64,000 nucleotides of DNA. Source: Alphaproteobacteria bacterium. Its GTDB lineage: Bacteria; Pseudomonadota; Alphaproteobacteria; Acetobacterales; Acetobacteraceae. Of the stretch, positions 1 through 64,000 are shown one piece after another (position 1 is the first letter of the stretch; the number at the start of each line of letters is the position of its first letter). The stretch covers positions 1 through 64,000 of the forward strand of contig VGDM01000014.1 in NCBI GenBank assembly GCA_016869715.1, given 5' to 3'. The notes beneath the pieces are model-generated. The model was not told where the DNA came from. It made no database searches and was given only the letters and a program-made list of their open reading frames with translations. Position numbers and translations under genes: made by a program.

Positions 1-292
1 CTCCGAACCCTTCACAGATTGGCTGACCAAAGTCGGCATTAAGCCGATCCGGATCTATCCCGGGTCACCCTGGGAAAACGGCTATAACGAGTGGTTTAAC
101 GGAACACTTCGCAGAGAGGTGCTCAACACTGAATGGTTTAGCACACCCCCCAGGCCCAAACTCTCATCAATCAATAGCTCAACCAATATAACCATATCCG
201 GCCCCACCACGCCCTCGGAATGCGGCCGCCGGCACCCGAAACATACTTAGTAAATCCACAAATCACTGGTACATAAAAATGGGAGCGGGACA
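1..292 (+). mobile_element. IS3-family insertion sequence remnant (3' end of DDE transposase)
   Basis: The frame beginning at base 2 reads the C-terminal part of an IS3-type integrase-core transposase, including IYPGSPWENGYNEWFNGTLR, which contains the usual E of the DDE triad context (ENGYNE). After about base 145 the homology moves to another frame, where QYNHIRPHHALGMRPP can be read at about 175-235 behind an in-frame TAG. The gene is therefore frameshifted and inactive as well as cut by the window edge. The probable right inverted repeat is GCGGGACA at 285-292, which reads TGTCCCGC on the other strand, and phosphatase coding sequence begins immediately beyond it. The IS end is inferred from where the flanking gene's homology stops. 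Confidence 0.8.
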
Positions 293-978
293 CCTCAGAC
301 CCAAAGGGCGCCACTGCCGCTTCCAGCGCGGCGGCGAGCAGCGCCGGGTGCGCGTCCAATATCGCCTGCTTTGCTTCCTCTGGCGCTTCATCCGGCAACG
401 GGTGATCGCGGCGCCAGAAGCGATCCGTCGCCACATAATCCGCCAGGATTTGCTCCCACGAAACGCCAAGCGCGGTCAGGATCAGCGCGGCACCAAGCCC
501 TGTTCGGTCCTTCCCTGCTGAGCAATGAAACAACAGCGGCCGGCGGTCATCCTCCAGGATCAGATCACAAAGCTGTCGATAGACCGGCAATTGCTCAGTC
601 GCGTATTTCAAATAGGCAATGCCGAGCAGCCGCGTCGTCTCCGCCCGCGTCGCCGCGCCATTGGCCAAAAGATCACGGAGAGATGCACCAATGCGCGGTT
701 CAATCGGCAGCGGCACGGCCCGCGCACCGGGCGGCAGGCGGAAAGGGGCGACGGCGGCTTCATGCCTGCCGCGCAAATCGCATAAGGTGCTGAGGCCCGT
801 CGCCTCCAGCGTCAACAAATCCTGATCGGTCAGCCGGTGCAGCGCATCGGACCGGAACAGCACCCCATGGCGTAAAGCCCGGCCCTGATGGCCTTGCCAG
901 CCCCCCAAAATCCCGGAGGTTGGAAGCACCTTCCAGCAGCAAAAGCCGGGGCAGAAGCCGGGGCAAAATCTGGGTCAT
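293..978 (-). pseudogene. Tyrosine-protein phosphatase (DSP/Tyr_phosphatase family), broken twice
   Basis: The product carries the cysteine phosphatase P-loop HCSAGKDRTG and, upstream, the typical GASNLRDFGG and LFRSDALHRLT motifs of bacterial tyrosine/serine phosphatases. The natural start is ATG at 978, but the first 25 codons are out of phase with the rest. Removing one G from the run of six at 901-906 (C6 on the plus strand) restores GAT TTT GGG GGC TGG, giving DFGGWQGHQG continuous with the downstream domain. At the other end the coding sequence runs into the IS3 remnant at about 292, so the last residues of an otherwise roughly 250-residue protein are replaced by IS-derived sequence. 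A start at 929 would give a protein lacking the N-terminal motif. I judge it non-functional, though the homopolymer change could be a sequencing error. Confidence 0.75.
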
Positions 979-1087
979 GAGCGATTTATGTCACAAAGCA
1001 TGGCGCTGGCCATGCGGCGGGATTGTTTCACGCGGGGCAAAACTATTTTAGAAGGCAGGCGGCTTTTGTCATCTTTGGGAACAAAAC

Positions 1088-2398
1088 ATGGGCACTGCCC
1101 TGGAAATTTTGATCATCCTGCTGCTGGTAATGCTGAATGGCGCCTTTGCCATGTCGGAATTGGCCATTGTGTCGTCCCGCCGCTCCCGGCTGATGGCCAT
1201 GCAGAAGCGTGGCGTGCGCGGCGCGGATACGGCGCTTGCCCTGGCCGAGGACCCAAAGCGTTTCCTGCCGACCGTGCAGGTGGGCATCACGATGGTCGGC
1301 ATCATCGCCGGTGCCTTTGGTGGTACGCGCCTTTCCGGCCCCGTGGCTGCAGGCTTGGAAATGCTGCCCTTCACCATGCCCTTCGCCCAGGAAGTCTCTT
1401 TCGCGCTGGTGGTGCTGGCGATCACCTATCTAAGCCTGATCCTGGGTGAGCTGGTGCCGAAGCAATTGGCCCTGCGCCAGCCCGAGAAAATCGCCATTCT
1501 GGTCGCGCGACCCTTGGCGCTGCTGGCGCGCCTTACCGCGCCAATGGTCTGGCTTTTGGGCGCTTCTTCCGCGCTGGTGCTCCGCTTCTTTGGCCCGGTG
1601 CGTGCTCCCGATCAGGCTGTGACAGAAGAGGAAGTTAAGGCCGTGGTTGCCGAAGGTGCCCAGGCTGGCGCGCTTGAGACCGAAGAACGCCACATGATCG
1701 AACGCGTGCTGCGCCTTGGTGACAAGCCCGTGCGCGCGTTGATGACGCCGCGCAATGACATCGTCTGGCTTGACCGGGTCAAGGCATTGGAAAACCTGCC
1801 CGAAAGGCTCCGCGGCGCGCATGTAACGCGCTTCATTGTGGCGGATGGGCGGGTCGATAATGTAGTGGGCGTCGTCGCGGCCAAGGATTTGCTGGATCAG
1901 CTGCTCGCCGGCGGGCCTATGTCGCTTGATGCTGCCCTGCGTCAGCCCTTGGTGTTGCCCGATACGCTGACCGCGCTGGATGCGCTGGAACGCCTGCGCG
2001 GCGATCCGCTCGGCATGGCGCTGGTGATGGATGAATACGGGTCCTTCGAAGGCATGGTGACCGCGTCTGATCTGCTGGAGGCGATCATTGGCGAATTGGG
2101 GCCAAGTGAGCCCATGCCGGCGGAAGCCGCGGTGCTGCGCTTTGATGGATCCCTTTTGCTGGATGGCAGCATGCCGTCCGATGAATTGCGCGCGCGGCTC
2201 GACCTGCCGGAAATGCCCGGTGCCGGGACCTATCACACCGTGGCTGGGTTGATGCTGGCCCTGCTGCAACGTGTCCCGCGCGAGAGGGACCGGATTGTCT
2301 GGGCCGGCTGGCGCTTTGAAATTGTTGATATGGACGGAAGGCGCGTGGATAAGGTGCTGGCGAGCCGGGAGGAAGCCGGGGCCGATGGCGGGGGGTAA
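1088..2398 (+). CDS. CNNM-domain / CBS-domain / CorC_HlyC integral membrane protein (hemolysin C-like)
   Basis: This 436-residue protein has the three-part build of the CNNM/CorB (formerly hemolysin-like TlyC) family. An N-terminal DUF21/CNNM membrane domain spans roughly residues 1-190 with hydrophobic segments near 3-23, 65-85, 97-118 and 130-155. A tandem CBS region follows at about 205-325 (RALMTPRNDIVWLD is the usual first-CBS motif, and LVMDEYGSFEGMVT the second), then a C-terminal CorC_HlyC domain at about 345-425. Characterised relatives are implicated in magnesium or other divalent-cation export, with CBS domains sensing nucleotides. Substrate is not evident from sequence. The ATG at 1088 puts MSELAIVSS at the usual distance from the N-terminus. 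The gene appears monocistronic and intact between two decayed regions. Confidence 0.88.
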   Translation: MGTALEILIILLLVMLNGAFAMSELAIVSSRRSRLMAMQKRGVRGADTALALAEDPKRFLPTVQVGITMVGIIAGAFGGTRLSGPVAAGLEMLPFTMPFAQEVSFALVVLAITYLSLILGELVPKQLALRQPEKIAILVARPLALLARLTAPMVWLLGASSALVLRFFGPVRAPDQAVTEEEVKAVVAEGAQAGALETEERHMIERVLRLGDKPVRALMTPRNDIVWLDRVKALENLPERLRGAHVTRFIVADGRVDNVVGVVAAKDLLDQLLAGGPMSLDAALRQPLVLPDTLTALDALERLRGDPLGMALVMDEYGSFEGMVTASDLLEAIIGELGPSEPMPAEAAVLRFDGSLLLDGSMPSDELRARLDLPEMPGAGTYHTVAGLMLALLQRVPRERDRIVWAGWRFEIVDMDGRRVDKVLASREEAGADGGG

Positions 2399-2459
2399 GG
2401 ATTTTTCTTTTCCGGATGGGTTCCGTACGCTGTAAGGCTGCCTCGGAAGGAGTTCCGTC

Positions 2460-2733
2460 AAGTCCCTGGCCTCTGCCTCTGCTGTCACCGCCCCTGAAGG
2501 TGGTCGCATAGAATTCCGCCTGTAGGCTGAGGAAAAGGCCATGCTCGCCCGCACGGCGGCGTTGATGAACATGGACCTGACGGCCTTCATCCTGAGCAAA
2601 AATGCTGCCCGAAGCGCGCGCCGTCATCGAAAACGCCGAGCGTCTGGCGCTTTCTGAGCATGATAGCCTGCGCGTCCTGGCGCTTTTGGAAAACCCGCAG
2701 GCGCCCAATGAAAAACTCAGGCGTGCCAGTTAG
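2460..2733 (+). pseudogene. TacA-like (DUF1778) antitoxin remnant
   Basis: Reading forward from about 2460 gives a short N-terminus ending GGRIEFRL, then an in-frame TAG at 2523-2525, then AEEKAMLARTAALMNMDLTA, typical of the ribbon-helix-helix DUF1778 antitoxins paired with GNAT toxins. At the A5 run 2598-2602 the frame slips and the remainder (MLPEARAVIENAERLALSEH and on to the TAG at 2731-2733) continues one frame over. The gene thus has one nonsense codon and one frameshift. No clear start codon is visible upstream, so the 5' boundary is approximate. It sits 17 bases before the partner toxin, the usual operon order. Confidence 0.72.
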
Positions 2734-2750
2734 GTGGCCCGTAAGAACAC

Positions 2751-3266
2751 TTGAGCAGCCCCTGGCGGGAGCAGCTGCTTTCCCGTAGCCATGACCGCAA
2801 GAGTTTTGATTGCGGCGAACCTGCGCTGAATGAATTTGTGGCGCGCTATGCACGGCAAAGCCATGAAAGCGGCGGGGCCAAGACCTTTATGGTGGTGGAC
2901 CCTGCCGCACCGCAGGAAACTCTGGGCTTTTACAGCGTCAGATTCGGCGCGCTGGCCTATGCCCGCACACCCGCGCTGCTGACGCGCGGCCTGGGGCGCT
3001 ATGAGGTACCTGGCTTTCGCCTCGGCCGATTGGCGGTCGAACGCGAATGGCAAGGGCAGGGCATGAGCGGGGCGCTGCTCATCGCCGCCGGGCGGCGCTG
3101 TATCGCGGTCGCTCAGGAAGTGGGCGGCGTGGCTTTGCCCATAGACGTGAAATCGAACCGCGCGGCGCAATAGTATGTAGGGTTTGGTGCGCTTCGTCCG
3201 GAAGATCCGCCGCTGTCGCTTGTGCTGCCGCTGAGTACCATCGCACAGGCGATGGCGCGGGCGTGA
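2751..3266 (+). pseudogene. TacT-like GNAT acetyltransferase toxin, truncated by a nonsense codon
   Basis: The TTG at 2751 opens a GNAT-fold protein of the TacT/AtaT type: FDCGEPALNEFVARYARQ near the start and RLAVEREWQGQGMSGALL, where the Q/RxxGxG/A acetyl-CoA loop is visible. Family members acetylate aminoacyl-tRNA and block translation. An in-frame TAG at 3171-3173 interrupts the last helix/strand. Reading through it, the frame continues YVGFGALRPEDPPLSLVLPL to a natural TGA at 3264-3266, so the stop most likely replaced a Trp codon (relatives have RWY). The stop removes about 31 C-terminal residues including the conserved YxGFGA motif. With the antitoxin also broken, the pair looks dead. 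Confidence 0.75.
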
Positions 3267-3289
3267 TCGTCTGGGCAGGGCGTTTTACC

Positions 3290-3626
3290 TCACACTGACC
3301 CCTTGCGCTTCACCACCAGAATACGTGCCGCACCAATCGGGTGGGCGACATGCTCATCCCCCACATCGGCCACAAAAACATCGTTTGGCCCAAGGCGCAC
3401 GGATTGTTCGGCGCCATTCAGCCGATACTTCATCTCAACCGCGCCATCGAGTACGACGAAACCCTCGGCCCCGTCATTGACGTGCCAGATTTAGGGCTGA
3501 TCGGTCCAGTGCAGCCGCACCGTGGCGGCCTCAATTTCGGCGAAATCACAGGCACCCCAAGCACGGGAAGCGGTAACGCTGCGGTCGTCCTGATAGATGT
3601 CGGGCTTGAGTCTATCCTTGCTCAAA
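3290..3626 (-). pseudogene. Small cupin-domain protein with internal stop
   Basis: On the minus strand a TTG at 3626 opens a frame reading DFAEIEAATVRLHWTDQP, then TAA at 3491-3493, then IWHVNDGAEGFVVLDGAVEM and LGPNDVFVADVGDEHVAHPI to TGA at 3290-3292. The H(V)xDGxEGFVVLDG and D.FV.D..EHVAHP segments are the two conserved cupin motifs with the metal-binding His/Glu positions. Without the TAA it would be a 111-residue single-domain cupin. The stop lies just before the first metal motif, so any product would be inactive. It lies directly downstream of gpt on the same strand, so was probably the last gene of that unit. Confidence 0.7.
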
Positions 3627-3636
3627 AGCGAAAACC

Positions 3637-4116
3637 CTATTTGCCCGCCGATTTCGCAATCGGCGCAATGAATTGCGGCTCCGAATCCCAGGGGAACAGG
3701 ATCCAGGTATCCTGGCTCACTTCCGTAATGAAGGTATCTACCATCGGCTTGCCGGCGGGCTTGGCATAAACGGTCGCGAAATGCGCCCTGGGCAGCAGGG
3801 AGCGCACGACCCGTGCTGTGGTGCCGGTGTCCACCAGATCATCCAAGATCAGCCAGCCTTCGCCATCGCCTGCAGCATCGGGCATTTTCACCACGCGCGG
3901 CTCGCCCTTCGTTTCCTCATCATATGTCAGGACCGAGACGGTTTCGATCATACGGCAATCCAATTCCCGCGCCACCACGGCGGCTGGGATCAGCCCGCCG
4001 CGGGTGATGGCAACCACGCCGCGCCAGGGGCCGCGTTCCAGCAACCGCCAGGCCACTGCCTTGGCATCGCGGTGCAATTGGTCCCAGGAAACCGTGAAGT
4101 ATTTCTGCGCCATCAA
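3637..4116 (-). CDS. gpt: Xanthine(-guanine) phosphoribosyltransferase
   Basis: The 159-residue product matches the XGPRT family in length and motifs: the PRPP-binding loop [14 protein letters not shown] at about residues 91-104, [10 protein letters not shown] at about 36-45 and a C-terminal [10 protein letters not shown] typical of Gpt. It converts xanthine or guanine with PRPP to XMP or GMP in purine salvage, in the cytoplasm. The start is either of two adjacent ATG codons (4116 or 4113), and the first overlaps the TGA of csaA, so the two genes are translationally coupled. The pairing of a nucleobase salvage enzyme with an RNA-binding protein has no obvious functional explanation. Confidence 0.9.
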
Positions 4117-4454
4117 AACATCCTTCCGCCATTCGGCACGCGTTGATCCGGGGCCAGCAGCACCACGGCACCCGCTTCATCGGGCATGCCGAGGACCAGA
4201 ACCTCACTCATGAAGCCCGCGATGCGGCGCGGGGCGAAATTCACCACCGCCGCCACCTGCCGCCCCACCAGGGCTTCGGGCGCGTAATGCACGGTTAATT
4301 GCGCTGAGGATCGCTTGACGCCGATTGCTGGCCCGAAATCAATGCTGAGCTTGATGGCGGGCTTGCGCACCTCCGGAAAGGGTTCGGCGGTCAGGATGGT
4401 GCCGACGCGGATATCAATCCGGTGGAATTCATCAAGGCTGGCTGTGGGTTCCAT
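4113..4454 (-). CDS. csaA: CsaA-like tRNA-binding-domain protein
   Basis: This 113-residue protein is a stand-alone EMAP-II/Arc1p-type tRNA-binding OB fold: [20 protein letters not shown] at the N-terminus, [18 protein letters not shown] in the centre and [17 protein letters not shown] at the C-terminus are diagnostic. Characterised CsaA proteins are homodimers that bind tRNA and have been described as export-related chaperones. Which role applies here cannot be told. Length equals the family norm. It overlaps gpt by four bases and is the first gene of the csaA-gpt(-cupin) unit. Confidence 0.88.
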
Positions 4455-4565
4455 GTCGGGGATTTAATCCAGATTCGCGGGGGGTGAAACTGCCCGGGGC
4501 TTTTCCCCGCGCGCCAGAGGGGGCATGAGAGGGGCCGTAACTGCACCTGATGGAAGCCTGACTTG

Positions 4566-6170
4566 ATGCGTGATCTTCACCTTGCCGGCCGCAGCCCCGC
4601 CTATGGCACCCATGGCATGGCCGCAACCTCCATGCCGCAAGCCACTTTCGCCGCGCTTGAAATCCTGCGCGCCGGCGGGAATGCCATGGATGCCGCCATC
4701 GCTGCTTGCGCCGTGCAATGCGTGATCGAACCGGAATCGACCGGCATTGGCGGCGATTGCTTCTGCCTTTACGTGCCCGCCGGCAGCAGCACGGTGATTG
4801 CGCTGAATGGTTCCGGCCGCGCGCCGGGTGCTGCGACGCCGGAGGCCATTCGCGCCACCGGCACCACGAAGCTCGAAAATACCTCGGCCCATTCGGTTAC
4901 GGTGCCGGGCGCCACTTCCGCTTGGGAATTGTTGAACCTCACGCATGGCAAGCTGGGGCTGGATCGCATCCTGCAGGCGGCAATCCATTATGCCGAAGAA
5001 GGCTTCCCCATCACGCCGCGTGTGTCAGCGGATTGGGAAGGTTCGGTCGGTAAGCTGCTGAAGCACCCCGCATCGGCGCGGCGCTTTTTGGACAATGGCG
5101 CTGCCTACAAGCTCGGCACCCGTTTCCGGCAGCCTGAATTGGCCAAGACCTTGCGCGCCATCGCGGCGCGTGGTGCGGAGGCTTTCTATCAAGGCGAAGT
5201 GGCCGCCGATATTGTGGCGACGCTGCGCGAAGCAGGCGGTCTGCACACCGAAGAAGATTTCGCCAATGGCCAGAAGGCAGCAGAATTCGTGACACCCATT
5301 TCCATCCCCTGGCGCGGGATGGAGGTTTATCAATGCCCGCCCAATGGATCGGGCCTGCATGCGTTGCAAATCTTGGGCACACTCGCCCAGCTGCCAACAC
5401 CGGAAGGCGGGCCACTTTCGGCCACTCGTTTGCATCGGCATATCGAAGCCGCGCGCATGGCCTATCGGGATCGTGATGCGTTCCTGGCCGATCCAGCGCA
5501 AGTGAATGTGCCGGTCGAACAACTGCTGAATGCGGATTACCTGGAGCGCTTGGCAGGCCTCATCCGCGATGACGCGGTGCTGCCGGAATTACCGGCGGCG
5601 GGTGAGAGCGATCTGAACAAGCACAAGGATACGGTTTATCTTTGCGTGGTGGATAAGGATGGCAATGCGTGTTCCTTCATCAATTCGCTATTTGAAGGCT
5701 TTGGTTCCGGCATCCTTGCAGAAAAATCCGGTGTCATGCTGCAAAATCGCGGTTTCGGCTTCCGCCTGCAGGAAGGCCACCCAAATTGCATCGCGCCCAA
5801 TAGGCGCCCACTGCATACGATCATCCCCGGCATGGTGATGAAGAATGGCCGCGCCATCATGCCTTATGGCGTGATGGGGGGGCGCTATCAGCCGACCGGT
5901 CATAGCTACTTCCTGACGAATTACTTTGAATTCGGACTGGACATTCAGGAAGCGATTGATCTGCCCCGCCTGATGCCGCAGGACGGCAAGGTGCGGGTGG
6001 AACGCGGCTTCAGCGGTGCGGTGATTGATCAGCTCAATCGCCTGGGCCATGTCTGCGAAGGCATCGAAAAGCCGCATGGCGGCGGTCAGGCGATTTTCAT
6101 TGACCATGAAAAGGGCTGCCTGGTGGGCGGTTCTGACCCGCGCAAGGATGGCTGCGCGATGGGTTACTGA
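4566..6170 (+). CDS. Gamma-glutamyltransferase family protein
   Basis: The 534-residue protein belongs to the N-terminal-nucleophile GGT family. AALEILRAGGNAMDAAIAAC and ESTGIGGDCFCLY near the N-terminus are hallmark large-subunit motifs. HKDTVYLCVVDKDGNACSFI places the autoprocessing and catalytic Thr at about residue 356, and the small subunit ends in DPRKDGCAMGY. The enzyme class hydrolyses or transfers gamma-glutamyl groups such as those of glutathione. There is no evident signal peptide, so it may be one of the cytoplasmic GGT-like hydrolases with a different substrate (for example cephalosporin acylase-like or YwrD-like). A TTG at 4563 directly precedes the ATG chosen. It is followed after 38 bases by an amidase on the same strand. 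Confidence 0.85.
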   Translation: MRDLHLAGRSPAYGTHGMAATSMPQATFAALEILRAGGNAMDAAIAACAVQCVIEPESTGIGGDCFCLYVPAGSSTVIALNGSGRAPGAATPEAIRATGTTKLENTSAHSVTVPGATSAWELLNLTHGKLGLDRILQAAIHYAEEGFPITPRVSADWEGSVGKLLKHPASARRFLDNGAAYKLGTRFRQPELAKTLRAIAARGAEAFYQGEVAADIVATLREAGGLHTEEDFANGQKAAEFVTPISIPWRGMEVYQCPPNGSGLHALQILGTLAQLPTPEGGPLSATRLHRHIEAARMAYRDRDAFLADPAQVNVPVEQLLNADYLERLAGLIRDDAVLPELPAAGESDLNKHKDTVYLCVVDKDGNACSFINSLFEGFGSGILAEKSGVMLQNRGFGFRLQEGHPNCIAPNRRPLHTIIPGMVMKNGRAIMPYGVMGGRYQPTGHSYFLTNYFEFGLDIQEAIDLPRLMPQDGKVRVERGFSGAVIDQLNRLGHVCEGIEKPHGGGQAIFIDHEKGCLVGGSDPRKDGCAMGY

Positions 6171-6208
6171 TTAGCCGCGCAATTTCAAGAAAAACCAAGG
6201 AAACGCCG

Positions 6209-7705
6209 ATGACCGAACCCTGTGACCTGACCGCCGTTGAAGCGCGCCGCCTGATCGGGCGGCGCAAGCTTTCCCCCGTTGAATTGCTGGAAAGCTGCCT
6301 GACGCGCGTCGGCGAGGTGAACCACGCGGTGAATGCCGTGGTGGCCTTGGATGAGGACCGCGCCCGTGCCGCCGCGCGCAAGGCCGAAGCCGCCGCGATG
6401 CGTGGTGATGAATTAGGCCCGTTACACGGCCTGCCCGTGGGCATCAAAGATTTGGAAGAAACTGCGGGGCTCCGCACCACCTATGGCAGCCCGATTTTTC
6501 GCGACTTCGTGCCCGATGCGGATTGCGGCATGGTCGCCAATCTGCGCGCCAATGGCGCCATTGTGGCGGGCAAGACCAATACGCCGGAATTCGGCGCGGG
6601 CGCCAATACCCGCAACGCCGTCTATGGCGTGACGGGTAATCCCTTTGATCCGATGAAATCCGCTGCCGGGTCTTCAGGCGGTTCGGGTGTGGCCCTGGCC
6701 ACCAATATGTTTCCGATCTGCTCGGGTTCCGACACTGGCGGTTCGCTCCGCAATCCGGCCGCCTTCAATGGCATTGTTGGCTATCGGCCTTCACCTGGCC
6801 TGGTGCCTTCCGAAAAGCGTGCCCATGGCTGGTCTGGTCTGCCGGTGCTCGGCCCCATGGGGCGTAATGTGGCCGATGTTTGCCTATTGCTGTCGGCCAT
6901 GGCGTCTGATGATGCGCGCGACCCCCTCGCCTATACATTGCACGATGGCTATGTGCGTGAAGAGCCGAGCCTCTATTTCCCCGTGCCGCGTTTTGACCTT
7001 GCGAGCCTACGCTTGGCTTTCAGCCCGGATTTCGGCCAGGCGCCGACCGAAAAGCACATCCGCGACATCTTCGCCGACCGTGCCGGCGCCATCGCGCCCA
7101 TGTTCGGCGCGGCGGAGGCTGCGCATCCGGATTGCACCGGCGGTGACGAGGCGTTCGAAGTGCTGCGCGCGGCGGGCTTCCTGACCTCGCATCAGGAGAA
7201 ATGCCGTACTCGCCCTCAAGATGTCGGGCCCAATGTGCGCGCCAATGTCGAGGAAGGGCTGCGCTATAGCCTGGATGACTATGCCCGCGCGGCGGCGGCG
7301 CAGACCAAGATGTACCGCGCCTGGCAGGAGTTTTTCGCCGCGCATAATGTGCTGATCACGCCGGCCATCACGATCTCGCCCCGGCCCTGGAAAGAACTCT
7401 ATCCTGCCGAGATTGATGGTAAACCAACCCGGACCTACTTTCATTGGTTGGCGCTTGCCTATTACCCCACGCTCTGTGGCCATCCGGCGATTTCGATCCC
7501 GATGGGGCTGGACCGCAACGGCATGCCCTTTGGCTTGCAGGTGGTGGGCCCGCGCGGAGGGGATCGGCTCGTGCTTGCTGTCGCGGCGGCGATTGAGGAA
7601 GCTTTTGCCAGTGATCCGCTGCGCTGCCGCCCCGTGCCGGTTTTGGCGAAGCTGAAGGCCGCCAAGCCGGTGAAGGATATGCCGGGCGCGGTGGGGTGGG
7701 ATTGA
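6209..7705 (+). CDS. Amidase (amidase-signature family)
   Basis: The 498-residue protein has the complete amidase-signature catalytic set: the Lys in LPVGIKDLEE (about residue 79), the first Ser in the Gly/Ser-rich stretch SAAGSSGGSGVA (about 150-161) and the nucleophile Ser in GSDTGGSLRNPAAF (about 180). The family hydrolyses C-N bonds of carboxamides. Substrate cannot be inferred. It lies 38 bases after the GGT-like gene and is intact, unlike the second amidase of this window at 25.3-26.1 kb. Its C-terminal half carries the usual GHPAISIPMGLDRNGMPFG motif, so the whole domain is present. Not a GatA: no gatB or gatC is nearby, and the length and C-terminus fit catabolic amidases better. Confidence 0.87.
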   Translation: MTEPCDLTAVEARRLIGRRKLSPVELLESCLTRVGEVNHAVNAVVALDEDRARAAARKAEAAAMRGDELGPLHGLPVGIKDLEETAGLRTTYGSPIFRDFVPDADCGMVANLRANGAIVAGKTNTPEFGAGANTRNAVYGVTGNPFDPMKSAAGSSGGSGVALATNMFPICSGSDTGGSLRNPAAFNGIVGYRPSPGLVPSEKRAHGWSGLPVLGPMGRNVADVCLLLSAMASDDARDPLAYTLHDGYVREEPSLYFPVPRFDLASLRLAFSPDFGQAPTEKHIRDIFADRAGAIAPMFGAAEAAHPDCTGGDEAFEVLRAAGFLTSHQEKCRTRPQDVGPNVRANVEEGLRYSLDDYARAAAAQTKMYRAWQEFFAAHNVLITPAITISPRPWKELYPAEIDGKPTRTYFHWLALAYYPTLCGHPAISIPMGLDRNGMPFGLQVVGPRGGDRLVLAVAAAIEEAFASDPLRCRPVPVLAKLKAAKPVKDMPGAVGWD

Positions 7706-7748
7706 GCATAGGGCCTTACCCCCTGCCCCGCACCATTTCCGTCCTAGC

Positions 7749-8867
7749 ATGCGGCCCTTGCTAATCGGATCGGAAATCTATCGCGGCTCCACCTATGGGC
7801 CGAAGCATCCGCTGGCGATTCCTCGCGTTTCTACAACGCTTGACCTGATCCGTGCGCTGGATTGGGTGGCGCCTGATCAATACATCGAAAGCCCGCGCGC
7901 ATCGCCTGAAGAATTGCAACGCTTCCATCATGCCGATTACATCGCGGCCCTGATGCGCGCTGAGACAACCCAAAGCGTGAGCGCCGAGGATCGCGTGCGG
8001 TTTCGTATCGGCGCTGATGGCAATCCGGTTTATCGCGAAGTGTTTCGTCGCCCCGCCACCAGCGCGGGTGGTGTGCTGCTGGCGGCGAGGCTCACGGCCT
8101 CGGGCGGCGTTGTGCATGTGCCTGGTGGCGGAACGCATCATGGCCGCGCAGATCGCGCTTCAGGGTTTTGTTATGTGAATGATGCGGTGCTGGGCTTGCT
8201 CGCCTGGCGCGATCAGGGGCTTTCGCCGCTACTTTACGTGGATATTGACGCGCATCACGGCGATGGCGTGCAGGATGCCTTTCATGATGATCCGCATGTT
8301 GTCACGCTGTCGGTGCATGAGGATGGGCGCTGGCCCTTCACCGGTGGCTTGGGTGATCGCGCGGGCGGCCATGCGGCGAATATCCCGGTGCCGGCCGGCT
8401 TCAATGACAGTGAAATGGCTTGGGTGCTGCATGAAGCGATCCTGCCCATCGCGCGGCGCCTGAAGCCTGCCGCCATCATGCTGCAATGCGGGGCCGATGC
8501 GCTGGAAGAAGACCCGCTAACGCGCCTGGCACTCTCCAATAATGCGCATCGCGCCGTGGTGGGCGTGCTGCTGGGCGTCGCGCCACGGCTGATTGTGCTG
8601 GGCGGTGGCGGATATAATCCCTGGAGCGTGGCGCGTTGCTGGGCCGGGGTTTGGGGCTTGCTGAATGGCCATGCCCTGCCCGAACGCCTGCCCGATGCGG
8701 CAGAGGCGGTGCTGCGGACCCTCAGTTATCACCGCGCCGCCGGGCGCAACCCGCCCGAACATTGGTTCACCACACTCGCCGATACCCCGCGCCCTGGCGT
8801 GGTGCGCGCCGTGGTGCGCCGTGCGGCGGCAGCGGCGCTTGCGGCGCTTGCCGATCCCATGCCATGA
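7749..8867 (+). CDS. Histone deacetylase-fold (AcuC/HDAC class) hydrolase
   Basis: This 372-residue protein belongs to the arginase/deacetylase superfamily. GGGTHHGRADRASGFCYVND holds the paired catalytic His residues, YVDIDAHHGDGVQDAF gives Asp and His zinc ligands, and QCGADALEEDPL the second Asp ligand. Bacterial members deacetylate acetyl-lysine on acetyl-CoA synthetase (AcuC) or small amides such as acetylpolyamines. With LLIGSEIYRGSTYGPKHPL at the start it most resembles the AcuC-like branch, but no acetyl-CoA synthetase gene is adjacent. The ATG at 7749 is the first of the frame. Its TGA overlaps the start of the next gene, indicating co-translation. Confidence 0.87.
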   Translation: MRPLLIGSEIYRGSTYGPKHPLAIPRVSTTLDLIRALDWVAPDQYIESPRASPEELQRFHHADYIAALMRAETTQSVSAEDRVRFRIGADGNPVYREVFRRPATSAGGVLLAARLTASGGVVHVPGGGTHHGRADRASGFCYVNDAVLGLLAWRDQGLSPLLYVDIDAHHGDGVQDAFHDDPHVVTLSVHEDGRWPFTGGLGDRAGGHAANIPVPAGFNDSEMAWVLHEAILPIARRLKPAAIMLQCGADALEEDPLTRLALSNNAHRAVVGVLLGVAPRLIVLGGGGYNPWSVARCWAGVWGLLNGHALPERLPDAAEAVLRTLSYHRAAGRNPPEHWFTTLADTPRPGVVRAVVRRAAAAALAALADPMP

Positions 8868-9352
8868 AGGTTTCCATGCAAAGACGCTCCCTGCTGGCGC
8901 TTGCTGCGCTGCTTCCCTTCGCCGCTGTCGCGCAGCCCGGGGTGGATCGCCCACAGTCGCGCCTACCGACCGAGCCCCTTGTGTTTGAAACCCGCGATGG
9001 GCGTTGGCTGACCTTTACGGTGGAAATGGCGGTGCAGCCGGAACAGCAGATGATCGGCCTGATGTTCCGCCCGGAAGTGAAGCCGGATGAGGGCATGTTG
9101 TTCGATTGGGGGGGGCCACGCGAAAGTTCCATGTGGATGCGCAATACCATCACATCGCTCGACATGGTGTTCATCGCCGCCGATGGGCGGGTGCATCGCA
9201 TTGCGGAGCGTACCGTGCCCTATTCACTCGCCAGCATTTCGAGCAATGGCCCGGTGCGCGCCACCTTGGAACTGGCTGCTGGCATGGCAGAGCGGCTCAA
9301 TATCCGTGTTGGGGATCGTGTGCTGCACCGGATATTCGGCACCGCGCCGTAA
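8864..9352 (+). CDS. DUF192 family exported protein
   Basis: The 162-residue protein has a signal peptide (RRSLLALAALLPFAAVAQ after a short basic N-terminus) followed by one DUF192 domain: FTVEMAVQPEQQMIGLMFRP, then GMLFDWGG, MWMRNTITSLDMVFIAADGR and the C-terminal ATLELAAGMAERLNIRVGD. The biochemical role of the family is unknown. It is predicted to be periplasmic. The ATG at 8864 overlaps the TGA of the HDAC-like gene. A second in-frame ATG at 8876 would shorten only the signal-peptide n-region. tRNA-Pro follows 47 bases downstream. Confidence 0.85.
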   Translation: MKVSMQRRSLLALAALLPFAAVAQPGVDRPQSRLPTEPLVFETRDGRWLTFTVEMAVQPEQQMIGLMFRPEVKPDEGMLFDWGGPRESSMWMRNTITSLDMVFIAADGRVHRIAERTVPYSLASISSNGPVRATLELAAGMAERLNIRVGDRVLHRIFGTAP

Positions 9353-9399
9353 TACAAGGCTTGCTCCGCACCGCGACTGCCCATAGGGTGCTCGTCGTG

Positions 9400-9477
<78 letters not shown>

Positions 9478-9527
9478 GAGTTTTAGTGATGTGACCCGGT
9501 TTCGCAGCTCACGTCCGTTGGTGGCTA

Positions 9528-9628
9528 GAGCATCTTGCGTTCACATGGGTTCACGCAACCCGCTCTAGATCATTGTTTTTCCCGCATCTTCACACGTTCA
9601 GATGATTCCATCTAAACGTGATCTGCTA
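9528..9628. repeat. 101-bp MITE-like element, copy A, TA-flanked
   Basis: This intergenic element starts GAGCATCTTGCGTT and ends with the inverted counterpart of TAGCAGATCACGTT, giving imperfect terminal repeats. It contains the hairpin at 9593-9620 (arms CACGTT.AGATG and CATCT.AACGTG). TA dinucleotides flank it at 9526-9527 and 9629-9630. A second copy of identical length lies in inverted orientation at 29745-29845 with about nine substitutions in ten per cent of positions or less. TA duplication and no coding capacity point to a non-autonomous element moved by an IS630/Tc1-mariner type transposase. The transposase class is inference. Confidence 0.8.
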
Positions 9629-9642
9629 TAGATCGCTTGGAC

Positions 9643-11247
9643 TTATGCCCGCCGGATATTCCAGAAAAGCGGTGGCTGACCCTTTAGCATGCCGGTCAGG
9701 TTCCGGCGATAGGCGGTGGGCTGGTAATACATGCCCGTCGGCACATAGGGCACTTCGTCGAAAGCGATGCGCTGCATCTCCTGCCCCGCCGCCGCTTCCG
9801 CTGCCGCATTGGGGGCGTTAAACCAGGCATCGCGCTGCGCTTCCAAAGTCGGGATGGTCGGCCAGCCCGGCCAGGCATTGTCACCATGGCCGCGTATGGA
9901 GGCGTGGCTCGCCGGGTTCCAATGGTCAATCCCGGACCAGAAGGTGAAGAAGCCGGACCAGCCGCCCTGTTCCAGCGGGTTCTTGCTGGCGCGGCGGGCG
10001 ACCAGCGTGCCCCAATCCGTGCTGACCAGATCAACATTGAAACCCATGCGGGTAAACAAATCTGCGCCTACAAGTGTGGCGGCGTTGATGGAAGAAAGAT
10101 CCGTCGCATTCAGCAGCACCAAGCGCTGGCCTATCGCACCCGCGGCCTGCAATTCGGCGCGTGCGGCCTGGAGGTTCTTGCGCAGGCGATCCATGCCGAT
10201 ATTGCTCGCCATCGGGCTTTCGGGGGCGAAATAGCCAATGCCTTCGCGGCGAAGATCAGCGCGGCCTTCAACGCCCGAGGTGCCGATCACCGCGGTCATG
10301 AAATCAACCTGATTGATGGCAGTCAGCACGGCACGGCGCACGGCCGGGTTGTTGAAGGGCGCGGTCGTGTGGTTCGGGCGGAAAATACCGATCAGCCCGG
10401 TGTCATTGATGATGTCCACACGGATATTGCGCGCCGCCGCACCACGCATGAAAAGCGGGAATAGATCGGCGGTCGGCTGTTCCCACCAATCAATCTCACC
10501 CGATTGCAGCGCGGCGGAGGCTGTGCTTGCATCTGGAATGATCCGCCATTCCACGCGATCAAAATGCGTCACCTTGCCGCCGGCTGTCATGCCAGGCGCT
10601 TCCTGGCGCGGCACGTAATCCGCATTGCGCGCATAGGCGAGCATGGACCCCGGGACCCATTCATTCTGGACAAAGCGATAAGGCCCGCTGCCCACTGCCT
10701 CTGTAATATTCGTGAAGGGATCAACATTCGCGAGCCGTTCCGGCATGATGAACAGGCAGCTTGTGGTGACCTTCGCCAGGCAATCGAGCATTTTCGGGAA
10801 GGGCGCGTTCAGGCGAAGCTCGAACACGCGGTCGCTCACTTCAATCATGTCCGCCACACGCGTCATCAGCACCTGGCCAAAGGCATCGCGCCTTCCCCAG
10901 CGCTTGATGGAGGCGATGCAATCCCGCCCACGCACCGGCGTATTGTCGTGGAATTTGAGACCTTCACGCAGCGTGAAACGCCAGGTCCTGCCGTCATTTT
11001 CGACAACATGGCCCTCGACCATTTGCGGGCGTGGTTGGAACTTGTCGTCCATGCCATAGAGTTGGTCATAAACCAGGAAGGCGTGGTCGCGTGCGACGAA
11101 GGCCGTATTGGTGAAGGGGTCAATATTCGGCAGATTGGCGTGCGGCACGTAGCGCAGCACGCGCGGTGCTTGCGCGATGGCGGGCGCGCCGATGGAAGCG
11201 AAGGGGAGCGCCGCCGCGCCGCCGAGCAGGTGTCGTCTTTGAAGCAT
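9643..11247 (-). CDS. Peptide/dipeptide-type ABC transporter substrate-binding protein
   Basis: The 534-residue protein is a family 5 extracellular solute-binding protein (DppA/OppA fold). An RRHLLGGAAALPFASIGAPA signal peptide with a twin-arginine-like start leads into VLRYVPHANLPNIDPFTNTA, LREGLKFHDNTPVRGRDCIA (the conserved FHDG/N-P-V region) and DWGTLVARRASKNPLEQGGW. Such proteins deliver peptides, nickel or other solutes to an ABC permease in the inner membrane. No permease or ATPase gene is adjacent, so it is an orphan, possibly stranded by loss of its operon partners. The neighbouring upstream gene, a flavin monooxygenase, is broken. Start at ATG 11247 gives the best signal peptide. 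Confidence 0.87.
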   Translation of the reverse strand: MLQRRHLLGGAAALPFASIGAPAIAQAPRVLRYVPHANLPNIDPFTNTAFVARDHAFLVYDQLYGMDDKFQPRPQMVEGHVVENDGRTWRFTLREGLKFHDNTPVRGRDCIASIKRWGRRDAFGQVLMTRVADMIEVSDRVFELRLNAPFPKMLDCLAKVTTSCLFIMPERLANVDPFTNITEAVGSGPYRFVQNEWVPGSMLAYARNADYVPRQEAPGMTAGGKVTHFDRVEWRIIPDASTASAALQSGEIDWWEQPTADLFPLFMRGAAARNIRVDIINDTGLIGIFRPNHTTAPFNNPAVRRAVLTAINQVDFMTAVIGTSGVEGRADLRREGIGYFAPESPMASNIGMDRLRKNLQAARAELQAAGAIGQRLVLLNATDLSSINAATLVGADLFTRMGFNVDLVSTDWGTLVARRASKNPLEQGGWSGFFTFWSGIDHWNPASHASIRGHGDNAWPGWPTIPTLEAQRDAWFNAPNAAAEAAAGQEMQRIAFDEVPYVPTGMYYQPTAYRRNLTGMLKGQPPLFWNIRRA

Positions 11248-11325
11248 GTCATTCTCCCATTGTGGTGCGGCGAAGCCTATCGCCCTCGGTTGTGACGGGA
11301 GTTTAGTGTGAAACCTTTGGTTTGT

Positions 11326-12661
11326 TCAACGATTTGCAAAAGCCTTGGTCTGAAAAAACCGGTTCCCCGGCCTGGGCAGCCCCAAACGCTCCCGCAATGT
11401 GGCCCTGGCATATTCCTTCCGGAGGATCCCCCGCAGTTACAGCTCAGGCACCACCAACCACACGAAATCCTCAACCCCGCCTGGGATGGTTGGGAACATG
11501 ATGTTGAAACCATCGCAGGCATCGCTTTCAAGCAAATGCTGCATTTCATCGGCGATGGTCTCAGTGCTGCTGGTGAAGGACAACCCGCCATAGCCGCCTA
11601 GGGCCATGGCCAATTGCCGTGCGGTTAGCTTGCCGCGCCGCGCGCGTTCCAGCACGCGGTGGCGGCCGCTCTGGCTTTGATTGGTCTCGTGGATGTCGGG
11701 GAGCGGCGCGTCCAGGTCGAAGGCACGTGCGTCGGTGCCGAGTGCGATGGAAAGCGCGTCCGTGCCGCTATCGGGACGGACCAAACTGTCCAATAGCGCG
11801 CGTCCTTCGCGGGCGGCGTCAGCCGTTTTCGCCACCGTCACCAGCGCGCCGGGCAGGATCTTTACCAGTACCGGATCGCGCCCTGCCTTGGCCGCGCGAG
11901 ATTTGATGTTGGCATAATAGGCGCGCATCGGCAATCGGCCCGCTGGCGGCGAAGATCATCTCAGCCACCTCGGCAGCGAGTTGCCGGCCTGAATCCGAAA
12001 CGCCCGCCTGTACAATCACGGGCCAGCCTTGTACCGGGCGCGCAATGTTCAAGGACCCGGCGATGGAGAGGTATTTGCCCTCATGATTTAGCTTATGCAT
12101 CCGCGCAGGGTCCCAGAAAATGCCGCTTTCCTTGTCCCGGATGAAGGCATCTTCCGCGAAACTATCCCTGAGCCCTGTGACCACATCATGGAATTCACGC
12201 GCGCGGGCATAGCGTTCCGCATGATCCATATGTTACGTCATGCTAAAATTGCGCGCTGCATCGGGTTTGGAGGTGGTAACGATATTCCACCCCGCGCGCC
12301 CGCCGCTGATATGATCCAGCGAGGCAAAGCGCCGCGCGATATGATAGGGCGCGTCATAGGTGGTGGAGGCGGCGGCGATCAGCCCGATCCGTTCCGTTAC
12401 CATCGCAACGGCGGATAGCAGCGTGAAGGGCTCGAAGGAGGTGACGGTACCGCTGCGCTTCAGCGCATCAATCGGCATGTTCGCCACGGCCAGATGATCA
12501 GCCATGAAGAGGGTGTCGAATTTGCCGCGTTCCAGGGTTTGGATGCAGTGGACCAAATGCTTGAGACTGAAATTCGCCTCGGGCGCCGAAGTGGGGTGGC
12601 GCCACCAGGCAGTGTGGATGCTAACGGGGCGCATAAAGGCGCCAAGATGCATTTGTTTCAT
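11326..12661 (-). pseudogene. LLM-class flavin-dependent monooxygenase (NtaA/SnaA/DszA family), three lesions
   Basis: Joined over its breaks the product is a roughly 445-residue bacterial-luciferase-like monooxygenase. It starts MKQMHLGAFMRPVSIHTAWW and includes FDTLFMADHLAV, SGGRAGWNIVTT and PVIVQAGVSDSGRQLAAEVA, and ends LGLPRPGNRFF. Lesion 1: in-frame TAA at 12233-12235 (relatives read SMTEHMDHAERY). Lesion 2: frameshift near 11917-11934 (ADA...RAYYANIKSRAAKAG). Lesion 3: in-frame TAA at 11437-11439 after VVPEL, where Gln is expected. The frame ends at TGA 11326-11328. Such enzymes oxidise chelators or sulfonates with reduced flavin. The gene begins 10 bases after folP on the same strand, and together with the orphan binding protein downstream suggests a lost sulfonate/xenobiotic uptake cluster. 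Confidence 0.82.
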
Positions 12662-12671
12662 GGGGTGAGTT

Positions 12672-13718
12672 TCAACGGCCCGCGTTGCCATTCGCGCAAG
12701 CCTGCCAGACAGCAAGCGCCTGGATGGTTTCCGCCACATCATGCACGCGCAGAAGGGCCGCGCCGCGCGCTGCCCCCGCGAGCGCCACGGCAAGGCTGCC
12801 TGCGAGCCGCGCTTCGGCCTGCTCCACGCCCGTTAGCGTGCCGATGAAGCGCTTACGCGATGCGCCGAGCATGATGGGGCAGCCAATCCCCGCCAGGATC
12901 GGCAAGGCTTCGATCAAGGTGAGGTTATGCGCCATGGTCTTGCCAAAGCCGATGCCGGGATCAATCGCGATCCGCCTGCGCGCAATGCCGAGCGCTTCCA
13001 GTGTCGCCACCCGGTCGCGCAGAAACCGCGCCACTTCCAGCACCACATCGGCGTATTCGGCCTTAGCCTGCATCTCGCGCGGGTCGGTGCCCGGCATATG
13101 CATCAGCACCACCGGCGCCTGATTGCACGCCAGCAAATCCACCGCAGCCGGATCGTGACGGAGCGCGGTGACGTCATTGATGATCTCGGCACCGACTTCG
13201 AGTGCCGCCTGCATCGTCACGGCATGGCGTGTGTCTATGCTGACTGGCGCTGCCTTGGCCAACTCCCGCACCACCGGAATGACGCGGGCGATTTCCGCAT
13301 CCGGAGCAACGGGCTCCGCGCCGGGGCGCGTTGATTCACCACCAATATCCAGAATGTCCGCGCCCGCTTCCAACATGGCATGGCCCGCTTCAATCGCCGC
13401 GCTGGGATCAAAATGCCGCCCGCCATCGGAAAAACTATCTGGCGTGATGTTCAGAATGCCGATGACCAAAGGGCGCGCGGAAACCAGGCCGGCAAAGGGC
13501 AAAGGCCGCGCGGTGATGGCTTCGATTTCATCACCCCAAGCTTCCGGAAGGGCGGCCGCGGGCAGGGTCGCAACCTCTCGTCCATCCTCGATCAATCGGG
13601 CCAAGGAAAAGGCCAGATCGCCGCCTTGTAAGGGTAGCGCCTGGCCTTGACCAATGGCCCGAAACGCGGCTGAGCCTGACAACAGGCCCAGCGGATGCAG
13701 CCAACGCTCGCGCGCCAC
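12672..13718 (-). CDS. folP: Dihydropteroate synthase
   Basis: FolP condenses para-aminobenzoate with hydroxymethyl-dihydropterin diphosphate in folate synthesis. The TIM-barrel motifs are all present: VIGILNITPDSFSDGGRHF (about 85-103), LDIGGESTRPGAEPV (about 123-137), INDVTALR, IAIDPGIGFGKT and LGASRKRFIG. At 348 residues it is longer than the roughly 280-residue enterobacterial enzyme because of an N-terminal segment of about 75 residues without catalytic motifs, a feature seen in alphaproteobacterial homologues. It follows ftsH by three bases in the tilS-ftsH-folP order. The glmM gene that often comes next in related genomes is absent here. Confidence 0.93.
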   Translation of the reverse strand: MARERWLHPLGLLSGSAAFRAIGQGQALPLQGGDLAFSLARLIEDGREVATLPAAALPEAWGDEIEAITARPLPFAGLVSARPLVIGILNITPDSFSDGGRHFDPSAAIEAGHAMLEAGADILDIGGESTRPGAEPVAPDAEIARVIPVVRELAKAAPVSIDTRHAVTMQAALEVGAEIINDVTALRHDPAAVDLLACNQAPVVLMHMPGTDPREMQAKAEYADVVLEVARFLRDRVATLEALGIARRRIAIDPGIGFGKTMAHNLTLIEALPILAGIGCPIMLGASRKRFIGTLTGVEQAEARLAGSLAVALAGAARGAALLRVHDVAETIQALAVWQACANGNAGR

Positions 13719-13721
13719 GGT

Positions 13722-15644
13722 TCAGGTGGCGGGTGCGGCGCCTGGGGAAAGCCCGCCGGGGCGCATGCTGGGCCGACCCGCGGTCGGCACGCTGCCGCGG
13801 CCCTGGTTCACCGGCTCATCCGGACGATTGCGCACCACGGGCTCGCCATTGATCACCTGACGGATTTCATCACCGCTCAGCGTTTCATGCTCCAGCAAAC
13901 CCTTCGCCAGCAAATGGAGTTCATCCATTTTTTCGGTCAGGATTTTCGTGGCGCGCGCATAGGCATCATCAATGATGTCGCGGATTTCGCCATCAATCAT
14001 GCGCGCGGTTTCTTCCGAGACATTCTTCGTCTGCGTCACGGAATGGCCGAGGAATACTTCCTGGCTATTGTCGCCATAGGCGATCATGCCGAGCTTTTCA
14101 CTCATGCCCCATTCGGTCACCATCATGCGCGCTTGACTCGTCGCCATTTTGATGTCGCCAGACGCGCCATTGCTGACCTTATCAGTGCCAAAAATCAGTT
14201 CTTCCGCCACACGCCCACCCATCGCCATGGCGAGTTCTGCCTTCAGCTTGGATTTATGCTTGGAATATCGATCCCCTTCCGGCAGCGACATCACCAGACC
14301 GAGCGCGCGGCCACGCGGAATGATGGTCGCCTTATGCACCGGGTCACATTCCGGTTCACTCATGGCAACCAAAGCATGGCCCGCTTCGTGATAGGCCGTC
14401 ATGCGCTTTTCGGCTTCAGACATGACAAGGCTGCGCCGCTCCGCCCCCATCAGCACCTTGTCCTTGGCGGCTTCGAATTCCGCCATGCCAACGGTGCGCC
14501 GGCCGGTGCGTGCCGCCAAAAGTGCAGCTTCATTGACAAGGTTCGCCAGATCAGCACCCGAGAAACCCGGTGTACCACGCGCAATCACCTTGGGGTCCAC
14601 ATCGGAAGCGAGCGGCACCTTACGCATGTGCACGCGCAGGATTTTCTCGCGCCCATTCACATCCGGATTGGGCACCACAACCTGACGGTCGAAACGGCCT
14701 GGTCGCAGAAGCGCAGGATCAAGCACATCCGGGCGATTGGTCGCGGCAATCAGAATGACGCCCTCATTGCTTTCGAAACCGTCCATTTCAACGAGCATCT
14801 GATTGAGCGTCTGTTCGCGTTCATCATTGCCGCCGCCAAGCCCGGCGCCGCGATGGCGCCCGACCGCATCAATTTCGTCAATGAAGATGATGCAAGGCGC
14901 GTTCTTCTTGCCTTGTTCGAACATGTCACGCACGCGCGATGCACCAACACCCACGAACATTTCGACGAAATCCGAACCGGAAATCGTAAAGAAGGGCACA
15001 TTCGCCTCACCGGCGATGGACCGCGCGAGCAAGGTTTTGCCGGTGCCAGGGGGGCCCACCAGCAGAACGCCCTTCGGGATCTTGCCGCCCAGGCGCTGGA
15101 ATTTCTGCGGATCGCGCAGGAATTCGACAATTTCCTCAAGCTCCGCCTTGGCTTCGTCAATGCCGGCGACATCGTCAAAGGTCACGCGGCCCTGCTTTTC
15201 GGTCAGCAGCTTGGCGCGGGATTTACCGAAACCCATCGCGCGCCCGCCGCCGCCTTGCATCTGGCGCATGAAGAAAATCCAGACACCAATGAGTAGCAGC
15301 ATCGGGAACCAGGAAGCCAGGTAATGCAGCAGCGGATTGACCTCCGCTTCTTCAGGGCGGGCCACCACGCGCACGCCCTTTTCCGTCAGGCGCGAAATCA
15401 GGCCCGGATCTTCCGGCGTATAGGTGGTGAATTGCCGCCCATCATTCAGCTGGCCGGTCAGGGTCCGGCCCTGGATGGTGACATCGCGCACACGGCCGGC
15501 CTGCACCTCATTCAAAAAGTCGGAATAGGCGACTTGAGAGGTGCCAGGGCGGCTGGAGCCGCTCGGTTGAAACAGGTTGAAGAGGGCCACCAGCAGCAGC
15601 GCCACGATCACCCATAAAGCCATGTTTCGGCTGAAATTATTCAC
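13722..15644 (-). CDS. ftsH: ATP-dependent zinc metalloprotease FtsH
   Basis: The 640-residue membrane protease has two transmembrane segments (about 9-26 and 107-125) flanking a small periplasmic domain. An AAA module follows with Walker A GPPGTGKT (about 196-203), Walker [12 protein letters not shown] and [23 protein letters not shown], then a zinc protease domain with HEAGH at about residue 418. It degrades unassembled membrane proteins and regulators such as RpoH and LpxC. The length is standard. It lies 118 bases downstream of tilS and is probably co-transcribed with folP. Both rpoH and ftsH being in the window does not imply co-regulation by position. Confidence 0.97.
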
Positions 15645-15762
15645 CGCAACCCTTCCATCTTCAGGAGCATGATGGCGTCATTCGCCGCCTGCTACAGCGT
15701 ACATAGTGAGGCTTCACGCATCTTGAATGTCCCGCATGAAATATCTAGCCACACAAGCGTAA

Positions 15763-16968
15763 TTAGCCCGGCGGCAGGCCGCCACCCCTCGGGGCAAAGA
15801 CCAGGCGCCAAGCCGAAGCTTCCGCGGTGGCAGCATAGAACAGGCCGGGCAAGACTGCCAGCTTTCCCTCTTCATCCCAAAGCGCTGGCAGGGCACTGAG
15901 CGCGGCAAGCGGCGTTTTGGTCTGGTGGCGCAAGGTGGCCGCAGCCGCCCCCAGGGCCGCGCAGTGCCAGCCCGGCCGCGCCGGGCCGGTCACCGAAAAC
16001 CGCCCATCCCACAAAAAACGCGGCGTGAGCGTCTGGGCCGGCGCAACCATGCCGGGGTCGCGCACCAGCAAAAGGCGCCCACCGGCGCCGGGGCGCACCC
16101 AAGCCCCGGCAAGGCTGCCGCCGCCCCGCGCCAGCAGCGCTGCCGTGGCCTCAATGGGGGCAGGCCAGGCCGCCCCGCCGATCAGGGCGATCAGGCGGGC
16201 CAAAGCGGCAACGCCAAGCGCATCGCTGCCAAGCGCCCTAGAGTCCACCCAGGCATAGGCTTCCGGGTGGATCTCTGCTGCCGCTGCCAACCGGTCCAGC
16301 AGCGCGGCCTCCTGCCGGGCGCGACGATGGGCGAAAGCCGATGCCGCTTCGGCCAACGCCTGCACCCCATCACCTTCGCCGCCAGGGTCGGCCAGGGCCT
16401 GGCGCAGGCGGATACGGGCAAAGCGCGGATTGTCATTGGACGGATCACGCACCGGGGAAATGCCAGCGGCGGCCGCCACCGCCTCCAGCCGGGCGGGGGC
16501 AAAGCCCAGAAGCGGACGCAGGATCAGGCAATCGGGCGCCACGCGCATCGCCGCCATGGCCGCCAAGCCCGCCGCGCCACTGCCGCGTAGCGCTCGAAAC
16601 GCCAGGGTTTCCGACTGATCGCCGCGATGATGGCCGAACAGCAGCCAGGGGCAGCCATGGCGCGCGGCGGCTTCCGTCAGCACCGCCAGCCGCGCCATTC
16701 GGGCGCGTTCCTGCACCCGCGCGCCGCTGGGCAGGCGAAGCCGCAGGCACGCCGCCGCGATCCCGGCGCCGGCCAGCAGGCCCATGACATCATCAGCCTC
16801 GGCCCCGCTTTCTGGCCTGAGCCCATGATCTGCGACCAGAGCCAGCACCCGCCCGCCCCTGGCTTCAGCCCAATCCCGCGCCAGCAAGGCGACTGCTAAG
16901 CTATGCGGACCACCGGAGACCGCGACGGCAAGCGATGGCGCCGCGCCAAATGGCCCCAGCGGCGCCAT
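15763..16968 (-). CDS. tilS: tRNA(Ile)-lysidine synthase
   Basis: TilS ligates lysine onto C34 of the CAU-anticodon tRNA-Ile so that it reads AUA. The 401-residue protein begins with an N-type ATP pyrophosphatase fold. The PP-loop reads SGGPHS at about residues 18-23 instead of the usual SGGxDS. HHRGDQSET and FRALRGSGAAGLAAM follow, matching the HxxDDQxET and RGSGxxGLxGM motifs of TilS. The C-terminal domains are poorly conserved, as usual. Genomic context between cpoB and ftsH is the standard alphaproteobacterial one, which makes the assignment firm despite the altered loop. The start at 16968 is the only ATG giving a full PP-loop strand. Confidence 0.9.
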   Translation of the reverse strand: MAPLGPFGAAPSLAVAVSGGPHSLAVALLARDWAEARGGRVLALVADHGLRPESGAEADDVMGLLAGAGIAAACLRLRLPSGARVQERARMARLAVLTEAAARHGCPWLLFGHHRGDQSETLAFRALRGSGAAGLAAMAAMRVAPDCLILRPLLGFAPARLEAVAAAAGISPVRDPSNDNPRFARIRLRQALADPGGEGDGVQALAEAASAFAHRRARQEAALLDRLAAAAEIHPEAYAWVDSRALGSDALGVAALARLIALIGGAAWPAPIEATAALLARGGGSLAGAWVRPGAGGRLLLVRDPGMVAPAQTLTPRFLWDGRFSVTGPARPGWHCAALGAAAATLRHQTKTPLAALSALPALWDEEGKLAVLPGLFYAATAEASAWRLVFAPRGGGLPPG

Positions 16969-17039
16969 GGCCGCGGCGAATTCAGCGCGGCTGACCGGAA
17001 GGCTCAGCGCAGGAAGCGGGCTATCCCCATTGGCTTATC

Positions 17040-17891
17040 TCATCGGCATTGCGCGCGGCGGCGGCTATGGGCCGCGCGCTGCGCCTGCGGGCCGGAAAGG
17101 TTGGGAAAGTTGGAGCGCAAATTATCCAAGGTTTCGCAGGCTTCCCGCTTCGCGCCAAAGCCCTGGAAAGCATCGGCGAGGCCGATCAGGGCCTCTGGCG
17201 CGCGCGCACCCTGGCGGTTGCGGCTGTAGGCCTCGTCATAGGCAAGCGCTGCATTCTGGAAATCCCGCTTGCCCATCAGCGCATCACCCAGCAGCAGGGA
17301 CGAATCTTGGGCGCGGGCACCAGGGCGGGCGCGAATCGCTTCCCGCGCGGCGGCCTCGGCTACGGCAAATTCGCGCCGGGCCAAAGCGGCCTGGCCATCT
17401 GCAATGGCCTTCTCGGCGGTTCTAGGGGCGCTGGAGGGTGCCGGGGCCGGTGGTGTTTGCGCCACCGGCCCCGGCTGAGGAGGGCGCGCGGTGGCCGGCC
17501 GGCCAGCGCCTCTCTCGAGCGCTTGTAGGCGGAAATCCAGATCGCCCCGCAGTTTTTCAATCTCGGCGCGCATCTGCCGTTCATTATTGTCGGCGACATC
17601 GGCGCGACCACGCAGGCGGCGGTTTTCTTCCTCAAGCTCCTGCACACGACCAAGCAGTTGTTGCACCAGATCGCCCGAGGCAGCCGGCGCGCGCGAAGGC
17701 GCGCTTGGCGCGGCCACGACGCCACCACCTCGGCGAAGCGAATCAAGATCTCGCCGCAAATCCAGGATTTGGTTTTGCAGCGCAATGCCCTCCCGCGTTT
17801 CCACCTGAGCCTGCACAGGGGCGGCCAGAGCCAACCCAAGGCCCAGAAGCGCTAAACGGAAAACCGGGGTGAAGCCTGCCATGGCCTTCAA
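17040..17891 (-). CDS. cpoB: Tol-Pal system protein CpoB (YbgF)
   Basis: The 283-residue periplasmic protein has a signal peptide (LALLGLGLALAAPVQA), an N-terminal coiled coil (LVQQLLGRVQELEEENRRLR region, about 75-130), a Pro-rich linker and a C-terminal TPR domain with KRDFQNAALAYDEAYSRN and PEALIGLADAFQGFGAKREA. CpoB coordinates peptidoglycan synthesis with outer-membrane constriction through Tol and PBP1B in E. coli. An alternative start is the ATG nine bases downstream (17882), which gives an equally good signal peptide. It is the last tol-pal gene, 30 bases after pal. Tail end is rich in Arg (AHSRRRAQCR), which is unremarkable for the family. Confidence 0.9.
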   Translation of the reverse strand: MKAMAGFTPVFRLALLGLGLALAAPVQAQVETREGIALQNQILDLRRDLDSLRRGGGVVAAPSAPSRAPAASGDLVQQLLGRVQELEEENRRLRGRADVADNNERQMRAEIEKLRGDLDFRLQALERGAGRPATARPPQPGPVAQTPPAPAPSSAPRTAEKAIADGQAALARREFAVAEAAAREAIRARPGARAQDSSLLLGDALMGKRDFQNAALAYDEAYSRNRQGARAPEALIGLADAFQGFGAKREACETLDNLRSNFPNLSGPQAQRAAHSRRRAQCR

Positions 17892-17921
17892 GCGGCGCGA
17901 CCGAAGCCGCGCCCCTTAACT

Positions 17922-18389
17922 TTAGCGAACGACCGTGACGGCGCGGCGGCTCTGCGCCCAGGCGCTTTCATCCGAACCCAGCGCCGCCGGCTGATCCTTG
18001 CCGAAGGAGATGGTGGAAACCCGCGAAGGATTCACGCCGCCCGCCACCAGGGCATCGCGCGCCGCATTGGCGCGGCGCTGACCGAGGGCGAGGTTATATT
18101 CGCGCGTGCCGCGTTCATCCGCATGGCCTTCAACCTGCACCCGCACTTCCGGGAAGCGGCCCATCCATTCCGCCTGGCGCTGCAGCACCGGGCGCTGATC
18201 GGCGCGGATATTGCTGCGATCAAAATCGAAGAAGACCCGATCACCCACATTGGCGACCAAATCTTCCTGGCTGCCGGGGCGGATATTGCCCGCGCCGCCC
18301 ATCCCAGCGCCCGTGCTGCTGCTATTGTCCGAATTGGAACAGGCGGCGAGCAGCGCGATGCTGGCAATTCCAAGGAATTTCAACTTCAT
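17922..18389 (-). CDS. pal: Peptidoglycan-associated lipoprotein Pal
   Basis: Pal tethers the outer membrane to peptidoglycan. The 155-residue protein begins with a lipoprotein signal ending LLAAC (lipid-modified Cys17), a short Ser/Gly-rich linker, and an OmpA-like domain with FFDFDRSNIRADQRPVLQRQ and VEGHADERGTREYNLALGQR, in which the Asp and Arg contact diaminopimelate. Length and motifs are standard. It follows tolB by 78 bases on the same strand. Confidence 0.96.
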   Translation of the reverse strand: MKLKFLGIASIALLAACSNSDNSSSTGAGMGGAGNIRPGSQEDLVANVGDRVFFDFDRSNIRADQRPVLQRQAEWMGRFPEVRVQVEGHADERGTREYNLALGQRRANAARDALVAGGVNPSRVSTISFGKDQPAALGSDESAWAQSRRAVTVVR

Positions 18390-18467
18390 GACTGGTTTCC
18401 TTTCAGGAAAATGGTAGCTTTGTGCGGTGCGGTAAAGGCTCGACCCGCTGAGGTCAAGCCAAAACCT

Positions 18468-19823
18468 TCAGGAAAGCAAAGGGGACCAGGTGGGATCGGT
18501 CGCATCGGTGGGCGTTGGCAAGGGGCGTTCATTGAAGCCCGCGATGTCTATGGTGTGGATGCGGGCTGAATAGCCGCCGCCGCGCGCATCCGTCGCACGG
18601 GTTTCCCGCCCAAAGACCAGCATGCGGCCATTGGGCGCGAAGCTTGGCGCTTCCATCTTCCAGCCTTCAGACAGGATACGCTCACCCGAGCCATCGGGGC
18701 GCATTACGCCAATCGCAAAACTGCCGCGGCCGAAGCGCGTGAAGGCAATCAAATCGCCGCGCGGGGACCAGACGGGCGTGGCGTAGCGACCGCGGCCGAA
18801 GGAAATACGGCGGATGCCGCCGCCATTCGAATCCATTACGTAAAGCTGCTGATCGCCGCCGCGATCGGAATTGAACACGATCTGCGTACCGTCCGGCGAA
18901 AAGGCGGGGCTGACATCAAGCGCGCCGCCGCTGGTGATCTGCCTTTCGCGTCGGCTTGCCAAATCCACCACATAGATGTTCGCATTGGCGCCACGCATGG
19001 CGGAAAGCACCACGGAACGCCCATCGGGGGCGAAGCGCGGGGAAAGCGTCATGCCCGGGAAATTGCCAAGCGCCTGCTGGCCGCGCGTATTCAGGTCAAA
19101 CAAAACAACGCGCGGCTGTTCACGGCTTTGATAGGACATGAAGGCCACACGATCCGCCGAAGGGTGAAAGCGCGGCGTGAGTGCGGCTTCGCGCCCATCG
19201 GTCAGAAAGGCATTGTGTTCGCCATCCTGATCCATGATGGCAAGCCGCCGCAGCCGCCGGTCACGCGGGCCGGTTTCCGCGATATAGACGATGCGTGTGT
19301 CGAAATAGCCCTTCTCACCAAGCAATCTTTCATAGATCACGTCAGAGATAAGATGCGCGATGCGCCGCCAATTCGCAGTAGGCGTCGTGAAGGCGGTCCC
19401 CTGCAACCGCGCCTCCGGCAGCACATCCCACAGCTGAAATTCCACGCGGAGATTGCTGCCCTGCACATCCGCGCGCCCCGTGGTCAGCGCCTGCGCGCCG
19501 ATTACGCGCCAATCCGAAAAGCGCGGCGTTTGCGCGGCGGCTTCCGGGGTTTGGATGAAGGCCTGGCGCTGCACCGGGCGGAACAGCCCGGAATTGCGCA
19601 AATTATCCTGCACCACACGCACAATATCACGCCCGAAACGCTGGCCATCGCCAGCGCCAGCAAAATCCGGAATGGCAATCGGGATCGGGTTGGTGCGCGC
19701 GCGCGTGATGTCAATCACCGCCCCTTGCGCGAAAGCTACATCAGGCGAGCCGGCAAGGCCCGAAACAGTCACCGCACCCGCGGCGCCAAGCAGAAGGGAG
19801 CGTCTTGTTGTCATGCCTATCAT
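18468..19823 (-). CDS. tolB: Tol-Pal system translocation protein TolB
   Basis: The 451-residue periplasmic protein has a signal peptide with a twin-arginine-like TTRRSLLLGAAGAV start, an N-terminal alpha/beta domain (IDITRARTNPIPIAIPDF..., about 35-165) and a six-blade beta-propeller built of WD40-like PD40 units, for example FSPDGTQIVFNSDRGGDQQ and WSPRGDLIAFTRFGRGSFA. TolB links Pal to the inner-membrane TolQRA complex. A second ATG at 19814 is an equally good start and sits directly before TTRR. It begins 8 bases after the end of tolA. Confidence 0.95.
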   Translation of the reverse strand: MIGMTTRRSLLLGAAGAVTVSGLAGSPDVAFAQGAVIDITRARTNPIPIAIPDFAGAGDGQRFGRDIVRVVQDNLRNSGLFRPVQRQAFIQTPEAAAQTPRFSDWRVIGAQALTTGRADVQGSNLRVEFQLWDVLPEARLQGTAFTTPTANWRRIAHLISDVIYERLLGEKGYFDTRIVYIAETGPRDRRLRRLAIMDQDGEHNAFLTDGREAALTPRFHPSADRVAFMSYQSREQPRVVLFDLNTRGQQALGNFPGMTLSPRFAPDGRSVVLSAMRGANANIYVVDLASRRERQITSGGALDVSPAFSPDGTQIVFNSDRGGDQQLYVMDSNGGGIRRISFGRGRYATPVWSPRGDLIAFTRFGRGSFAIGVMRPDGSGERILSEGWKMEAPSFAPNGRMLVFGRETRATDARGGGYSARIHTIDIAGFNERPLPTPTDATDPTWSPLLS

Positions 19824-19830
19824 CCCGAAT

Positions 19831-20856
19831 TTAGCGCACCAGCCCGCGCGGGCTGAAGCGAAAAGGTGTAGATTCCAAGGTCTTGATTTTGTCTGGCGGC
19901 ACTTTCAGCGGATTGCACGCTGGTGATAGTAGCGCACGTCGGGCCGATTCGTATATCGCGCGCACACGTGGATCACTCGGCAAGTTACCCCATGGAGCGG
20001 CATTGCGGACATTGCCTAGGGCATCGAGCTGCACGCGCAATTCCACCGTGATTTCCTGCAAGCCCAACATCCCCGCATCCACATTCCAGCATTCTTCCAC
20101 CTGCACCTCGAGGCCGCGAATCTCAACCTGTGTCAGCGCAGCATTCCCAGTCGGTGAACCGCCCCCCTGGCGCGGCGCACCAGAAGGATTGGGCCGCGCG
20201 GTCGGCGCGCGGTCCTGCTGCTGCGCGTTGCGCAAACGCTCCAGCGTATTCTGCACCGAGGCGCTGTTTTCCTGCGGTCGGGCAGCGGGCGGTGTTTGCC
20301 CCGTGCCTGCCTGACGCGATGGCTCGGGCGGCGGTGGCACCGGCGGCGGCGGCAGCGGCAAGGGTGGTTCTGGGCGCGGTGGCTGTGCCGCCTGTTGCTG
20401 TGGCGGGGTTGGCTGCTGGGCCGGCGTTTGCGGCTGGACGCGCGGCGCTGGCGAAGGCTCGGGGGTTGGGGCGGGTGCTGGCGCGGGCGGCGTGGGCCGT
20501 GCCGGGCTTGGCGGCGCGGGCGTGGGCGCAGCAGCCGGCGCCGGGGGTGGGGGGGGCGGCGGCGGTGTTGGCTGCGGCGGCGCATTGCGCGGCGGCTCCG
20601 GCGCCGGGGGTTCCGGTGTCGGTGGTGTTGGGGTCTGGGTCGAAGTCTGCGCCGGGTTCGGTGAGGGCGTATCAGCGCGCGCCATCTGCGAAGGGCCGGG
20701 GGCGACAAGCTCCACCGCGATGCCCTGTTCCTGTGGTGGCTCGGGAATGGGCCGCGCAAGCGAATACAAGGCTCCGATGGCCAGCAGCGCCGCATGCAGC
20801 CCCGCCGAGACCATCAGCCACTTGTTCAGGCGCTTATCGGGCAAGGCCCGGGGCAA
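19831..20856 (-). CDS. tolA: TolA-like energy transducer with a very long Pro-rich spacer
   Basis: Position between tolR and tolB identifies this 341-residue protein as the TolA equivalent. There is one N-terminal membrane anchor (WLMVSAGLHAALLAIGALYS, about 14-33), then about 150 residues made almost wholly of Pro, Ala, Thr and Gln (about 65-215), and a C-terminal domain with QVEIRGLEVQVEECWNVDAG and LRVQLDALGNVRNAAPWGNL, resembling TolA/TonB C-terminal domains. In enterobacteria the spacer is a helical Lys/Ala-rich domain. Here it is polyproline, more like TonB. It would span the periplasm to touch TolB/Pal using proton-motive force from TolQR. The extreme composition creates long spurious reading frames on the opposite strand. 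Confidence 0.86.
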   Translation of the reverse strand: MPRALPDKRLNKWLMVSAGLHAALLAIGALYSLARPIPEPPQEQGIAVELVAPGPSQMARADTPSPNPAQTSTQTPTPPTPEPPAPEPPRNAPPQPTPPPPPPPPAPAAAPTPAPPSPARPTPPAPAPAPTPEPSPAPRVQPQTPAQQPTPPQQQAAQPPRPEPPLPLPPPPVPPPPEPSRQAGTGQTPPAARPQENSASVQNTLERLRNAQQQDRAPTARPNPSGAPRQGGGSPTGNAALTQVEIRGLEVQVEECWNVDAGMLGLQEITVELRVQLDALGNVRNAAPWGNLPSDPRVRAIYESARRALLSPACNPLKVPPDKIKTLESTPFRFSPRGLVR

Positions 20857-20881
20857 GGCTTTCTCTCCTTCTCCCCGGCCT

Positions 20882-21430
20882 TCAGCGGGGGGCCTGGGCG
20901 GGGCGGTTGGGCGCAGCAGGGGGGGCTGTCGGGCGTGCTGGCTGGGTCGCGGGCCTGCCTGCTAGGGGCGGTGCCGCGCCCGGGCGCTGTGCCTGCGGCT
21001 GTTCCGCCAACAACGCCACGCGCGTGAAGCCCGCACCGGCGATGGTGCCCATCACCTCCATCACACGGCCATAGGAAATGGCCTTGTCGCCACGCACGAA
21101 AATTCGCCGCTGCGGCGCACCCTGCGGCTGTTCCCGCATGATCGCCTGCAGGCGCGGAACCAAGCCCTCTAAAGGCACTTCCGTTTCCTGCAGGAAAATC
21201 TTGCCCTCCGGATTCACCGTAATGGTCAGCGGCTCAGTTTCCTGATTGAGCGGCTGGGCGGTGGTTTTCGGCAAATCCACCGGCACGCCCACCGTCATCA
21301 GCGGCGCTGCCACCATGAAAATGATCAGCAGCACCAGCATCACATCCACCAGCGGCGTGACATTTATTTCCGCCATGGGCCGGTAGCGAGACCGCCCGGA
21401 AGACCGCCCGCCGGAAAGGGAAACCGCCAT
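20882..21430 (-). CDS. tolR: Tol-Pal proton channel subunit TolR (ExbD family)
   Basis: TolR has the ExbD-type single transmembrane helix INVTPLVDVMLVLLIIFMVA (about 22-43) containing the proton-carrying Asp, then the periplasmic domain with RRIFVRGDKAISYGRVMEVM. At 182 residues it is longer than the usual roughly 140-150 because of a Pro/Ala-rich tail of about 35 residues after LLAEQPQAQRPG. Start ATG 21430 follows the tolQ stop by three bases, and 25 bases separate it from tolA. Confidence 0.94.
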   Translation of the reverse strand: MAVSLSGGRSSGRSRYRPMAEINVTPLVDVMLVLLIIFMVAAPLMTVGVPVDLPKTTAQPLNQETEPLTITVNPEGKIFLQETEVPLEGLVPRLQAIMREQPQGAPQRRIFVRGDKAISYGRVMEVMGTIAGAGFTRVALLAEQPQAQRPGAAPPLAGRPATQPARPTAPPAAPNRPAQAPR

Positions 21431-21433
21431 CGC

Positions 21434-22180
21434 CTATTCCGCTGCCTGGTTCGGGCTGCGCGGCCCGCCATAAGTTGCCGCCGCTTCCGTCTGGCGCGAC
21501 AGGATGGCGCCAAATTCAGTCGCGAAACCTTCAAGCCGCGCGGCAAAGCGCGCAAGGTCCGTATTGATCTTATTATAGGCCAGCACGGCAGGGATCGCCG
21601 CCACCAGACCAATCGCGGTGGCAAACAAGGCTTCTGCAATCCCCGGCGCCACCACGGCCAGATTCGTGTTCTGCATGCCCGCAATGGCCGAGAAGGAATT
21701 CATGATCCCCCAAACCGTGCCGAACAAGCCGACAAAAGGCCCAACCGAACCGACGGAGGCCAGAAACACCATCCAGCGTTCCAGCCTTTCCATCTCTCGC
21801 CCAATCGTCACCGCCATGGCGCGTTCCACGCGTTCCTTGGCGCCGCCCAGCATGGCAACCCCGCCAGTACTGCGGCGCCATTCGCGCATCGCCGCGCCGA
21901 ACACGGCAGCCAGCGGGTGCGTCGGCTGCTCACCCTCGCGGCTGTACAGCTCATCCAGGCTGCCGCCGGACCAGAAGCGATCCTCGAACCCATCCGCCGC
22001 CTTGTTGACGCGCCGCATGGTAACGACCTTCTCAAACACCACTGCCCAGACCCAAATACTGGCGAGCAGCAGGCCGATCATCACCGCCTTCACGACCCAA
22101 TCCGCTTGCAGGAACAGGCCCCAAAGCGACAAATCTTGGGCCGCCTGCCCAAGCGCCTGAGTGGTCACGCTACGATCCAC
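21434..22180 (-). CDS. tolQ: Tol-Pal proton channel subunit TolQ (ExbB/MotA family)
   Basis: The 248-residue inner-membrane protein has three transmembrane segments at about 32-52, 140-165 and 187-208. The second and third contain GSVGPFVGLFGTVWGIMNSF and EALFATAIGLVAAIPAVLAY, the MotA/TolQ/ExbB signature with the conserved Thr of the proton path. It forms the pentameric channel around TolR that energises TolA. Length is standard. It starts the tol genes 99 bases after ybgC. Confidence 0.96.
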   Translation of the reverse strand: MDRSVTTQALGQAAQDLSLWGLFLQADWVVKAVMIGLLLASIWVWAVVFEKVVTMRRVNKAADGFEDRFWSGGSLDELYSREGEQPTHPLAAVFGAAMREWRRSTGGVAMLGGAKERVERAMAVTIGREMERLERWMVFLASVGSVGPFVGLFGTVWGIMNSFSAIAGMQNTNLAVVAPGIAEALFATAIGLVAAIPAVLAYNKINTDLARFAARLEGFATEFGAILSRQTEAAATYGGPRSPNQAAE

Positions 22181-22279
22181 GCCACATCTCCTTCGCCCGC
22201 AAGGGACGATTGAAGGCGGCCAAGGCCACCTAAAAACTCCAAGCCCGGGAAAAGAGGCCTTTTTCCGGCAAAAACTTGT

Positions 22280-22705
22280 TCACCCCGGCGCTGCGTCAGC
22301 CACTGCGCGCAGCGCCGAACGCCAAGGCTCCGGCAAGGGCACCGGCTTTGCGGCACCTTGCCCCACTGAGGCCAGCCGCACCTCCAGAACCGCCAGCACC
22401 TCACCGTCTTCACGCCGCACCACCTGGCGAAGCCACACCTGCACGCCCATCACATGGCGGGTATACGTCTCCACCACCACCGATTCGTCTAGCAACGCCG
22501 GTTTGAAATACTCCACTTCCAGCCGCCGCACCACGAGGAAGACACCATGCCGCGTGATCATTTCCTGGTGCGGCAAACCCATGGCGCGCAAGGCTTCCGT
22601 CCGCGCGCGCTCCGCCCAATGCAAATAGCGCGCGTGATAGGCAACACCGCCCGCATCCGTATCTTCAAAATAGACACGCACCGGCCAAAGATGCGGACCG
22701 CTCAC
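22280..22705 (-). CDS. ybgC: YbgC-type acyl-CoA thioesterase
   Basis: The 141-residue hot-dog-fold protein starts with [20 protein letters not shown], the YbgC/4-hydroxybenzoyl-CoA thioesterase signature with the catalytic Asp. YbgC hydrolyses short-chain acyl-CoA or acyl-ACP thioesters and is commonly the first gene of the tol-pal operon. Its start overlaps the ruvB stop by four bases (22702-22705), linking the ruv and tol-pal units into one probable transcript. Confidence 0.94.
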
Positions 22706-23742
22706 GCTTCCTGATCCCCGAGCAAATCCAACAAGGGCTGCACACCCGCCGGCGGGCTTAAGCCCAAATGCCGCCAGCCACGATCCCCCAGGACGCGCCC
22801 GCGCGGCGTGCGCAACACCAAGCCTTCCTGAATCAGGAAAGGCTCCACCACTTCTTCGAGCGTATCTCGGCTTTCCGCCAGCGCCGCCGCCAGCGTCTCA
22901 ATCCCGACCGGCCCGCCATTATGGTGTTCCGCTATCCGCGCCAAATACCGCCGATCCATCGCATCAAGGCCCAGCGCATCAACCTCCAACCGCCTAAGAG
23001 CCGCATCCGCCATGGCACAATCCGCGGCCTTGTCTTCCATCAGCGCGAAATCACGCACGCGCCGCAAAAGCCGCCCCGCAATACGGGGCGTGCCGCGCGA
23101 ACGGCTCGCAATCTCCCGCGCGCCATCTTCGGACAAGTCAAACCCCAATTTCCGCGCGCCACGCGTGACAATACTCAGCAACTCCTTTGGCGTATAAAGC
23201 ACCAAACGCAAGGGAATACCGAAGCGATCCCGCAAAGGTGTGGCCAGCAACCCCGCCCTGGTCGTCGCACCAATCAGCGTGAAAGGCGGCAAATCAATCC
23301 GCACCGTGCGCGCCGCTGGGCCCTCCCCAATAATCAGATCAAGCTGGAAATCTTCCATCGCCGGATAAAGCGTTTCCTCGATCGCCGGCTGCAGGCGATG
23401 AATCTCATCCACAAACAAAACATCACGCGGCTGCAAATTCGTCAGAATCGCCGCCAAATCACCAGCACGCTGCAAGACCGGGCCCGAAGTCGCCCTGAAC
23501 CCAACCCCCAATTCACGCGCCACAATCTGCGCCAAAGTCGTCTTCCCAAGACCAGGCGGGCCATGAAACAAGACATGATCCATCGCCTCAGCCCGCGCCC
23601 GCGCCGCAGCGATAAAAACGCGCAAATTCTCCCGCAAACCACGCTGACCCGTAAAATCATTCAAGGCCTGCGGGCGGAGCGATACCTCAGCCCCATCCTC
23701 CTCAAGCCGGGCGGGTGTCGGAAGGCGATCGGTGTCGGTCAT
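22702..23742 (-). CDS. ruvB: Holliday junction branch-migration ATPase RuvB
   Basis: The 346-residue AAA+ motor has Walker [14 protein letters not shown], Walker [13 protein letters not shown], sensor 1 [20 protein letters not shown] and the C-terminal winged-helix with [18 protein letters not shown]. Two hexamers drive branch migration with RuvA. Length is standard. A 232-base GC-rich repeat region separates it from ruvA, which is unusual in an otherwise tight cluster. Confidence 0.97.
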
Positions 23743-23754
23743 GAGGGGTGTGGC

Positions 23755-23972
23755 TCCACGGGGGGCTTTGCCCCCCGCCCCCCCGCCAGGAGGAATGCAT
23801 CCCCCTGGACCTCCATCATGGGGCCGTGAGGGGAGAGGGGCACAAAGAGCGCGCCGGGCAAGCGGGCGCGCGCCGCCCCTCCTCCCACACGGCCTCGTAT
23901 TGGCGGGGTCCGAGGAGACACTGTCTCCCCGGCGGGGGCACGGGGACAGCGCCCCCGCAGAACAGCCCCCTC
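23755..23972. repeat. GC-rich palindromic intergenic element between ruvA and ruvB
   Basis: No gene-like frame with a recognisable product lies here. The segment is a mosaic of short inverted repeats: GGGGGC-TTT-GCCCCC at 23761-23775, an imperfect CCAGGAGG/CCCCCTGG pair at about 23785-23807, and a perfect GGAGACA-C-TGTCTCC at 23914-23928, followed by G/C tracts. The pattern of G-tract palindromes is typical of short repeated intergenic elements in GC-rich Acetobacteraceae-like genomes. Strong hairpins here could pause or terminate transcription between ruvA and ruvB or set mRNA ends. Confidence 0.55.
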
Positions 23973-23974
23973 CA

Positions 23975-24592
23975 TCACCGCGCCATCTCCTTCAACCCGT
24001 CTCGGATGAGGTCGTTGAGGGTGGCGTCTGGGCCGAGGCGTTTGGCGGCGCGGGTGATGGCGGTGGTGGCTTCCGGGCGTTTTAGGCCAAGGTTGACAAG
24101 GGCGGAAATGGCGTCTGCTTCAATGCTATTCGCGTCGGGTGGAGTGATGATGGCGCCTTTGCCGTCTTCGCTCGGCGTGATTCGGCCGACCGCCCATTTC
24201 TGCATGGCGGGTTCGTCTACGATGCGGTTGGCGGTCGCGGCGCCGAGACCTTTGACGGCGCCAAGCCGCTTGCGTTCCTTGGCGGCGATGGCGCGGGCGA
24301 GTTCGGCGGGGGTGAGGCCGGAGAGCACCAGCAGCGCTTTTTGCGGGCCGACGGTTTTGACTTCAATCAGGGCGAGGAAGGCTTCACGTTCCTGCGCATC
24401 GGCGAAGCCGAACAGGGTGATGGCGTCTTGCCTAAGGTGAGTTTCGACCAGCACGCGGTGGGGGGCTTCGCGGGCGGAGAGGGCATCGAGCGTTTTGCGC
24501 GAGCAGGAAAGCAGGTAGCCGACGCCGTTCACGTCCAGAATGCAGCCACCTTCATGGGTGCTGTCCAGCCGCCCGGTGAGCTTGCCGATCAT
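23975..24592 (-). CDS. ruvA: Holliday junction DNA-binding protein RuvA
   Basis: The 205-residue protein begins [20 protein letters not shown] and contains the N-terminal OB fold, the helix-hairpin-helix pair ([20 protein letters not shown] and [15 protein letters not shown]) and the C-terminal RuvB-binding domain with [16 protein letters not shown]. RuvA tetramers hold the junction for RuvB. The ATG at 24592 matches the family start. A longer frame upstream is only read-through of the ruvC end. It begins 13 bases after the ruvC stop. Confidence 0.96.
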
Positions 24593-24604
24593 GGGGTTGC
24601 ATAA

Positions 24605-24723
24605 CCTAAAGACGCTTTGCCGCGGCAGCGCGCAGCAAAGCGTCTTTAGGTCCTTGTATGGTCGTATTTTCCGAGGCGCCAAGCGATCTCGCTTGGCTTG
24701 AAAATGCTCCTGCAAGCATTTTC
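24605..24723. repeat. Triple-hairpin palindromic element forming the ruvC 3' end
   Basis: Three perfect inverted repeats lie in tandem. CCTAAAGACGCTTTGC (24605-24620) pairs with 24635-24650 over all 16 bases. GCCAAGCG (24678-24685) pairs with 24690-24697. GAAAATGCT (24700-24708) pairs with 24715-24723. On the minus strand the element is in frame with ruvC, encodes its last 39 residues and ends with the ruvC TAG inside the first arm. It also abuts ruvA, so it provides the ruvC-ruvA spacer. The arrangement recalls palindromic elements known to insert in frame within genes in Rickettsia. Here the parallel is only structural. Confidence 0.75.
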
Positions 24724-25208
24724 TTGGTCTGCCGGTGATGCGCGTGGCAGATGGCGATGGCGAGCGCATCTGCGGCATCGGCGCGGCGGAAGGCAACACC
24801 GGGAAGGAGATGGCGCACCATGGCCTGCACCTGTTCCTTGGCGGCGTGGCCATGGCCGACCACGGCGCGTTTCACTTCCATGGCGCCATATTCAGCAACC
24901 GGCAGGCCGACAAGGCGTGGTGCGAGCATGACAACGCCGCGAGCCTGGCCGAGTTTCAGGGCGCTTTCGGGATTGCGCGCGACATAGGTGTTTTCCACCG
25001 CCGCCTCATCTGGTTGGAAATTGGCGAAGGTTTCCGCGAGGCCCTGATGCAGGATCAGCAACCGGTCGCTTAGCGCATCACGGGCGGAGGTGGAAACCAC
25101 ACCTTCAGCGATGAAGCGCAGCCGATAGCCATCGGTTTCGATCAGCCCCCAGCCGGTATGCTGAAGGCCGGGATCAAGCCCGAGGATGCGAATCGCGCGC
25201 GATACCAT
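24606..25208 (-). CDS. ruvC: Holliday junction resolvase RuvC with a repeat-derived C-terminal tail
   Basis: RuvC cuts Holliday junctions. ILGLDPGLQHTGWG carries the first catalytic Asp, AVENTYVARNPESALKLGQARG the catalytic Glu, and FRRADAADALAIAICHAHH the last acidic pair. The family normally ends about ten residues after that last motif (roughly 165-175 aa). Here 39 further residues, starting KKMLAGAFSSQARSLGASEN, bring it to 200. That tail is encoded by a palindromic element (24605-24723) which also supplies the stop codon. The catalytic domain is intact, so function is likely retained. Start ATG 25208 fits the family N-terminus. Confidence 0.92.
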   Translation of the reverse strand: MVSRAIRILGLDPGLQHTGWGLIETDGYRLRFIAEGVVSTSARDALSDRLLILHQGLAETFANFQPDEAAVENTYVARNPESALKLGQARGVVMLAPRLVGLPVAEYGAMEVKRAVVGHGHAAKEQVQAMVRHLLPGVAFRRADAADALAIAICHAHHRQTKKMLAGAFSSQARSLGASENTTIQGPKDALLRAAAAKRL

Positions 25209-25268
25209 ACCCTCAGGTTAGCAGATCGGCGCCCGCAAGGCTTCAACGCCCTCGGATCGGCAGGCTTG

Positions 25269-26138
25269 TTACTGCACGAGCGGTGGGCGGAGATGCGCCC
25301 AAGGCCGGGCTTCTTCAAAGGCTGCGCTTGCTTGCAGTACGCCCAGATCATCAAAGCGCCGTCCGACGATTTGCAGCCCAACAGGAAGCCCCGCCGGGGT
25401 GAAGCCGCAAGGCACGCTCGCCGCCGGGCTGCCGGACCAGTTGAAGGGGTAGGAGAATTCCGCCCACATCAGCCAATCCCAATCATGCTTCGGCCAATGC
25501 GCGGGTTGCAGGCGATTGGCGGGGAAGGCCGCGACACTCACGGCGGGGGTAAGCAGGAATTCATAGCCTTCCATGAAATCATGGATCTGCTGCACATACT
25601 CAAAACGCCGCGTACGCATTTGCATGAATTGCGCGGTGATGACATGGGCGTTTTCGCGCAGCATGGCGACAAAGCCTGGGTCCATGCGGTTCGCGTATTG
25701 CGGCAGATATTCGGCGCGGCCCGCATAGATCGCGGGCCAGAAGAAGCGGATCAGTTCTGGCCCCAGCTTGCCCCAAGGGGGTGAGACTTCTGCAATGATC
25801 GCGCCCATATCGGCGAATACCTTGGTGGCTTGGGCGGCGGCTTCGGCGACTTCCGGGTCCACGCGCGCATGGCCAAGATCGGGCGAATAGGCAATGCATT
25901 TGCCGCGCATGGAAGCGGCCTTCAATTGCCCGGCATAATGCTGCGGCGGTGCTTCCAGCGATGTGTAATCCCACGGATGCGGGCCGGCCATGGCTTCCGT
26001 CATCAGCGCGGCATCTTCCACGCTGCGCGTCAGCGGCCCGATATGGGTGGCGAGTTCGTTGTTGGACATGGGCCAGCTAGCGACACGGCCATGCGTCGGC
26101 TTAAAGCCATAAACACCGGAAAAATGCGCTGGCATGCG
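25269..26138 (-). pseudogene. Amidase-signature enzyme, N-terminal half missing
   Basis: Homology to amidases starts abruptly at RMPAHFSGVYGFKPTHGRVA, the segment that normally follows the catalytic nucleophile motif (GSDxGGSxR-xPAHF), and continues through HIGPLTRSVEDAALMTEAM to a normal C-terminus VGLQIVGRRFDDLGVLQASA. The catalytic Lys and both catalytic Ser residues, about 165 residues, are gone. Immediately upstream at about 26138 the sequence is that of an unrelated sensor protein, so a deletion has fused the two genes out of phase. The open frame extends upstream to 26324 but its first 60 residues are out-of-frame sensor DNA. Non-functional. Confidence 0.8.
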
Positions 26139-26781
26139 GAACAGACGCGAGCAAAGTGCCATCATCCCGTTCAAGCGTAACCCGTAGCCCAAGGCTTTCA
26201 CTTGCACTTGAGAAAATACTCTGCACCACGGGCACTGGCACTCCCCCAACTGCCATGACGGGGCCGAGCGTCGGCAGCACGATGTTGCGTGCAAAAAATA
26301 ATGTCTATTCTCCGGTATTGGCATTCAGCACCGGTCCACCGATCAAAACACTGCCGCCACGCGCCGCGACCTCGGCAAAGGAAGACGCGCTGGGCACGGG
26401 CAGGCGACGGCGGCGCGATACCGGCAGGGCAGTTGCCACCGGCAGCCGATCCTGGCCGATCAATAAGATATCACGGTATATAAAGTTCTGGTTGTTCAAT
26501 TCACGCAAAACGCGATTGACTTGCGATACTTCCAAGCGTCCATCACGTTGCAATGGAGCAAGTACCGCGGGCAAACCTGCCAACATGGCATCAACCTGCA
26601 CGACGGATCGGTTCATGGCCGCTTCAGTGGAACGTCTGATCTTGTTCAGAGAATCAAGCGCCGCGGCAATTTGCGCATCCTTTTGGCGGTTTACCACCAA
26701 GGCGGTCGCCACAATTTGTGCAACCAGCAACCCAAGTACGGCGAAAGGGACCGCATGGCGAAGGAAGCGCGTGGAAAACAT
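26139..26781 (-). pseudogene. Membrane sensor protein N-terminal region, stop codon and 3' deletion
   Basis: ATG 26781 opens a protein with a membrane segment (HAVPFAVLGLLVAQIVATAL, about 9-28) and a presumed periplasmic sensing region (AALDSLNKIRRSTEAAMNRS, VNRVLRELNNQNFIYRDILL). The frame hits TAG at 26305-26307 after NANTGE. Reading through, TLFFARNIVLPTLGPVMAVG and LGLRVTLERDDGTLLASVPH continue the sensor until about 26139, where amidase sequence begins. The output domain (kinase or GGDEF cannot be told) is lost. It starts only four bases after the TRAP-type binding protein gene, suggesting the sensor once responded to the same ligand. Confidence 0.72.
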
Positions 26782-26785
26782 GGCG

Positions 26786-27824
26786 CTACTCCGGCCGAGC
26801 CCTTACGCCAAGCACGGGGGCGAGTGTCCTGTTCCAGGCATCCACGCATTCCGCACCGCAGCGCCGCACCCAGCCAGGCAGGACACTATGACTCAGCAAT
26901 TGGCGGCGCCGCTGTTCATCGGCTTCGGTGACCGGTACTATCACCATGGTTCCACGCCGGCCATTCTGGCAACTTGGCTGTCCCGGCATTGCAGGCAAGG
27001 CCTTCACTTGTTTCGCGGTCCGCCGCGTCCCAGATCTCGGCTTCAAGCTTGGCGACTTCGCCCCGGATGGTATCGCGCGCCCATTCCGGTAGTGCATGCC
27101 AGGTGCCAAGATTGGCACCAAAAATGGAAAGCCCCCAAGTGATCGCCATGCCATGCACATGGGTTGTCACCTCATGCAGCCCGATATCATTGCCGGACAA
27201 TGTCCCGGTCACGGCGCATTCCACGACGCCTGACCTGATTGCGGTGACGATCTCCGCAAAGGGGATCACGACCGGCGTCGCACCAAGTGCCATGAACATC
27301 TCAGATTGCCCCACAGAGGATGTGCGAACGCGTCGCCCGGCCAGATCAGCCAGGCGCGAAAATGGCCGGCGGCAAAACACGACCTGCGCCGGATAGACAT
27401 AAACGCCAAGCAATTCTTCATCATAATGATCCCGCAAGGTCTCGCTCAAATGCCCGAGAAATGCCGCGACCGAACGGCGAAGGGCACCGATATCCGGGTT
27501 CACGGCAGGCAGGTCTATGGCGTTGAATTCGGGCTCTTCCGTGCTCGACACCGCCAACAGGCCTGTCCCGAAGAACACCACGCCACGCCGCATGAGGGAG
27601 AGCATTTCCTGCCCGCGAATGCCGCTGCGATCAAAGGGCGCGACTTCCGCGACAATGCGGCCATTGGTCGCTTGGGCGATGCGCTCCCGCCAGAAGGGTT
27701 CCTCATAGCGGACATATTGGCTGACATCGGCAAGCCCACCCACGATGCGCATGCGAATGGGCGCCTCGCCCTGGGCCGAAGCGGGGTTTGGCAAGGCATG
27801 ACCAAACAGCAGGGCCAGGATCAT
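26786..27824 (-). pseudogene. TRAP-type C4-dicarboxylate-family solute-binding protein (DctP-like), frameshifted
   Basis: The product has a signal peptide (LALLFGHALPNPASAQ) and DctP-family sequence: VYVYPAQVVFCRRPFSRLAD, GRRVRTSSVGQSEMFMALGA and VECAVTGTLSGNDIGLHEVT. After ETSEGLACNAGTA the natural C-terminus, SCQNGRRGTMVIVPVTEADE and onward to TAG at 26786-26788, is in a different frame, so a frameshift lies at about 26968-26985. The shifted frame ends at 26916 and replaces about 65 C-terminal residues with nonsense. No TRAP membrane subunits are adjacent. With the sensor downstream it may have been a ligand-sensing pair rather than a transporter. Confidence 0.78.
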
Positions 27825-28004
27825 GAAAAGGGCTCTTCCGAGCCACTGGCCGGCGGCCGTTAGGCAGAAGGGCGAAATCAGGCGGGAGGCGGATCGTCTC
27901 TTGGAGCGGGAATCTTACAAGATTTTACCACCAATACGCGAGTTTTTTCGTCGCCGCTAAACCCAGCTAACATTGATTCAATGCGCGTGAAGCCGAGATC
28001 AACT

Positions 28005-28553
28005 TCAGCTGGAGGGTGCTGCCGCTGCCAAAGCCTGCTCTAAAGCGCGCTTCAGGGCCGGAGAGTCCGGGTCAACCCGCGCCGGAAACCCCTGCACCTG
28101 CTGCCCGTCGCGTGAGACCAGATATTTGTGAAAATTCCAGCGCGGCTCACCACCCGCACGCGCCGCGGCCCAGCGATAGAAAGGATGCGCTTCCGCTCCG
28201 CGTACACGGGACAGCGCCGTCATGGGAAAGGTGATGCCGAATTGTGCATCACAAAATTCCCTGATCTTGCGGCCATCCTGGCTTTCCTGATTGAAGTCAT
28301 TGGAAGGCACGCCAAGGACCACCAGCCCGGCGGCTTCCTGCGCCTCATGCAGGCGTTGCAGCGCGGCGTATTGCCCCGTGAAGCCGCAAAATGATGCGGT
28401 ATTCACCACCAGCAAAACCCGCCCACGCCAGGCGGCCAGATCATGCTCGCCGCCTTCCAGGGCAGCGAAGCGAAAATCCCAGGCGGTGGCAGGGGCGGGG
28501 GCGGCGGCCATCAGCGGCAGGGCCAGCAAGGCACGGCGGGTTGACTTAATCAT
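28005..28553 (-). CDS. Glutathione peroxidase-family thiol peroxidase, exported
   Basis: The 182-residue protein has a signal peptide (RRALLALPLMAAAPAPATA) and a thioredoxin-fold Gpx domain: VVNTASFCGFTGQYAALQRL with peroxidatic Cys56 at the selenocysteine position of animal enzymes, LGVPSNDFNQES and WNFHKYLVSRDG. Cys-type bacterial Gpx proteins reduce hydroperoxides, often with thioredoxin. The signal peptide places it in the periplasm. The ATG at 28553 overlaps the stop of the upstream sulfite-oxidase-like gene by eight bases, so the two are coupled. Confidence 0.88.
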   Translation of the reverse strand: MIKSTRRALLALPLMAAAPAPATAWDFRFAALEGGEHDLAAWRGRVLLVVNTASFCGFTGQYAALQRLHEAQEAAGLVVLGVPSNDFNQESQDGRKIREFCDAQFGITFPMTALSRVRGAEAHPFYRWAAARAGGEPRWNFHKYLVSRDGQQVQGFPARVDPDSPALKRALEQALAAAAPSS

Positions 28554-29214
28554 AGCGTTCCTCAAGCCAGGGATCGCCCTGATTGTGATAGCCGCGCACC
28601 TCCCAAAAGCCGGGGCGATCTTCCGCCAACAATTCAATGCGCGTCAGCCATTTCGGGCTTTTCCAGAAGTAAAGCCGCGGCAGCACCAGCCGCACCGGCC
28701 CGCCATGCACGCGCGTGATTGGCGCACCTTCCCAGGAATGCGCCATTATCACATCGGCGGCCGCGAAGGCTGCCAGGGTCAAATTCGTCGTGTAGCCATC
28801 ATAGGATGTCATGGACACGAAGCGCGCTTCAGGGCGCGGGCGGGCCAATTCCAACAGCGTCGCGGTGCGCACACCAGTGAAGCGATTGTCATAACGGCTC
28901 CATTGCGTGACGCAGTGGATATCGCAGACCATGTCGGTTTGCGGCAGCGCCATGAAGCCTTCCCAATCGAAGGCGAGGCGATATTCCACCAGCCCTTCAA
29001 GGCGCAACCGGAATTTGGCGGTGCTGACATCAGGCTGCACGCCAAGATCAAGCACGGGCCAATCCTTGACCAGTGTCTGGCCAGGCGGCAGGCGTTCGCG
29101 CATAGGGTCCGCCGTGGTGCTAGTCAGCAGGCGGCCTTCTTCCGCCCAGCGCTCCTTCGTGCGCACCAGCTTTTCGCGTATTTGCCCTTCCAGCTTCACG
29201 TCTTCCTGATCCAA
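28546..29214 (-). CDS. Sulfite oxidase-like molybdopterin oxidoreductase (MsrP/YedY-related)
   Basis: The 222-residue protein has the Oxidored_molyb core: DMVCDIHCVTQWSRYDNRFT with the Mo-ligating Cys at about residue 101, HGGPVRLVLPRLYFWKSPKW and FWEVRGYHNQGDPWLEERY at the C-terminus. Unlike MsrP it lacks a twin-arginine signal peptide, so it is predicted cytoplasmic, like the sulfite oxidase-like group of unknown substrate. No MsrQ heme subunit is adjacent. Its 3' end overlaps the exported Gpx gene, suggesting a shared oxidative-damage role. Confidence 0.86.
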   Translation of the reverse strand: MDQEDVKLEGQIREKLVRTKERWAEEGRLLTSTTADPMRERLPPGQTLVKDWPVLDLGVQPDVSTAKFRLRLEGLVEYRLAFDWEGFMALPQTDMVCDIHCVTQWSRYDNRFTGVRTATLLELARPRPEARFVSMTSYDGYTTNLTLAAFAAADVIMAHSWEGAPITRVHGGPVRLVLPRLYFWKSPKWLTRIELLAEDRPGFWEVRGYHNQGDPWLEERYD

Positions 29215-29228
29215 GGCTACTACTCCTG

Positions 29229-30246
29229 TTAGGGAAGGGTATTGGCGAGGAATGCCTCAACCAAAGGCCCCCAAACCTGCGGCCCGCCGGCAGCGGTGAA
29301 AAGCCCATGCCCATCCTGGCCGAAGGCGGGCAAGGCACGGAAATCCGCGACCCCGCTGGTCTGGACATAGTTTTGATGCATCGCCCCCGCAAGCGATGGG
29401 CCAAAGAAACTGTCATTGGCGGTGTAGACCCAAAGGCTTGGCACCCCTGCCGACTGACCAAATTAACCGGCACTGGTCGCCAGCACATCGGCCCAGCAAT
29501 TGTTGTTTGGCAGGTTATCCACCCTCCCCCCGCGCCCGCCGGTCATGTTCACAATCGCTGCTACCTCTGGCGGATTGCGCGCCGCGAACGCGAGTGAGTC
29601 CCAACCACCGGCAGATTGACCCACCACGACTGCAGCATCCCGGCGTATCCCAGGCTGCGCGGTGGCATAGGTGATGGCGGAACGAATATCCCGCGCCGTC
29701 TCGGTGCCGCCCGCCACGAAATTGGGATCACGCCCGGAACCATAGAGCAGATCACGTTCAGATGGAATCATCTCAACGTGTGAAGATGCTCAAAAAACAA
29801 TGGCCTAGAGCGGGTTGCGTAAACCCAAGTGAACGCATCATGCTTTAGTCGTCTACCCAAGCGCCGCCAGACGCGCCGTAGCCTCGGCGCAAGGGGACCG
29901 CGACAGCATAGCCGCGCGTCAGGAACCAGGAAATCGCCCGCTGCTCACAGGACCAGGGTGCCATATTGGGGCGTTGCGTGGCACTTGGCGGGGACCCATG
30001 ATTGGCCACAAGAAGGCGCGCCGGATTGTTCGCCACCGGACGGCAAAGCCGCATCAGAATGAATTGATTCGTGCCTTCCACCGGGATCCAATGATCCTGT
30101 TCGCGCCATGGGCCTTTTTCTTCCGTGATCGGGCCGGCGGTCTGTGCAGAGCTGCCCATCAGTGTGCCACCCCCTGGTTCAGCGCAGCCAAGTAGCAGCA
30201 AGATAGGTATAACGCCCCAGATTCGGCGGTACGGCTTTAGTGACAT
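29229..30246 (-). pseudogene. Alpha/beta-hydrolase lipoprotein, split by a MITE and a nonsense codon
   Basis: ATG 30246 opens a lipoprotein signal (IWGVIPILLLLGC, lipobox LLGC), followed by LLVANHGSPPSATQRPN and GYAVAVPLRRGYGASGGAWV. At 29847 the 101-bp repeat interrupts the gene. Beyond it the sequence resumes RDPNFVAGGTETARDIRSAI, DAAVVVGQSAGGWDSLAFAA (nucleophile elbow GQSAGG) and AIVNMTGGRGG. Removing the repeat and one TA copy rejoins the codons to give GGAWVDDYGSGRDPNF in one frame. A second lesion, TAA at 29463-29465 after LATSAG, precedes the final segment VPSLWVYTANDSFFGPSLAG and DGHGLF with the catalytic Asp and His. Originally about 300 residues, related to dienelactone hydrolase-like acyl hydrolases. 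Confidence 0.83.
29745..29845. repeat. 101-bp MITE-like element, copy B, inserted in a hydrolase gene
   Basis: Inverted copy of the element at 9528-9628, same 101-base length. TA dinucleotides flank it at 29743-29744 and 29846-29847. Excising the element plus one TA restores an uninterrupted hydrolase frame (GAC GAC TAT GGT on the minus strand), which shows that TA was the target and was duplicated on insertion. The internal hairpin (CACGTTCAGATG paired with CATCTCAACGTG on the plus strand at about 29753-29780) is kept with one mismatch. It adds 103 bases to the gene and so also shifts the frame. Confidence 0.85.
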
Positions 30247-30474
30247 GGAATCTTCCCTTTTCCGACGCGTTCTCCCGCTGGGTGCGCGACAGGACAATTG
30301 CTTGGTAAAGCGTCATCAAATGCCAGAAAATCATGATTGGGCAGAACAAATAATGACTTTGCAAGGCCCCTTCATACTGACAAGCTTGGCGGCAAATGCC
30401 GCGCTCCGCTATGGGGTTAGTCGGAGGGCAGCAACGAGCCACATGACAAATCAAAGCGCCAAAGTGAACGAGAC

Positions 30475-31677
30475 ATGACGCAACGCGTGAGCGCGGCGGC
30501 GCAAGAGCGTTTACCGACCCAGGGTAATGGCGAGGTTGAACTCACCATCCTCATGCCCTGCCTGAATGAGGCGGAAACTCTCGCGACCTGCATCCAAAAG
30601 GCGCTGAGCTATCTGGCGCGGAGCGCTGTTTCGGGCGAGGTGCTGATCGCCGATAATGGCAGCACGGATGGCAGCCAGGAAATTGCGCGGGGCCTTGGCG
30701 CGCGGGTGATTGATGTGCCCGAAAAGGGCTATGGCGCGGCGCTGATTGCGGGCATTGCGGGCGCACACGGCCGCTATGTCATCATGGGCGATAGCGATGA
30801 TTCCTATGATTTCAGCGCGCTTGATCCCTTCATCGCGAAACTCCGCGATGGCTATAATCTGGTGATGGGCAACCGCTTCAAGGGCGGCGTTGCCACTGGC
30901 GCCATGCCACCCTTGCATCGCTATTTGGGCAATCCGGTGCTGTCCACCATTGGGCGGATTTTCTTCGGCGGGCCAATCCGCGATTTCCACTGTGGGCTAC
31001 GCGGATTTTCGCGCGCCGCCATTGCCGCGCTTGATCTGCGCGCGCCAGGCATGGAATTCGCGTCAGAGATGGTGGTAAAGGCCACCATGCGCGGGCTGCG
31101 CATCACCGAAGTGCCAACCACGCTTTCCCCCGATGGAAGGTCCCGCCCCCCGCATTTACGGTCCTGGCGCGATGGCTGGCGGCATTTGCGGTTTTTGCTG
31201 ATTTTTTGTCCGCGCTGGCTGTTTCTTTATCCGGGAACAGCGCTTTTCACGCTCGGCGCGCTTGGCATGGCGGCACTATTGCTGGGGCCTGTTCGCCTGG
31301 GCGGAATTACGCTTGATGTGCATAGCCTGCTCTATGCCTCGGGCGCCGTGGTGATGGGGTTTCAGGCCATGCAGTTTTGGGTTTTCGCGCGGGCGTATGG
31401 CGCGGTGACGGGGATGCTGTCCGAACCGCAGGGCCTCTCGCGTTTCGGGCTGGAAGCGGCGCTGGTGGTGGCGGGGGTGCTGTTGCTGCTCGGTCTTGGG
31501 CTTGGGTTTTTCGCCGTCGGGCAATGGGGTACGCAGGATTTCGGGGCGCTTGCCGGCGGCCATGTCATGCGCCTGGCGATTGCTTCCGTCACCGCCATGC
31601 TGCTTGGCCTGCAATTGGCCTTTGGGGCGTTTTTCCTGGCCCTGCTTGGCATGATGCGGCCCTCGCCACGCAGCTGA
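30475..31677 (+). CDS. Membrane-anchored family 2 glycosyltransferase (dolichol-phosphate-mannose-synthase-like)
   Basis: The 400-residue protein has an N-terminal GT-A catalytic domain: LTILMPCLNEAETLATCIQK, VLIADNGSTDGSQEIA, and the DxD-type site YVIMGDSDDSYDFSALDPF, then VMGNRFKGG and DFHCGLRGFSR. The C-terminal 170 residues contain about four membrane helices (for example near 250-275, 285-310, 325-350, 370-395). Related enzymes transfer sugars from nucleotide donors to polyprenyl phosphate at the inner membrane. It stands alone, 228 bases downstream of the start of the divergent broken hydrolase, so its sugar and acceptor cannot be inferred. Confidence 0.85.
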   Translation: MTQRVSAAAQERLPTQGNGEVELTILMPCLNEAETLATCIQKALSYLARSAVSGEVLIADNGSTDGSQEIARGLGARVIDVPEKGYGAALIAGIAGAHGRYVIMGDSDDSYDFSALDPFIAKLRDGYNLVMGNRFKGGVATGAMPPLHRYLGNPVLSTIGRIFFGGPIRDFHCGLRGFSRAAIAALDLRAPGMEFASEMVVKATMRGLRITEVPTTLSPDGRSRPPHLRSWRDGWRHLRFLLIFCPRWLFLYPGTALFTLGALGMAALLLGPVRLGGITLDVHSLLYASGAVVMGFQAMQFWVFARAYGAVTGMLSEPQGLSRFGLEAALVVAGVLLLLGLGLGFFAVGQWGTQDFGALAGGHVMRLAIASVTAMLLGLQLAFGAFFLALLGMMRPSPRS

Positions 31678-31688
31678 ACCACGCGCGT

Positions 31689-31853
31689 TCAGCGCTTGCG
31701 CTTTTGGATACTGGCCGCCCGGCGCCCATCCCGGCAGGCATCCGAGCAATAGCGCACTTCCTCCCACACGCGTTCCCATTTTTTTCGCCAGGTGAAGGGG
31801 CGGTTGCAGGCCGCGCAGAGCTTTTGCGGCAAATGGGGCTTGCGATGCGCCAC
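31689..31853 (-). CDS. DUF2256 small zinc-finger-like protein
   Basis: A GTG at 31853 opens a 54-residue protein whose whole length matches the DUF2256 pattern: [39 protein letters not shown] and a basic end IQKRKR. Two CxxC-type pairs (CAAC and CSDAC) suggest a zinc site. Function unknown. It is two bases downstream of the next gene on the same strand, and its stop lies 11 bases beyond the stop of the convergent glycosyltransferase. The family is short and well conserved, which supports this otherwise easily missed gene. Confidence 0.8.
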
Positions 31854-31855
31854 GC

Positions 31856-32128
31856 CTAATCGCCCGGCCGGATTTCGCCAACCACGCGCCCGCGCGTCGG
31901 GTCAAACAGCAGCACCCTTTCCCCATCGGGCCGCACCACCCATATCGCAATTGTCTTATCTGCCCCGGCAATGCCGGCAATGCGCGAGCCTTCGGGCTGA
32001 CTAAGGCCCGAAGCCGTAAAGCTGCTACCCATATTTGCCGTGCGCTGGACGATCAGCACAATCAGCGTCACGGCGCCGACCACGATCAGCACCGCCATCG
32101 CAATCACCAAAGTCTTGAGCAACCACAC
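31856..32128 (-). CDS. Small single-pass membrane protein (DUF6476-like)
   Basis: The 90-residue protein starts at GTG 32128 ([20 protein letters not shown]) with a strong Shine-Dalgarno AAAGGGGGT upstream. It has one membrane helix at about 5-30 and a hydrophilic domain with [20 protein letters not shown]. It looks like the small protein commonly encoded divergently from rluD in alphaproteobacteria (which I recall as DUF6476; name uncertain). A longer frame reaching to 32248 would overlap rluD coding and lacks family support. It is coupled to the DUF2256 gene with a two-base gap. Confidence 0.68.
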
Positions 32129-32141
32129 GGAAGACCCCCTT

Positions 32142-33113
32142 TTGAACGCCGAACGCCACGAATTCCGCGCGCCCCCTGAAGCGGCCGGGCTCCGTGCCGA
32201 TCGCTTCCTCGCCGAGGCGATAGGTTCTCTCTCCCGCTCCCGCGTCAAGGCCCTGATTGTTGCGGGCCATGCCAGCCGGGATGGTCAGATGCTCCGCGAA
32301 CCCGCCGAGGCCATTCGCCCTGGCGCGCTTTACGCGCTGGAAATCCCGGCGGCCATCCCTGCCCTGCCCCAGCCGCAGGATATTCCGCTGACCATCTTGC
32401 ATGAGGATACGGACCTCATCGTGCTGGACAAGCCCGCGGGGCTGGTCGTGCATCCTGCACCCGGCAATCAGGATGGCACGCTGGTTAATGCGCTGCTGGC
32501 CCATGCAGGGGATGACCTGCCCGGCATTGGCGGGGAAAAGCGGCCCGGCATTGTGCATCGGCTAGATAAGGACACCTCCGGCGTCATGGTCGCGGCCAAG
32601 ACCGAATTGGCCTTGCGTCGGCTATCCGAAAGCTTCGCCGAACGTGATCTGGATCGGCATTATCTGGCGCTTTGCTGGGGCCTGCCGGCGGTAATGGAGG
32701 GGGAAATCAACGCCCCGATTGGCCGGCACCCGGCGGATCGCAAGCGCATGGCGGTGGTGGAACGCGGCAAGCCGGCCATCACCCGCTACAAGGTGCTGCT
32801 TTCCTGGGGGGCTTCCTGCGCCCTGGTTGCCTGCCGGCTGCTAACCGGGCGGACGCATCAAATCCGCGTGCATATGGCCCATCTGGGCCATCCCTTGGTG
32901 GGCGATCCGGTCTATTTGCGCCGCACCCCGGCCACCGCCCGCACCCTGCCGCCCCCGGCGCGCGATGCCCTTCTGGCGTTTCCGCGCCAGGCACTGCACG
33001 CCGCCAGCCTTGGCTTTCGCCACCCCATCAGCGGCCAGCCGCTGCACTTCGAACGCCCGCTGCCCAAGGATATGGCCGCGCTGCTTACATTACTGGATTG
33101 TAACGCCGAGTAA
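32142..33113 (+). CDS. rluD: 23S rRNA pseudouridine synthase RluD-type
   Basis: The 323-residue protein has an S4-like N-terminus (AAGLRADRFLAEAIGSLSRS), the catalytic HRLDKDTSGVMVAAKT with the essential Asp, and the RluA-family motifs LVVHPAPGNQDGTLVNALLA and LTGRTHQIRVHMAHLGHPLV. RluD makes pseudouridines 1911, 1915 and 1917 in helix 69. I choose TTG 32142 as start because it directly precedes the conserved N-terminus and has GGAAGA eight bases upstream. The frame extends further 5' but would overlap the divergent small gene. Followed by rpoH, as in many alphaproteobacteria. Confidence 0.92.
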   Translation: MNAERHEFRAPPEAAGLRADRFLAEAIGSLSRSRVKALIVAGHASRDGQMLREPAEAIRPGALYALEIPAAIPALPQPQDIPLTILHEDTDLIVLDKPAGLVVHPAPGNQDGTLVNALLAHAGDDLPGIGGEKRPGIVHRLDKDTSGVMVAAKTELALRRLSESFAERDLDRHYLALCWGLPAVMEGEINAPIGRHPADRKRMAVVERGKPAITRYKVLLSWGASCALVACRLLTGRTHQIRVHMAHLGHPLVGDPVYLRRTPATARTLPPPARDALLAFPRQALHAASLGFRHPISGQPLHFERPLPKDMAALLTLLDCNAE

Positions 33114-33329
33114 CCCGACTATTTCGGTCGGTTTTTCTTGCATTCCCCCGCTATTCCAGCTACTAAAGGCTCGTCGAATTCCTCAGGGCGCCAATGCGAC
33201 CCGGTTAGCCAAGGCCTCAGCAAGGGCAGGCGACCAGTCAGGGCTTTGAGGTTGATGACGAAATTGTAATGATCGGCCCAGGATGCCGCCTTTGGGGCAG
33301 AGCAGGTCGGTGCAGGAGGGTATGAAACC

Positions 33330-34214
33330 ATGGCAATTTCTATGGCCATTCCGATGGTGACTGAGGGCAACCTCTCCCGCTATCTCCAGGATATTCGCAA
33401 ATTTCCGATGCTCTCGGCTGAGGAAGAACTTAGCCTGGCGCGCCGTTGGCGCGACAATGCCGATGAGCCGTCAGCACATAAGCTCGTCACATCCCATTTG
33501 CGTCTGGTTGCCAAGATTGCCATGGGCTATCGCGGCTATGGCCTGCCGGTTGGTGAACTAATCTCTGAGGGCAATGTTGGGATGATGCAGGCGGTCAAGC
33601 GCTTCGATCCCGATCGTGGCTTCCGTTTGGCAACCTATGCCATGTGGTGGATCCGCGCGGCCATTCAGGAATACATCCTGCATTCCTGGTCGCTCGTGAA
33701 AATGGGCACCACGGCGGCGCAGAAGAAGCTGTTTTTCAATTTGCGCCGGTTGAAGGCGCAAATGTCAGCCCTGGAAGAAGGCGATTTGCAGCCCGAACAG
33801 GTGGCCAAGATCAGCCATGTGCTGCAGGTACCGGAACAGGATGTGATTTCCATGAACCGGCGCCTGGCGGCTGCCGATAACAGCCTGAATGCCCCGCTCC
33901 GCGCCGATGGCGAAGGCGAATGGCAGGATTGGCTGGTGGATGAAAGCGACAACCAGGAACAAGAACTCGCCGAACATCAGGACATGTCAAACCGCCGCGA
34001 ATTGCTAAGCGGTGCGCTGAAAACACTGAATGAGCGTGAACGGCATATCCTGATCGAACGCCGGCTGAAGGAAGAGCCGTCGACGCTAGAAGAACTTTCG
34101 CAACATTACAACATCAGCCGCGAGCGCGTGCGCCAGATTGAAGTGCGCGCCTTTGAAAAGCTACAAAAATCCATGAAGCAGCAGATCATGGATCGTCGGC
34201 TCACGATTGGCTGA
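33330..34214 (+). CDS. rpoH: RNA polymerase sigma factor RpoH (sigma-32)
   Basis: The 294-residue heat-shock sigma factor has region 1.2/2 (NLSRYLQDIRKFPMLSAEEE, ISEGNVGMMQAVKRFDPDRG, TYAMWWIRAAIQEYILHSWS), the RpoH box QKKLFFNLRRLK and region 4.2 EELSQHYNISRERVRQIEVR. It directs transcription of chaperone and protease genes and is itself an FtsH substrate in E. coli. ATG 33330 has AGGAGG about nine bases upstream. A second ATG at 33342 is less favoured. The 216-base gap before it holds no convincing gene. I see no clear consensus promoter there. A rho-independent terminator follows 15 bases after the stop. Confidence 0.96.
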   Translation: MAISMAIPMVTEGNLSRYLQDIRKFPMLSAEEELSLARRWRDNADEPSAHKLVTSHLRLVAKIAMGYRGYGLPVGELISEGNVGMMQAVKRFDPDRGFRLATYAMWWIRAAIQEYILHSWSLVKMGTTAAQKKLFFNLRRLKAQMSALEEGDLQPEQVAKISHVLQVPEQDVISMNRRLAAADNSLNAPLRADGEGEWQDWLVDESDNQEQELAEHQDMSNRRELLSGALKTLNERERHILIERRLKEEPSTLEELSQHYNISRERVRQIEVRAFEKLQKSMKQQIMDRRLTIG

Positions 34215-34228
34215 ACAAGCCTAATCCA

Positions 34229-34260
34229 CAAAAAGGCGGTTTGATTTCCACCGCCTTTTC
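34229..34260 (+). terminator. Rho-independent terminator after rpoH
   Basis: AAAAAGGCGGT, a six-base loop region and CCACCGCCTTTTC form a GC-rich stem with a T-rich end, 15 bases downstream of the rpoH stop. The stem sequence is nearly the same as that of the terminator at 34557-34590. Confidence 0.85.
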
Positions 34261-34283
34261 TGTTTGGGGCGCGCTTTGCCTCG

Positions 34284-34547
34284 CTACCAATTATTGAACA
34301 GCGCCAGGATATCAGACACGGCAGCACTGCCAACCAGGATTACATCATCACCAGCGACGCCATCAATGAATTGATCTTCGCCGGTTCCAGCGCGGATCGT
34401 ATCATTGCCACCGTCGCCAAACAGATTTTGGAAGGCACCGCTGCCCCCCAGCAGGCTGTCGGCATCGTCACCGCCGAATGAACCGCCGTGGCAGCAATTG
34501 AAGGGGCGCACTTCATGCCGGCTTCCGGCCCAGCGCTTCCTTTCCAA
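34284..34547 (-). pseudogene. RTX calcium-binding repeat protein, C-terminal remnant
   Basis: The frame encodes GGDDADSLLGGSGAFQNLFG and DGGNDTIRAGTGEDQFIDGV, then GDDVILVGSAAVSDILALFNNW. These are degenerate nonapeptide repeats of the GGxGxDxLx type that bind calcium in type I-secreted RTX proteins, followed by a short hydrophobic C-terminus like a type I secretion signal. Only about 65 residues of such a protein remain. Secreted RTX proteins are normally hundreds of residues long, and no HlyB/HlyD/TolC genes are nearby. The N-terminal 20 residues of the frame show no repeat and may be unrelated. It lies between two near-identical terminators. Confidence 0.6.
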
Positions 34548-34556
34548 TTATCTCAC

Positions 34557-34590
34557 AAAAAAGGCGGTGGGAATCCCACCGCCTTTTCTT
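34557..34590 (-). terminator. Rho-independent (bidirectional-looking) terminator downstream of the amino-acid ABC binding protein
   Basis: AAAAAAGGCGGTGGGA paired with TCCCACCGCCTTTTCTTTT gives a perfect stem with A and T tracts on both sides, so it can act on either strand. It lies 16 bases past the stop of the minus-strand binding-protein gene (34606). It is almost the same sequence as the rpoH terminator 300 bases away. Confidence 0.85.
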
Positions 34591-34605
34591 TTGACCTGAT
34601 GGTCC

Positions 34606-35640
34606 TTACCGCATCGGGGGCGCGTATTGCAGGCCGCCCTTGGTCCAAAGATTATTGATACTGCGCGGGAAGCCGATCGGGGTCATGTTGCGTTCCCAGA
34701 TTTCCCCGAAATTGCCGACAGCGCGAATGATGCGCGGCGCCCAATCGCGCTCAAGCCCAAGCATCTGGCCAAGATCACCGGTCTGGCCCATAAAGCGCTG
34801 AATTTCTGGATTGGTGCTATTGGCGAAATTACCAATATTGGCTTGCGTAATGCCAAGCTCTTCAGCGGTCACCAGGGCAAAATGCACCCAGCGCACCACG
34901 TCAAAGAAGCGCCAATCGCCCTTACGGATCACAGGACCGAGCGGTTCCTTGGAAATGATTTCCGGCAGCAGCAGGAAGCGATTGGCGTTGGTGCCCTGCG
35001 CCGCGGCAAAGGAGGCCAGGGAGGACGCATCAGACGTATAGGCATCGCAGCGCTTGTTGATGAAGGCGCTCCGGATTTCCTCAACATTCTCGATCACCAC
35101 GGGGGTGAAGCGCAGATTACTGGTGCGGAAGAAGTCGGTCATGTTGAGTTCGGTAGTGGTGCCGGGCTGCACGCATACAGTCGCACCATCAAGCTGCTTC
35201 GCGGAAGTGACACCGCTTTCGCGATGCACCATGAAGCCCTGGCCGTCATAGACATTGATGCCCGCGAAAACGAGACCCAAGGAGGCTTCGCGCGTCAGCG
35301 TCCAGGTTGTGGTCCGGGAAAGCATGTCAATTTCACCGGATTGCAGCATGGTGAAGCGCTGCTGCGTCGAAGAAGGCACAATGCGAACCCGGTTCGGGTC
35401 ACCGAAGATCGCTGTGGCCACAGCGCGGCAATAATCCACATCAAGCCCACGCCACACGCCCTGGCTATCCGGCAAGGAAAAGCCAACTGTAGAGGGTGAG
35501 GTGGAGCAGATAAGCTGCCCACGGGCGCGAATGGCGGCCATGGTATCGGCCGCCGGCGCTTGCGCCATGGCCGGGACGGAGGTGATGGCCATCAACCCCG
35601 CCAGGGCCGCGCCGGAAAGGACGCGGGTAAATCGTATCAT
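34606..35640 (-). CDS. General L-amino-acid ABC transporter substrate-binding protein (AapJ-like)
   Basis: The 344-residue protein has a signal peptide (LSGAALAGLMAITSVPAMA) and a family 3 solute-binding fold: MAAIRARGQLICSTSPSTVG, GVWRGLDVDYCRAVATAIFG, GEIDMLSRTTTWTLTREASL, TVCVQPGTTTELNMTDFFRT and YTSDASSLASFA. The extended C-terminus, ending INNLWTKGGLQYAPPMR, matches AapJ/BztA proteins, which bind a broad range of amino acids. The aapQ, aapM and aapP genes that normally follow are absent here and a terminator follows at once, so this is an orphan or works with a permease encoded elsewhere. Confidence 0.88.
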   Translation of the reverse strand: MIRFTRVLSGAALAGLMAITSVPAMAQAPAADTMAAIRARGQLICSTSPSTVGFSLPDSQGVWRGLDVDYCRAVATAIFGDPNRVRIVPSSTQQRFTMLQSGEIDMLSRTTTWTLTREASLGLVFAGINVYDGQGFMVHRESGVTSAKQLDGATVCVQPGTTTELNMTDFFRTSNLRFTPVVIENVEEIRSAFINKRCDAYTSDASSLASFAAAQGTNANRFLLLPEIISKEPLGPVIRKGDWRFFDVVRWVHFALVTAEELGITQANIGNFANSTNPEIQRFMGQTGDLGQMLGLERDWAPRIIRAVGNFGEIWERNMTPIGFPRSINNLWTKGGLQYAPPMR

Positions 35641-35750
35641 TTTTTGTCTCCCACAGGTTCAGGAAGCCGGATTGCCCCAGCGACACCCTTATAACATGAA
35701 CGTGACCGGGTCCAAGGCCAAGCATTTTTTTGGCAGCGGCGCCCCATGAG

Positions 35751-37031
35751 TCAGACGCGCAGCCTGATCCCGCACCACTCAGTGACAAACGTAGATATGG
35801 TGCGTGTGCATGTGCGCAAATCCTCAATCGAGGTGCGCTCATCAAAGGCATGCGCGCCCTCGCCCTTCGGGCCATAGCAAAGGCCGGGGATGTCGAAATA
35901 AAGCCCATAATAGCGCGTGTCATTCACGGCCGTGGTGCGCCGTTCCGGCAGCTGCCCGCCATGCACCGAGGCATGGGCGGCAGCGAGCACCGCTTCGGCC
36001 TCACTGCCTGGTTCCAGCACAAAGAGGTCGTTCTGAAAGCCGGTCCAGACGATCTCGGGCGGGTTATTGGCCAGGAAGCCATCACCCTTGGCAGCCGCGC
36101 GCCCGGTCGCTTCAATGCCGGCCATGGCTTCTTCCGGCGAGGTACCGGGCAAAAGACCGATGCGGCAATCCACCTCACACCAGGCAGGCGTGGAAGATGC
36201 CCAATCGCCGCCGCGAATAATGCCGGGATTGAATTTGATCGGGTCCTTGATGTCGTCATACCAGGTGCTGGCAAGCGCGGCTTCGTTCAATGTGCGGGTG
36301 TGCGCGTAAAGCGCCTGCATCAGCACATAGGCCGACATGATGGCATTGCTGCCATCCTGCGCCACCGCAACACGCACAGGAATGCCGCGCACGCGGAGCC
36401 GAAACCAGATGGTTCCGGTTTGGCTGCGGGTGATGGTATGGCCGGTAGGTTCCGGCACCAGCGCAGCGTCAGCACGATAACCGCGCAGCAGCGTGGAAAG
36501 CGCGCCATTGCCGGTGCTCTCTTCCTCGGTCACGGTCTCCACGTAGACATCAGCGGCGGGTTCAAAGCCGGCATCGCGAATGGCATCCATGGCATAGACC
36601 ATGCAGGCGACGCCCGATTTCATGTCATGCGCCCCGCGCCCATACATCCAGCCATCGCGCATCAAGGCGGCATAGGGCGCGTGGGTCCACATATCGGCAG
36701 GGCCTTCCGGCACCACATCAATATGGCCTTGCAGGATCAGGCTGCGCCCGGTGGGGTTCTTCGCGCGGTAGGCCGCCACCAACTGCACGCTGCCAGCGGG
36801 ATCACATTCCACCATTGGCGCCATTTTCGGATACGGCGGCACATCGGCCAACGTGTAGCGGTCCACCGCATAACCGCGCGCCGCCATTTGGCGGGCGAAC
36901 CAATCCTGCAAGGGCGCTTTGCGGCCACGCAGGCTTGGAAAGCGCACCAGCTCCGCCAGGAACTGCACCTGCTTGTCGAAATTCGCATCAATGGCGGCGG
37001 AAATCCGCGCCATGGCTTCCTTATCGGCCAT
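35751..37031 (-). CDS. M20-family metallopeptidase / deacylase (ArgE/DapE type)
   Basis: The 426-residue protein has the M20 catalytic core: LILQGHIDVVPEGPADMW with the first metal His and Asp, YGRGAHDMKSGVACMVYAMD with the bridging Asp, ETVTEEESTGNGALSTLLRG with the general-base Glu pair, and GPKGEGAHAFDERTSIEDL with the last His. An insert dimerisation domain lies at about 200-320. Members deacylate N-acyl amino acids or cleave small peptides. The exact substrate (N-formyl or N-acetyl amino acid) is unclear. The neighbouring amino-acid and peptide binding-protein genes suggest a catabolic role in peptide or amide use. Confidence 0.88.
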   Translation of the reverse strand: MADKEAMARISAAIDANFDKQVQFLAELVRFPSLRGRKAPLQDWFARQMAARGYAVDRYTLADVPPYPKMAPMVECDPAGSVQLVAAYRAKNPTGRSLILQGHIDVVPEGPADMWTHAPYAALMRDGWMYGRGAHDMKSGVACMVYAMDAIRDAGFEPAADVYVETVTEEESTGNGALSTLLRGYRADAALVPEPTGHTITRSQTGTIWFRLRVRGIPVRVAVAQDGSNAIMSAYVLMQALYAHTRTLNEAALASTWYDDIKDPIKFNPGIIRGGDWASSTPAWCEVDCRIGLLPGTSPEEAMAGIEATGRAAAKGDGFLANNPPEIVWTGFQNDLFVLEPGSEAEAVLAAAHASVHGGQLPERRTTAVNDTRYYGLYFDIPGLCYGPKGEGAHAFDERTSIEDLRTCTRTISTFVTEWCGIRLRV

Positions 37032-37070
37032 GCTGATCAGTCTTTCCCATCACTGGTTGTCATGCTTCGT

Positions 37071-38639
37071 TCAGGGAAGGCTCGCCAGCAGCGCAATGGT
37101 ATACGAGGAAGGCGAGGCATCATATCTCAACTTATTCCTGAGCCCCGCCCAGGAAACCTTCAGATAAAAGATTGGAATGACGCCGGTATCTTCCATACCA
37201 ACCCGCATCGCCCCAGCCGTCAGCGCCCTGCGCCGCGTGGTATCCATGGTGCGCATAGCCTCGGCCAAGGGCGCATCCATCGCCGGGATTGAATAATGCT
37301 GGCGATTGAAGGGGCCGGCGCTGGTTTCGCTATTGCGGGTCATCAGCACCTGGCGAAGCGTATTGGCCGCGATGGAGGAGGTTTAGGTGGTCATGAACAT
37401 CGAAAACTCCCGTGCTGTCGCACGGGTGAAAAGATTGGCGGGCGGCAGGACCTCCACCCGGGTTTCAATGCCAAGCCGCGTCCAGCCCTGCGCAATGACC
37501 TGCGCCACATCAGTGTCTGAGGCAAACCAGCCATTGGGGCTATGGATGGTGATGCGGAAACCATCAGGATAGCCCGCTTCACGCAGCAAAGCGCGCGCCT
37601 GATCCAGTTCATAACGCGGCGGCGGCATATTGGGCGCGCGGTCGACAACGGCGGGGGTAGCGAATTATTCCGCCGGCATGCCTTGGCCCATCAGCAGCCG
37701 ATCCACAATGCCTTGGCGATTGATCGCGAGCGAAAGCGCGCGCCGCACCCGCGCATCGCGCAAGGGGTTCCTTTCCAGAACGCGGCCTTGCTTGTCGGTA
37801 ACGAAAGGTGGAGGGTCAGGCGCGGCATTGGGGAAGATATAGGCGGTACCATTGCTGGCGACACCAAAGACTGAAAGCCGCGGATCATTGGTCAGGCGTT
37901 GCACATCCTGCACGGGGACGAAATCAATCAAATCCACATCGCCGGAGAGCAAGGTAGCCACACGCGCCCCGGCATTGCTGATGAAGCGCGTCACCACCCT
38001 TTCCCAGGGCTGCGTTTCACCCCAATAATTGGGGTTACGGGTGATTTCATGCCTCTCCCCCTGAGAAAAGCCGACATGGCGATAGGCGCCGGTTCCAATC
38101 ATGGCACGGCCCGCGTTGAAATCCCCGAGCGTCGCATTGGCGTGCAGGGTCCGCGACAGGATCATGATGTTTGACAGGTCCCAATCCAGAAAAGGATTAG
38201 GTTCCCTGGTGCGGATCAGCGCGCGGCGCGGTTCCGGGATTTCAATGGTGGCAATGCTGCGTATAAAGGGTGTGAAGGGGCCGGGGCTATTAGCGATGGT
38301 CGGCACACGCGCATAGGAAAAGGCAAGATCCTCGGCCGAGAAGGGCGCGCCGTCGTGGAATTTAACACTATCGCGCAGCCTGAATTCCCAGGTGTGGTTA
38401 TCAATCGCGCGCCAGGATTCGGCAAGGCGTGGCACCAGCCGGCCGGAAGTGTCGAAATCCACCAGGGTTTCGAAAATCTGTCGCAGAATGGCGTTATTCG
38501 GGTTGGAAGAATCATAATGCGGGTCCATGCCCGAAGGGGCGGATTGCGCGCCGATGGTCAGGTTGCGCTGCGCCTGAACGGGTATAAACCCCAAAAACAT
38601 CGAGCCTGCCGCCAAGATCAGCGTTTTCAATATGCTCAT
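37071..38639 (-). pseudogene. Peptide/dipeptide-type ABC substrate-binding protein with two internal stops
   Basis: ATG 38639 opens a DppA-fold binding protein with signal peptide (TLILAAGSMFLGFIPVQA), MDPHYDSSNPNNAILRQIFE, VKFHDGAPFSAEDLAFSY and ALSLAINRQGIVDRLLMGQG. TAA codons interrupt it at 37665-37667 (after QGMPAE, where Gln is likely) and 37383-37385 (after FSMFMTT). All three segments are in the same frame, and the last reads QVLMTRNSETSAGPFNRQHY to a natural stop at 37071. Uninterrupted it would be 522 residues. It lies 40 bases downstream-side of the M20 gene start on the same strand, so it was probably expressed with it. Confidence 0.85.
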
Positions 38640-38793
38640 GGCTCTTTACCTTGTTCCCAGGGAAATTAGCTTCACGCCCCTGTCGAGCTTCGTCAATCAA
38701 GCCCTGGCGGGCTGTTTTTGCCGCAACCGGAATTATCCGCGCGCTTTCCCCAAGGGGCCTGCCTGTGCTTGGGTGTGTTTGCAGGAGCCAACC

Positions 38794-39885
38794 ATGCCGA
38801 ATGCCGAATCGCCCGGGCCGTCGTCAACGCGCCATACGCAAACCGCCATACTCGCCGAAAGGGGCGCGGTTTTCCTGCTGCTGGCCTTGCTGCTGTATGG
38901 CGTTATTCGTGTACTGGAGCCCTTCGGCCTTGCCATTGCTTTTGGCACCTTTATCGCCATCGGTACCTGGCCGCTCAGGGATGCGATGGTGAACCGCAAC
39001 ATCCCTCGCAGTATCGCTGCAGCCCTTATGCTCTTGGTGCTGATCCTGTCTCTGGCGATACCCGCGCTGGCACTGACACCGGAATTGGGCGGGCAGATTG
39101 CCAATGCTTCTAAAGTTGCGCGCGAATTATTGGCGGGCCTGCCGGAGGCACCGCCCACCTGGCTCTCCGGGCTTCCTTTGGTCGGTGGCGCGATCAGCAA
39201 TTGGTGGCCGCAATTACTCCATTTTCAGGGCGATTTTTCGGAATTGCTGGCGCCTTATGCCGGGCGCATCACCAGCCTTTTGGTGGATATCGGTCAGGCG
39301 GCGGCAGCGAGTGTGGTGCAAATCCTGCTCGCGCTGATTGTCGCTACTGCCTTCTGGATCAATGGCGACAAGCTGGCGCATGAGGTGACGGATATAGCCA
39401 CGCGTCTAGGCGGTGAAGCAGGACGAAATGCGGTCAGCGCAGCCGAAGGTGCGGTGCGCGGCGTGGCCTGGGGCATTGTTGGCACGGGCATCATCCAGGC
39501 CATGCTGATGGGCATTGGCCTTGCCATTGCAGGCGTGCCCGGCATTGGCATGATTTCCTTCCTGACGCTGATCTTTTCCATCAGCCAGATCTTGGGGCCA
39601 TTGGTGGTGGTCGCCTGGCTTGGTGCGGCGGCTTGGCTCTACAGCGAAGGCCAAATGGTTTGGGCCATTTTCATGGGACTTTGGGGGCTGATCATGGTCT
39701 CGGGCAGCGACAACATCGTGCGGCCCTTGCTCATCAAACGCAGCAGCGAAATGCCATTATCGCTGATCATTCTTGGCGTCTTTGGCGGCTTGATCGCCTT
39801 TGGCTTCCTCGGGCTCTTCATCGGGCCGGCCTTGCTTGCTGTCGCGCATGGGCTGCTCAAGGCCTGGCGCAGCGCTGGAGGCTGA
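38794..39885 (+). CDS. AI-2E family transporter (PerM/UPF0118)
   Basis: The 363-residue membrane protein shows the AI-2E/PerM pattern of about seven to eight helices with two N-terminal helices (AVFLLLALLLYGVIRVLEPF, then PRSIAAALMLLVLILSLAIP), a soluble helical segment and a C-terminal block with GVPGIGMISFLTLIFSISQI, LGVFGGLIAFGFLGLFIGPALL. Family members include proposed autoinducer-2 exporters and Na+/H+ antiporters, so substrate is open. ATG 38794 has AGGAG eight bases upstream. The frame extends further 5' but without a ribosome site. Confidence 0.82.
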   Translation: MPNAESPGPSSTRHTQTAILAERGAVFLLLALLLYGVIRVLEPFGLAIAFGTFIAIGTWPLRDAMVNRNIPRSIAAALMLLVLILSLAIPALALTPELGGQIANASKVARELLAGLPEAPPTWLSGLPLVGGAISNWWPQLLHFQGDFSELLAPYAGRITSLLVDIGQAAAASVVQILLALIVATAFWINGDKLAHEVTDIATRLGGEAGRNAVSAAEGAVRGVAWGIVGTGIIQAMLMGIGLAIAGVPGIGMISFLTLIFSISQILGPLVVVAWLGAAAWLYSEGQMVWAIFMGLWGLIMVSGSDNIVRPLLIKRSSEMPLSLIILGVFGGLIAFGFLGLFIGPALLAVAHGLLKAWRSAGG

Positions 39886-39955
39886 GACCCTAAGGGCTGG
39901 CAAAGCCCGCATCCCGCGTTATGACTAGCCCGAAGAGAGGGCAGGAGAGAGACCC

Positions 39956-41029
39956 ATGGCCACACGCAGGCATCGCATCGCTGTCATCCCTGGCGATGGC
40001 ATTGGCAAGGAAACCACACCCGAAGGGCTTCGCGTACTGGATGCCGCGGCGCGGCGCTTCGGTTTTGAACTGAAACTGACGCATTACGATTGGTCCTGCG
40101 AAACCTACACCAAGAACGGCAGGATGATGCCGGATGATGGCATGGATCGGCTGAAGGATAGCGACAGCATTTTCCTGGGTGCTGTGGGCTGGCCCGGTGT
40201 GCCGGATCATGTCTCGCTTTGGGGTTTGCTCATCCCGATCCGCCGCGGCTTTGACCAATACGTCAATCTGCGCCCCTGCCGCTTGTTGCCGGGCGCGACC
40301 ACGCCGCTCGCGAACCGTGGCCCCAAGGATATTGATTTCATCGTGGTGCGCGAAAATACGGAAGGCGAGTATTCTTCAAGCGGCGGGCGCATGTTCGTTG
40401 GCACGGACCGCGAATTCGTCTCCCAGGAAAGCGTCTTCACGCGCATCGGTGTGGATCGCGTGCTGCGCTACGCCTTTGAATTGGCACAGACCCGCGCGCG
40501 CAAGAAGGTGACAAGCGCCACGAAATCCAATGGCATCACCTTCACGATGCCCTATTGGGATGAACGCTTTGCGGAAATGGCGAAGAAATTTCCGGGCATC
40601 ACCACGGACCAGTTCCATATTGATATCCTCTGCGCGCATTTCGTGCAGCATCCGGATTGGTTTGATGTGGTGGTGGGCTCCAACCTGTTCGGTGATATCC
40701 TGTCAGATCTTGGGCCGGCGGTGGCGGGTTCCATCGGCATTGCGGCGAGTGCCAATATCAATCCCGAAAAGCACTTTCCTTCGATGTTTGAACCCGTGCA
40801 TGGCAGCGCGCCGGATATCGCGGGCAAATTCATCTGCAACCCAATCGGACAGATCTGGTCGGGGGCGATCATGCTGGAACATCTCGGTGAAAAACAGGCC
40901 GCCGATGCGATCCTGGCCGTGATTGAAAAGCTGCTGGCGGAAGGTGGCCCGCGCACGCGTGACATGGGCGGGCAGGCCGGCACTGTGGATGTCGGGCGTG
41001 CGATTGCCGAAGCCGTCGCGAAATTCTGA
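39956..41029 (+). CDS. Tartrate dehydrogenase / D-malate dehydrogenase-type decarboxylase
   Basis: The 357-residue protein belongs to the isocitrate/isopropylmalate dehydrogenase fold. AVIPGDGIGKETTPEGLRVL at the N-terminus, LRPCRLLPGATTPLANRGPK, VVRENTEGEYSSSGGRMFVG (substrate Arg/Glu region) and VVGSNLFGDILSDLGPAVAG plus EPVHGSAPDIAGKFICNPIG (metal Asp and NAD sites) are visible. LWGLLIPIRRGFDQYVNLRP is the pattern of tartrate and D-malate dehydrogenases (TtuC, DmlA) rather than LeuB. It oxidises tartrate or D-malate with NAD and divalent metal. A terminator lies 14 bases downstream, so it is probably a single-gene unit. Confidence 0.85.
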   Translation: MATRRHRIAVIPGDGIGKETTPEGLRVLDAAARRFGFELKLTHYDWSCETYTKNGRMMPDDGMDRLKDSDSIFLGAVGWPGVPDHVSLWGLLIPIRRGFDQYVNLRPCRLLPGATTPLANRGPKDIDFIVVRENTEGEYSSSGGRMFVGTDREFVSQESVFTRIGVDRVLRYAFELAQTRARKKVTSATKSNGITFTMPYWDERFAEMAKKFPGITTDQFHIDILCAHFVQHPDWFDVVVGSNLFGDILSDLGPAVAGSIGIAASANINPEKHFPSMFEPVHGSAPDIAGKFICNPIGQIWSGAIMLEHLGEKQAADAILAVIEKLLAEGGPRTRDMGGQAGTVDVGRAIAEAVAKF

Positions 41030-41042
41030 CCGGCCAAAAAAT

Positions 41043-41079
41043 AAGGGCTCGCCGGATCACACCGGCAAGCCCTTTTTCG
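41043..41079. terminator. Terminator shared by convergent dehydrogenase and thiolase genes
   Basis: AAGGGCT.GCCGG and CCGGC.AGCCCTTTTTCG form a strong stem with an A-rich left flank and T-rich right end, between the convergent stops at 41029 and 41104. It could serve both strands. Confidence 0.85.
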
Positions 41080-41103
41080 TAACACAATAAGCGCAGAAAG
41101 CGC

Positions 41104-42276
41104 TTACCGCTCCAGGCACATGGCAACACCCATGCCGCCACCGATGCAGAGCGTCACCAAGCCCTTCTTCGCGCCGCGCTTCTGCATTTCAAACAACAGC
41201 GTCGTCAGCACGCGGGCACCAGAAGCGCCAATCGGGTGACCAAGGGCAATGGCGCCGCCATTCACATTCACCTTGCCGGTATCCCAGCCAAGATCTTTGT
41301 TCACCGCAATGGCCTGCGCGGCGAAAGCCTCATTGGCTTCGATCAGGTCAAGATCATCAATCTTCCAACCCGCCTTCGCCAAGGCCTTGCGCGAAGCGGG
41401 AATGGGGCCCGTGCCCATGATGGAGGGATCAACGCCCGCCGTCGCCCAGGACACGATGCGCGCGAGCGGCGCAATGCCGCGCTTGGCGGCTTCCGCAGCC
41501 GTCATCACCACCACCGCCGCCGCGCCATCATTGATGCCGGAAGCATTGCCGGCAGTCACCGACCCATCCTTGGCAAAGGCTGGGCGGAGCTTGCCCAGAA
41601 TTTCGAGCGTTGTGTCCGGCTTCGGATATTCATCGGCCGAGACAACAACATCGCCCTTGCGGCCCTTCACCGTGACCGGCGTGATTTCATCGGCGAAACG
41701 GCCCGCCGCCATGGCTTCACCGGCCTTGCGCTGCGAATTGACGGCGAATTGATCCTGTTCATCGCGCGTGATCTGGAAGGCTCGGGCAACATTCTCGGCC
41801 GTATTGCCCATGTGATAGCCATGGAAGGCATCCATAAGCCCATCGCGCAGCATGGTATCCATCAGCGAAAGATCACCCATCTTCTGCCCGGCGCGCAGCT
41901 GCTGCGCATGGGGTGCTTGCGTCATGCTTTCCTGACCACCTGCCACCACAATGCGCGCATCGCCGGTCGCGATCTGTTGCGCTGCCAGCGCCACGGCGCG
42001 CAGGCCTGAGCCGCAAAGCTGATTAATGCCAAGGGCCGTGTGTTCCACCGGAATGCCGGCATTTACGGAAGCTTGACGCGCCGGATTCTGCCCCGCACCG
42101 GCCGCCAGGATCTGGCCCAGAATAACCTCATCCACTTCGGCTCCTTCAATGCCGGCGCGCTCCATGGCGGCCTTGATGGCAACCGTGCCCAAAGCATGCG
42201 CGGGCAAGAAGGCGAAAGCCCCGTTGAAGGCGGCAACCGGTGTGCGGGCGGCAGAGGCGATGACGATTTCAGTCAT
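41104..42276 (-). CDS. phaA: Acetyl-CoA C-acetyltransferase (beta-ketothiolase)
   Basis: The 390-residue thiolase II condenses two acetyl-CoA to acetoacetyl-CoA. [20 protein letters not shown] carries acyl-accepting Cys88, [20 protein letters not shown] and [20 protein letters not shown] carry the catalytic Asn/His loop, and [17 protein letters not shown] the second catalytic Cys. Proximity to a PHA-synthase-like gene and phaR supports the PhaA role, though an AtoB role in ketone metabolism is possible. No phaB reductase is adjacent. Confidence 0.9.
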
Positions 42277-42414
42277 GGAGGATTTCCTTCCTCAAGAAAT
42301 AGGGTTTAAGCATCTTCTACTCATCCTCCGCGCCCAAGGGAGACGCCTGGCGTTAAACTTCAGCGATCATACAGCCACATCGTCGACTCCGCCGCGGCAA
42401 GCGAGGCTGCATGG

Positions 42415-43548
42415 TCACAAACCGCGCAACCACTCGCGCATGGGCTGCCACAGCGCGGCCTCGGCCGCAATACCGGCGACCATGCCGATATGCCCCGCCG
42501 GCGCAATATGCAGCTTGACCCGACGCAAGCGGCTGGTCAGTGCCAAGGCGGAAGCTGGGGGCACAATGCGGTCCCGATGCGGAATGGCGGCAAAGGTCGG
42601 TCCCTGCCAAAGGGCCGGGTCCACCACCTGTCCAGCGACCCGCCAGGAAAGCCCCGCCGGTTCATTCCGCCCATACCAGCCACCAATGCATTGCCGCGCC
42701 ACCGGGGCGGCTAAGGGCACGCCATCATTCAACCAATCCTCCAGCGCCACAAAACGCCTGGCCGCCGGGGATGCCTGGTCTAGTCGCCCAAAACTCCGGA
42801 ATTTCTCAGCAACGCCATAGGGATCCAGGCTGGCAAACAGGGTTTGCAGCACATCCACCGGCAGCGCGCCGCTGGGTTCCATCAACGCCTCCAGCCCCGG
42901 CAGCGCGCCAGCAGCGGCGCGCGCCCGCGCCTCTCCATCCGGCCCCGCATGAAAATCCCAAGGGGTCGCGAGCAAAGCGAGGCCGCGCACCAAATCCGGC
43001 CGGCGCAGCGCAAGGGCCAGGCCAAGCAAGCCCCCCATGCAATAGCCGACCAGGAACACCGGGCCCGGGGCGGCCATCAGCGCGCGTTCCAGCCGCCCGG
43101 CGATGTAATCGGTCAGGGCGAAGTGCCTTTCGGCCTCCCCCGGCCAGCCCCAATCGAGCAAAAGGGTGCGGAACCCCTGCCCCGGCAGCCAGCGCAGCAG
43201 CGACGCTTCCGGCATCAAATCAAGCACATAGGCTCGGTTCACCAGCGAAGGCACAAAGACGACGCTGGGCCCCTGCCCGCCATAATCTAGCAATCTGCTG
43301 TCTTCCTCAGCCCATATGGCGGGCACTGGCGGCGCCTCCCGCCCAGAAGGATGGCGCCGATAGGCCGCAAGCCCGGCCATCAGTGCCCGATCCGCCCGCA
43401 GCAGCCGGTTCAGAACCGCGCCGCGAAACGCCTCAGGCGCGTGGCCGGCGTTGGCGAGGGCGGCGCTGATTCGCGCGGCTTCCGCCTGACCCGCTTTCGA
43501 GTTCGGCCAGGCGCCGTTCCAGGGTGGCAAGCCGTTCGGCCATGGCAT
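42415..43548 (-). CDS. PHA synthase-like alpha/beta hydrolase (PhaC related)
   Basis: This roughly 377-residue protein has the PhaC hallmarks: lipase-like box VFLVGYCMGGLLGLALALRR with a Cys nucleophile in GYCMG, RTLLLDWGWPGEAERHFALT, the YGRNEP segment, the catalytic Asp in PHRDRIVPP and His in IAPAGHIGMVAGIAAEA (GHIxxxxG). It is shorter than class I PhaC, about the size of class III. The start is uncertain: ATG 43548 gives a 116-base out-of-phase overlap with the upstream gene, and earlier in-frame ATG codons at 43575 and 43647 would overlap more. A later start would trim the N-terminus before EAARISAALANAGHAPEAF, which looks conserved, so I prefer 43548. Confidence 0.78.
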   Translation of the reverse strand: MPWPNGLPPWNGAWPNSKAGQAEAARISAALANAGHAPEAFRGAVLNRLLRADRALMAGLAAYRRHPSGREAPPVPAIWAEEDSRLLDYGGQGPSVVFVPSLVNRAYVLDLMPEASLLRWLPGQGFRTLLLDWGWPGEAERHFALTDYIAGRLERALMAAPGPVFLVGYCMGGLLGLALALRRPDLVRGLALLATPWDFHAGPDGEARARAAAGALPGLEALMEPSGALPVDVLQTLFASLDPYGVAEKFRSFGRLDQASPAARRFVALEDWLNDGVPLAAPVARQCIGGWYGRNEPAGLSWRVAGQVVDPALWQGPTFAAIPHRDRIVPPASALALTSRLRRVKLHIAPAGHIGMVAGIAAEAALWQPMREWLRGL

Positions 43549-43840
43549 CCCGGGCAGCGCCCCCGCTGCCGCCATGGCCCTGATCCCCGCCAGCCCCAGG
43601 TGGAGCGGCAGCGGGCGCGGGCCGCGGCGGCGGAGCGGCGCTGTCATGCGGCGCGGCTCCGGGCGTGAAGGGCTTGCTGAATTGCGCGGCGGCGCGGAAC
43701 CAGGCCGCGCCGAGCGAGGCAAAAGCCGCCAATCTTTCCGCAAGCTCGGGATCGGCGGTGAGCCCGGCCACCTCGCTCTGCCAAAGCGCGATCCAGTCTT
43801 CCGCCAATCGGTCGAGATCTTCGGGCCCAGCCATAGACAA
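43433..43840 (-). CDS. PhaE/PhaR-synthase-subunit-like small protein
   Basis: The 135-residue protein starts MSMAGPEDLDRLAEDWIALW, has a helical segment with LAAFASLGAAWFRAAAQFSK, a Pro/Ala-rich linker and a short C-terminal coiled coil (MAERLATLERRLAELESG) ending in basic residues. Its position directly upstream of, and overlapping, a PhaC-like gene and its helical/coiled-coil layout resemble the second subunit (PhaE) of class III PHA synthases, but similarity is only of type, not of clear motif. It starts divergently from phaR with 131 bases between start codons. Confidence 0.6.
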   Translation of the reverse strand: MSMAGPEDLDRLAEDWIALWQSEVAGLTADPELAERLAAFASLGAAWFRAAAQFSKPFTPGAAPHDSAAPPPRPAPAAAPPGAGGDQGHGGSGGAARDAMAERLATLERRLAELESGSGGSRANQRRPRQRRPRA

Positions 43841-43971
43841 CGCTTATAGCCGCATCCGCAACGGCGCGATATGACCCGCAGCGCACGTTTTTGCACTGCA
43901 ACAGGCTTGCGCCTTGCGGTATGAAGCGTGATAGGTCCAATTCAGAACCGCACAAGCCGAGGCAAGTATCC

Positions 43972-44568
43972 ATGTCTGGTCGTCAATCCCCCGAAGCCGG
44001 CGAGCAGAAGGCGCTGCCCCCGATTGTTGTCAAGAAATACGCGAATCGGCGGCTCTACAACACTGAAACCTCATCCTATGTCACTTTGGATGATCTGGCC
44101 GCCATGGTCCGCGATGGGCGGGATTTCGTGGTCTATGACGCCAAATCCGGTGAAGACCTGACCCGAAGCGTGTTGACCCAGATTATTGTGGAACAGGAAG
44201 GCAAGGGGCAGAATATGTTGCCCATTTCGGTACTCAGGCAATTGATCGGGCTTTATGGCGATAATCTGCAATCGCTCGTGCCGCGTTACCTGGAAGCGGC
44301 CATGGCGTCCTTCTCGCAGCAGCAGGAACAGATGCGCGATACGCTGAGCAAGACCATGAGCGGCTTTATGCCCTTCCCGTCGAGTGTCTCGGATATGCAG
44401 CAAGTCAGCAAACAGAACATCGCCATGATGGAACGCGCGATGAGTTTGTTTACCCCTTTCGCGCGACGCGAGGAAAACGCGCTGAGTGATGAAACCGAGG
44501 CATTAAAGAAAGAAATTGAGACACTGCACGGCGAATTGGCCGCGCTAAAATTGCGCACCAAAGGCTGA
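43972..44568 (+). CDS. phaR: Polyhydroxyalkanoate synthesis repressor PhaR
   Basis: The 198-residue regulator has the PHB accumulation regulatory domain VVKKYANRRLYNTETSSYVT, LDDLAAMVRDGRDFVVYDAK and TRSVLTQIIVEQEGKGQNML (about 18-85), then RQLIGLYGDNLQSLVPRYLE and a C-terminal coiled coil (ALKKEIETLHGELAALKL). PhaR binds both DNA and nascent PHA granules and represses phasin genes until polymer is present. ATG 43972 has GAGGCAAG upstream. ATG 43921 would add 17 residues without family support. Being divergent from the PHA synthase-like genes, it may bind the shared 131-base intergenic region. Confidence 0.92.
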   Translation: MSGRQSPEAGEQKALPPIVVKKYANRRLYNTETSSYVTLDDLAAMVRDGRDFVVYDAKSGEDLTRSVLTQIIVEQEGKGQNMLPISVLRQLIGLYGDNLQSLVPRYLEAAMASFSQQQEQMRDTLSKTMSGFMPFPSSVSDMQQVSKQNIAMMERAMSLFTPFARREENALSDETEALKKEIETLHGELAALKLRTKG

Positions 44569-44670
44569 CTTCGTTGAAATTTCGAGCCACTTATTCAGCG
44601 CTTGATCATCTATGCCGCGCATAATCCACACTTAGTAGGGGGCATGATGCCCCGCTGAGGAATCGGGTTG

Positions 44671-45132
44671 ATGAACAGCATCGTCGAAATTGCAGGATCG
44701 TTCCGGCAGGGTGAGACCGTAATCGCGGAAGTGGTTTCCACTCAAAGGGCCAATGCAGCTGACAAGCATGTGGGTGCCCGCATTCGCGAAAGGCGCACCA
44801 CGCTTGGCCTGTCGCAGCAGCAATTGGCCAAGATGATCGGCGTGACCTATTAGCAGGCGCATAAATATGAACGCGGGCTGAACCGCATTTCCGCCGGCCG
44901 GCTTTATGGCATCGCGCAGGCCTTGGGCGTGCCAATCTCCTGGTTTTTTGAAGGGTTGAAATCCGAAACCGCCGATCCCTCCATGTCTCAGCGCGAGCGC
45001 ATGTGACTGGAACTCGCGCGTAATTTCGCGCTGATTGACAATAACAAGCACAAGGAAGCGCTGAGCCGGATGGCACGTGCCTTGGCTGCCCAGGCCCAGG
45101 CCGTGGCGCGGCGTAGCGTGGCGGGCAAATAG
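44671..45132 (+). pseudogene. XRE-family helix-turn-helix regulator with two internal stop codons
   Basis: Read through its stops, the 153-codon gene encodes an N-terminal extension, then the HTH domain HVGARIRERRTTLGLSQQQL, AKMIGVTY, QAHKYERGLNRISAGRLYGI and ALGVPISWFFEGL, and a helical tail LELARNFALIDNNKHKEALS. TAG at 44851-44853 falls exactly in the recognition-helix region (relatives read VTYQQAHKYERG, so CAG became TAG), and TGA at 45004-45006 interrupts the tail. Everything else, including length and frame, is preserved, suggesting very recent loss. This regulator type is widely kept in related alphaproteobacteria, so its inactivation is unexpected. Start ATG 44671 (a TTG lies just before). 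Confidence 0.85.
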
Positions 45133-45192
45133 GCGCGCTTTCGCCCTTGGGGGCTGATACCATCGCCCTCCAATCCCGGCTAGGTTCGGCCC

Positions 45193-46614
45193 ATGGACGA
45201 ATCCCGGCCGCATAATATCCCCGAATATGGCGTCGCCGATCTGGCCGGCGCCATTCGCCGCATGCTGGAAGGCGCATTCGGGCGCGTTCGCCTGCGCGGT
45301 GAAATCACCGAAATGAAGCGCTATCCTTCCGGGCATATCTATCTCTCGCTCAAGGATCAGGAAGCGAAGATCGAAGCCGTCATTTGGAAGGGGTCGCTGC
45401 GCAATATCGGCACCATGCCGGAAAACGGCGCGGAGATGATCGCGACCGGGCGAATTTCCACCTATGCGGATCGGTCAAAATACCAGCTGGTGATTGAAAG
45501 GCTGGAATATGCCGGCGAAGGTGCCTTGCTGGCGCGGATTGAAGCGCTGCGCAAACGCCTGCTGGAAGAGGGGCTGTTTGATGAGGTCCGCAAGCGCCCC
45601 TTGCCGGTTTTGCCGCGCGTGATTGGCGTGATCACCAGTGAAAAAGGCGCGGTCATTCAGGATATTCGCACCACCATCGCGCGGCGTTTTCCGCGCCATA
45701 TCCTGCTTTGGCCAGTCGCGGTGCAGGGCCAGGGCGCGGCGGAACAGATTGCCGCTGCCATCAGGGGTTTTTCCGCCCTGCCAGCCGGCGGCGCCGTGCC
45801 GCGCCCAGATGTGCTGATTGTGGCGCGCGGCGGCGGCAGCCTTGAAGACCTGATGGCCTTCAATGAGGAAATCGTCATCCGCGCCGCCGCTGAAAGCACC
45901 ATTCCGCTGATTTCCGCTGTGGGGCATGAAACCGACACGACCCTGATTGATTACGCGTCTGACCGCCGCGCACCGACGCCGACCGCCGCCGCTGAATTGG
46001 CCGTTCCGGCGCGGGCAGAGCTATCCGCCGCGCTGATGCAAACCGGGGCGCGGCATGCCCAGGCGGCTTCGGGTTTGGTGAACGCCGCGCGGCTTCGGTT
46101 GCTGCGTGCCGAAGGTGGCTTGCCGGATGTGCCGACGCGGCTCGCGCAATCGCGCCAACGGCTGGATGATTGGGGCGAAAGACTGCCGCGCGCTGCCGGC
46201 ACATGCATCACCACACGGGCGCAACAGCTTGGAGCGCTGCGCATTCCCCATCCTCGGGAAGGCATTCTGGCGCGGCGCGCGGCGGTTGAAGCGCTTGGCC
46301 TTAGGCTTGGCAGTGCCTGGGCACGGCGGCGGGATGGGCTCGCCGGGGCGCGTGGCCTCTCGCGGCTTTCGCCAGCGCCGGTGCTGGCGACGCTTCGCCA
46401 GCGGCGCACGCAACTGGAAGGGCTGGCCGCAAGGCTGGAAAGCGCTTCCTATACCTCGGTCCTGGCGCGCGGCTTTGCCCTGGTGCGCGATGCCAAGGGC
46501 GCGCCGGTGGTGGCGGCGGGCGCGATTTCCCCCGGCCAGCCCTTGCACCTGACCTTTGCTGATGGCGAAGTGGGGGTCAGTGCTGATGGCACGCGCCAAG
46601 GACGCCTATTGTGA
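45193..46614 (+). CDS. xseA: Exodeoxyribonuclease VII large subunit
   Basis: The 473-residue protein starts with an OB fold (FGRVRLRGEITEMKRYPSGH, YLSLKDQEAKIEAVIWKGSL) followed by the catalytic domain: LPVLPRVIGVITSEKGAVIQ, GARHILLWPVAVQGQGAA-like segment, VLIVARGGGSLEDLMAFNEE and AVGHETDTTLIDYASDRRAP (catalytic Asp/His). The C-terminal region is helical. ExoVII degrades single-stranded DNA with XseB, which is not in the window. The stop overlaps the start of the M23 peptidase gene. Confidence 0.94.
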   Translation: MDESRPHNIPEYGVADLAGAIRRMLEGAFGRVRLRGEITEMKRYPSGHIYLSLKDQEAKIEAVIWKGSLRNIGTMPENGAEMIATGRISTYADRSKYQLVIERLEYAGEGALLARIEALRKRLLEEGLFDEVRKRPLPVLPRVIGVITSEKGAVIQDIRTTIARRFPRHILLWPVAVQGQGAAEQIAAAIRGFSALPAGGAVPRPDVLIVARGGGSLEDLMAFNEEIVIRAAAESTIPLISAVGHETDTTLIDYASDRRAPTPTAAAELAVPARAELSAALMQTGARHAQAASGLVNAARLRLLRAEGGLPDVPTRLAQSRQRLDDWGERLPRAAGTCITTRAQQLGALRIPHPREGILARRAAVEALGLRLGSAWARRRDGLAGARGLSRLSPAPVLATLRQRRTQLEGLAARLESASYTSVLARGFALVRDAKGAPVVAAGAISPGQPLHLTFADGEVGVSADGTRQGRLL

Positions 46615-47426
46615 TGAATGCCCTGCCTCGTCGGCTGCTATTGGCCGCACCTCCCCTGCTGCTGGCCGCACCCGCCCGCGCCGTCACTTTGAATGAAGCC
46701 GCACTGACCCAGGGCGGCTTTGTGCTGGGCCGCGCCGCGCCGGGGACCAGGCTCGCGCTGGATGGCAAGTCGGTCAGGGTCTCGTCAGCCGGGCAATTTG
46801 CCTTTGGCTTCGGGCGCGATCATGCGGCGCAGGCCCGGCTGGTCATCACGGCCCCCGGCGGTGCCGCGGAAACCCGCGTGTTGAACATCGCCAAGCGCGA
46901 ATGGCCGACCGAGCGCATTTCCGGCCCGCCCCCCGCCCAGGTGACGCCCGATGCCGAAACCCTGACGCGCATTGCCCGGGAAAGGGAAAAACTGGGCGCA
47001 GTGCGGGCGGTTGAAACCGCCCTGACCGGTTTTGCCGAGGGTTTTATCCGCCCCGCCCCTGGGCGGATTTCCGGTGTTTTTGGCAGCCAGAGGATCTTGA
47101 ACGGCCAGCCGCGCCAGCCCCATTGTGGGCTGGATTTCGCCGCCCCCACCGGCACACCCGTGCTGGCATCTGCCGCCGGACGCGTCACCCTGGCCGATGA
47201 GTTTCATTTTTTTGGCAAATTGATCGTGCTGGACCATGGGCATGGGGTAAATTCGCGTTACGCCCATTTGTCCGAGGTCTCGGTGCGGGAGGGGGAGAGC
47301 ATTGCCAAAAGCCAAAGGATCGGCGCCATCGGCATGACAGGCCGTGTGACCGGGCCGCATTTGCATTTCAGCCTGTTCTGGTTCCTGCAATGGCTGGACC
47401 CTCAACCGGTGGTCCTGCCCACCTGA
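46614..47426 (+). CDS. M23-family (LytM) metallopeptidase, exported
   Basis: The 270-residue protein has a signal peptide (RRLLLAAPPLLLAAPARA), an N-terminal beta domain and a C-terminal LytM domain: QPHCGLDFAAPTGTPVLASA with the first zinc His and Asp, NSRYAHLSEV, and TGPHLHFSLFWFLQWLDPQP with the HLH motif. All zinc ligands are present, so it is probably an active peptidoglycan endopeptidase rather than an EnvC-like activator. ATG 46614 overlaps the xseA TGA. A GTG at 46611 would add one residue. It ends 92 bases before srfB; a role with that locus is possible but unsupported. Confidence 0.88.
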   Translation: MNALPRRLLLAAPPLLLAAPARAVTLNEAALTQGGFVLGRAAPGTRLALDGKSVRVSSAGQFAFGFGRDHAAQARLVITAPGGAAETRVLNIAKREWPTERISGPPPAQVTPDAETLTRIAREREKLGAVRAVETALTGFAEGFIRPAPGRISGVFGSQRILNGQPRQPHCGLDFAAPTGTPVLASAAGRVTLADEFHFFGKLIVLDHGHGVNSRYAHLSEVSVREGESIAKSQRIGAIGMTGRVTGPHLHFSLFWFLQWLDPQPVVLPT

Positions 47427-47453
47427 CACCCTTAGGGCCAAGCGAGGCTTCGG

Positions 47454-47482
47454 TTGCGCCGGGCGGGCCTGATCGGCATATT
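47454..47482 (+). promoter_or_regulatory. Possible promoter of the srfB locus
   Basis: TTGCGC at 47454-47459 and CATATT at 47477-47482 are 17 bases apart, in an unusually AT-rich patch (47477-47510) for this genome, 37 bases before the srfB ATG. Matches to the sigma-70 consensus are weak (3 of 6 and 4 of 6), so this is a suggestion only. Confidence 0.2.
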
Positions 47483-47518
47483 AATTTGTATCTGTTTTTA
47501 TTCTCAGGGTTTTCAAGA

Positions 47519-50494
47519 ATGCAGGGCCTGCCGCAAATCATCAGCCTCGTGCCGCAGACCGGTCTGCAATTCATTGACATCCGGTTCAACCTGGACCGCC
47601 TGCCGCGCGCGCCGCGTTCCTTCTGGGAACAACCGCTGCCGCCAGGTGCTGACCCGGCCAGTGCCGGCCTGGTCAATTTGCGCCGCCTGACCGAAAGCGG
47701 TGAAGGGGCGCTGCTGGACCCGATCAGTGGCCGCAGCCCACCGGATGATGAAATCTACCAGGTGGGGCGCGGCCAGGCGCTGGAATTCATCTTGGGGCGC
47801 TGGATACCGTTACCTTATTTCCGCGTGGCGGCTGTGGGGGCATCGGGCCAGGAAGTCTATGACAAGGGGCCGACCAATTGGGCGCGGCTGCGCATCAGCG
47901 CACTTTCGGCCCCGGATGAGGAAGGGCATACGCATCACGCGGTCCTCGCCTTTGATACGGCTCTGCGCACACGCGAAGAAGGCCGCCCCTATACCGCGAT
48001 TTCACCAAACGATAGCGAACGCGCCGGCGAATTCACCTTTGTGTCAGACCGGGAACAGACAACCTGGTTCATGAATGAACCCTGGCTGATCCAGTGGCTT
48101 GAAGAAGTCTTGCAGGAAATGCGTGCCGCAACTGGCCGGCGCCCACGCCCTGAGGATGAGCAACGCGCCTGCGAACATTGGGCGCGCTACATCACGCTGC
48201 TGGAATTGCTGTCCGAAGCGCGGATCCTGCCGCGCGTAAAGCTGGTGGATGTAGTTTCCAACAGTAAATCCTATGAACCGATCAATGTTGATCTGGTGCT
48301 GGATATCGGCAATGCGCGTACTTGCGGCATTTTGGTAGAAGATGAACGCGACAGCCGGCTTAATCTGAACAATAGCTATCCTTTGAAGCTGCGGGATTTG
48401 AGTGTGCCGGAATTAGGCTATGCCTTTCCCTTCGAAAGCCGCGTGGAGTTTGCGCGTGCCAGTTTCGGCAAGGATGCGCTGAGCCGCCGTTCCGGGCGCG
48501 GTAATGCCTTTCAATGGCTAAGCCCGGTGCGCATCGGCCCGGAAGCAGTGCGGCTTTCCGCTGCCGCGCGCGGGAATGAAGGGGCAACAGGGCTTTCATC
48601 GCCCAAGCGCTATCTTTGGGATGAAAGACCGACGACTCAGGTCTGGCGCTTCAATGGCATGGCCGCTGATGGCGTGACCACCGAACCGCCCGTCAGTGGC
48701 AGCTTCATGGCCTGGGTGACAGAAGAAGGCGAAGTGCTGCGGGCCAAGCCGCGCGGCCGTGGCGGCGCGCCGCGCCAACCTGCCGTACGTGCGCGCTTCA
48801 GCCGTTCATCGCTGATGAGCTTTCTGCTCGCGGAAATTCTTTTGCAGGCGCTGTCGCAAATCAATTCGGTAGAAACGCGCTATGCGCGGAGCTTCCCCGA
48901 TGTACCGCGCCGGCTGCGGCGCATTTTGCTCACTATGCCGCCGGCCATGGCGCTTGCAGAACAACGCATTTTCCGCCATCGCGCTGAAGCAGCAGTACGC
49001 CTTGCCTGGGACATGATGGGCTGGGGTAATCCCGCGCCTGGCACCGCGGCACCACCGCCGGAACCGCGCATCATCGCCAACCTTGATGAGGCGACGGCAA
49101 CACAGCTGGTGTTTCTTTATACAGAGGCAAGCCAGCGCTTGCGTGGCGATCCCGCCAGCTTCTTCGTACTGACTGGGCGCGCGCGGGATGGCTATGGCAA
49201 GGCGCCATCGCTTCGTGTCGCGAGCATTGATATCGGCGGCGGCACCACAGATTTGATGATTTGCACTTATTCCGCCGAAGCCGGACAGGAAATTGAACCG
49301 CATCAGAATTTCCGCGAAGGGTTCCGTATTGCGGGCGATGAGGTGTTGCAGGAGGTAATCCAAAGTATCGTCCTGCCGCAGCTTGAAGAAAGCCTGCGCC
49401 AGACCGGCGCGCGTGATCCCAAGGCGCTGCTGCGTGAGGTGCTGGGCGGGGATCGAGGCGCGCAAAGCGAATTGGAACGGCATTTGCGTCGGCAATTCGT
49501 GACACAAGTGCTGGAACCGACTGGGCTTGCGATCCTGCACGGCTACGAAAAGATAGATGAACGCGCTGCCGGCGAATTCCTGCGCGAAAAGCTCGCCACC
49601 ATTCTGCACGGACGCGATGTGGCCGCACCCTTGCGCTATTTCGAACAACAGGCCGTACGCGCCGGGGCTGCCGGTTTCCAGTTGCTGGAAGTCGAAATGG
49701 CGGCGGCCGCGGGCAGTGTGGATGCTATTGTGCAGGCAGCGCTTGGCCAGGTGATCGCTGATCTCTGCGAAGTGGTCTATGCCTTTGATTGCGATTGGCT
49801 GCTGCTGTCCGGCCGGCCATCCAGGCTCCGCGCGATATTTGACATGATGCTGGCCAAGATGCCGGTACCGCCGCATCGCATTGTCGGCATGCATCGCTAT
49901 CGCGCGGGAAGCTGGTATCCCTTCCGCGATTCTGCCGGGCGCGTGGATGATCCTAAAACCACGGCGGCGGTCGGCGCCATGCTCTGCGCTGTGGCAGAAG
50001 GACGCCTGGAAAGCTTCCTGATGCGCACCAGCCGGCTTGCCATGCGCTCGACTGCCAAATACCTCGGCCGGATGGAAATCTCGGGGCAAATCCTCCGGCA
50101 GAATGTATTGCTGCAGGACCCGGATGCGGCGCTGTCCAAGGCGCCGGGCCCATCGCAGGATGTGAAATTCTCCGTAGAATTCCGCGCACCAGTTTTTCTT
50201 GGTTTCCGCCAATTGGATCTGGAACGCTGGACCGCGAGCCGGTTGTATATTCTGGAATACGCCAATCCTGATAATGTACCGCGGCTGAAACTGCCACTAA
50301 AGCTTGCCATCCAGCGCGCGGAAATAGACCCCGAAAGCGCGGACGCAGAGGAATTGCGGGAGGATTTCACCATAGACGAAATCCTGGATGCCGAGGGCGA
50401 TCCGCAGCATCGCGGCATTGTGCGCCTGCGCCTGCAAACTGAACGTAGTGAAGCCGGTTATTGGCGCGACACCGGCGCGCTTTCGGTGCCGTGA
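47519..50494 (+). CDS. srfB: SrfB-family protein (Hsp70/actin-like ATPase fold)
   Basis: This 991-residue protein matches the virulence factor SrfB family. It bears the three nucleotide-binding signatures of the actin/Hsp70 fold: phosphate-1 VDLVLDIGNARTCGILVEDE at about residues 257-276, phosphate-2 VASIDIGGGTTDLMICTYS at about 567-585, and an adenosine-type LLLSGRPSRLRAIF at about 760-773. The 250-residue N-terminal domain has no motif I recognise. It has no signal peptide or membrane helix, so it is cytoplasmic. I start at ATG 47519 (MQGLPQIISLVPQTGLQFID) because homology-like sequence begins there, though the frame opens at 47390. SrfB was named in Salmonella as an SsrB-regulated gene; its biochemical activity is unknown. 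First gene of the cluster, 10 bases before srfC. Confidence 0.85.
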   Translation: MQGLPQIISLVPQTGLQFIDIRFNLDRLPRAPRSFWEQPLPPGADPASAGLVNLRRLTESGEGALLDPISGRSPPDDEIYQVGRGQALEFILGRWIPLPYFRVAAVGASGQEVYDKGPTNWARLRISALSAPDEEGHTHHAVLAFDTALRTREEGRPYTAISPNDSERAGEFTFVSDREQTTWFMNEPWLIQWLEEVLQEMRAATGRRPRPEDEQRACEHWARYITLLELLSEARILPRVKLVDVVSNSKSYEPINVDLVLDIGNARTCGILVEDERDSRLNLNNSYPLKLRDLSVPELGYAFPFESRVEFARASFGKDALSRRSGRGNAFQWLSPVRIGPEAVRLSAAARGNEGATGLSSPKRYLWDERPTTQVWRFNGMAADGVTTEPPVSGSFMAWVTEEGEVLRAKPRGRGGAPRQPAVRARFSRSSLMSFLLAEILLQALSQINSVETRYARSFPDVPRRLRRILLTMPPAMALAEQRIFRHRAEAAVRLAWDMMGWGNPAPGTAAPPPEPRIIANLDEATATQLVFLYTEASQRLRGDPASFFVLTGRARDGYGKAPSLRVASIDIGGGTTDLMICTYSAEAGQEIEPHQNFREGFRIAGDEVLQEVIQSIVLPQLEESLRQTGARDPKALLREVLGGDRGAQSELERHLRRQFVTQVLEPTGLAILHGYEKIDERAAGEFLREKLATILHGRDVAAPLRYFEQQAVRAGAAGFQLLEVEMAAAAGSVDAIVQAALGQVIADLCEVVYAFDCDWLLLSGRPSRLRAIFDMMLAKMPVPPHRIVGMHRYRAGSWYPFRDSAGRVDDPKTTAAVGAMLCAVAEGRLESFLMRTSRLAMRSTAKYLGRMEISGQILRQNVLLQDPDAALSKAPGPSQDVKFSVEFRAPVFLGFRQLDLERWTASRLYILEYANPDNVPRLKLPLKLAIQRAEIDPESADAEELREDFTIDEILDAEGDPQHRGIVRLRLQTERSEAGYWRDTGALSVP

Positions 50495-50504
50495 GGATCA
50501 GGTC

Positions 50505-53135
50505 ATGACAACACCGAATGCCGAAAATGAAGCCCTGGCACAAAGCTGTGATGCGGTGGCGGATGCCGCGCATAGTGCGCTTGAATGGATTGCTATCGCA
50601 GGCGACATCGTGCGGGAAGAAGGCCCTGCCTTGGCGCGCGAATTCCGCCGTGAAGGCTTGCGGGCACGCAAGCTTGCCAATGCTGCGCGTCGGCCGATGT
50701 GCGTTTCGGTCTTTGGCCCAAGCCAGCAGGGGAAAAGCTATCTGATCGCTTCCCTGGCGCGGAAGGAAGGCAAGCCCACCACGATCCGCTTTGGGGAGGA
50801 GCTGCGCGGCTTCAACCGCGACATCAATCCCGATGGTGGCAAGGAATCGACCGGTCTGGTCACACGTTTCACGACGCGGCCAGTGACCGGCATGCCCGGC
50901 ATGCCTGTGGTCTGTCGCATGCTGTCTGAAACCGACATCGTGAAGATCATGGCCAACGCCTTCATGGAAGATTTCGACCGTGATACGGTTGTGCCGCTTG
51001 AAGGCGCCGTGATTGAAGCGAGCATCGCGAAGCTGCGCGCCAAGGCCGCGCCGGCGGCAGTGGGGCGGCTGAATGAAGATGATATCTATGACCTCTTCGA
51101 ATATTTTGAACGCTACTTCCTGAACCACCCAACCCATCTGGCGCTAAAGCCGGGTGCCTGGCGGGAAATCGAGAGCCTAGCGCCGCGCCTTGCCCTTGCC
51201 GATCGGGTAGAGCTTTACGGGCTGCTTTGGAACAATACGCCGACCATGACAGCGACGGCGTCGAAATTGGTGCAGGCGCTGGCGCAGCTCGATTTTCCGG
51301 AAGAAGCCTGCTGCCCCATGCTGGCGATTGAGCCAAAGGCGCAGAGCATTATTGATGTCGAGACCATGTCGCATCTCGGCAAGGGTGATGGTGATCCAGT
51401 GCCGGTGGCTACCCGCGCCGGGCGCCGGGCAGAATTGCCGCGCGCGGTGCTGACCGCGGTTGTCGCTGAATTGCAATTGCAATTGGAAGACAAGCCCTTC
51501 GACTTCTTCGACTATACCGATCTCCTGGATTTCCCAGGCGCGCGCGGGCGTGAGAAATACAACGCCGCGAAGGCTGAGGAAGTGGCGCAGAGCGATCTTT
51601 TCATGCTGCTGCGTCGCGGCAAGGTTGCCTATTTATATCAGCGCTATCTTGCGGAACAGGAGCTGACTTCAATGTTGCTCTGCCTTAAGCACAGCAATCA
51701 GGAAGTGCGCACCGTGCCAGCCATGGTACGAAACTGGATTGATGGCACGCACGGCGCCACGCCTGAGGCACGAAAGGGCCAGGATGTCGCCTTATTCCTA
51801 GTGCTGACCATGTTTGACATGGAATTTGAGATCAAAGGCGGCGCAGAAGACAATGTGGAACGCTGGTCCACACGGTTGAAGACGACGATCTTCGAATTCC
51901 TCGGCCTTGGTCATGACTGGCCATCGGAATGGGTACCTTGGCAACCTTTCAATAATACTTTCTGGCTGCGCAACCCCGAAGTGTTGAACAAGGGGCTGTT
52001 AGATTATGACGCAAATGGTCGGGAAGTGAGCTTCCGCGATCCGGAACGCGTGGCGCGGCTGAAGGCAAATTTCCTCGCCAATCCGGATGTACAAAAGCAT
52101 TACGCCGATCCTGAACGCGCCTGGGAAGCCGGTATGGCCTTGAATGATGGCGGCATTGGCTATCTTTCCGAAAGGCTCCGCCCCGTCTGCAACCCCGCGC
52201 TGAAGCGCCGGCAGGTGCAAGGCCAGCTTGGTGATCTTGCCAAGCGTATGGCAGGAAGGCTGGAAGGCTATCATGTCTCCGGCGATCTGGATGCCGAATT
52301 GGCCAAGCGCCGGGCAGAAGCGCGGCTGGTCGGGCGGCAATTGCTCGCTTGCGCAGAAGCGCAGGCTTTTGGCTTGCTGCTGCGCGAATTGCAGGTGCGG
52401 GGCGAAACCCTGGCCGAGCTGTTTCGCCGCCAGCAATTGGCCGCTGCTGAGACGCCATCAGCCGTGACCGCGCCTGTCGGGCGCAAGACCACAGCGCGCG
52501 AATTGCGGAGCGAATTCGAAGCGCTGTTTGAAGACGATCCCGCGCCTCCCGCCTCGGTTGAAGGAGCGGAAGAAGGCCCGCGCGATCAAGCAGATCTTTT
52601 TGCGGAGGCCGCAGTGGCAGAATGGTTGCAGAATATGCACCGCTTCGCCGCGCGCAATGACAGCCCCGAATTGTTCCGCATGGACCGCGAAGGCATTGCG
52701 ACATTGGTTACGCAGCTTGCCGCCGCCGCACGTCGCTTGAAGCTGCGTGAAAACATCGCAACGCGCATGCGGACCGAAGCAGCCTATAATGAATCCATGG
52801 CCAATCGGCTGCTGAAACCGGTGATGATTGCGGAACGCGCGATCAATGATTTCGTCACCTGGATGGGCTTTGACAAAATCCCGATTGAAGCCCGCCCCAA
52901 GGCTGGGCGCGACGGGCGCAGTATTTTCATCCGCCCGTCTGCGCCTGCCGATGACATGCCGCGGCTTTCCGAAACGCCCATGGCCTATGACGCTGCTTTT
53001 TACGTGGATTGGGCTGTCGCCTTTGTGCGACTGGTGGAAGACAATGTGCGCGGCGCGGGGGGCGCAATGGTGGATGAGAAATCCAATGCTCGTCTCGGCA
53101 GCCTGCTGAGTGGTCTGCGCAAGGTGGCTGCCTGA
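50505..53135 (+). CDS. srfC: SrfC-family protein (dynamin-like GTPase features)
   Basis: The 876-residue protein matches the SrfC (putative virulence effector) family. VSVFGPSQQGKSYLIASLAR holds a Walker A/G1 motif (GPSQQGKS, about residues 71-78). YTDLLDFPGARGREKYN at about 337-353 gives a DxxG-type G3, and ALFLVLTMFDMEFEIK at about 432-447 a TMFD in place of T/NKxD G4. A long helical C-terminal half follows, typical of dynamin-like or bacterial GTPase stalks. No membrane helix or signal peptide is visible, so it is cytoplasmic, perhaps peripheral to the inner membrane. ATG 50505 has GAGGATCAGG just upstream. The G-motif assignment is mine, from sequence inspection. Confidence 0.82.
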   Translation: MTTPNAENEALAQSCDAVADAAHSALEWIAIAGDIVREEGPALAREFRREGLRARKLANAARRPMCVSVFGPSQQGKSYLIASLARKEGKPTTIRFGEELRGFNRDINPDGGKESTGLVTRFTTRPVTGMPGMPVVCRMLSETDIVKIMANAFMEDFDRDTVVPLEGAVIEASIAKLRAKAAPAAVGRLNEDDIYDLFEYFERYFLNHPTHLALKPGAWREIESLAPRLALADRVELYGLLWNNTPTMTATASKLVQALAQLDFPEEACCPMLAIEPKAQSIIDVETMSHLGKGDGDPVPVATRAGRRAELPRAVLTAVVAELQLQLEDKPFDFFDYTDLLDFPGARGREKYNAAKAEEVAQSDLFMLLRRGKVAYLYQRYLAEQELTSMLLCLKHSNQEVRTVPAMVRNWIDGTHGATPEARKGQDVALFLVLTMFDMEFEIKGGAEDNVERWSTRLKTTIFEFLGLGHDWPSEWVPWQPFNNTFWLRNPEVLNKGLLDYDANGREVSFRDPERVARLKANFLANPDVQKHYADPERAWEAGMALNDGGIGYLSERLRPVCNPALKRRQVQGQLGDLAKRMAGRLEGYHVSGDLDAELAKRRAEARLVGRQLLACAEAQAFGLLLRELQVRGETLAELFRRQQLAAAETPSAVTAPVGRKTTARELRSEFEALFEDDPAPPASVEGAEEGPRDQADLFAEAAVAEWLQNMHRFAARNDSPELFRMDREGIATLVTQLAAAARRLKLRENIATRMRTEAAYNESMANRLLKPVMIAERAINDFVTWMGFDKIPIEARPKAGRDGRSIFIRPSAPADDMPRLSETPMAYDAAFYVDWAVAFVRLVEDNVRGAGGAMVDEKSNARLGSLLSGLRKVAA

Positions 53136-53161
53136 GACATGAACCGCAAAGGCCGAACCCC

Positions 53162-54190
53162 ATGATACTGCGTGTTGAAAATGAACGGCGCTTGTCGCTG
53201 GGCCATGCGCGCATCACCATCGCTGGCCTGCAGGCGCCGGCTGACGGCGGGTTCCGGATTCTTCGCGAAGGCTATGCGGCTGCAAATCTCGGCCGGCGTG
53301 GTTGGCAAGTGCAGGAAGAAAAGCTGGCCGCGGTAGAAATCCGCCAGGAAGGCCGCGATACGATTCTTGTGATTGGCCCGAGGCTGACGCGACATCTTGA
53401 ACCAGGCCCCTTGGTGTTTTTGCTGCCGGCGACAGGCTTGGAAGCAAGCCTGTTTTGGCCCGATGATATTGATGTGTTCGATGGGGATTTACCGCCGGAA
53501 CCGGTGATGCCGCAGGAGCCAGAGGAAGCGCCAGCGCCGCCGCCGGTTGCTTCCGCACCGCCAGCGCCAGCGCCTGCTCCCGCGCCGCCGCCACCGCCAC
53601 CGCGTGAAGAAGTTGCCGTATCTGAAGGACAAGAAGGCGCCTCACGCACGCCGCTGTTCGCCGGCATCGGGTTGCTATTACTAATAGCGGTTGGGGGCGC
53701 TGTCTGGTGGTTCACTGATTCCGCGCAAGCGCCAGCGCCAATCGCAACGCCGGCGCCGCCCGCATCACCGGCACCGTCACCGGTGCCAGTCACAGCGGAA
53801 CGCCCCTGGCTGGAACGCAGCAATGCCATGAACCTCCGCGATCTGGTCCAATCCGCCCCCGATGTCGCTGCCATTCATGCTGCCGCGCTCAGGCGCCAAG
53901 CCGCTGGACGGCATGATGATGCGCTGGTGCTGTTTGAAGAAGCTGGTGAGCGCGGCCATGCACCGGCGCTGACCGCCGTGGCACGGCTTTATGACCCTAT
54001 TGGTTTTGTCGCCGGGCGCCCCTTCCGCGCGCCTGACCCGCGTGCGGCAGCGCGTTATTATCGCGATGCGGTGCAGAGGGGTGATGCGGCTGCAGAAGCG
54101 CCGCGTGCCGCGCTCAAGAGTTGGCTCGATGAACAAGCGCGCGCGGGGAATGGCACAGCGGAAACGGCGTTAAGGGAGTTTTGGCAATGA
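53162..54190 (+). CDS. Single-pass membrane protein with Pro-rich linkers and Sel1/TPR-like tail
   Basis: I do not recognise a named family. The 342-residue protein has an N-terminal beta-rich region of about 110 residues (ILRVENERRLSLGHARITIA, VEIRQEGRDTILVIGP), a Pro/Ala linker (about 112-150), one membrane helix (TPLFAGIGLLLLIAVGGAVW, about 163-182), a second Pro/Ala linker (about 190-215) and a C-terminal helical-repeat region (HDDALVLFEEAGERGHAPAL, DPRAAARYYRDAVQRGDAAA) resembling Sel1/TPR repeats. Topology by composition: N-terminus cytoplasmic, tail periplasmic. It lies 26 bases after srfC and its TGA overlaps the next start, so it could link SrfBC in the cytoplasm to the periplasmic components. 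Confidence 0.75.
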   Translation: MILRVENERRLSLGHARITIAGLQAPADGGFRILREGYAAANLGRRGWQVQEEKLAAVEIRQEGRDTILVIGPRLTRHLEPGPLVFLLPATGLEASLFWPDDIDVFDGDLPPEPVMPQEPEEAPAPPPVASAPPAPAPAPAPPPPPPREEVAVSEGQEGASRTPLFAGIGLLLLIAVGGAVWWFTDSAQAPAPIATPAPPASPAPSPVPVTAERPWLERSNAMNLRDLVQSAPDVAAIHAAALRRQAAGRHDDALVLFEEAGERGHAPALTAVARLYDPIGFVAGRPFRAPDPRAAARYYRDAVQRGDAAAEAPRAALKSWLDEQARAGNGTAETALREFWQ

Positions 54191-56136
54191 TGTTGTGTCG
54201 CGCGGTTTTGGTTTTGGCGCTTGGGCTGTTTTGCGCCATGCCAGTTGCGGAAGTGAGCGCGCAACAAGCCGCGCGCCAACCGCTGTTGATGGACGGCCGC
54301 AGCGCCTTGTTCCAGCGCGTGATCCTGCGGCCCGGTACGCGCTTGGCTGAACGCCCGGATGCAAATGCGCCTGCACAGCCCACACCTGGCTTTGGAGTGT
54401 TTTACGTCTATGCGCGCCAGGGCAGTGGCGCAAGTGCCTGGCTTGAAATTGGTGCCGCACAGGATGGCCGCACGCAGGGTTGGGTTCCGGCAGAACGTAC
54501 CATTGATTGGAAGCAGACCATGGTACTGGCTTTCAACAACCCGGCCGGGCGTGACCGTGCGATGTTCTTCCGCGATGCCGAAACACCACGCGCGCTTTGG
54601 CTGAATATACGCGGCGGCGCGGCGGAGGCGACACGGCTGCGCGAAGCCGCACGCGCCAATGCTGAAGGGCCGGTGATTGCGCTAGAGCCTGAGAATTTCA
54701 TTGATATCACGCGGCAATTCTATCTGCTGCCCATCATCTCAGCCGATCGCGTGGAAAATGAGGCGGCGCAGGAAGCGCGACTTTTGGAAGTGATTTCTGC
54801 CCCAGCCCAGGCGGCGCCACCACCGCCGGCTGATCCCGATGCGCTTCGCAATTATCGAGGCGCTGTGATTTTTGTGGTGGATACTACTATCAGCATGGGG
54901 CCTTACATTGAACGCACGCGCGAAGCGCTGAAACGCGTGGTGGATCGCATTCGCGATACCGCCGTACGCGATAATTTCCGCTTCGGCATGGTGGCGTTTC
55001 GTGACCATATGGACGGCAATCCCCAGCTTGAATATGTCACGCGCATGGTCTCCTTGCCTGATCTGGCCGAGGCTTCGGATGCGATCCTGCCGCGCCTGTC
55101 CCAATTGGCCGAAGCGCGCGAGAGCAATGAAGGCTTTGATGAGGATTCTCTCGCTGGCATCAAGCTCGCCTTGGATGAGGTGCCCTGGCGGCAATATGGC
55201 GGGCGCTTTGTCATCCTAATCACGGATGCCGGGGCGCGCGATGCGAAGGACCCGCGCGGGCAGACGCAAATGGGCCCGGAAGAAATGCGCCAATTGGCGC
55301 AGTCAGAAGCCAAGCAAGTTGCGATCTACGCAATTCATTTGAGGACTCCGGAAGGGCGTAATAACCACGCGCGGGCTGAGCGGCAATACCGCGAACTGAC
55401 GCGCTTTGGCGCGGCGGGGGAGCTTTATTACCCTATCAATGAAGGCAACCTGAACCAATTCGGCCAGACCGTGGATGCGCTAACGGATGCGTTGCTGACG
55501 CAAGTGGCCGTTGCCGTCGGGCGGCCTATCGCCGGTATCCGCGCGCCGCAAAGCGCCGCTGAACGGCGTATTTCGGAACAGGCTGAGATTGTCGGCACAG
55601 CCATGCGGCTTTTCTACCTGGGGCGCGAAAGGCAGCAAACCGCGCCCGATGTGGTGCGGAGCTTCGTGCTGGATCAGGATTTGAACCCGGCGGATCCGCG
55701 GCCGGAAAGGCGGCCCTTAGATGTGCGTGTGCTGCTGACGCGCAACCAGCTTTCCGATCTGGCAACGACCTTGCGCAACATCATCCAAGCACAAGCGGCG
55801 GCGCGGCTTTCACCGGAAAGCTTCTTTGAACGCGTGCGCGCTGCCGCCGCTGCGACCGCGCGTGACCCGCGCCGCATGGCGGAGTTTCAGCGCCTTGGTG
55901 GGGCTTTTGGTGAAATCCTGCAAGACCTGCCCTATCAAAGCCAGATCATGGAATTTACGCAGGAAGAATGGAACAGCATGGGGGCCGGGCGGCGCACCGA
56001 AATCGTTAATGCGCTGGAAGCGAAGCTGCGCCTTTATGAGGAATTCAACCGCCAACCATCGCTTTGGGTAAGTTTCGATGGTGGGCGCAATCCCGGTGAG
56101 GCGATGTATCCTGTGCCACTGGATGCGCTGCCCTGA
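54187..56136 (+). CDS. Periplasmic SH3-like plus vWA-domain protein (PpkA periplasmic-region-like)
   Basis: The 649-residue protein has a signal peptide (AVLVLALGLFCAMPVAEVSA), an SH3-like region at about 40-110 (VFYVYARQGSGASAWLEIGA, GWVPAERTIDW), and a von Willebrand A domain at about 222-420. There VIFVVDTTISMGPYIERTRE gives the MIDAS DxTxS at residues 232-236, FGMVAFRDHMDG the next loop and FVILITDAGARDAKDP the third MIDAS Asp. A long C-terminal helical region follows. SH3-like plus vWA is the layout of the periplasmic half of PpkA, the type VI secretion kinase, but there is no kinase domain or membrane anchor here. ATG 54187 overlaps the upstream TGA (ATGA). Confidence 0.82.
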   Translation: MMLCRAVLVLALGLFCAMPVAEVSAQQAARQPLLMDGRSALFQRVILRPGTRLAERPDANAPAQPTPGFGVFYVYARQGSGASAWLEIGAAQDGRTQGWVPAERTIDWKQTMVLAFNNPAGRDRAMFFRDAETPRALWLNIRGGAAEATRLREAARANAEGPVIALEPENFIDITRQFYLLPIISADRVENEAAQEARLLEVISAPAQAAPPPPADPDALRNYRGAVIFVVDTTISMGPYIERTREALKRVVDRIRDTAVRDNFRFGMVAFRDHMDGNPQLEYVTRMVSLPDLAEASDAILPRLSQLAEARESNEGFDEDSLAGIKLALDEVPWRQYGGRFVILITDAGARDAKDPRGQTQMGPEEMRQLAQSEAKQVAIYAIHLRTPEGRNNHARAERQYRELTRFGAAGELYYPINEGNLNQFGQTVDALTDALLTQVAVAVGRPIAGIRAPQSAAERRISEQAEIVGTAMRLFYLGRERQQTAPDVVRSFVLDQDLNPADPRPERRPLDVRVLLTRNQLSDLATTLRNIIQAQAAARLSPESFFERVRAAAAATARDPRRMAEFQRLGGAFGEILQDLPYQSQIMEFTQEEWNSMGAGRRTEIVNALEAKLRLYEEFNRQPSLWVSFDGGRNPGEAMYPVPLDALP

Positions 56137-56144
56137 GGGTGTGC

Positions 56145-56900
56145 ATGAACCAAGCCGCACCAACCCTGCTACTGCAAGATTTGATCATTCGCCATCAGGC
56201 ACCAGGGGGTGCTCCAGGCTTTGAACTGACCATCGAGGCATTTTCCATCGCACGAGGCGAAGCCGTTGCACTGATCGGCCCTTCCGGTTCGGGCAAATCC
56301 ACCCTGCTCGATTTTCTGGCCTTGGCGCGACGCCCCGCGCATGCCGCGCAATTTCTTATGACACCGCGTGATAGCACGGCAATAGACCTTGCCGCGCTGT
56401 GGCGTACCCGCGACGAAAGCCGCCTGACCGCCATTCGCGCGGCGCATTTCGGCTATATTTTGCAAACTGGTGGGCTGCTGCCGTTTCTTTCCGTGCGTAG
56501 GAATATCGCGCTGAGCCAGGCGGTACTCGGCCGGCCTGATCCCGCCCATATCGAAGCCTTGGCGGCACGGCTTGAAATTGCGTCCTTGCTGGACCGCATG
56601 CCCGCTTCGCTTTCTGTAGGGCAGAGGCAGCGTGTCGCGATTGCCCGCGCCTTGGCGCATCGCCCGGAAATCTTGCTGGCCGATGAACCAACCGCGAGTG
56701 TGCATCCCGCCCTGGCCGATACGGTGATGGCGCTGCTGCTGGAACAGGCGCGTGAGCAGGATACGGCACTGATCCTGGCCACGCATGACCCAGACCGCGC
56801 GGCACGCCATGGTTTTGCGCTGCTGCCAATCCGCACGGAAGCGAGCCAAGGAACTGGGCGTTCCTGGCTTGGCCGCGCCAGCATGGGCGCAACTGCATGA
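56145..56900 (+). CDS. ABC transporter ATPase (LolD/TagT-like)
   Basis: The 251-residue ATPase has Walker A IGPSGSGKSTLLDFLALARR (about 44-63), Q-loop GYILQTGGLLPFLSVRRNIA, signature ASLSVGQRQRVAIARALAHR and Walker B EILLADEPTASVHP, in which the usual DP after the Walker B is replaced by HP. The class drives FtsX-type permeases (LolCDE, MacB, TagTS), which transmit mechanical force rather than move solute through the membrane. ATG 56145 is preceded by GAGGG; GTG 56139 is less likely. Its stop overlaps the permease start by four bases. Gene order ATPase-permease-FGE-fold protein is the tagT-tagS-tagR order. Confidence 0.85.
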   Translation: MNQAAPTLLLQDLIIRHQAPGGAPGFELTIEAFSIARGEAVALIGPSGSGKSTLLDFLALARRPAHAAQFLMTPRDSTAIDLAALWRTRDESRLTAIRAAHFGYILQTGGLLPFLSVRRNIALSQAVLGRPDPAHIEALAARLEIASLLDRMPASLSVGQRQRVAIARALAHRPEILLADEPTASVHPALADTVMALLLEQAREQDTALILATHDPDRAARHGFALLPIRTEASQGTGRSWLGRASMGATA

Positions 56901-58120
56901 GTGGAGGCTCCTCTCACACCGGGCTGCTTTGCGGGCTTTCGCTGCGTGATCTTTTGCATGAACGCACGCTGGCACTTTGTTCGCTGATTGGTCTTGCGGC
57001 CGTCCTGGCGCCACTTATAGTGCTATTTGGCTTGAAGCAGGGTGTGATTGATGGGCTGCGGGCGGAACTGATTGATAACCCGCGCAGCCGCATGATCGTG
57101 AACGCAGCCAATCGCAATTTTGACCAGGCATTTCTCACGCGCCTTGCTGCGCGGCCTGATATCGCCTTTGTCATTCCACGCATTCGCAGCCTGAATACCG
57201 AAGCGCGATTTGAAAACCCAGCGCGCCCTGGCACGGTGCTGCGCGCAGAATTACTCGCCACCGCCGCGGGTGATCCCTTGCTGCATAGCCTGCCCAGCAT
57301 TGCGCCAAACCAAATTATCCCAAGCGCTTCCTTCGCCGCGCGGTTGGATTTGCAGCCGGGCATGAATGTGACGCTGCGCGCCCTTCGCGGTGATGGCGGC
57401 GCAAGAGAGGTGCTGAATTTTCCCGCCACCATCGCTGCCATCGCGCCGCCTAACGCCTTTGGCCGCGATGGCGTTTTCGTTGACCTCAAGACGCTGCTGC
57501 TGGTGGATGGCTTCACCGATGGCGCGCTGCCCGCTTCTGCTGTACCCGCCGATATCGCGGATGATGCCACGCGCATCTTTGCCGGTTTTCGCGCCCATGC
57601 GCGGCGCTTGGAAGATGTGACGCGCATTGACCATGATCTGCGGCGCGATGGGGTGGAGGTTGAAACGCTCGCGGAACAGGTGGAAGGCTTGCTCAGCCTT
57701 GATCGAAGCCTCACGCTGCTTTTTGCCTTGCTCGCGGGGCTGGGTGGGGTTGGGTATCTCGTCTCACTTGGTGTCGGGCTTTATGCCAATGTGGAACGCA
57801 AACAACGCGATTTGTCGCTGTTGCGCCTGATCGGGCTGTCGCGGCGCGATCTGGTGGTGTTTCCGCTGTTGCAGGCGCTGATCATCGCGGGCGCGGGGGC
57901 GGCGCTAGCAAGCCTGCTCGCGCTGGCGGTAGCGGGTTTGGTCAATCGCCTGCCACTTGCGGGTGCCAATGCCGCTGGCGCGCGGGCCATTTGTGTCATT
58001 GAAGCGCGGCATCTGTTGCTGGCATTTTTGGTAAGCCTTTTGGGCGCGGCAGTATCCGCAGCTTCAGCCGGGTATCGCGCCGCCCGGATTGAACCTGCGG
58101 AGGGGCTTCGCGATGCGTAA
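56897..58120 (+). CDS. FtsX-type ABC permease (TagS-like)
   Basis: The 407-residue protein has four membrane segments, one near the N-terminus (ALCSLIGLAAVLAPLIVLFG, about 26-45) and three at the C-terminus (about 270-292, 328-352, 372-392), enclosing a periplasmic domain of about 220 residues (RSMIVNAANRNFDQAFLTRL-like start). VERKQRDLSLLRLIGLSRRD is the coupling-helix motif of FtsX/LolC/MacB permeases. The N-terminal LSLRDLLHERTLALC also recalls TagS. The stop overlaps the start of the next gene (ATGCGTAA), so ATPase, permease and FGE-fold protein are translationally coupled. No lipoprotein carrier (LolA-type) is present, which argues against a simple lipoprotein exporter. Confidence 0.83.
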   Translation: MSGGSSHTGLLCGLSLRDLLHERTLALCSLIGLAAVLAPLIVLFGLKQGVIDGLRAELIDNPRSRMIVNAANRNFDQAFLTRLAARPDIAFVIPRIRSLNTEARFENPARPGTVLRAELLATAAGDPLLHSLPSIAPNQIIPSASFAARLDLQPGMNVTLRALRGDGGAREVLNFPATIAAIAPPNAFGRDGVFVDLKTLLLVDGFTDGALPASAVPADIADDATRIFAGFRAHARRLEDVTRIDHDLRRDGVEVETLAEQVEGLLSLDRSLTLLFALLAGLGGVGYLVSLGVGLYANVERKQRDLSLLRLIGLSRRDLVVFPLLQALIIAGAGAALASLLALAVAGLVNRLPLAGANAAGARAICVIEARHLLLAFLVSLLGAAVSAASAGYRAARIEPAEGLRDA

Positions 58121-59783
58121 GCTGTTTCTTGCTGCCATGATCCTTTTCGCGCCAGCCGGAAACGCGCAAGAAAGATGGCCAGCCGAATTCTGGAATCCGG
58201 AACCGCTTGCCGATGATCTGATCCTGCCCATGCCTTGCGGCGGCGCAATGGTGTTTCGCCCAGTGCCAACACCTTTGGGTCAAGGGCTGTTGGCGGATCG
58301 GCCCGCCATGCTCGGCCAGGCGGATGCGCAAACCAATTACAGCGAATTTCTCCGCCAAAGCTTCATCGCCGGCCCGTTTCGCGGTGCCGATGCCGCTGCA
58401 CCGCCGCGCTATTACATCGGCAAATATGAGGTAACGCGCGATCAATACAGCGCGGTCACCAGCGAAACCTGCCCAAGCCCCGCCACCGCCGGGCGCCTGC
58501 CGCAGGCAGATATTACCTGGCATGATGCCGTCGGCTTCACGCTGCGTTATTCTACCTGGCTAGCGCGTAATGCGCGTGACGCGCTGCCGATGCGTGATGA
58601 GGCGCGCGCCTTTGCGCGCCTGCCGACCGAAGATGAATGGGAGTTCGCCGCGCGCGGTGGTGCGGCGGTATCAGAAGCGGATTTCAGCGCGCGTGTATTC
58701 CCCATGCCGGAAGGCATGCAGCGCCATGTCTGGTTTCAGGGCACGCGCTCCTCAGGCGGGCGCGTGCGGCCCATTGGCATGCTGGAACCCAATCCGCTTG
58801 GCATTTTCGATATCCTTGGCAATGTTGCGGAATGGGTGCTGGAACCCTATCGGCTCAATCGCGTTGGGCGGCCGCATGGTCAGGCCGGCGGCATGGTGGC
58901 ACGCGGCGGGGATTTCCTGACGCCGGAGGATCAAATCCGTTCAAGCCTGCGCGTGGAATTACCACCGCTTGATCGCAACGGCGAAGCGCTGCGGCTGCGC
59001 AGCCTTGGCTTTCGCCCGGTGCTTGCTTTGATTGCGACAAGCAGCGATCAGCGCCCCGCGCAATTGCGCGCAGCGTTTGAAGCTGAAGCGCAATCGCGTG
59101 GTAGCGCCAGTGATGATCCGGCACGGCTTTTGGAAGTGTTGAAGAATGACACGCCAGACCCATCGCTGCGCCAGGGCATTGATCGTGTAGGCGCGGCGCT
59201 GCGTACCGCGCAACGAGAGCGCAATGACCAGGAAATGCAGGCGATCCGAGGCCAGATCGCTGCGGCGGCGCAAATCGGCCGGCAAATCCTGCTCGCAGAA
59301 GGTTTTGGCGAATTGCTTGGCGCCTTTGCACGCGTGCAGGCGGAAACCGTGCAGGCGCAGCGGACGCTTGCCGAAGATCAGGGCCGCATCGCGGCTGCAA
59401 CACAAGTCGAGGTGCAAGCAGCGCTCCGCCGGCAGCAGGAACGCACGCAGCAAATCACCAATACCATGGCGCGGATTGAAGCAGCGCTGCGGAGCCAGGC
59501 GGAAGGCCAGCCCGCGCGTGCGCAGGAATTGACGGCGAGCTATCTGCGCAGCGTGCTGGCCGTTGGCCGCAGTGCGGATCGGTTGCGCATTGCGGATGCG
59601 GGCAATGTGGTGCACCAGGAAATGCAGGCGCAGGACGTGCAGTACCTGCCGGAATTGGCGCGCATTGCGGCGCGGCACATGGTTGCGGTCAGCAATGGCA
59701 ATCCGCCAAGCCGCGAACAGGCCTTGTCTGATTTGAAATCCGTCTTGCCTCCTGCAACGCCGGCCCAGCCAGCTCGCCGATAG
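58113..59783 (+). CDS. Exported formylglycine-generating-enzyme-fold protein with coiled-coil tail (TagR-like)
   Basis: The 556-residue protein has a signal peptide (KLFLAAMILFAPAGNA), then an FGE-sulfatase/SUMF1 domain at about 60-310: YYIGKYEVTRDQYSAVTSET, ARLPTEDEWEFAARGGAAVS, NPLGIFDILGNVAEWVLEPY and MVARGGDFLTPEDQIRSSLR. The paired cysteines that bind copper in true FGE are not evident, so an enzymatic role is doubtful and a binding role, as for TagR, is likelier. The last 240 residues are strongly helical with Ala/Gln/Arg-rich heptads (LRTAQRERNDQEMQAIRGQI, VQAALRRQQERTQQITNTMA), longer than TagR. It is predicted to be periplasmic. Start ATG 58113 overlaps the permease stop. Confidence 0.84.
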   Translation: MRKLFLAAMILFAPAGNAQERWPAEFWNPEPLADDLILPMPCGGAMVFRPVPTPLGQGLLADRPAMLGQADAQTNYSEFLRQSFIAGPFRGADAAAPPRYYIGKYEVTRDQYSAVTSETCPSPATAGRLPQADITWHDAVGFTLRYSTWLARNARDALPMRDEARAFARLPTEDEWEFAARGGAAVSEADFSARVFPMPEGMQRHVWFQGTRSSGGRVRPIGMLEPNPLGIFDILGNVAEWVLEPYRLNRVGRPHGQAGGMVARGGDFLTPEDQIRSSLRVELPPLDRNGEALRLRSLGFRPVLALIATSSDQRPAQLRAAFEAEAQSRGSASDDPARLLEVLKNDTPDPSLRQGIDRVGAALRTAQRERNDQEMQAIRGQIAAAAQIGRQILLAEGFGELLGAFARVQAETVQAQRTLAEDQGRIAAATQVEVQAALRRQQERTQQITNTMARIEAALRSQAEGQPARAQELTASYLRSVLAVGRSADRLRIADAGNVVHQEMQAQDVQYLPELARIAARHMVAVSNGNPPSREQALSDLKSVLPPATPAQPARR

Positions 59784-59948
59784 TGTCTGGCCGTAGCGAT
59801 CAAGGATGAGCCCAGAGGAGAGCAGGGCAGCCCCGCTCTCTGCTGCAGCCAAGGATTTCAATCACCATATTCCGGCGTTAGACTGGCCTCACTGGTGCCG
59901 AGTCGCTGCAGCACCCCTTTCACCGCTTTTTTGGACGGAGCCACGAGC

Positions 59949-60707
59949 ATGAGGCGCGACAAATTATTGATACGTCGGAACATTATCTTGGCAATTGCGC
60001 TCGCCATGTGCTGCGTGGAATCACCTGCTGAGGCGGAGCCGCTTCTCGAAGATCCTTTTGGCATCATTGGTACCGCGCCGACCGCTATTGGCAGCCAAAC
60101 ACTAGGTTTTGGCCTTGGCTATACGCGGGCACGAGATGGCGCCAAACGGGATCTTTATGGCGGTGCGCTTGAAGCAGAAGCGGGCCTGGTGCGCGGGCTT
60201 GATCTGCGCTTTGCGCAAACGCTGGAATATGGCCCAGCAGCGCCTTATCCATCAGATGAAGCGGCGCGGGTTTGGGGTGGCCTTTCGCAACTCGGTCTGC
60301 GGTGGCAATTCATAGAAGAGGAAGGCTGGCGCCCCGCAATCGGTGTTTTCGGTTCAGTGCGCACAGCCTATGGCGAGACCAGCGGGCCATCTCAGAGCGG
60401 GCAGATTGTTGGCCTGCTTAGCAAGACCATCATCGAAGGCCCACGCCCGCTGGCGCTTTCGCTCAATGCCGGCTGGTCTGAGTTGTTCAATCCGGCGCCG
60501 GGTGAAAGGGCAGGTCGGTATGAATTCGCCGCAGGCTTGGCGCAAAGCATTGGGGAGGATACCTCGCTTGGCGTGAGTTATTTGCGCAGCCAACAGGATC
60601 GCGGCGAGAAGGATCAGAACATCGTGGCGGCCGGGTTCTGGCATCGCTTGGGCGGAAGGGGCCCGATCCTGGCAGCCGGGGCCGGGGTCGGCATTGGGGA
60701 AGATTGA
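59949..60707 (+). CDS. Predicted outer-membrane beta-barrel protein
   Basis: I do not recognise a named family. The 252-residue protein has a signal peptide (IILAIALAMCCVESPAEA) and a mature part of alternating-hydrophobicity strands: GSQTLGFGLGYTRARDG, YGGALEAEAGLVRGLDLRFA, WRPAIGVFGSVRTAYGE, LALSLNAGWSELFNPAPGER and EDTSLGVSYLRSQQDRGEKD. This looks like a barrel of about ten to twelve strands. It lies 165 bases after the FGE-fold gene on the same strand, with a possible short hairpin at 59818-59840 between, so it may be the outer-membrane part of the locus or a separate unit. ATG 59949 is chosen for the signal peptide. Confidence 0.65.
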   Translation: MRRDKLLIRRNIILAIALAMCCVESPAEAEPLLEDPFGIIGTAPTAIGSQTLGFGLGYTRARDGAKRDLYGGALEAEAGLVRGLDLRFAQTLEYGPAAPYPSDEAARVWGGLSQLGLRWQFIEEEGWRPAIGVFGSVRTAYGETSGPSQSGQIVGLLSKTIIEGPRPLALSLNAGWSELFNPAPGERAGRYEFAAGLAQSIGEDTSLGVSYLRSQQDRGEKDQNIVAAGFWHRLGGRGPILAAGAGVGIGED

Positions 60708-60819
60708 CCAAGCTTTCTGGTTTTCGTCTTGGCCAAATGGCTGTTTGGGGCGGCTGCACCTTAAGCATTTTGGCCTTTGCCCATTGCGCCGCGCCACGCC
60801 ATGGCCCATCGAGCGATAA

Positions 60820-61644
60820 ATGAATTATCGCCACGTCTTTCATGCCGGCAATCATGCGGATTGCCTGAAGCATGCGTTGTTGCTGTCGCTGCTCGCGGCA
60901 CTCAAACGCAAGCCCGCGCCTTTCGCTGTCCTCGATACCCATGCGGGCTGCGGCATTTATGATCTTGCCGCATCGGAAGCTGCCCGCACCGGTGAAGCAG
61001 CGCGTGGCGCCTTGCGGCTTCTGGAAAGCACCAACACGGCGCTGGCGCCATGTCTTGACGCTTTGAAACAGGCGGGCTTTCCGGCCTTCTACCCGGGATC
61101 ACCCGCGCTGATCCGCGGCGCGCTCCGCCCGCAGGATCGGCTGATGGCGGCGGAACTGCACCCGGAAGATCACGCGCGGCTGAAGGCGCATTTCAAGCGT
61201 GATGCCCAGGTTGCCGTGCATAAGCGCGATGCCTGGGAAGCCTTGCGCGCGCTGACGCCTTTTCCTGAAAAGCGCGGCCTGGTGCTGATTGACCCGCCCT
61301 TCGAACAGGAAGGCGATTGTGGTCGCATCACGGAAGCCATGGCCATGCTGAGGCATCGTTTTCGCGCCGCCATCATCGCCGCCTGGTATCCCATCAAGCA
61401 TCGCGCCCCGGTGCGAGGTTTCCATCATGCGCTGATGGAAGCAGGTGTGGCACCGCTACTGGCAGCTGAATTGTGGCTGCGGGAGCCGACCGATCCGCAA
61501 AGGCTGAATGGCAGCGGTTTGGTCATTGCCAATCCACCGCAAGGCTTTGCCGAAGACGCCGCCGAGATTCTGCCCGCCTTGCGCACTGGCCTTGGCGCTG
61601 ATGAACCGGGCGCGGGCAGCGCCGTGACCTGGCTCGTGCCATGA
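60820..61644 (+). CDS. rlmJ: 23S rRNA (adenine(2030)-N(6))-methyltransferase
   Basis: The 274-residue protein matches RlmJ along its length: MNYRHVFHAGNHADCLKHAL at the N-terminus, VLDTHAGCGIYDLAASEAAR (SAM-binding), GLVLIDPPFEQEGDCGRITE with the DPPF catalytic motif of N6-adenine methylases, and AAELWLREPTDPQRLNGSGL near the C-terminus. It methylates A2030 of 23S rRNA during ribosome assembly. Its stop overlaps the gpsA start (ATGA). Confidence 0.94.
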   Translation: MNYRHVFHAGNHADCLKHALLLSLLAALKRKPAPFAVLDTHAGCGIYDLAASEAARTGEAARGALRLLESTNTALAPCLDALKQAGFPAFYPGSPALIRGALRPQDRLMAAELHPEDHARLKAHFKRDAQVAVHKRDAWEALRALTPFPEKRGLVLIDPPFEQEGDCGRITEAMAMLRHRFRAAIIAAWYPIKHRAPVRGFHHALMEAGVAPLLAAELWLREPTDPQRLNGSGLVIANPPQGFAEDAAEILPALRTGLGADEPGAGSAVTWLVP

Positions 61645-62624
61645 AAGATCACGTTGCGATTATTGGCGCTGGCGCCTGGGGCACGGCACTTGCCATTCAG
61701 GCGCATCGCGCGGGGCAAAGCGTCATGCTTTGGGCACGCGATCCGGCGCGCGCCGCCTTGATCCAACAAACCCGCGCGAATGAACGGCTGCTGCCGGGCG
61801 TCACCTTGCCGGAGAGCATCACCGTCACTGCCGATGCAGCGCAGACGCTGGATGGCGCGGCAATGATTCTGCTGGTGGTGCCGGCGCAAGCGCTGCGCCC
61901 CGTGCTGCACAGCCTGCCAGTACTGCCCGCCCCCGCGTTGATCTGCGCCAAGGGGGTGGAGGCAGGCAGCCTGATGCTGCCGCTTGAAATCCTGAGCGCA
62001 ACGCACCCCGATGCGATTGCTGGCGTGTTGAGTGGCCCGAATTTCGCCCATGAAATCGCTCGCGGCCTGCCCGCCGCCGCTGTGGTGGCAAGCCATGATG
62101 CGGGCCTGCGCGCGCTTGGCGTGGCGCAGCTTGGGTCAGCGGGGTTCCGGCTTTACGGCGGCGATGACCCGGTGGGTGCCCAGATCGGCGGCGCGGCCAA
62201 GAATGTGATCGCGATTGCCGCCGGCGCCGTGATGGGTGCCGGGCTTGGCGAGAATGCACGCGCCGCGCTGATCACGCGCGGGCGTGCTGAGATTGCGCGC
62301 CTCGCCAGTGCATTAGGTGGGCGCGCCGATACGGTTGCGGGGCTTTCGGGGCTTGGTGATTTGCTGCTGACGGCAACGGGGGCGGGCAGCCGCAATACAT
62401 CGCTCGGCATGGCGCTTGGGCGCGGGGAGAGCTTGGCCGAGATTCTCGCCGCGCGGCAGGGGATTACGGAAGGGGTGTTGACCGGGCCTGCCTTGGTTGC
62501 GCGCGCGGCACAGCTTGGCGTTGATTTGCCGATTTGCGCCGCGGTGGCGGATCTCGTGCGCGGCAGGGTGACGGTGCAGGAAGCGGTGGCGCGATTGCTC
62601 GCCCGGCCGCAGCGGGATGAATAG
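61641..62624 (+). CDS. gpsA: Glycerol-3-phosphate dehydrogenase [NAD(P)+]
   Basis: The 327-residue enzyme reduces dihydroxyacetone phosphate to sn-glycerol 3-phosphate for phospholipid synthesis. IIGAGAWGTALAIQAHRAGQ is the Rossmann nucleotide motif, VLSGPNFAHEIARGLPAAAV and DPVGAQIGGAAKNVIAIAAG (catalytic Lys in AAKN) are the family signatures, followed by GLSGLGDLLLTATGAGSRNT. Length is standard. Overlaps rlmJ by four bases. Confidence 0.95.
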   Translation: MKDHVAIIGAGAWGTALAIQAHRAGQSVMLWARDPARAALIQQTRANERLLPGVTLPESITVTADAAQTLDGAAMILLVVPAQALRPVLHSLPVLPAPALICAKGVEAGSLMLPLEILSATHPDAIAGVLSGPNFAHEIARGLPAAAVVASHDAGLRALGVAQLGSAGFRLYGGDDPVGAQIGGAAKNVIAIAAGAVMGAGLGENARAALITRGRAEIARLASALGGRADTVAGLSGLGDLLLTATGAGSRNTSLGMALGRGESLAEILAARQGITEGVLTGPALVARAAQLGVDLPICAAVADLVRGRVTVQEAVARLLARPQRDE

Positions 62625-62672
62625 CAGAGGGCATCCTCGCCAAACGCGCCCGACCAGGTTTAGCCTTGCATC

Positions 62673-63401
62673 ATGTCACGCAAGCCCGCCCGCGCATCGC
62701 GCGCCATTCTGATCACCCGCCCGGAACCCGGCGCGGCGGAATCCGCGCGCGCTGTTGCCGCACTTGGGTGGGAAGCGGTGCTGGCGCCCGCGCTCACGCT
62801 GACCGCCCTGCCCTTCAAACCGCCGGCAAATTGCCAGGCCATCATCATCACCAGCCGCGCCGCGGCCCGGGCCTTGCCACCTGCTGCGCTGCCCGTGATG
62901 GCGGTCGGCGAAGCCTCAGCCGCTGAGGCCCGTGCGCGTGGTTTTGTTGATGTGCGCGCGGCGGCGGGGGATGCGCAGGCACTGGCAGCGCTGATTGGCG
63001 CAACGCTAAAGCCAGAACGAGGCACGCTTTGTCTGGCCGTTGGCGAAGGCTATGCGCTTGATCTCGCTTCTGCTGTGCGCGCCAAGGGATTTCGTGTGCT
63101 GCGCCGCGTGGTTTATGCCGCGCGGCCCAGCGCCGCTTTGCCGGAAGAAGCGCGCCACGCCATGCGGGAAGGCCGCATTCATGCCGCGCTTTTCACCTCG
63201 CCCCGCTCAGCGCAGGAAGCGATGCGCCTGCTGCGCGATGCCGGGTTAGAAAAGGCCACCCAGAAGATCATCGCCATCGCACTAAGCCCGCGCATTGCCG
63301 CGCACCTTGCCGCCCTGCCCTGGCAGGAAATCCGCACTGCAAGCCGGCCAGATCACGCTGCCTCGTTGGCATGCCTTGGCGCCCCGGATGTGCTAAGGTA
63401 G
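62673..63401 (+). CDS. hemD: Uroporphyrinogen-III synthase
   Basis: The 242-residue protein has the two-domain HemD layout with little strict conservation: AILITRPEPGAAESARAVAA at the start, IIITSRAAARALP, and RIHAALFTSPRSAQEAMRLL plus IIAIALSPRIAAHLA in the second half. It closes hydroxymethylbilane to uroporphyrinogen III in heme synthesis. It is 48 bases after gpsA and followed after five bases by a mitofilin-like gene, the HemD-HemX order common in proteobacteria. Confidence 0.86.
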   Translation: MSRKPARASRAILITRPEPGAAESARAVAALGWEAVLAPALTLTALPFKPPANCQAIIITSRAAARALPPAALPVMAVGEASAAEARARGFVDVRAAAGDAQALAALIGATLKPERGTLCLAVGEGYALDLASAVRAKGFRVLRRVVYAARPSAALPEEARHAMREGRIHAALFTSPRSAQEAMRLLRDAGLEKATQKIIAIALSPRIAAHLAALPWQEIRTASRPDHAASLACLGAPDVLR

Positions 63402-63406
63402 CCAGA

Positions 63407-64000
63407 ATGAGTGAGACCTCCCCTGCGCCCAAGCGCCACCTTGATCCTCTGTTGCTGCCGCTTTTTGCCGGCGGCGCAGTGCTGGTATTTGCGCTTGGCT
63501 GGCTGCTGATCACACCGCGCCCCAGCGCCCCGCCCCTGCCCAATCTCGGCCCGCTGGAAGCCCGGCTTGCCGCACTGGAAGCGCGGCCCGGCTTCAATGC
63601 CGCACCTTTGGAATCGCGGATCATCGCGCTGGAAGCCCGGCCCCGCACTGCGGCGGCACCCGATCTGGCGCCGATTGCGCAGCGGTTGGAAACGCTGGAA
63701 GCCCGCCTCGCTGGGCTGGAAGGCAGGCCGGCGCCAAGCCTTGATGTCTCCGGCCTCACCCCGCGCGCCTTGGCCGAAACCCTGGCGACACGGCTTGATC
63801 GCCTCACCGAGCGGCAGGACGCCATCGCTGCCCGGCTGCAAGCCGCCGATGCCGAGGCTTTGCGCCGGACCGAAGACCTGGCGCGTAGCCTGCTTGCGCG
63901 CCTGGAAGCCGCCGAAAAGCTGGAAGCCGAGCGCATCGCCGCAGCCGGCAAGGCCCTAGAAGGAACGCTCGCTGACGCGGAATCCGCGCTTGGCGCCCGG
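63407..64000 (+). CDS. Mitofilin/HemX-like membrane-anchored coiled-coil protein, cut by the window end
   Basis: The first 198 residues are present. A membrane helix (LLLPLFAGGAVLVFALGWLL, about 14-33) is followed by a Pro-rich segment and repeated LEARLAALEARP-type heptads that predict a long coiled coil (about 48-198). In alphaproteobacteria a mitofilin-domain (Mic60-like) protein encoded next to hemD has this layout and is linked to membrane shape. The C-terminal mitofilin domain lies beyond the window, so the family is inferred from context and architecture. No stop is reached. Confidence 0.75.
   Translation, partial: MSETSPAPKRHLDPLLLPLFAGGAVLVFALGWLLITPRPSAPPLPNLGPLEARLAALEARPGFNAAPLESRIIALEARPRTAAAPDLAPIAQRLETLEARLAGLEGRPAPSLDVSGLTPRALAETLATRLDRLTERQDAIAARLQAADAEALRRTEDLARSLLARLEAAEKLEAERIAAAGKALEGTLADAESALGAR

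Follow-up and report, generated by a model that had tools for sequence, protein, structure and literature searches.

Assembly of the H1-T6SS of Pseudomonas aeruginosa upon outer-membrane damage is reported to be tagQ- and ppkA-dependent (PMC11881912). The locus analysed here shares with the PpkA-TagT-TagS-TagR-TagQ sensor of this type the vWA region, the ABC ATPase, the FtsX permease and the FGE-fold protein, all in the same order, as well as two conserved cysteines in the FGE fold. It differs in lacking a kinase domain, in the cytosolic domain of its adaptor and in the presence of SrfB and SrfC upstream, and there is no TagQ match in the window (the whole stretch of 64,000 nucleotides of alphaproteobacterial DNA that was analysed) and no VipB match in its genome.

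To our knowledge SrfB and SrfC, labelled virulence factors since about 2000, still lack a mechanism. The SrfABC operon of Salmonella and Xenorhabdus has the SrfB and SrfC families in common with the locus, but carries srfA directly upstream of srfB, where the window has a Peptidase_M23 gene. The three Xenorhabdus proteins are reported to co-immunoprecipitate (PMC6950479). That srfBC lies next to tag genes was already described in 2013 for host-associated Deltaproteobacteria, where hap and ligA are also listed at such loci and where, among Deltaproteobacteria, the pair is described from host-associated genomes only (Campbell et al., PMC3608642). That report reads PpkA as a kinase, whereas 77 of the 78 loci with the vWA-to-FGE module found here, including a locus from another phylum (L168, Desulfovibrionaceae), are without a kinase homologue. 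The GAP1-N2 GTPase-centred conflict systems share the idea of a GTPase combined with HSP70, tubulin or kinase partners and a vWA protein (Kaur et al. 2020, PMC7159879), but their sensor genes are different and no effector domain was found in our locus.

Layout of the locus

The eight same-strand open reading frames of the original prediction are confirmed (Table 1), as are the gaps flanking SrfC, 10 bases on its upstream side and 26 on its downstream side. The predicted overlapping start/stop pairs exist, but their number is three and not four: adaptor/vWA by 1 base, ABC/FtsX by 4 bases and FtsX/FGE by 8 bases, with FGE taken from ATG 58113. The vWA-ABC spacing is 2 bases (GTG 56139) or 8 (ATG 56145). 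Pfam scores for SrfB, SrfC, VWA, ABC_tran, FtsX and FGE-sulfatase all exceed their cut-offs, with PF07520 and PF10139 in adjacent genes. A scan of ten open reading frames of the window gave ordinary families, FtsH, TolB and a sigma-70 factor among them.

Table 1. Features of the locus, with positions counted along the window.
Feature	Position	Strand	Properties
Intergenic stretch, M23 peptidase gene to srfB	47427..47518		possible promoter region
SrfB	47519..50494	+	991 aa; PF07520 955.6 bits; no hydrophobic segment
SrfC	50505..53135	+	876 aa; P-loop NTPase, GTPase-like motifs; PF10139 (Virul_Fac) 760.7 bits
Adaptor, single-pass	53162..54190	+	N domain ~1-108; hydrophobic segment 159-187; Sel1-like domain ~228-330
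vWA protein	54190..56136	+	VWA 29.2 bits; N-terminal hydrophobic (signal-like) segment; PpkA periplasmic-part homologue
ABC ATPase, TagT-like	56139..56900	+	ABC_tran 90.5 bits
FtsX-type permease, TagS-like	56897..58120	+	FtsX (PF02687) 35.5 bits; hydrophobic segments 23-54, 271-296, 318-355, 363-393
FGE-fold protein, TagR-like	58113..59783	+	FGE-sulfatase 97.4 bits; start in the original prediction TTG 58089
Candidate outer-membrane barrel, accessory	59949..60707	+	Porin_4 16.1 bits, below cut-off 27; start in the original prediction GTG 59895

The seven genes from SrfB to FGE form an intact same-strand cluster under purifying selection, with dN/dS values of 0.04-0.13 against three near relatives, and for these seven the earlier claim of intactness and selective retention holds. 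Judged from domains and hydrophobic stretches, SrfB, SrfC and the ABC ATPase would lie in the cytoplasm, FtsX and the adaptor in the inner membrane, and the vWA and FGE-fold proteins in the periplasm.

The barrel is accessory and lies outside this conserved system. It had been counted as the eighth member, but its Porin_4 match is below cut-off and among loci L031-L175 it was matched in L050 alone, where the match covers 189 of its 252 residues (start taken at ATG 59949). In six further near relatives whose sequence extends beyond FGE (L034, L035, L037, L039, L041 and L043) the barrel, RlmJ and GpsA are all absent after that gene. The proposal that the apparatus reaches the outer membrane through the barrel is not supported; in relatives the link would be a TagQ-like lipoprotein, for which matches were found in other SrfBC loci and in T6SS and tubulin loci.

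Homology to the PpkA-TagTSR sensor and the exchanged adaptor domain

Homology of the last four genes of the system, in the same order, to the PpkA periplasmic region, TagT, TagS and TagR is well supported by sequence comparison, an identity that the original prediction had not recognised. The vWA profile matches the C-terminal part of five PpkA-type open reading frames with 659-668 bits over ~620 residues, spanning profile positions from about 18-25 to 646 of 646. These come from a family (f80) that is Pseudomonas-like by inference; in all five genomes fetched the vWA region forms the C-terminal part of an open reading frame of 991-1165 aa, which ABC, FtsX and FGE follow within a T6SS cluster. 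All five match a T6SS kinase query, and the one run against Pfam has Pkinase; no kinase family was found by Pfam on the eight proteins of the window. A homologue of the ABC ATPase occupies the equivalent place in T6SS loci (257-266 bits), and the order TagT ABC, TagS FtsX, TagR FGE is identical in L176-L180, L183, L184 and L091.

Type VII (MacB/Lol/FtsEX) ABC permeases cross the membrane four times and carry a large periplasmic domain between their first and second segments. The permease fits this layout in its PF02687 match and its hydrophobic segments (23-54, then 271-393). The N-terminus of the FGE-fold protein is signal-like by eye, and below the hydrophobicity cut. Its conserved cysteines are only at positions 50 and 128, in 98 and 99 of 100 sequences, T6SS ones included, and any other column has at most 6 in 100. 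In FGE enzymes it is the C-terminal half of the domain that bears the catalytic cysteines; with no conserved cysteines in that half, the protein was rejected as a formylglycine-generating enzyme.

Pfam gives no match for the adaptor at E 0.1, but profile searches against solved structures place Sel1 repeats in its C-terminal part. This Sel1-like domain matches the C-terminus of a Tistrella T6SS kinase with E 5.9e-20, against 0.042 for the best shuffled match; Sel1 was also sought in the f80 PpkA-type open reading frames, with no match. The N domain, by contrast, has no match in the T6SS kinases compared and is present in SrfBC adaptors, including those of loci lacking the module. It is above threshold in only 65 of the 78 module loci, and it has a weak match (E 6.7e-4) in the adaptor of L193, a locus in which SrfBC was not seen; the domain occurs mainly alongside SrfBC. 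A swap of domains is seen in the adaptor. In L200 a single protein combines a PpkA-like kinase, the N domain, a hydrophobic stretch and Sel1 within an operon running from SrfB-SrfC to FGE. Both adaptor domains are kept without an adjoining module gene in 8 of the 28 loci short of the full module, so that Sel1 has no need of the module.

In SrfB, D262, G264, N265, D571, G573-D578 and the G765-R769 region are invariant in 14 aligned sequences, and we take them to be the phosphate-1, phosphate-2 and adenosine motifs of an Hsp70/actin-type nucleotide site. Comparison by hhalign gave scores of 40.9 and 39.3 to Hsp70 and MreB against 15-21 for controls, with weak probabilities of only 26 and 33%, and no solved-structure relative was found below E 1 in a profile search. 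The SrfC motifs GPSQxGKS, DFPGxR and T[K]xD are presumably G1, G3 and G4 of a GTPase; the key G1 and G3 residues and the G4 T and D are kept in 50 of 50 aligned sequences and the K in 40. SrfC matched the GTPase set at 60.4% over 156 residues and the ABC set at 91.6% over 44 (hhalign), its top control match being an ABC Walker region, so GTPases were not the best, and it has no solved-structure relative at E <0.01. A dynamin-like GTPase was considered for SrfC and rejected, since Dynamin_N (PF00350) has four matches in the genome and none on the window's contig. Hydrophobic segments were sought in both proteins and none was found.

Distribution and alternative readings

Neighbours were tabulated in 106 non-redundant SrfB loci whose downstream flank reached at least 8.6 kb, a set that is not a random sample, counting the module only on SrfB's strand. 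SrfC adjoins SrfB in 102, and SrfC, vWA, ABC, FtsX and FGE are all present in 75, which leaves the predicted association unrefuted. The seven-gene set, in this order, was also present in each of the 20 same-genus loci fetched (L031-L050; in L047 FGE is cut by the contig end), and it occurs on plasmids in some hosts and, outside the phylum, in L168. Because this synteny is conserved, that part of the envelope-spanning apparatus originally proposed which makes it one co-inherited unit is supported; its reach to the outer membrane by the barrel is not. Within the module loci each gene pair is spaced by -60 to 100 bases in 60-77 of 78 cases (68 of 75 for FtsX-FGE), with starts inferred by profile.

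The full module is missing from 28 of the 106 loci, two of which (L060 and L115) hold part of it. A vWA homologue was sought genome-wide in 18 genomes (those of 17 of the 28 loci and L126) and was absent in 17. One family that is enteric-like by inference (f85) contributes eight loci with SrfC and without the module, and one, L087, with it. Among 398 genomes drawn across the phylum the vWA profile was found in 15 and SrfB above cut-off in 21, 13 of the latter without the full module; both were found in 8, the window's own included, versus about 0.8 expected by chance. SrfB is in all 34 other same-genus genomes searched, and SrfBC also occurs in Gluconobacter (water kefir) and Lelliottia (soil). 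VipB has no match in 17 of these 34, some of the VipB-negative ones being incomplete, and the whole module was fetched and seen in 7 of the 17; in the window's draft genome there were 0 matches to this T6SS sheath gene. In one other genus the sensor adjoins a tubulin-like protein. T6SS-type sensors are not one clade (AU test, p 0.00426), so that recombination between sensors and outputs seems to have taken place.

That SrfBC and the module are two independent units, neighbours by chance in this lineage, is extremely improbable given the tight gaps in most module loci, the occurrence of the set in another phylum and on plasmids, and a single adaptor protein joining SrfBC-linked and sensor-linked domains. 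Each half is nevertheless found without the other; a promoter scan of the intergenic stretch before srfB detected none, and the scan for promoters and terminators is evidence neither way. We also consider it very unlikely that the locus serves MacB/Lol-like transport or lipoprotein handling, with ABC/FtsX moving a substrate handled by FGE and vWA, and SrfBC as chaperone-like helpers. In NCBIfam the permease is matched best by LolC (26 bits) and the ATPase is similar to DevA/LolD, but all these matches are far below curated cut-offs, and the nearest match in gene order is the TagTSR sensor, for which signalling is reported.

Campbell et al. 2013 proposed for the deltaproteobacterial loci that SrfB and SrfC are a secreted pair of effectors or toxins whose export the module controls, PpkA-like signalling triggering export of SrfC (PMC3608642). 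SrfB and SrfC are listed among putative type III effectors (PMC11942329), and a Xenorhabdus SrfABC preparation is described as cytotoxic toward cultured cells (PMC6950479). Export is an unlikely explanation here, as the eight genes include no secretion apparatus and the genome no VipB match, both proteins are without a hydrophobic segment, kinase homologues are missing from nearly all module loci, and SrfB is general in the genus and extends to kefir and soil bacteria. Slightly better placed, although still rather doubtful, is an anti-phage or conflict system, in which GAP1-N2-like thresholding by vWA, GTPase and Hsp70-type NTPase would turn envelope perturbation by a phage or competitor into suicide or arrest. 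Among the GTPase-centred systems described with vWA proteins and tubulin, HSP70 or kinase partners, one kind has the vWA outside the membrane (Kaur et al. 2020, PMC7159879), the kinase, SrfB and tubulin-like partners seen here make an analogous trio, and plasmid carriage would suit such a system. However, SrfB shows no patchiness, being kept in all same-genus genomes searched, Pfam finds no effector domain among the eight proteins, and a search of 50,697 phage records gave no match to the vWA protein. PADLOC matched the ABC protein alone, as a generic ATPase kind, among the best 25 of 64 hits, and 'srf' is absent from the main text of PMC7159879.

A possible mechanism and its reach

The reading we prefer, and consider probable, is that the TagQRST/PpkA envelope-damage sensor is present here in a T6SS-independent form, in which the output has been exchanged for the SrfB/SrfC NTPases. 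The "ATP/GTP-driven machine" of the original prediction is too strong a term, as the genes of the back half are homologues of a signalling sensor already known, TagTSR and the PpkA vWA region. By homology, the sensing of a disturbed outer membrane or periplasm would fall to the vWA protein, the FGE-fold protein (TagR-like) and the ABC/FtsX pair (TagST-like). The vWA protein and the periplasmic Sel1-like domain of the adaptor, domains shared with the T6SS sensor, may then make contact and cluster or change shape. Standing in the place of the PpkA kinase, the cytosolic N domain would recruit or switch a complex of the NTPases SrfB and SrfC at the inner membrane, close to the damage, as its co-occurrence with SrfBC suggests. 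In the weakest step, SrfB as an Hsp70/actin-type ATPase and SrfC as a P-loop GTPase-like protein may work on the envelope, the likeliest mode being assembly or remodelling on the spot in the service of repair or defence.

More tentatively, and with less than even expectation, this may be a general plug-in sensor of envelope damage in Proteobacteria whose output is exchanged through the adaptor: a T6SS-firing kinase, SrfBC (actin/Hsp70-type ATPase and GTPase) or a tubulin-like protein. In the last two cases damage would lead to local assembly of cytoskeleton-like NTPases at the injury, which, if true, would be a bacterial counterpart to wound-site cytoskeletal repair. The findings suggest that the T6SS retaliation sensor exists apart from the T6SS, with at least two separate couplings to the T6SS and an additional tubulin-like partner. 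Tying SrfB and SrfC to a sensor with a studied trigger predicts that they respond to outer-membrane damage in the cell that produces them, and this link would explain their presence in free-living bacteria.

The srfBC locus and its conservation

All eight open reading frames of the locus were recovered on one strand by an ORF check, and the SrfB, SrfC (Virul_Fac), vWA, ABC, FtsX and FGE-sulfatase domains were borne out by Pfam, both in agreement with the original prediction; three overlapping start/stop pairs were found rather than the four claimed. The proposal that these genes form one apparatus stands for a unit of seven genes, but as to identity the unit appears instead to be a rewired damage sensor. 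The candidate outer membrane barrel, which had been placed inside the apparatus, is ruled out as a machine component because its gene is not conserved. The alignment with its only relative, in locus L050, covers the first three quarters of the barrel gene alone, so the C-terminal end appears to differ or to be shortened compared with that relative.

SrfB was present in 34 of 34 other same-genus genomes searched, and all seven genes were present in 20 of 20 fetched same-genus loci. In comparison with three close relatives the seven conserved genes gave dN/dS values of 0.04–0.13, indicating purifying selection, which in the same comparison also acts on neighbours such as xseA. The source genome is a 3.55 Mb draft of 196 contigs. 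Several same-genus contigs (L032, L038 and L042, first 120 bases) end in a CCG-rich stretch that lies approximately 500 bases upstream of srfB and is probably an assembly break.

Loci containing SrfB were pooled from relatives, family and phylum draws, plasmids and a genome-contig scan that contributed the best 80 of 575 matches to the window SrfB, giving a non-random set with overlapping sources. Dropping near-identical loci reduced 150 loci to 127, and dropping those with less than 8.6 kb downstream left 106; genes of the vWA-ABC-FtsX-FGE module were counted solely when on the strand of SrfB. Within this non-random set of non-redundant loci SrfC is found in 102/106, vWA, ABC and FtsX together in 78/106 and FGE as well in 75/106. 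A Sel1-type adaptor accompanies the module in 78 of 78 loci, and is found in 11 of the 28 other SrfB loci. The SrfB and vWA counts in a phylum draw of 398 genomes are taken to refer to one and the same draw. SrfB exceeded the cut-off in 21 of its genomes; eight of these, including the window's genome, also contain the vWA protein and 13 do not. One of the eight (G380) carries SrfB and vWA on separate contigs. No vWA homologue was found genome-wide in 17 of 18 genomes that have SrfBC or SrfB without an adjoining module.

Some loci vary in content. Four (L133, L134, L136 and L138), two of them in records titled Competibacter or Competibacteraceae, contain SrfB without a recognised SrfC or adaptor on the same strand within approximately 10 kb downstream. 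Three others (L156, L164 and L189) contain the module without a recognised FGE gene, and the gene after FtsX in L189 encodes a UDP-sugar dehydrogenase. Klebsiella accounts for 114 of the 125 plasmid-record matches; its plasmids hold vWA and FtsX genes, and the one Klebsiella plasmid locus inspected, L092, has the order SrfA-SrfB-SrfC-adaptor-vWA-ABC-FtsX-FGE.

Coordinates of features in the window and in fetched loci (L numbers)
Feature	Location	Remark
tRNA-Pro	window 9400-9477	one copy
Ordinary chromosomal genes (FtsH, TolB, sigma-70 factor)	window 9400-34211	surroundings of the locus
Candidate outer membrane barrel gene	window 59949-60707	
Relative of the barrel gene	L050:16349-16963	
Tandemly duplicated vWA gene	L039:10584-14254	near relative
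SrfB and SrfC more than 5 kb apart	L131:9935-21425	1,420-aa ORF in between
Tubulin_2, Sel1-type adaptor, vWA-ABC-FtsX-FGE	L194:6121-16178	tubulin directly before
Tubulin_2, Sel1-type adaptor, vWA-ABC-FtsX-FGE	L195:6062-16670	tubulin directly before
Adaptor with kinase domain	L200:11905-13806 (-)	633 aa

Relationship to the T6SS sensor

The vWA profile matched 15 of the 398 phylum-draw genomes, of which seven gave no SrfB match above the cut-off. A single family (code f80) accounts for six of these, with open frames of 1,017–1,189 aa, and the seventh (L181) has the module without a recognised partner. Of the six f80 loci, the five that were fetched are without exception T6SS clusters with the order TssJ-TssK-TssL-TssM-TagF-PP2C-kinase/vWA-ABC-FtsX-FGE; a Pkinase domain was found by Pfam in the one kinase/vWA ORF submitted. 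The last four genes of this arrangement resemble those of Pseudomonas, where the order is PpkA-TagT-TagS-TagR. Tistrella mobilis has a T6SS cluster of the same kind, in which the kinase and the vWA protein are encoded separately. On the basis of the profile matches and of gene order in the T6SS clusters, the vWA, ABC, FtsX and FGE genes of the window are homologues of the T6SS threonine-phosphorylation sensor, the roles of PpkA, TagT, TagS and TagR being taken from the available text of PMC11881912.

A class draw of 289 genomes gave 17 matches to the vWA profile, which by gene context comprise 11 of SrfBC type, two of T6SS type, one of tubulin type only, one with an unknown partner and two at contig ends; one of the two T6SS-type genomes has a second locus, of tubulin type. 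Near the module of loci L181 and L193, no SrfBC or T6SS genes were recognised. Six TagQ-like lipoproteins served as seeds for a profile, which gave hits to 45 ORFs of the fetched loci when seeds and duplicates are counted. These hits include the f80 T6SS loci and the two tubulin loci, and some of the ORFs lie on the strand opposite the operon. Only one scanned TagQ-like ORF, in L077, passed the glycine-zipper cut-off, and the profile search found none in loci L031–L050 or in the window.

A paper of 2013 linked srfBC with tagQRST/ppkA in host-associated Deltaproteobacteria (PMC3608642, in the text available), and is the one paper with such a link among the literature matches listed. The present analysis adds that a search found no kinase homologue in 77 of 78 module loci and that many Alphaproteobacteria have the srfBC-sensor arrangement. 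It adds too that this arrangement is independent of the T6SS, because VipB, the T6SS sheath gene, had no match in the window's genome or in 17 of 34 same-genus genomes, and the whole module was seen in seven of those 17.

Apparent exchange of cytosolic partners

A tree of 41 vWA sequences, grouped by gene context, splits the six T6SS-type sensors between two positions. A topology constrained to hold them in one group was rejected (AU p 0.00426) and they were joined in 0 of 200 bootstrap trees, with the caveats that a quick first tree preceded the test and that long branches are present. Sensor outputs thus seem to have been exchanged. Two genomes of one genus (code g57) encode a Tubulin_2 protein of approximately 1,000 aa (E 1.8e-56 and 5.5e-57) that precedes the adaptor and sensor, and by gene context would be a further cytosolic partner for this sensor. 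Tubulin_2 occurs in five genomes of a class draw of 270, and no module was found within the approximately 20 kb fetched around the three other loci (L197–L199), so the tubulin output is backed by just two of the five Tubulin_2 genomes, both with the same genus code.

Along the adaptor of the window (342 aa) an N-terminal domain is followed by a proline-rich linker, a single hydrophobic segment and, at the C-terminus, a Sel1-like domain. Separate profiles were made for the Sel1-like part and the N domain, and their best matches among shuffled control sequences had E 0.042 and 0.33, respectively. With the Sel1-like profile, matches were obtained to the C-terminal end of the split T6SS kinases in L091 (E 5.9e-20) and L184 (1.7e-19), a small protein adjoining the sensor in the two tubulin loci (4.0e-9 and 2.0e-5) and sensor-adjoining proteins in L193 (6.2e-11) and L181 (2.8e-7). 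With the N-domain profile, matches came from SrfBC adaptors, including module-less ones in four Competibacter-type loci and in L059, and none from T6SS kinases or tubulin loci. Several observations count against a domain swap, however: the Sel1 profile has no match in the f80 PpkA-type ORFs, the N domain has a weak match (6.7e-4) in L193, where SrfBC was not seen, it reaches at least 25 bits in only 65 of 78 module loci, and eight module-less loci retain both domains.

The second SrfBC locus of genome G891 (L200) encodes an adaptor in which a kinase domain stands ahead of the N domain, the hydrophobic segment and the Sel1 part; this kinase domain matches Pkinase (E 5e-52) and scores 268.9 bits against the PpkA-type kinase of L177. 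The other SrfBC locus of this genome, L137, has no module. The L200 adaptor is a natural hybrid of the two transducers, an argument for the kinase and the SrfBC-linked N domain addressing one signalling position. Among the matches listed, the accessible text of the open-licence literature describes neither the swap in the adaptor nor the hybrid nor the tubulin partner.

Proposed function and alternatives

All 50 aligned SrfC sequences keep the GTPase-type motifs, and 40 of the 50 have the TKxD lysine. These motifs led us to consider SrfC as a dynamin, which was rejected as the Dynamin_N profile does not match SrfC; the GTPases among the fetched Dynamin_N matches are presumably of Era/EngA/MnmE types by motif. 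In profile comparison SrfC matched the Walker region of an ABC set best, above the GTPase set. SrfB keeps three nucleotide-binding motifs, and its profile similarity to DnaK or MreB is weak. Judged against the catalytic cysteine positions of FGE enzymes, an active sulfatase-modifying role for the FGE-fold protein is ruled out: in 100 sequences cysteines 50 and 128 are nearly invariant and other columns reach at most six. With no further conserved cysteine column, this protein is probably a binding scaffold.

Four less likely explanations compete with a damage sensor. The locus could encode a transporter, or SrfBC could have a role in effector export. It could also be a conflict system similar to those with GTPase, tubulin, HSP70 or kinase components in the available text of Kaur et al. 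(PMC7159879); PADLOC and phage searches with the locus proteins gave nothing specific. Finally, the genes could be chance neighbours. Promoter and terminator scans of the locus were uninformative. Genes for vWA, FtsX and Sel1 proteins were recovered in an Avibacterium transposon biofilm screen (PMC13119452, in the text available); as they may belong to a different locus, we set them aside as support.

The damage sensor is the reading we prefer. In Pseudomonas aeruginosa, polymyxin B nonapeptide and puncture with an AFM tip each lead to T6SS assembly that depends on TagQ and PpkA, from which the authors conclude, in the text available, that the TagQRST-PpkA pathway senses outer membrane damage (PMC11881912). 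By homology the input at the window locus would also be outer membrane damage, and the output would be a SrfB-SrfC complex. SrfA, SrfB and SrfC of Xenorhabdus are reported to co-precipitate (PMC6950479), and the defect reported for Salmonella srf mutants is in swarming only (PMC4219756), as far as the available text of each source goes. The weakest step is the last, where our preference is for an NTPase assembly that SrfBC may form for local envelope repair or defence. Taken in this way the locus would be a damage sensor that has been rewired.
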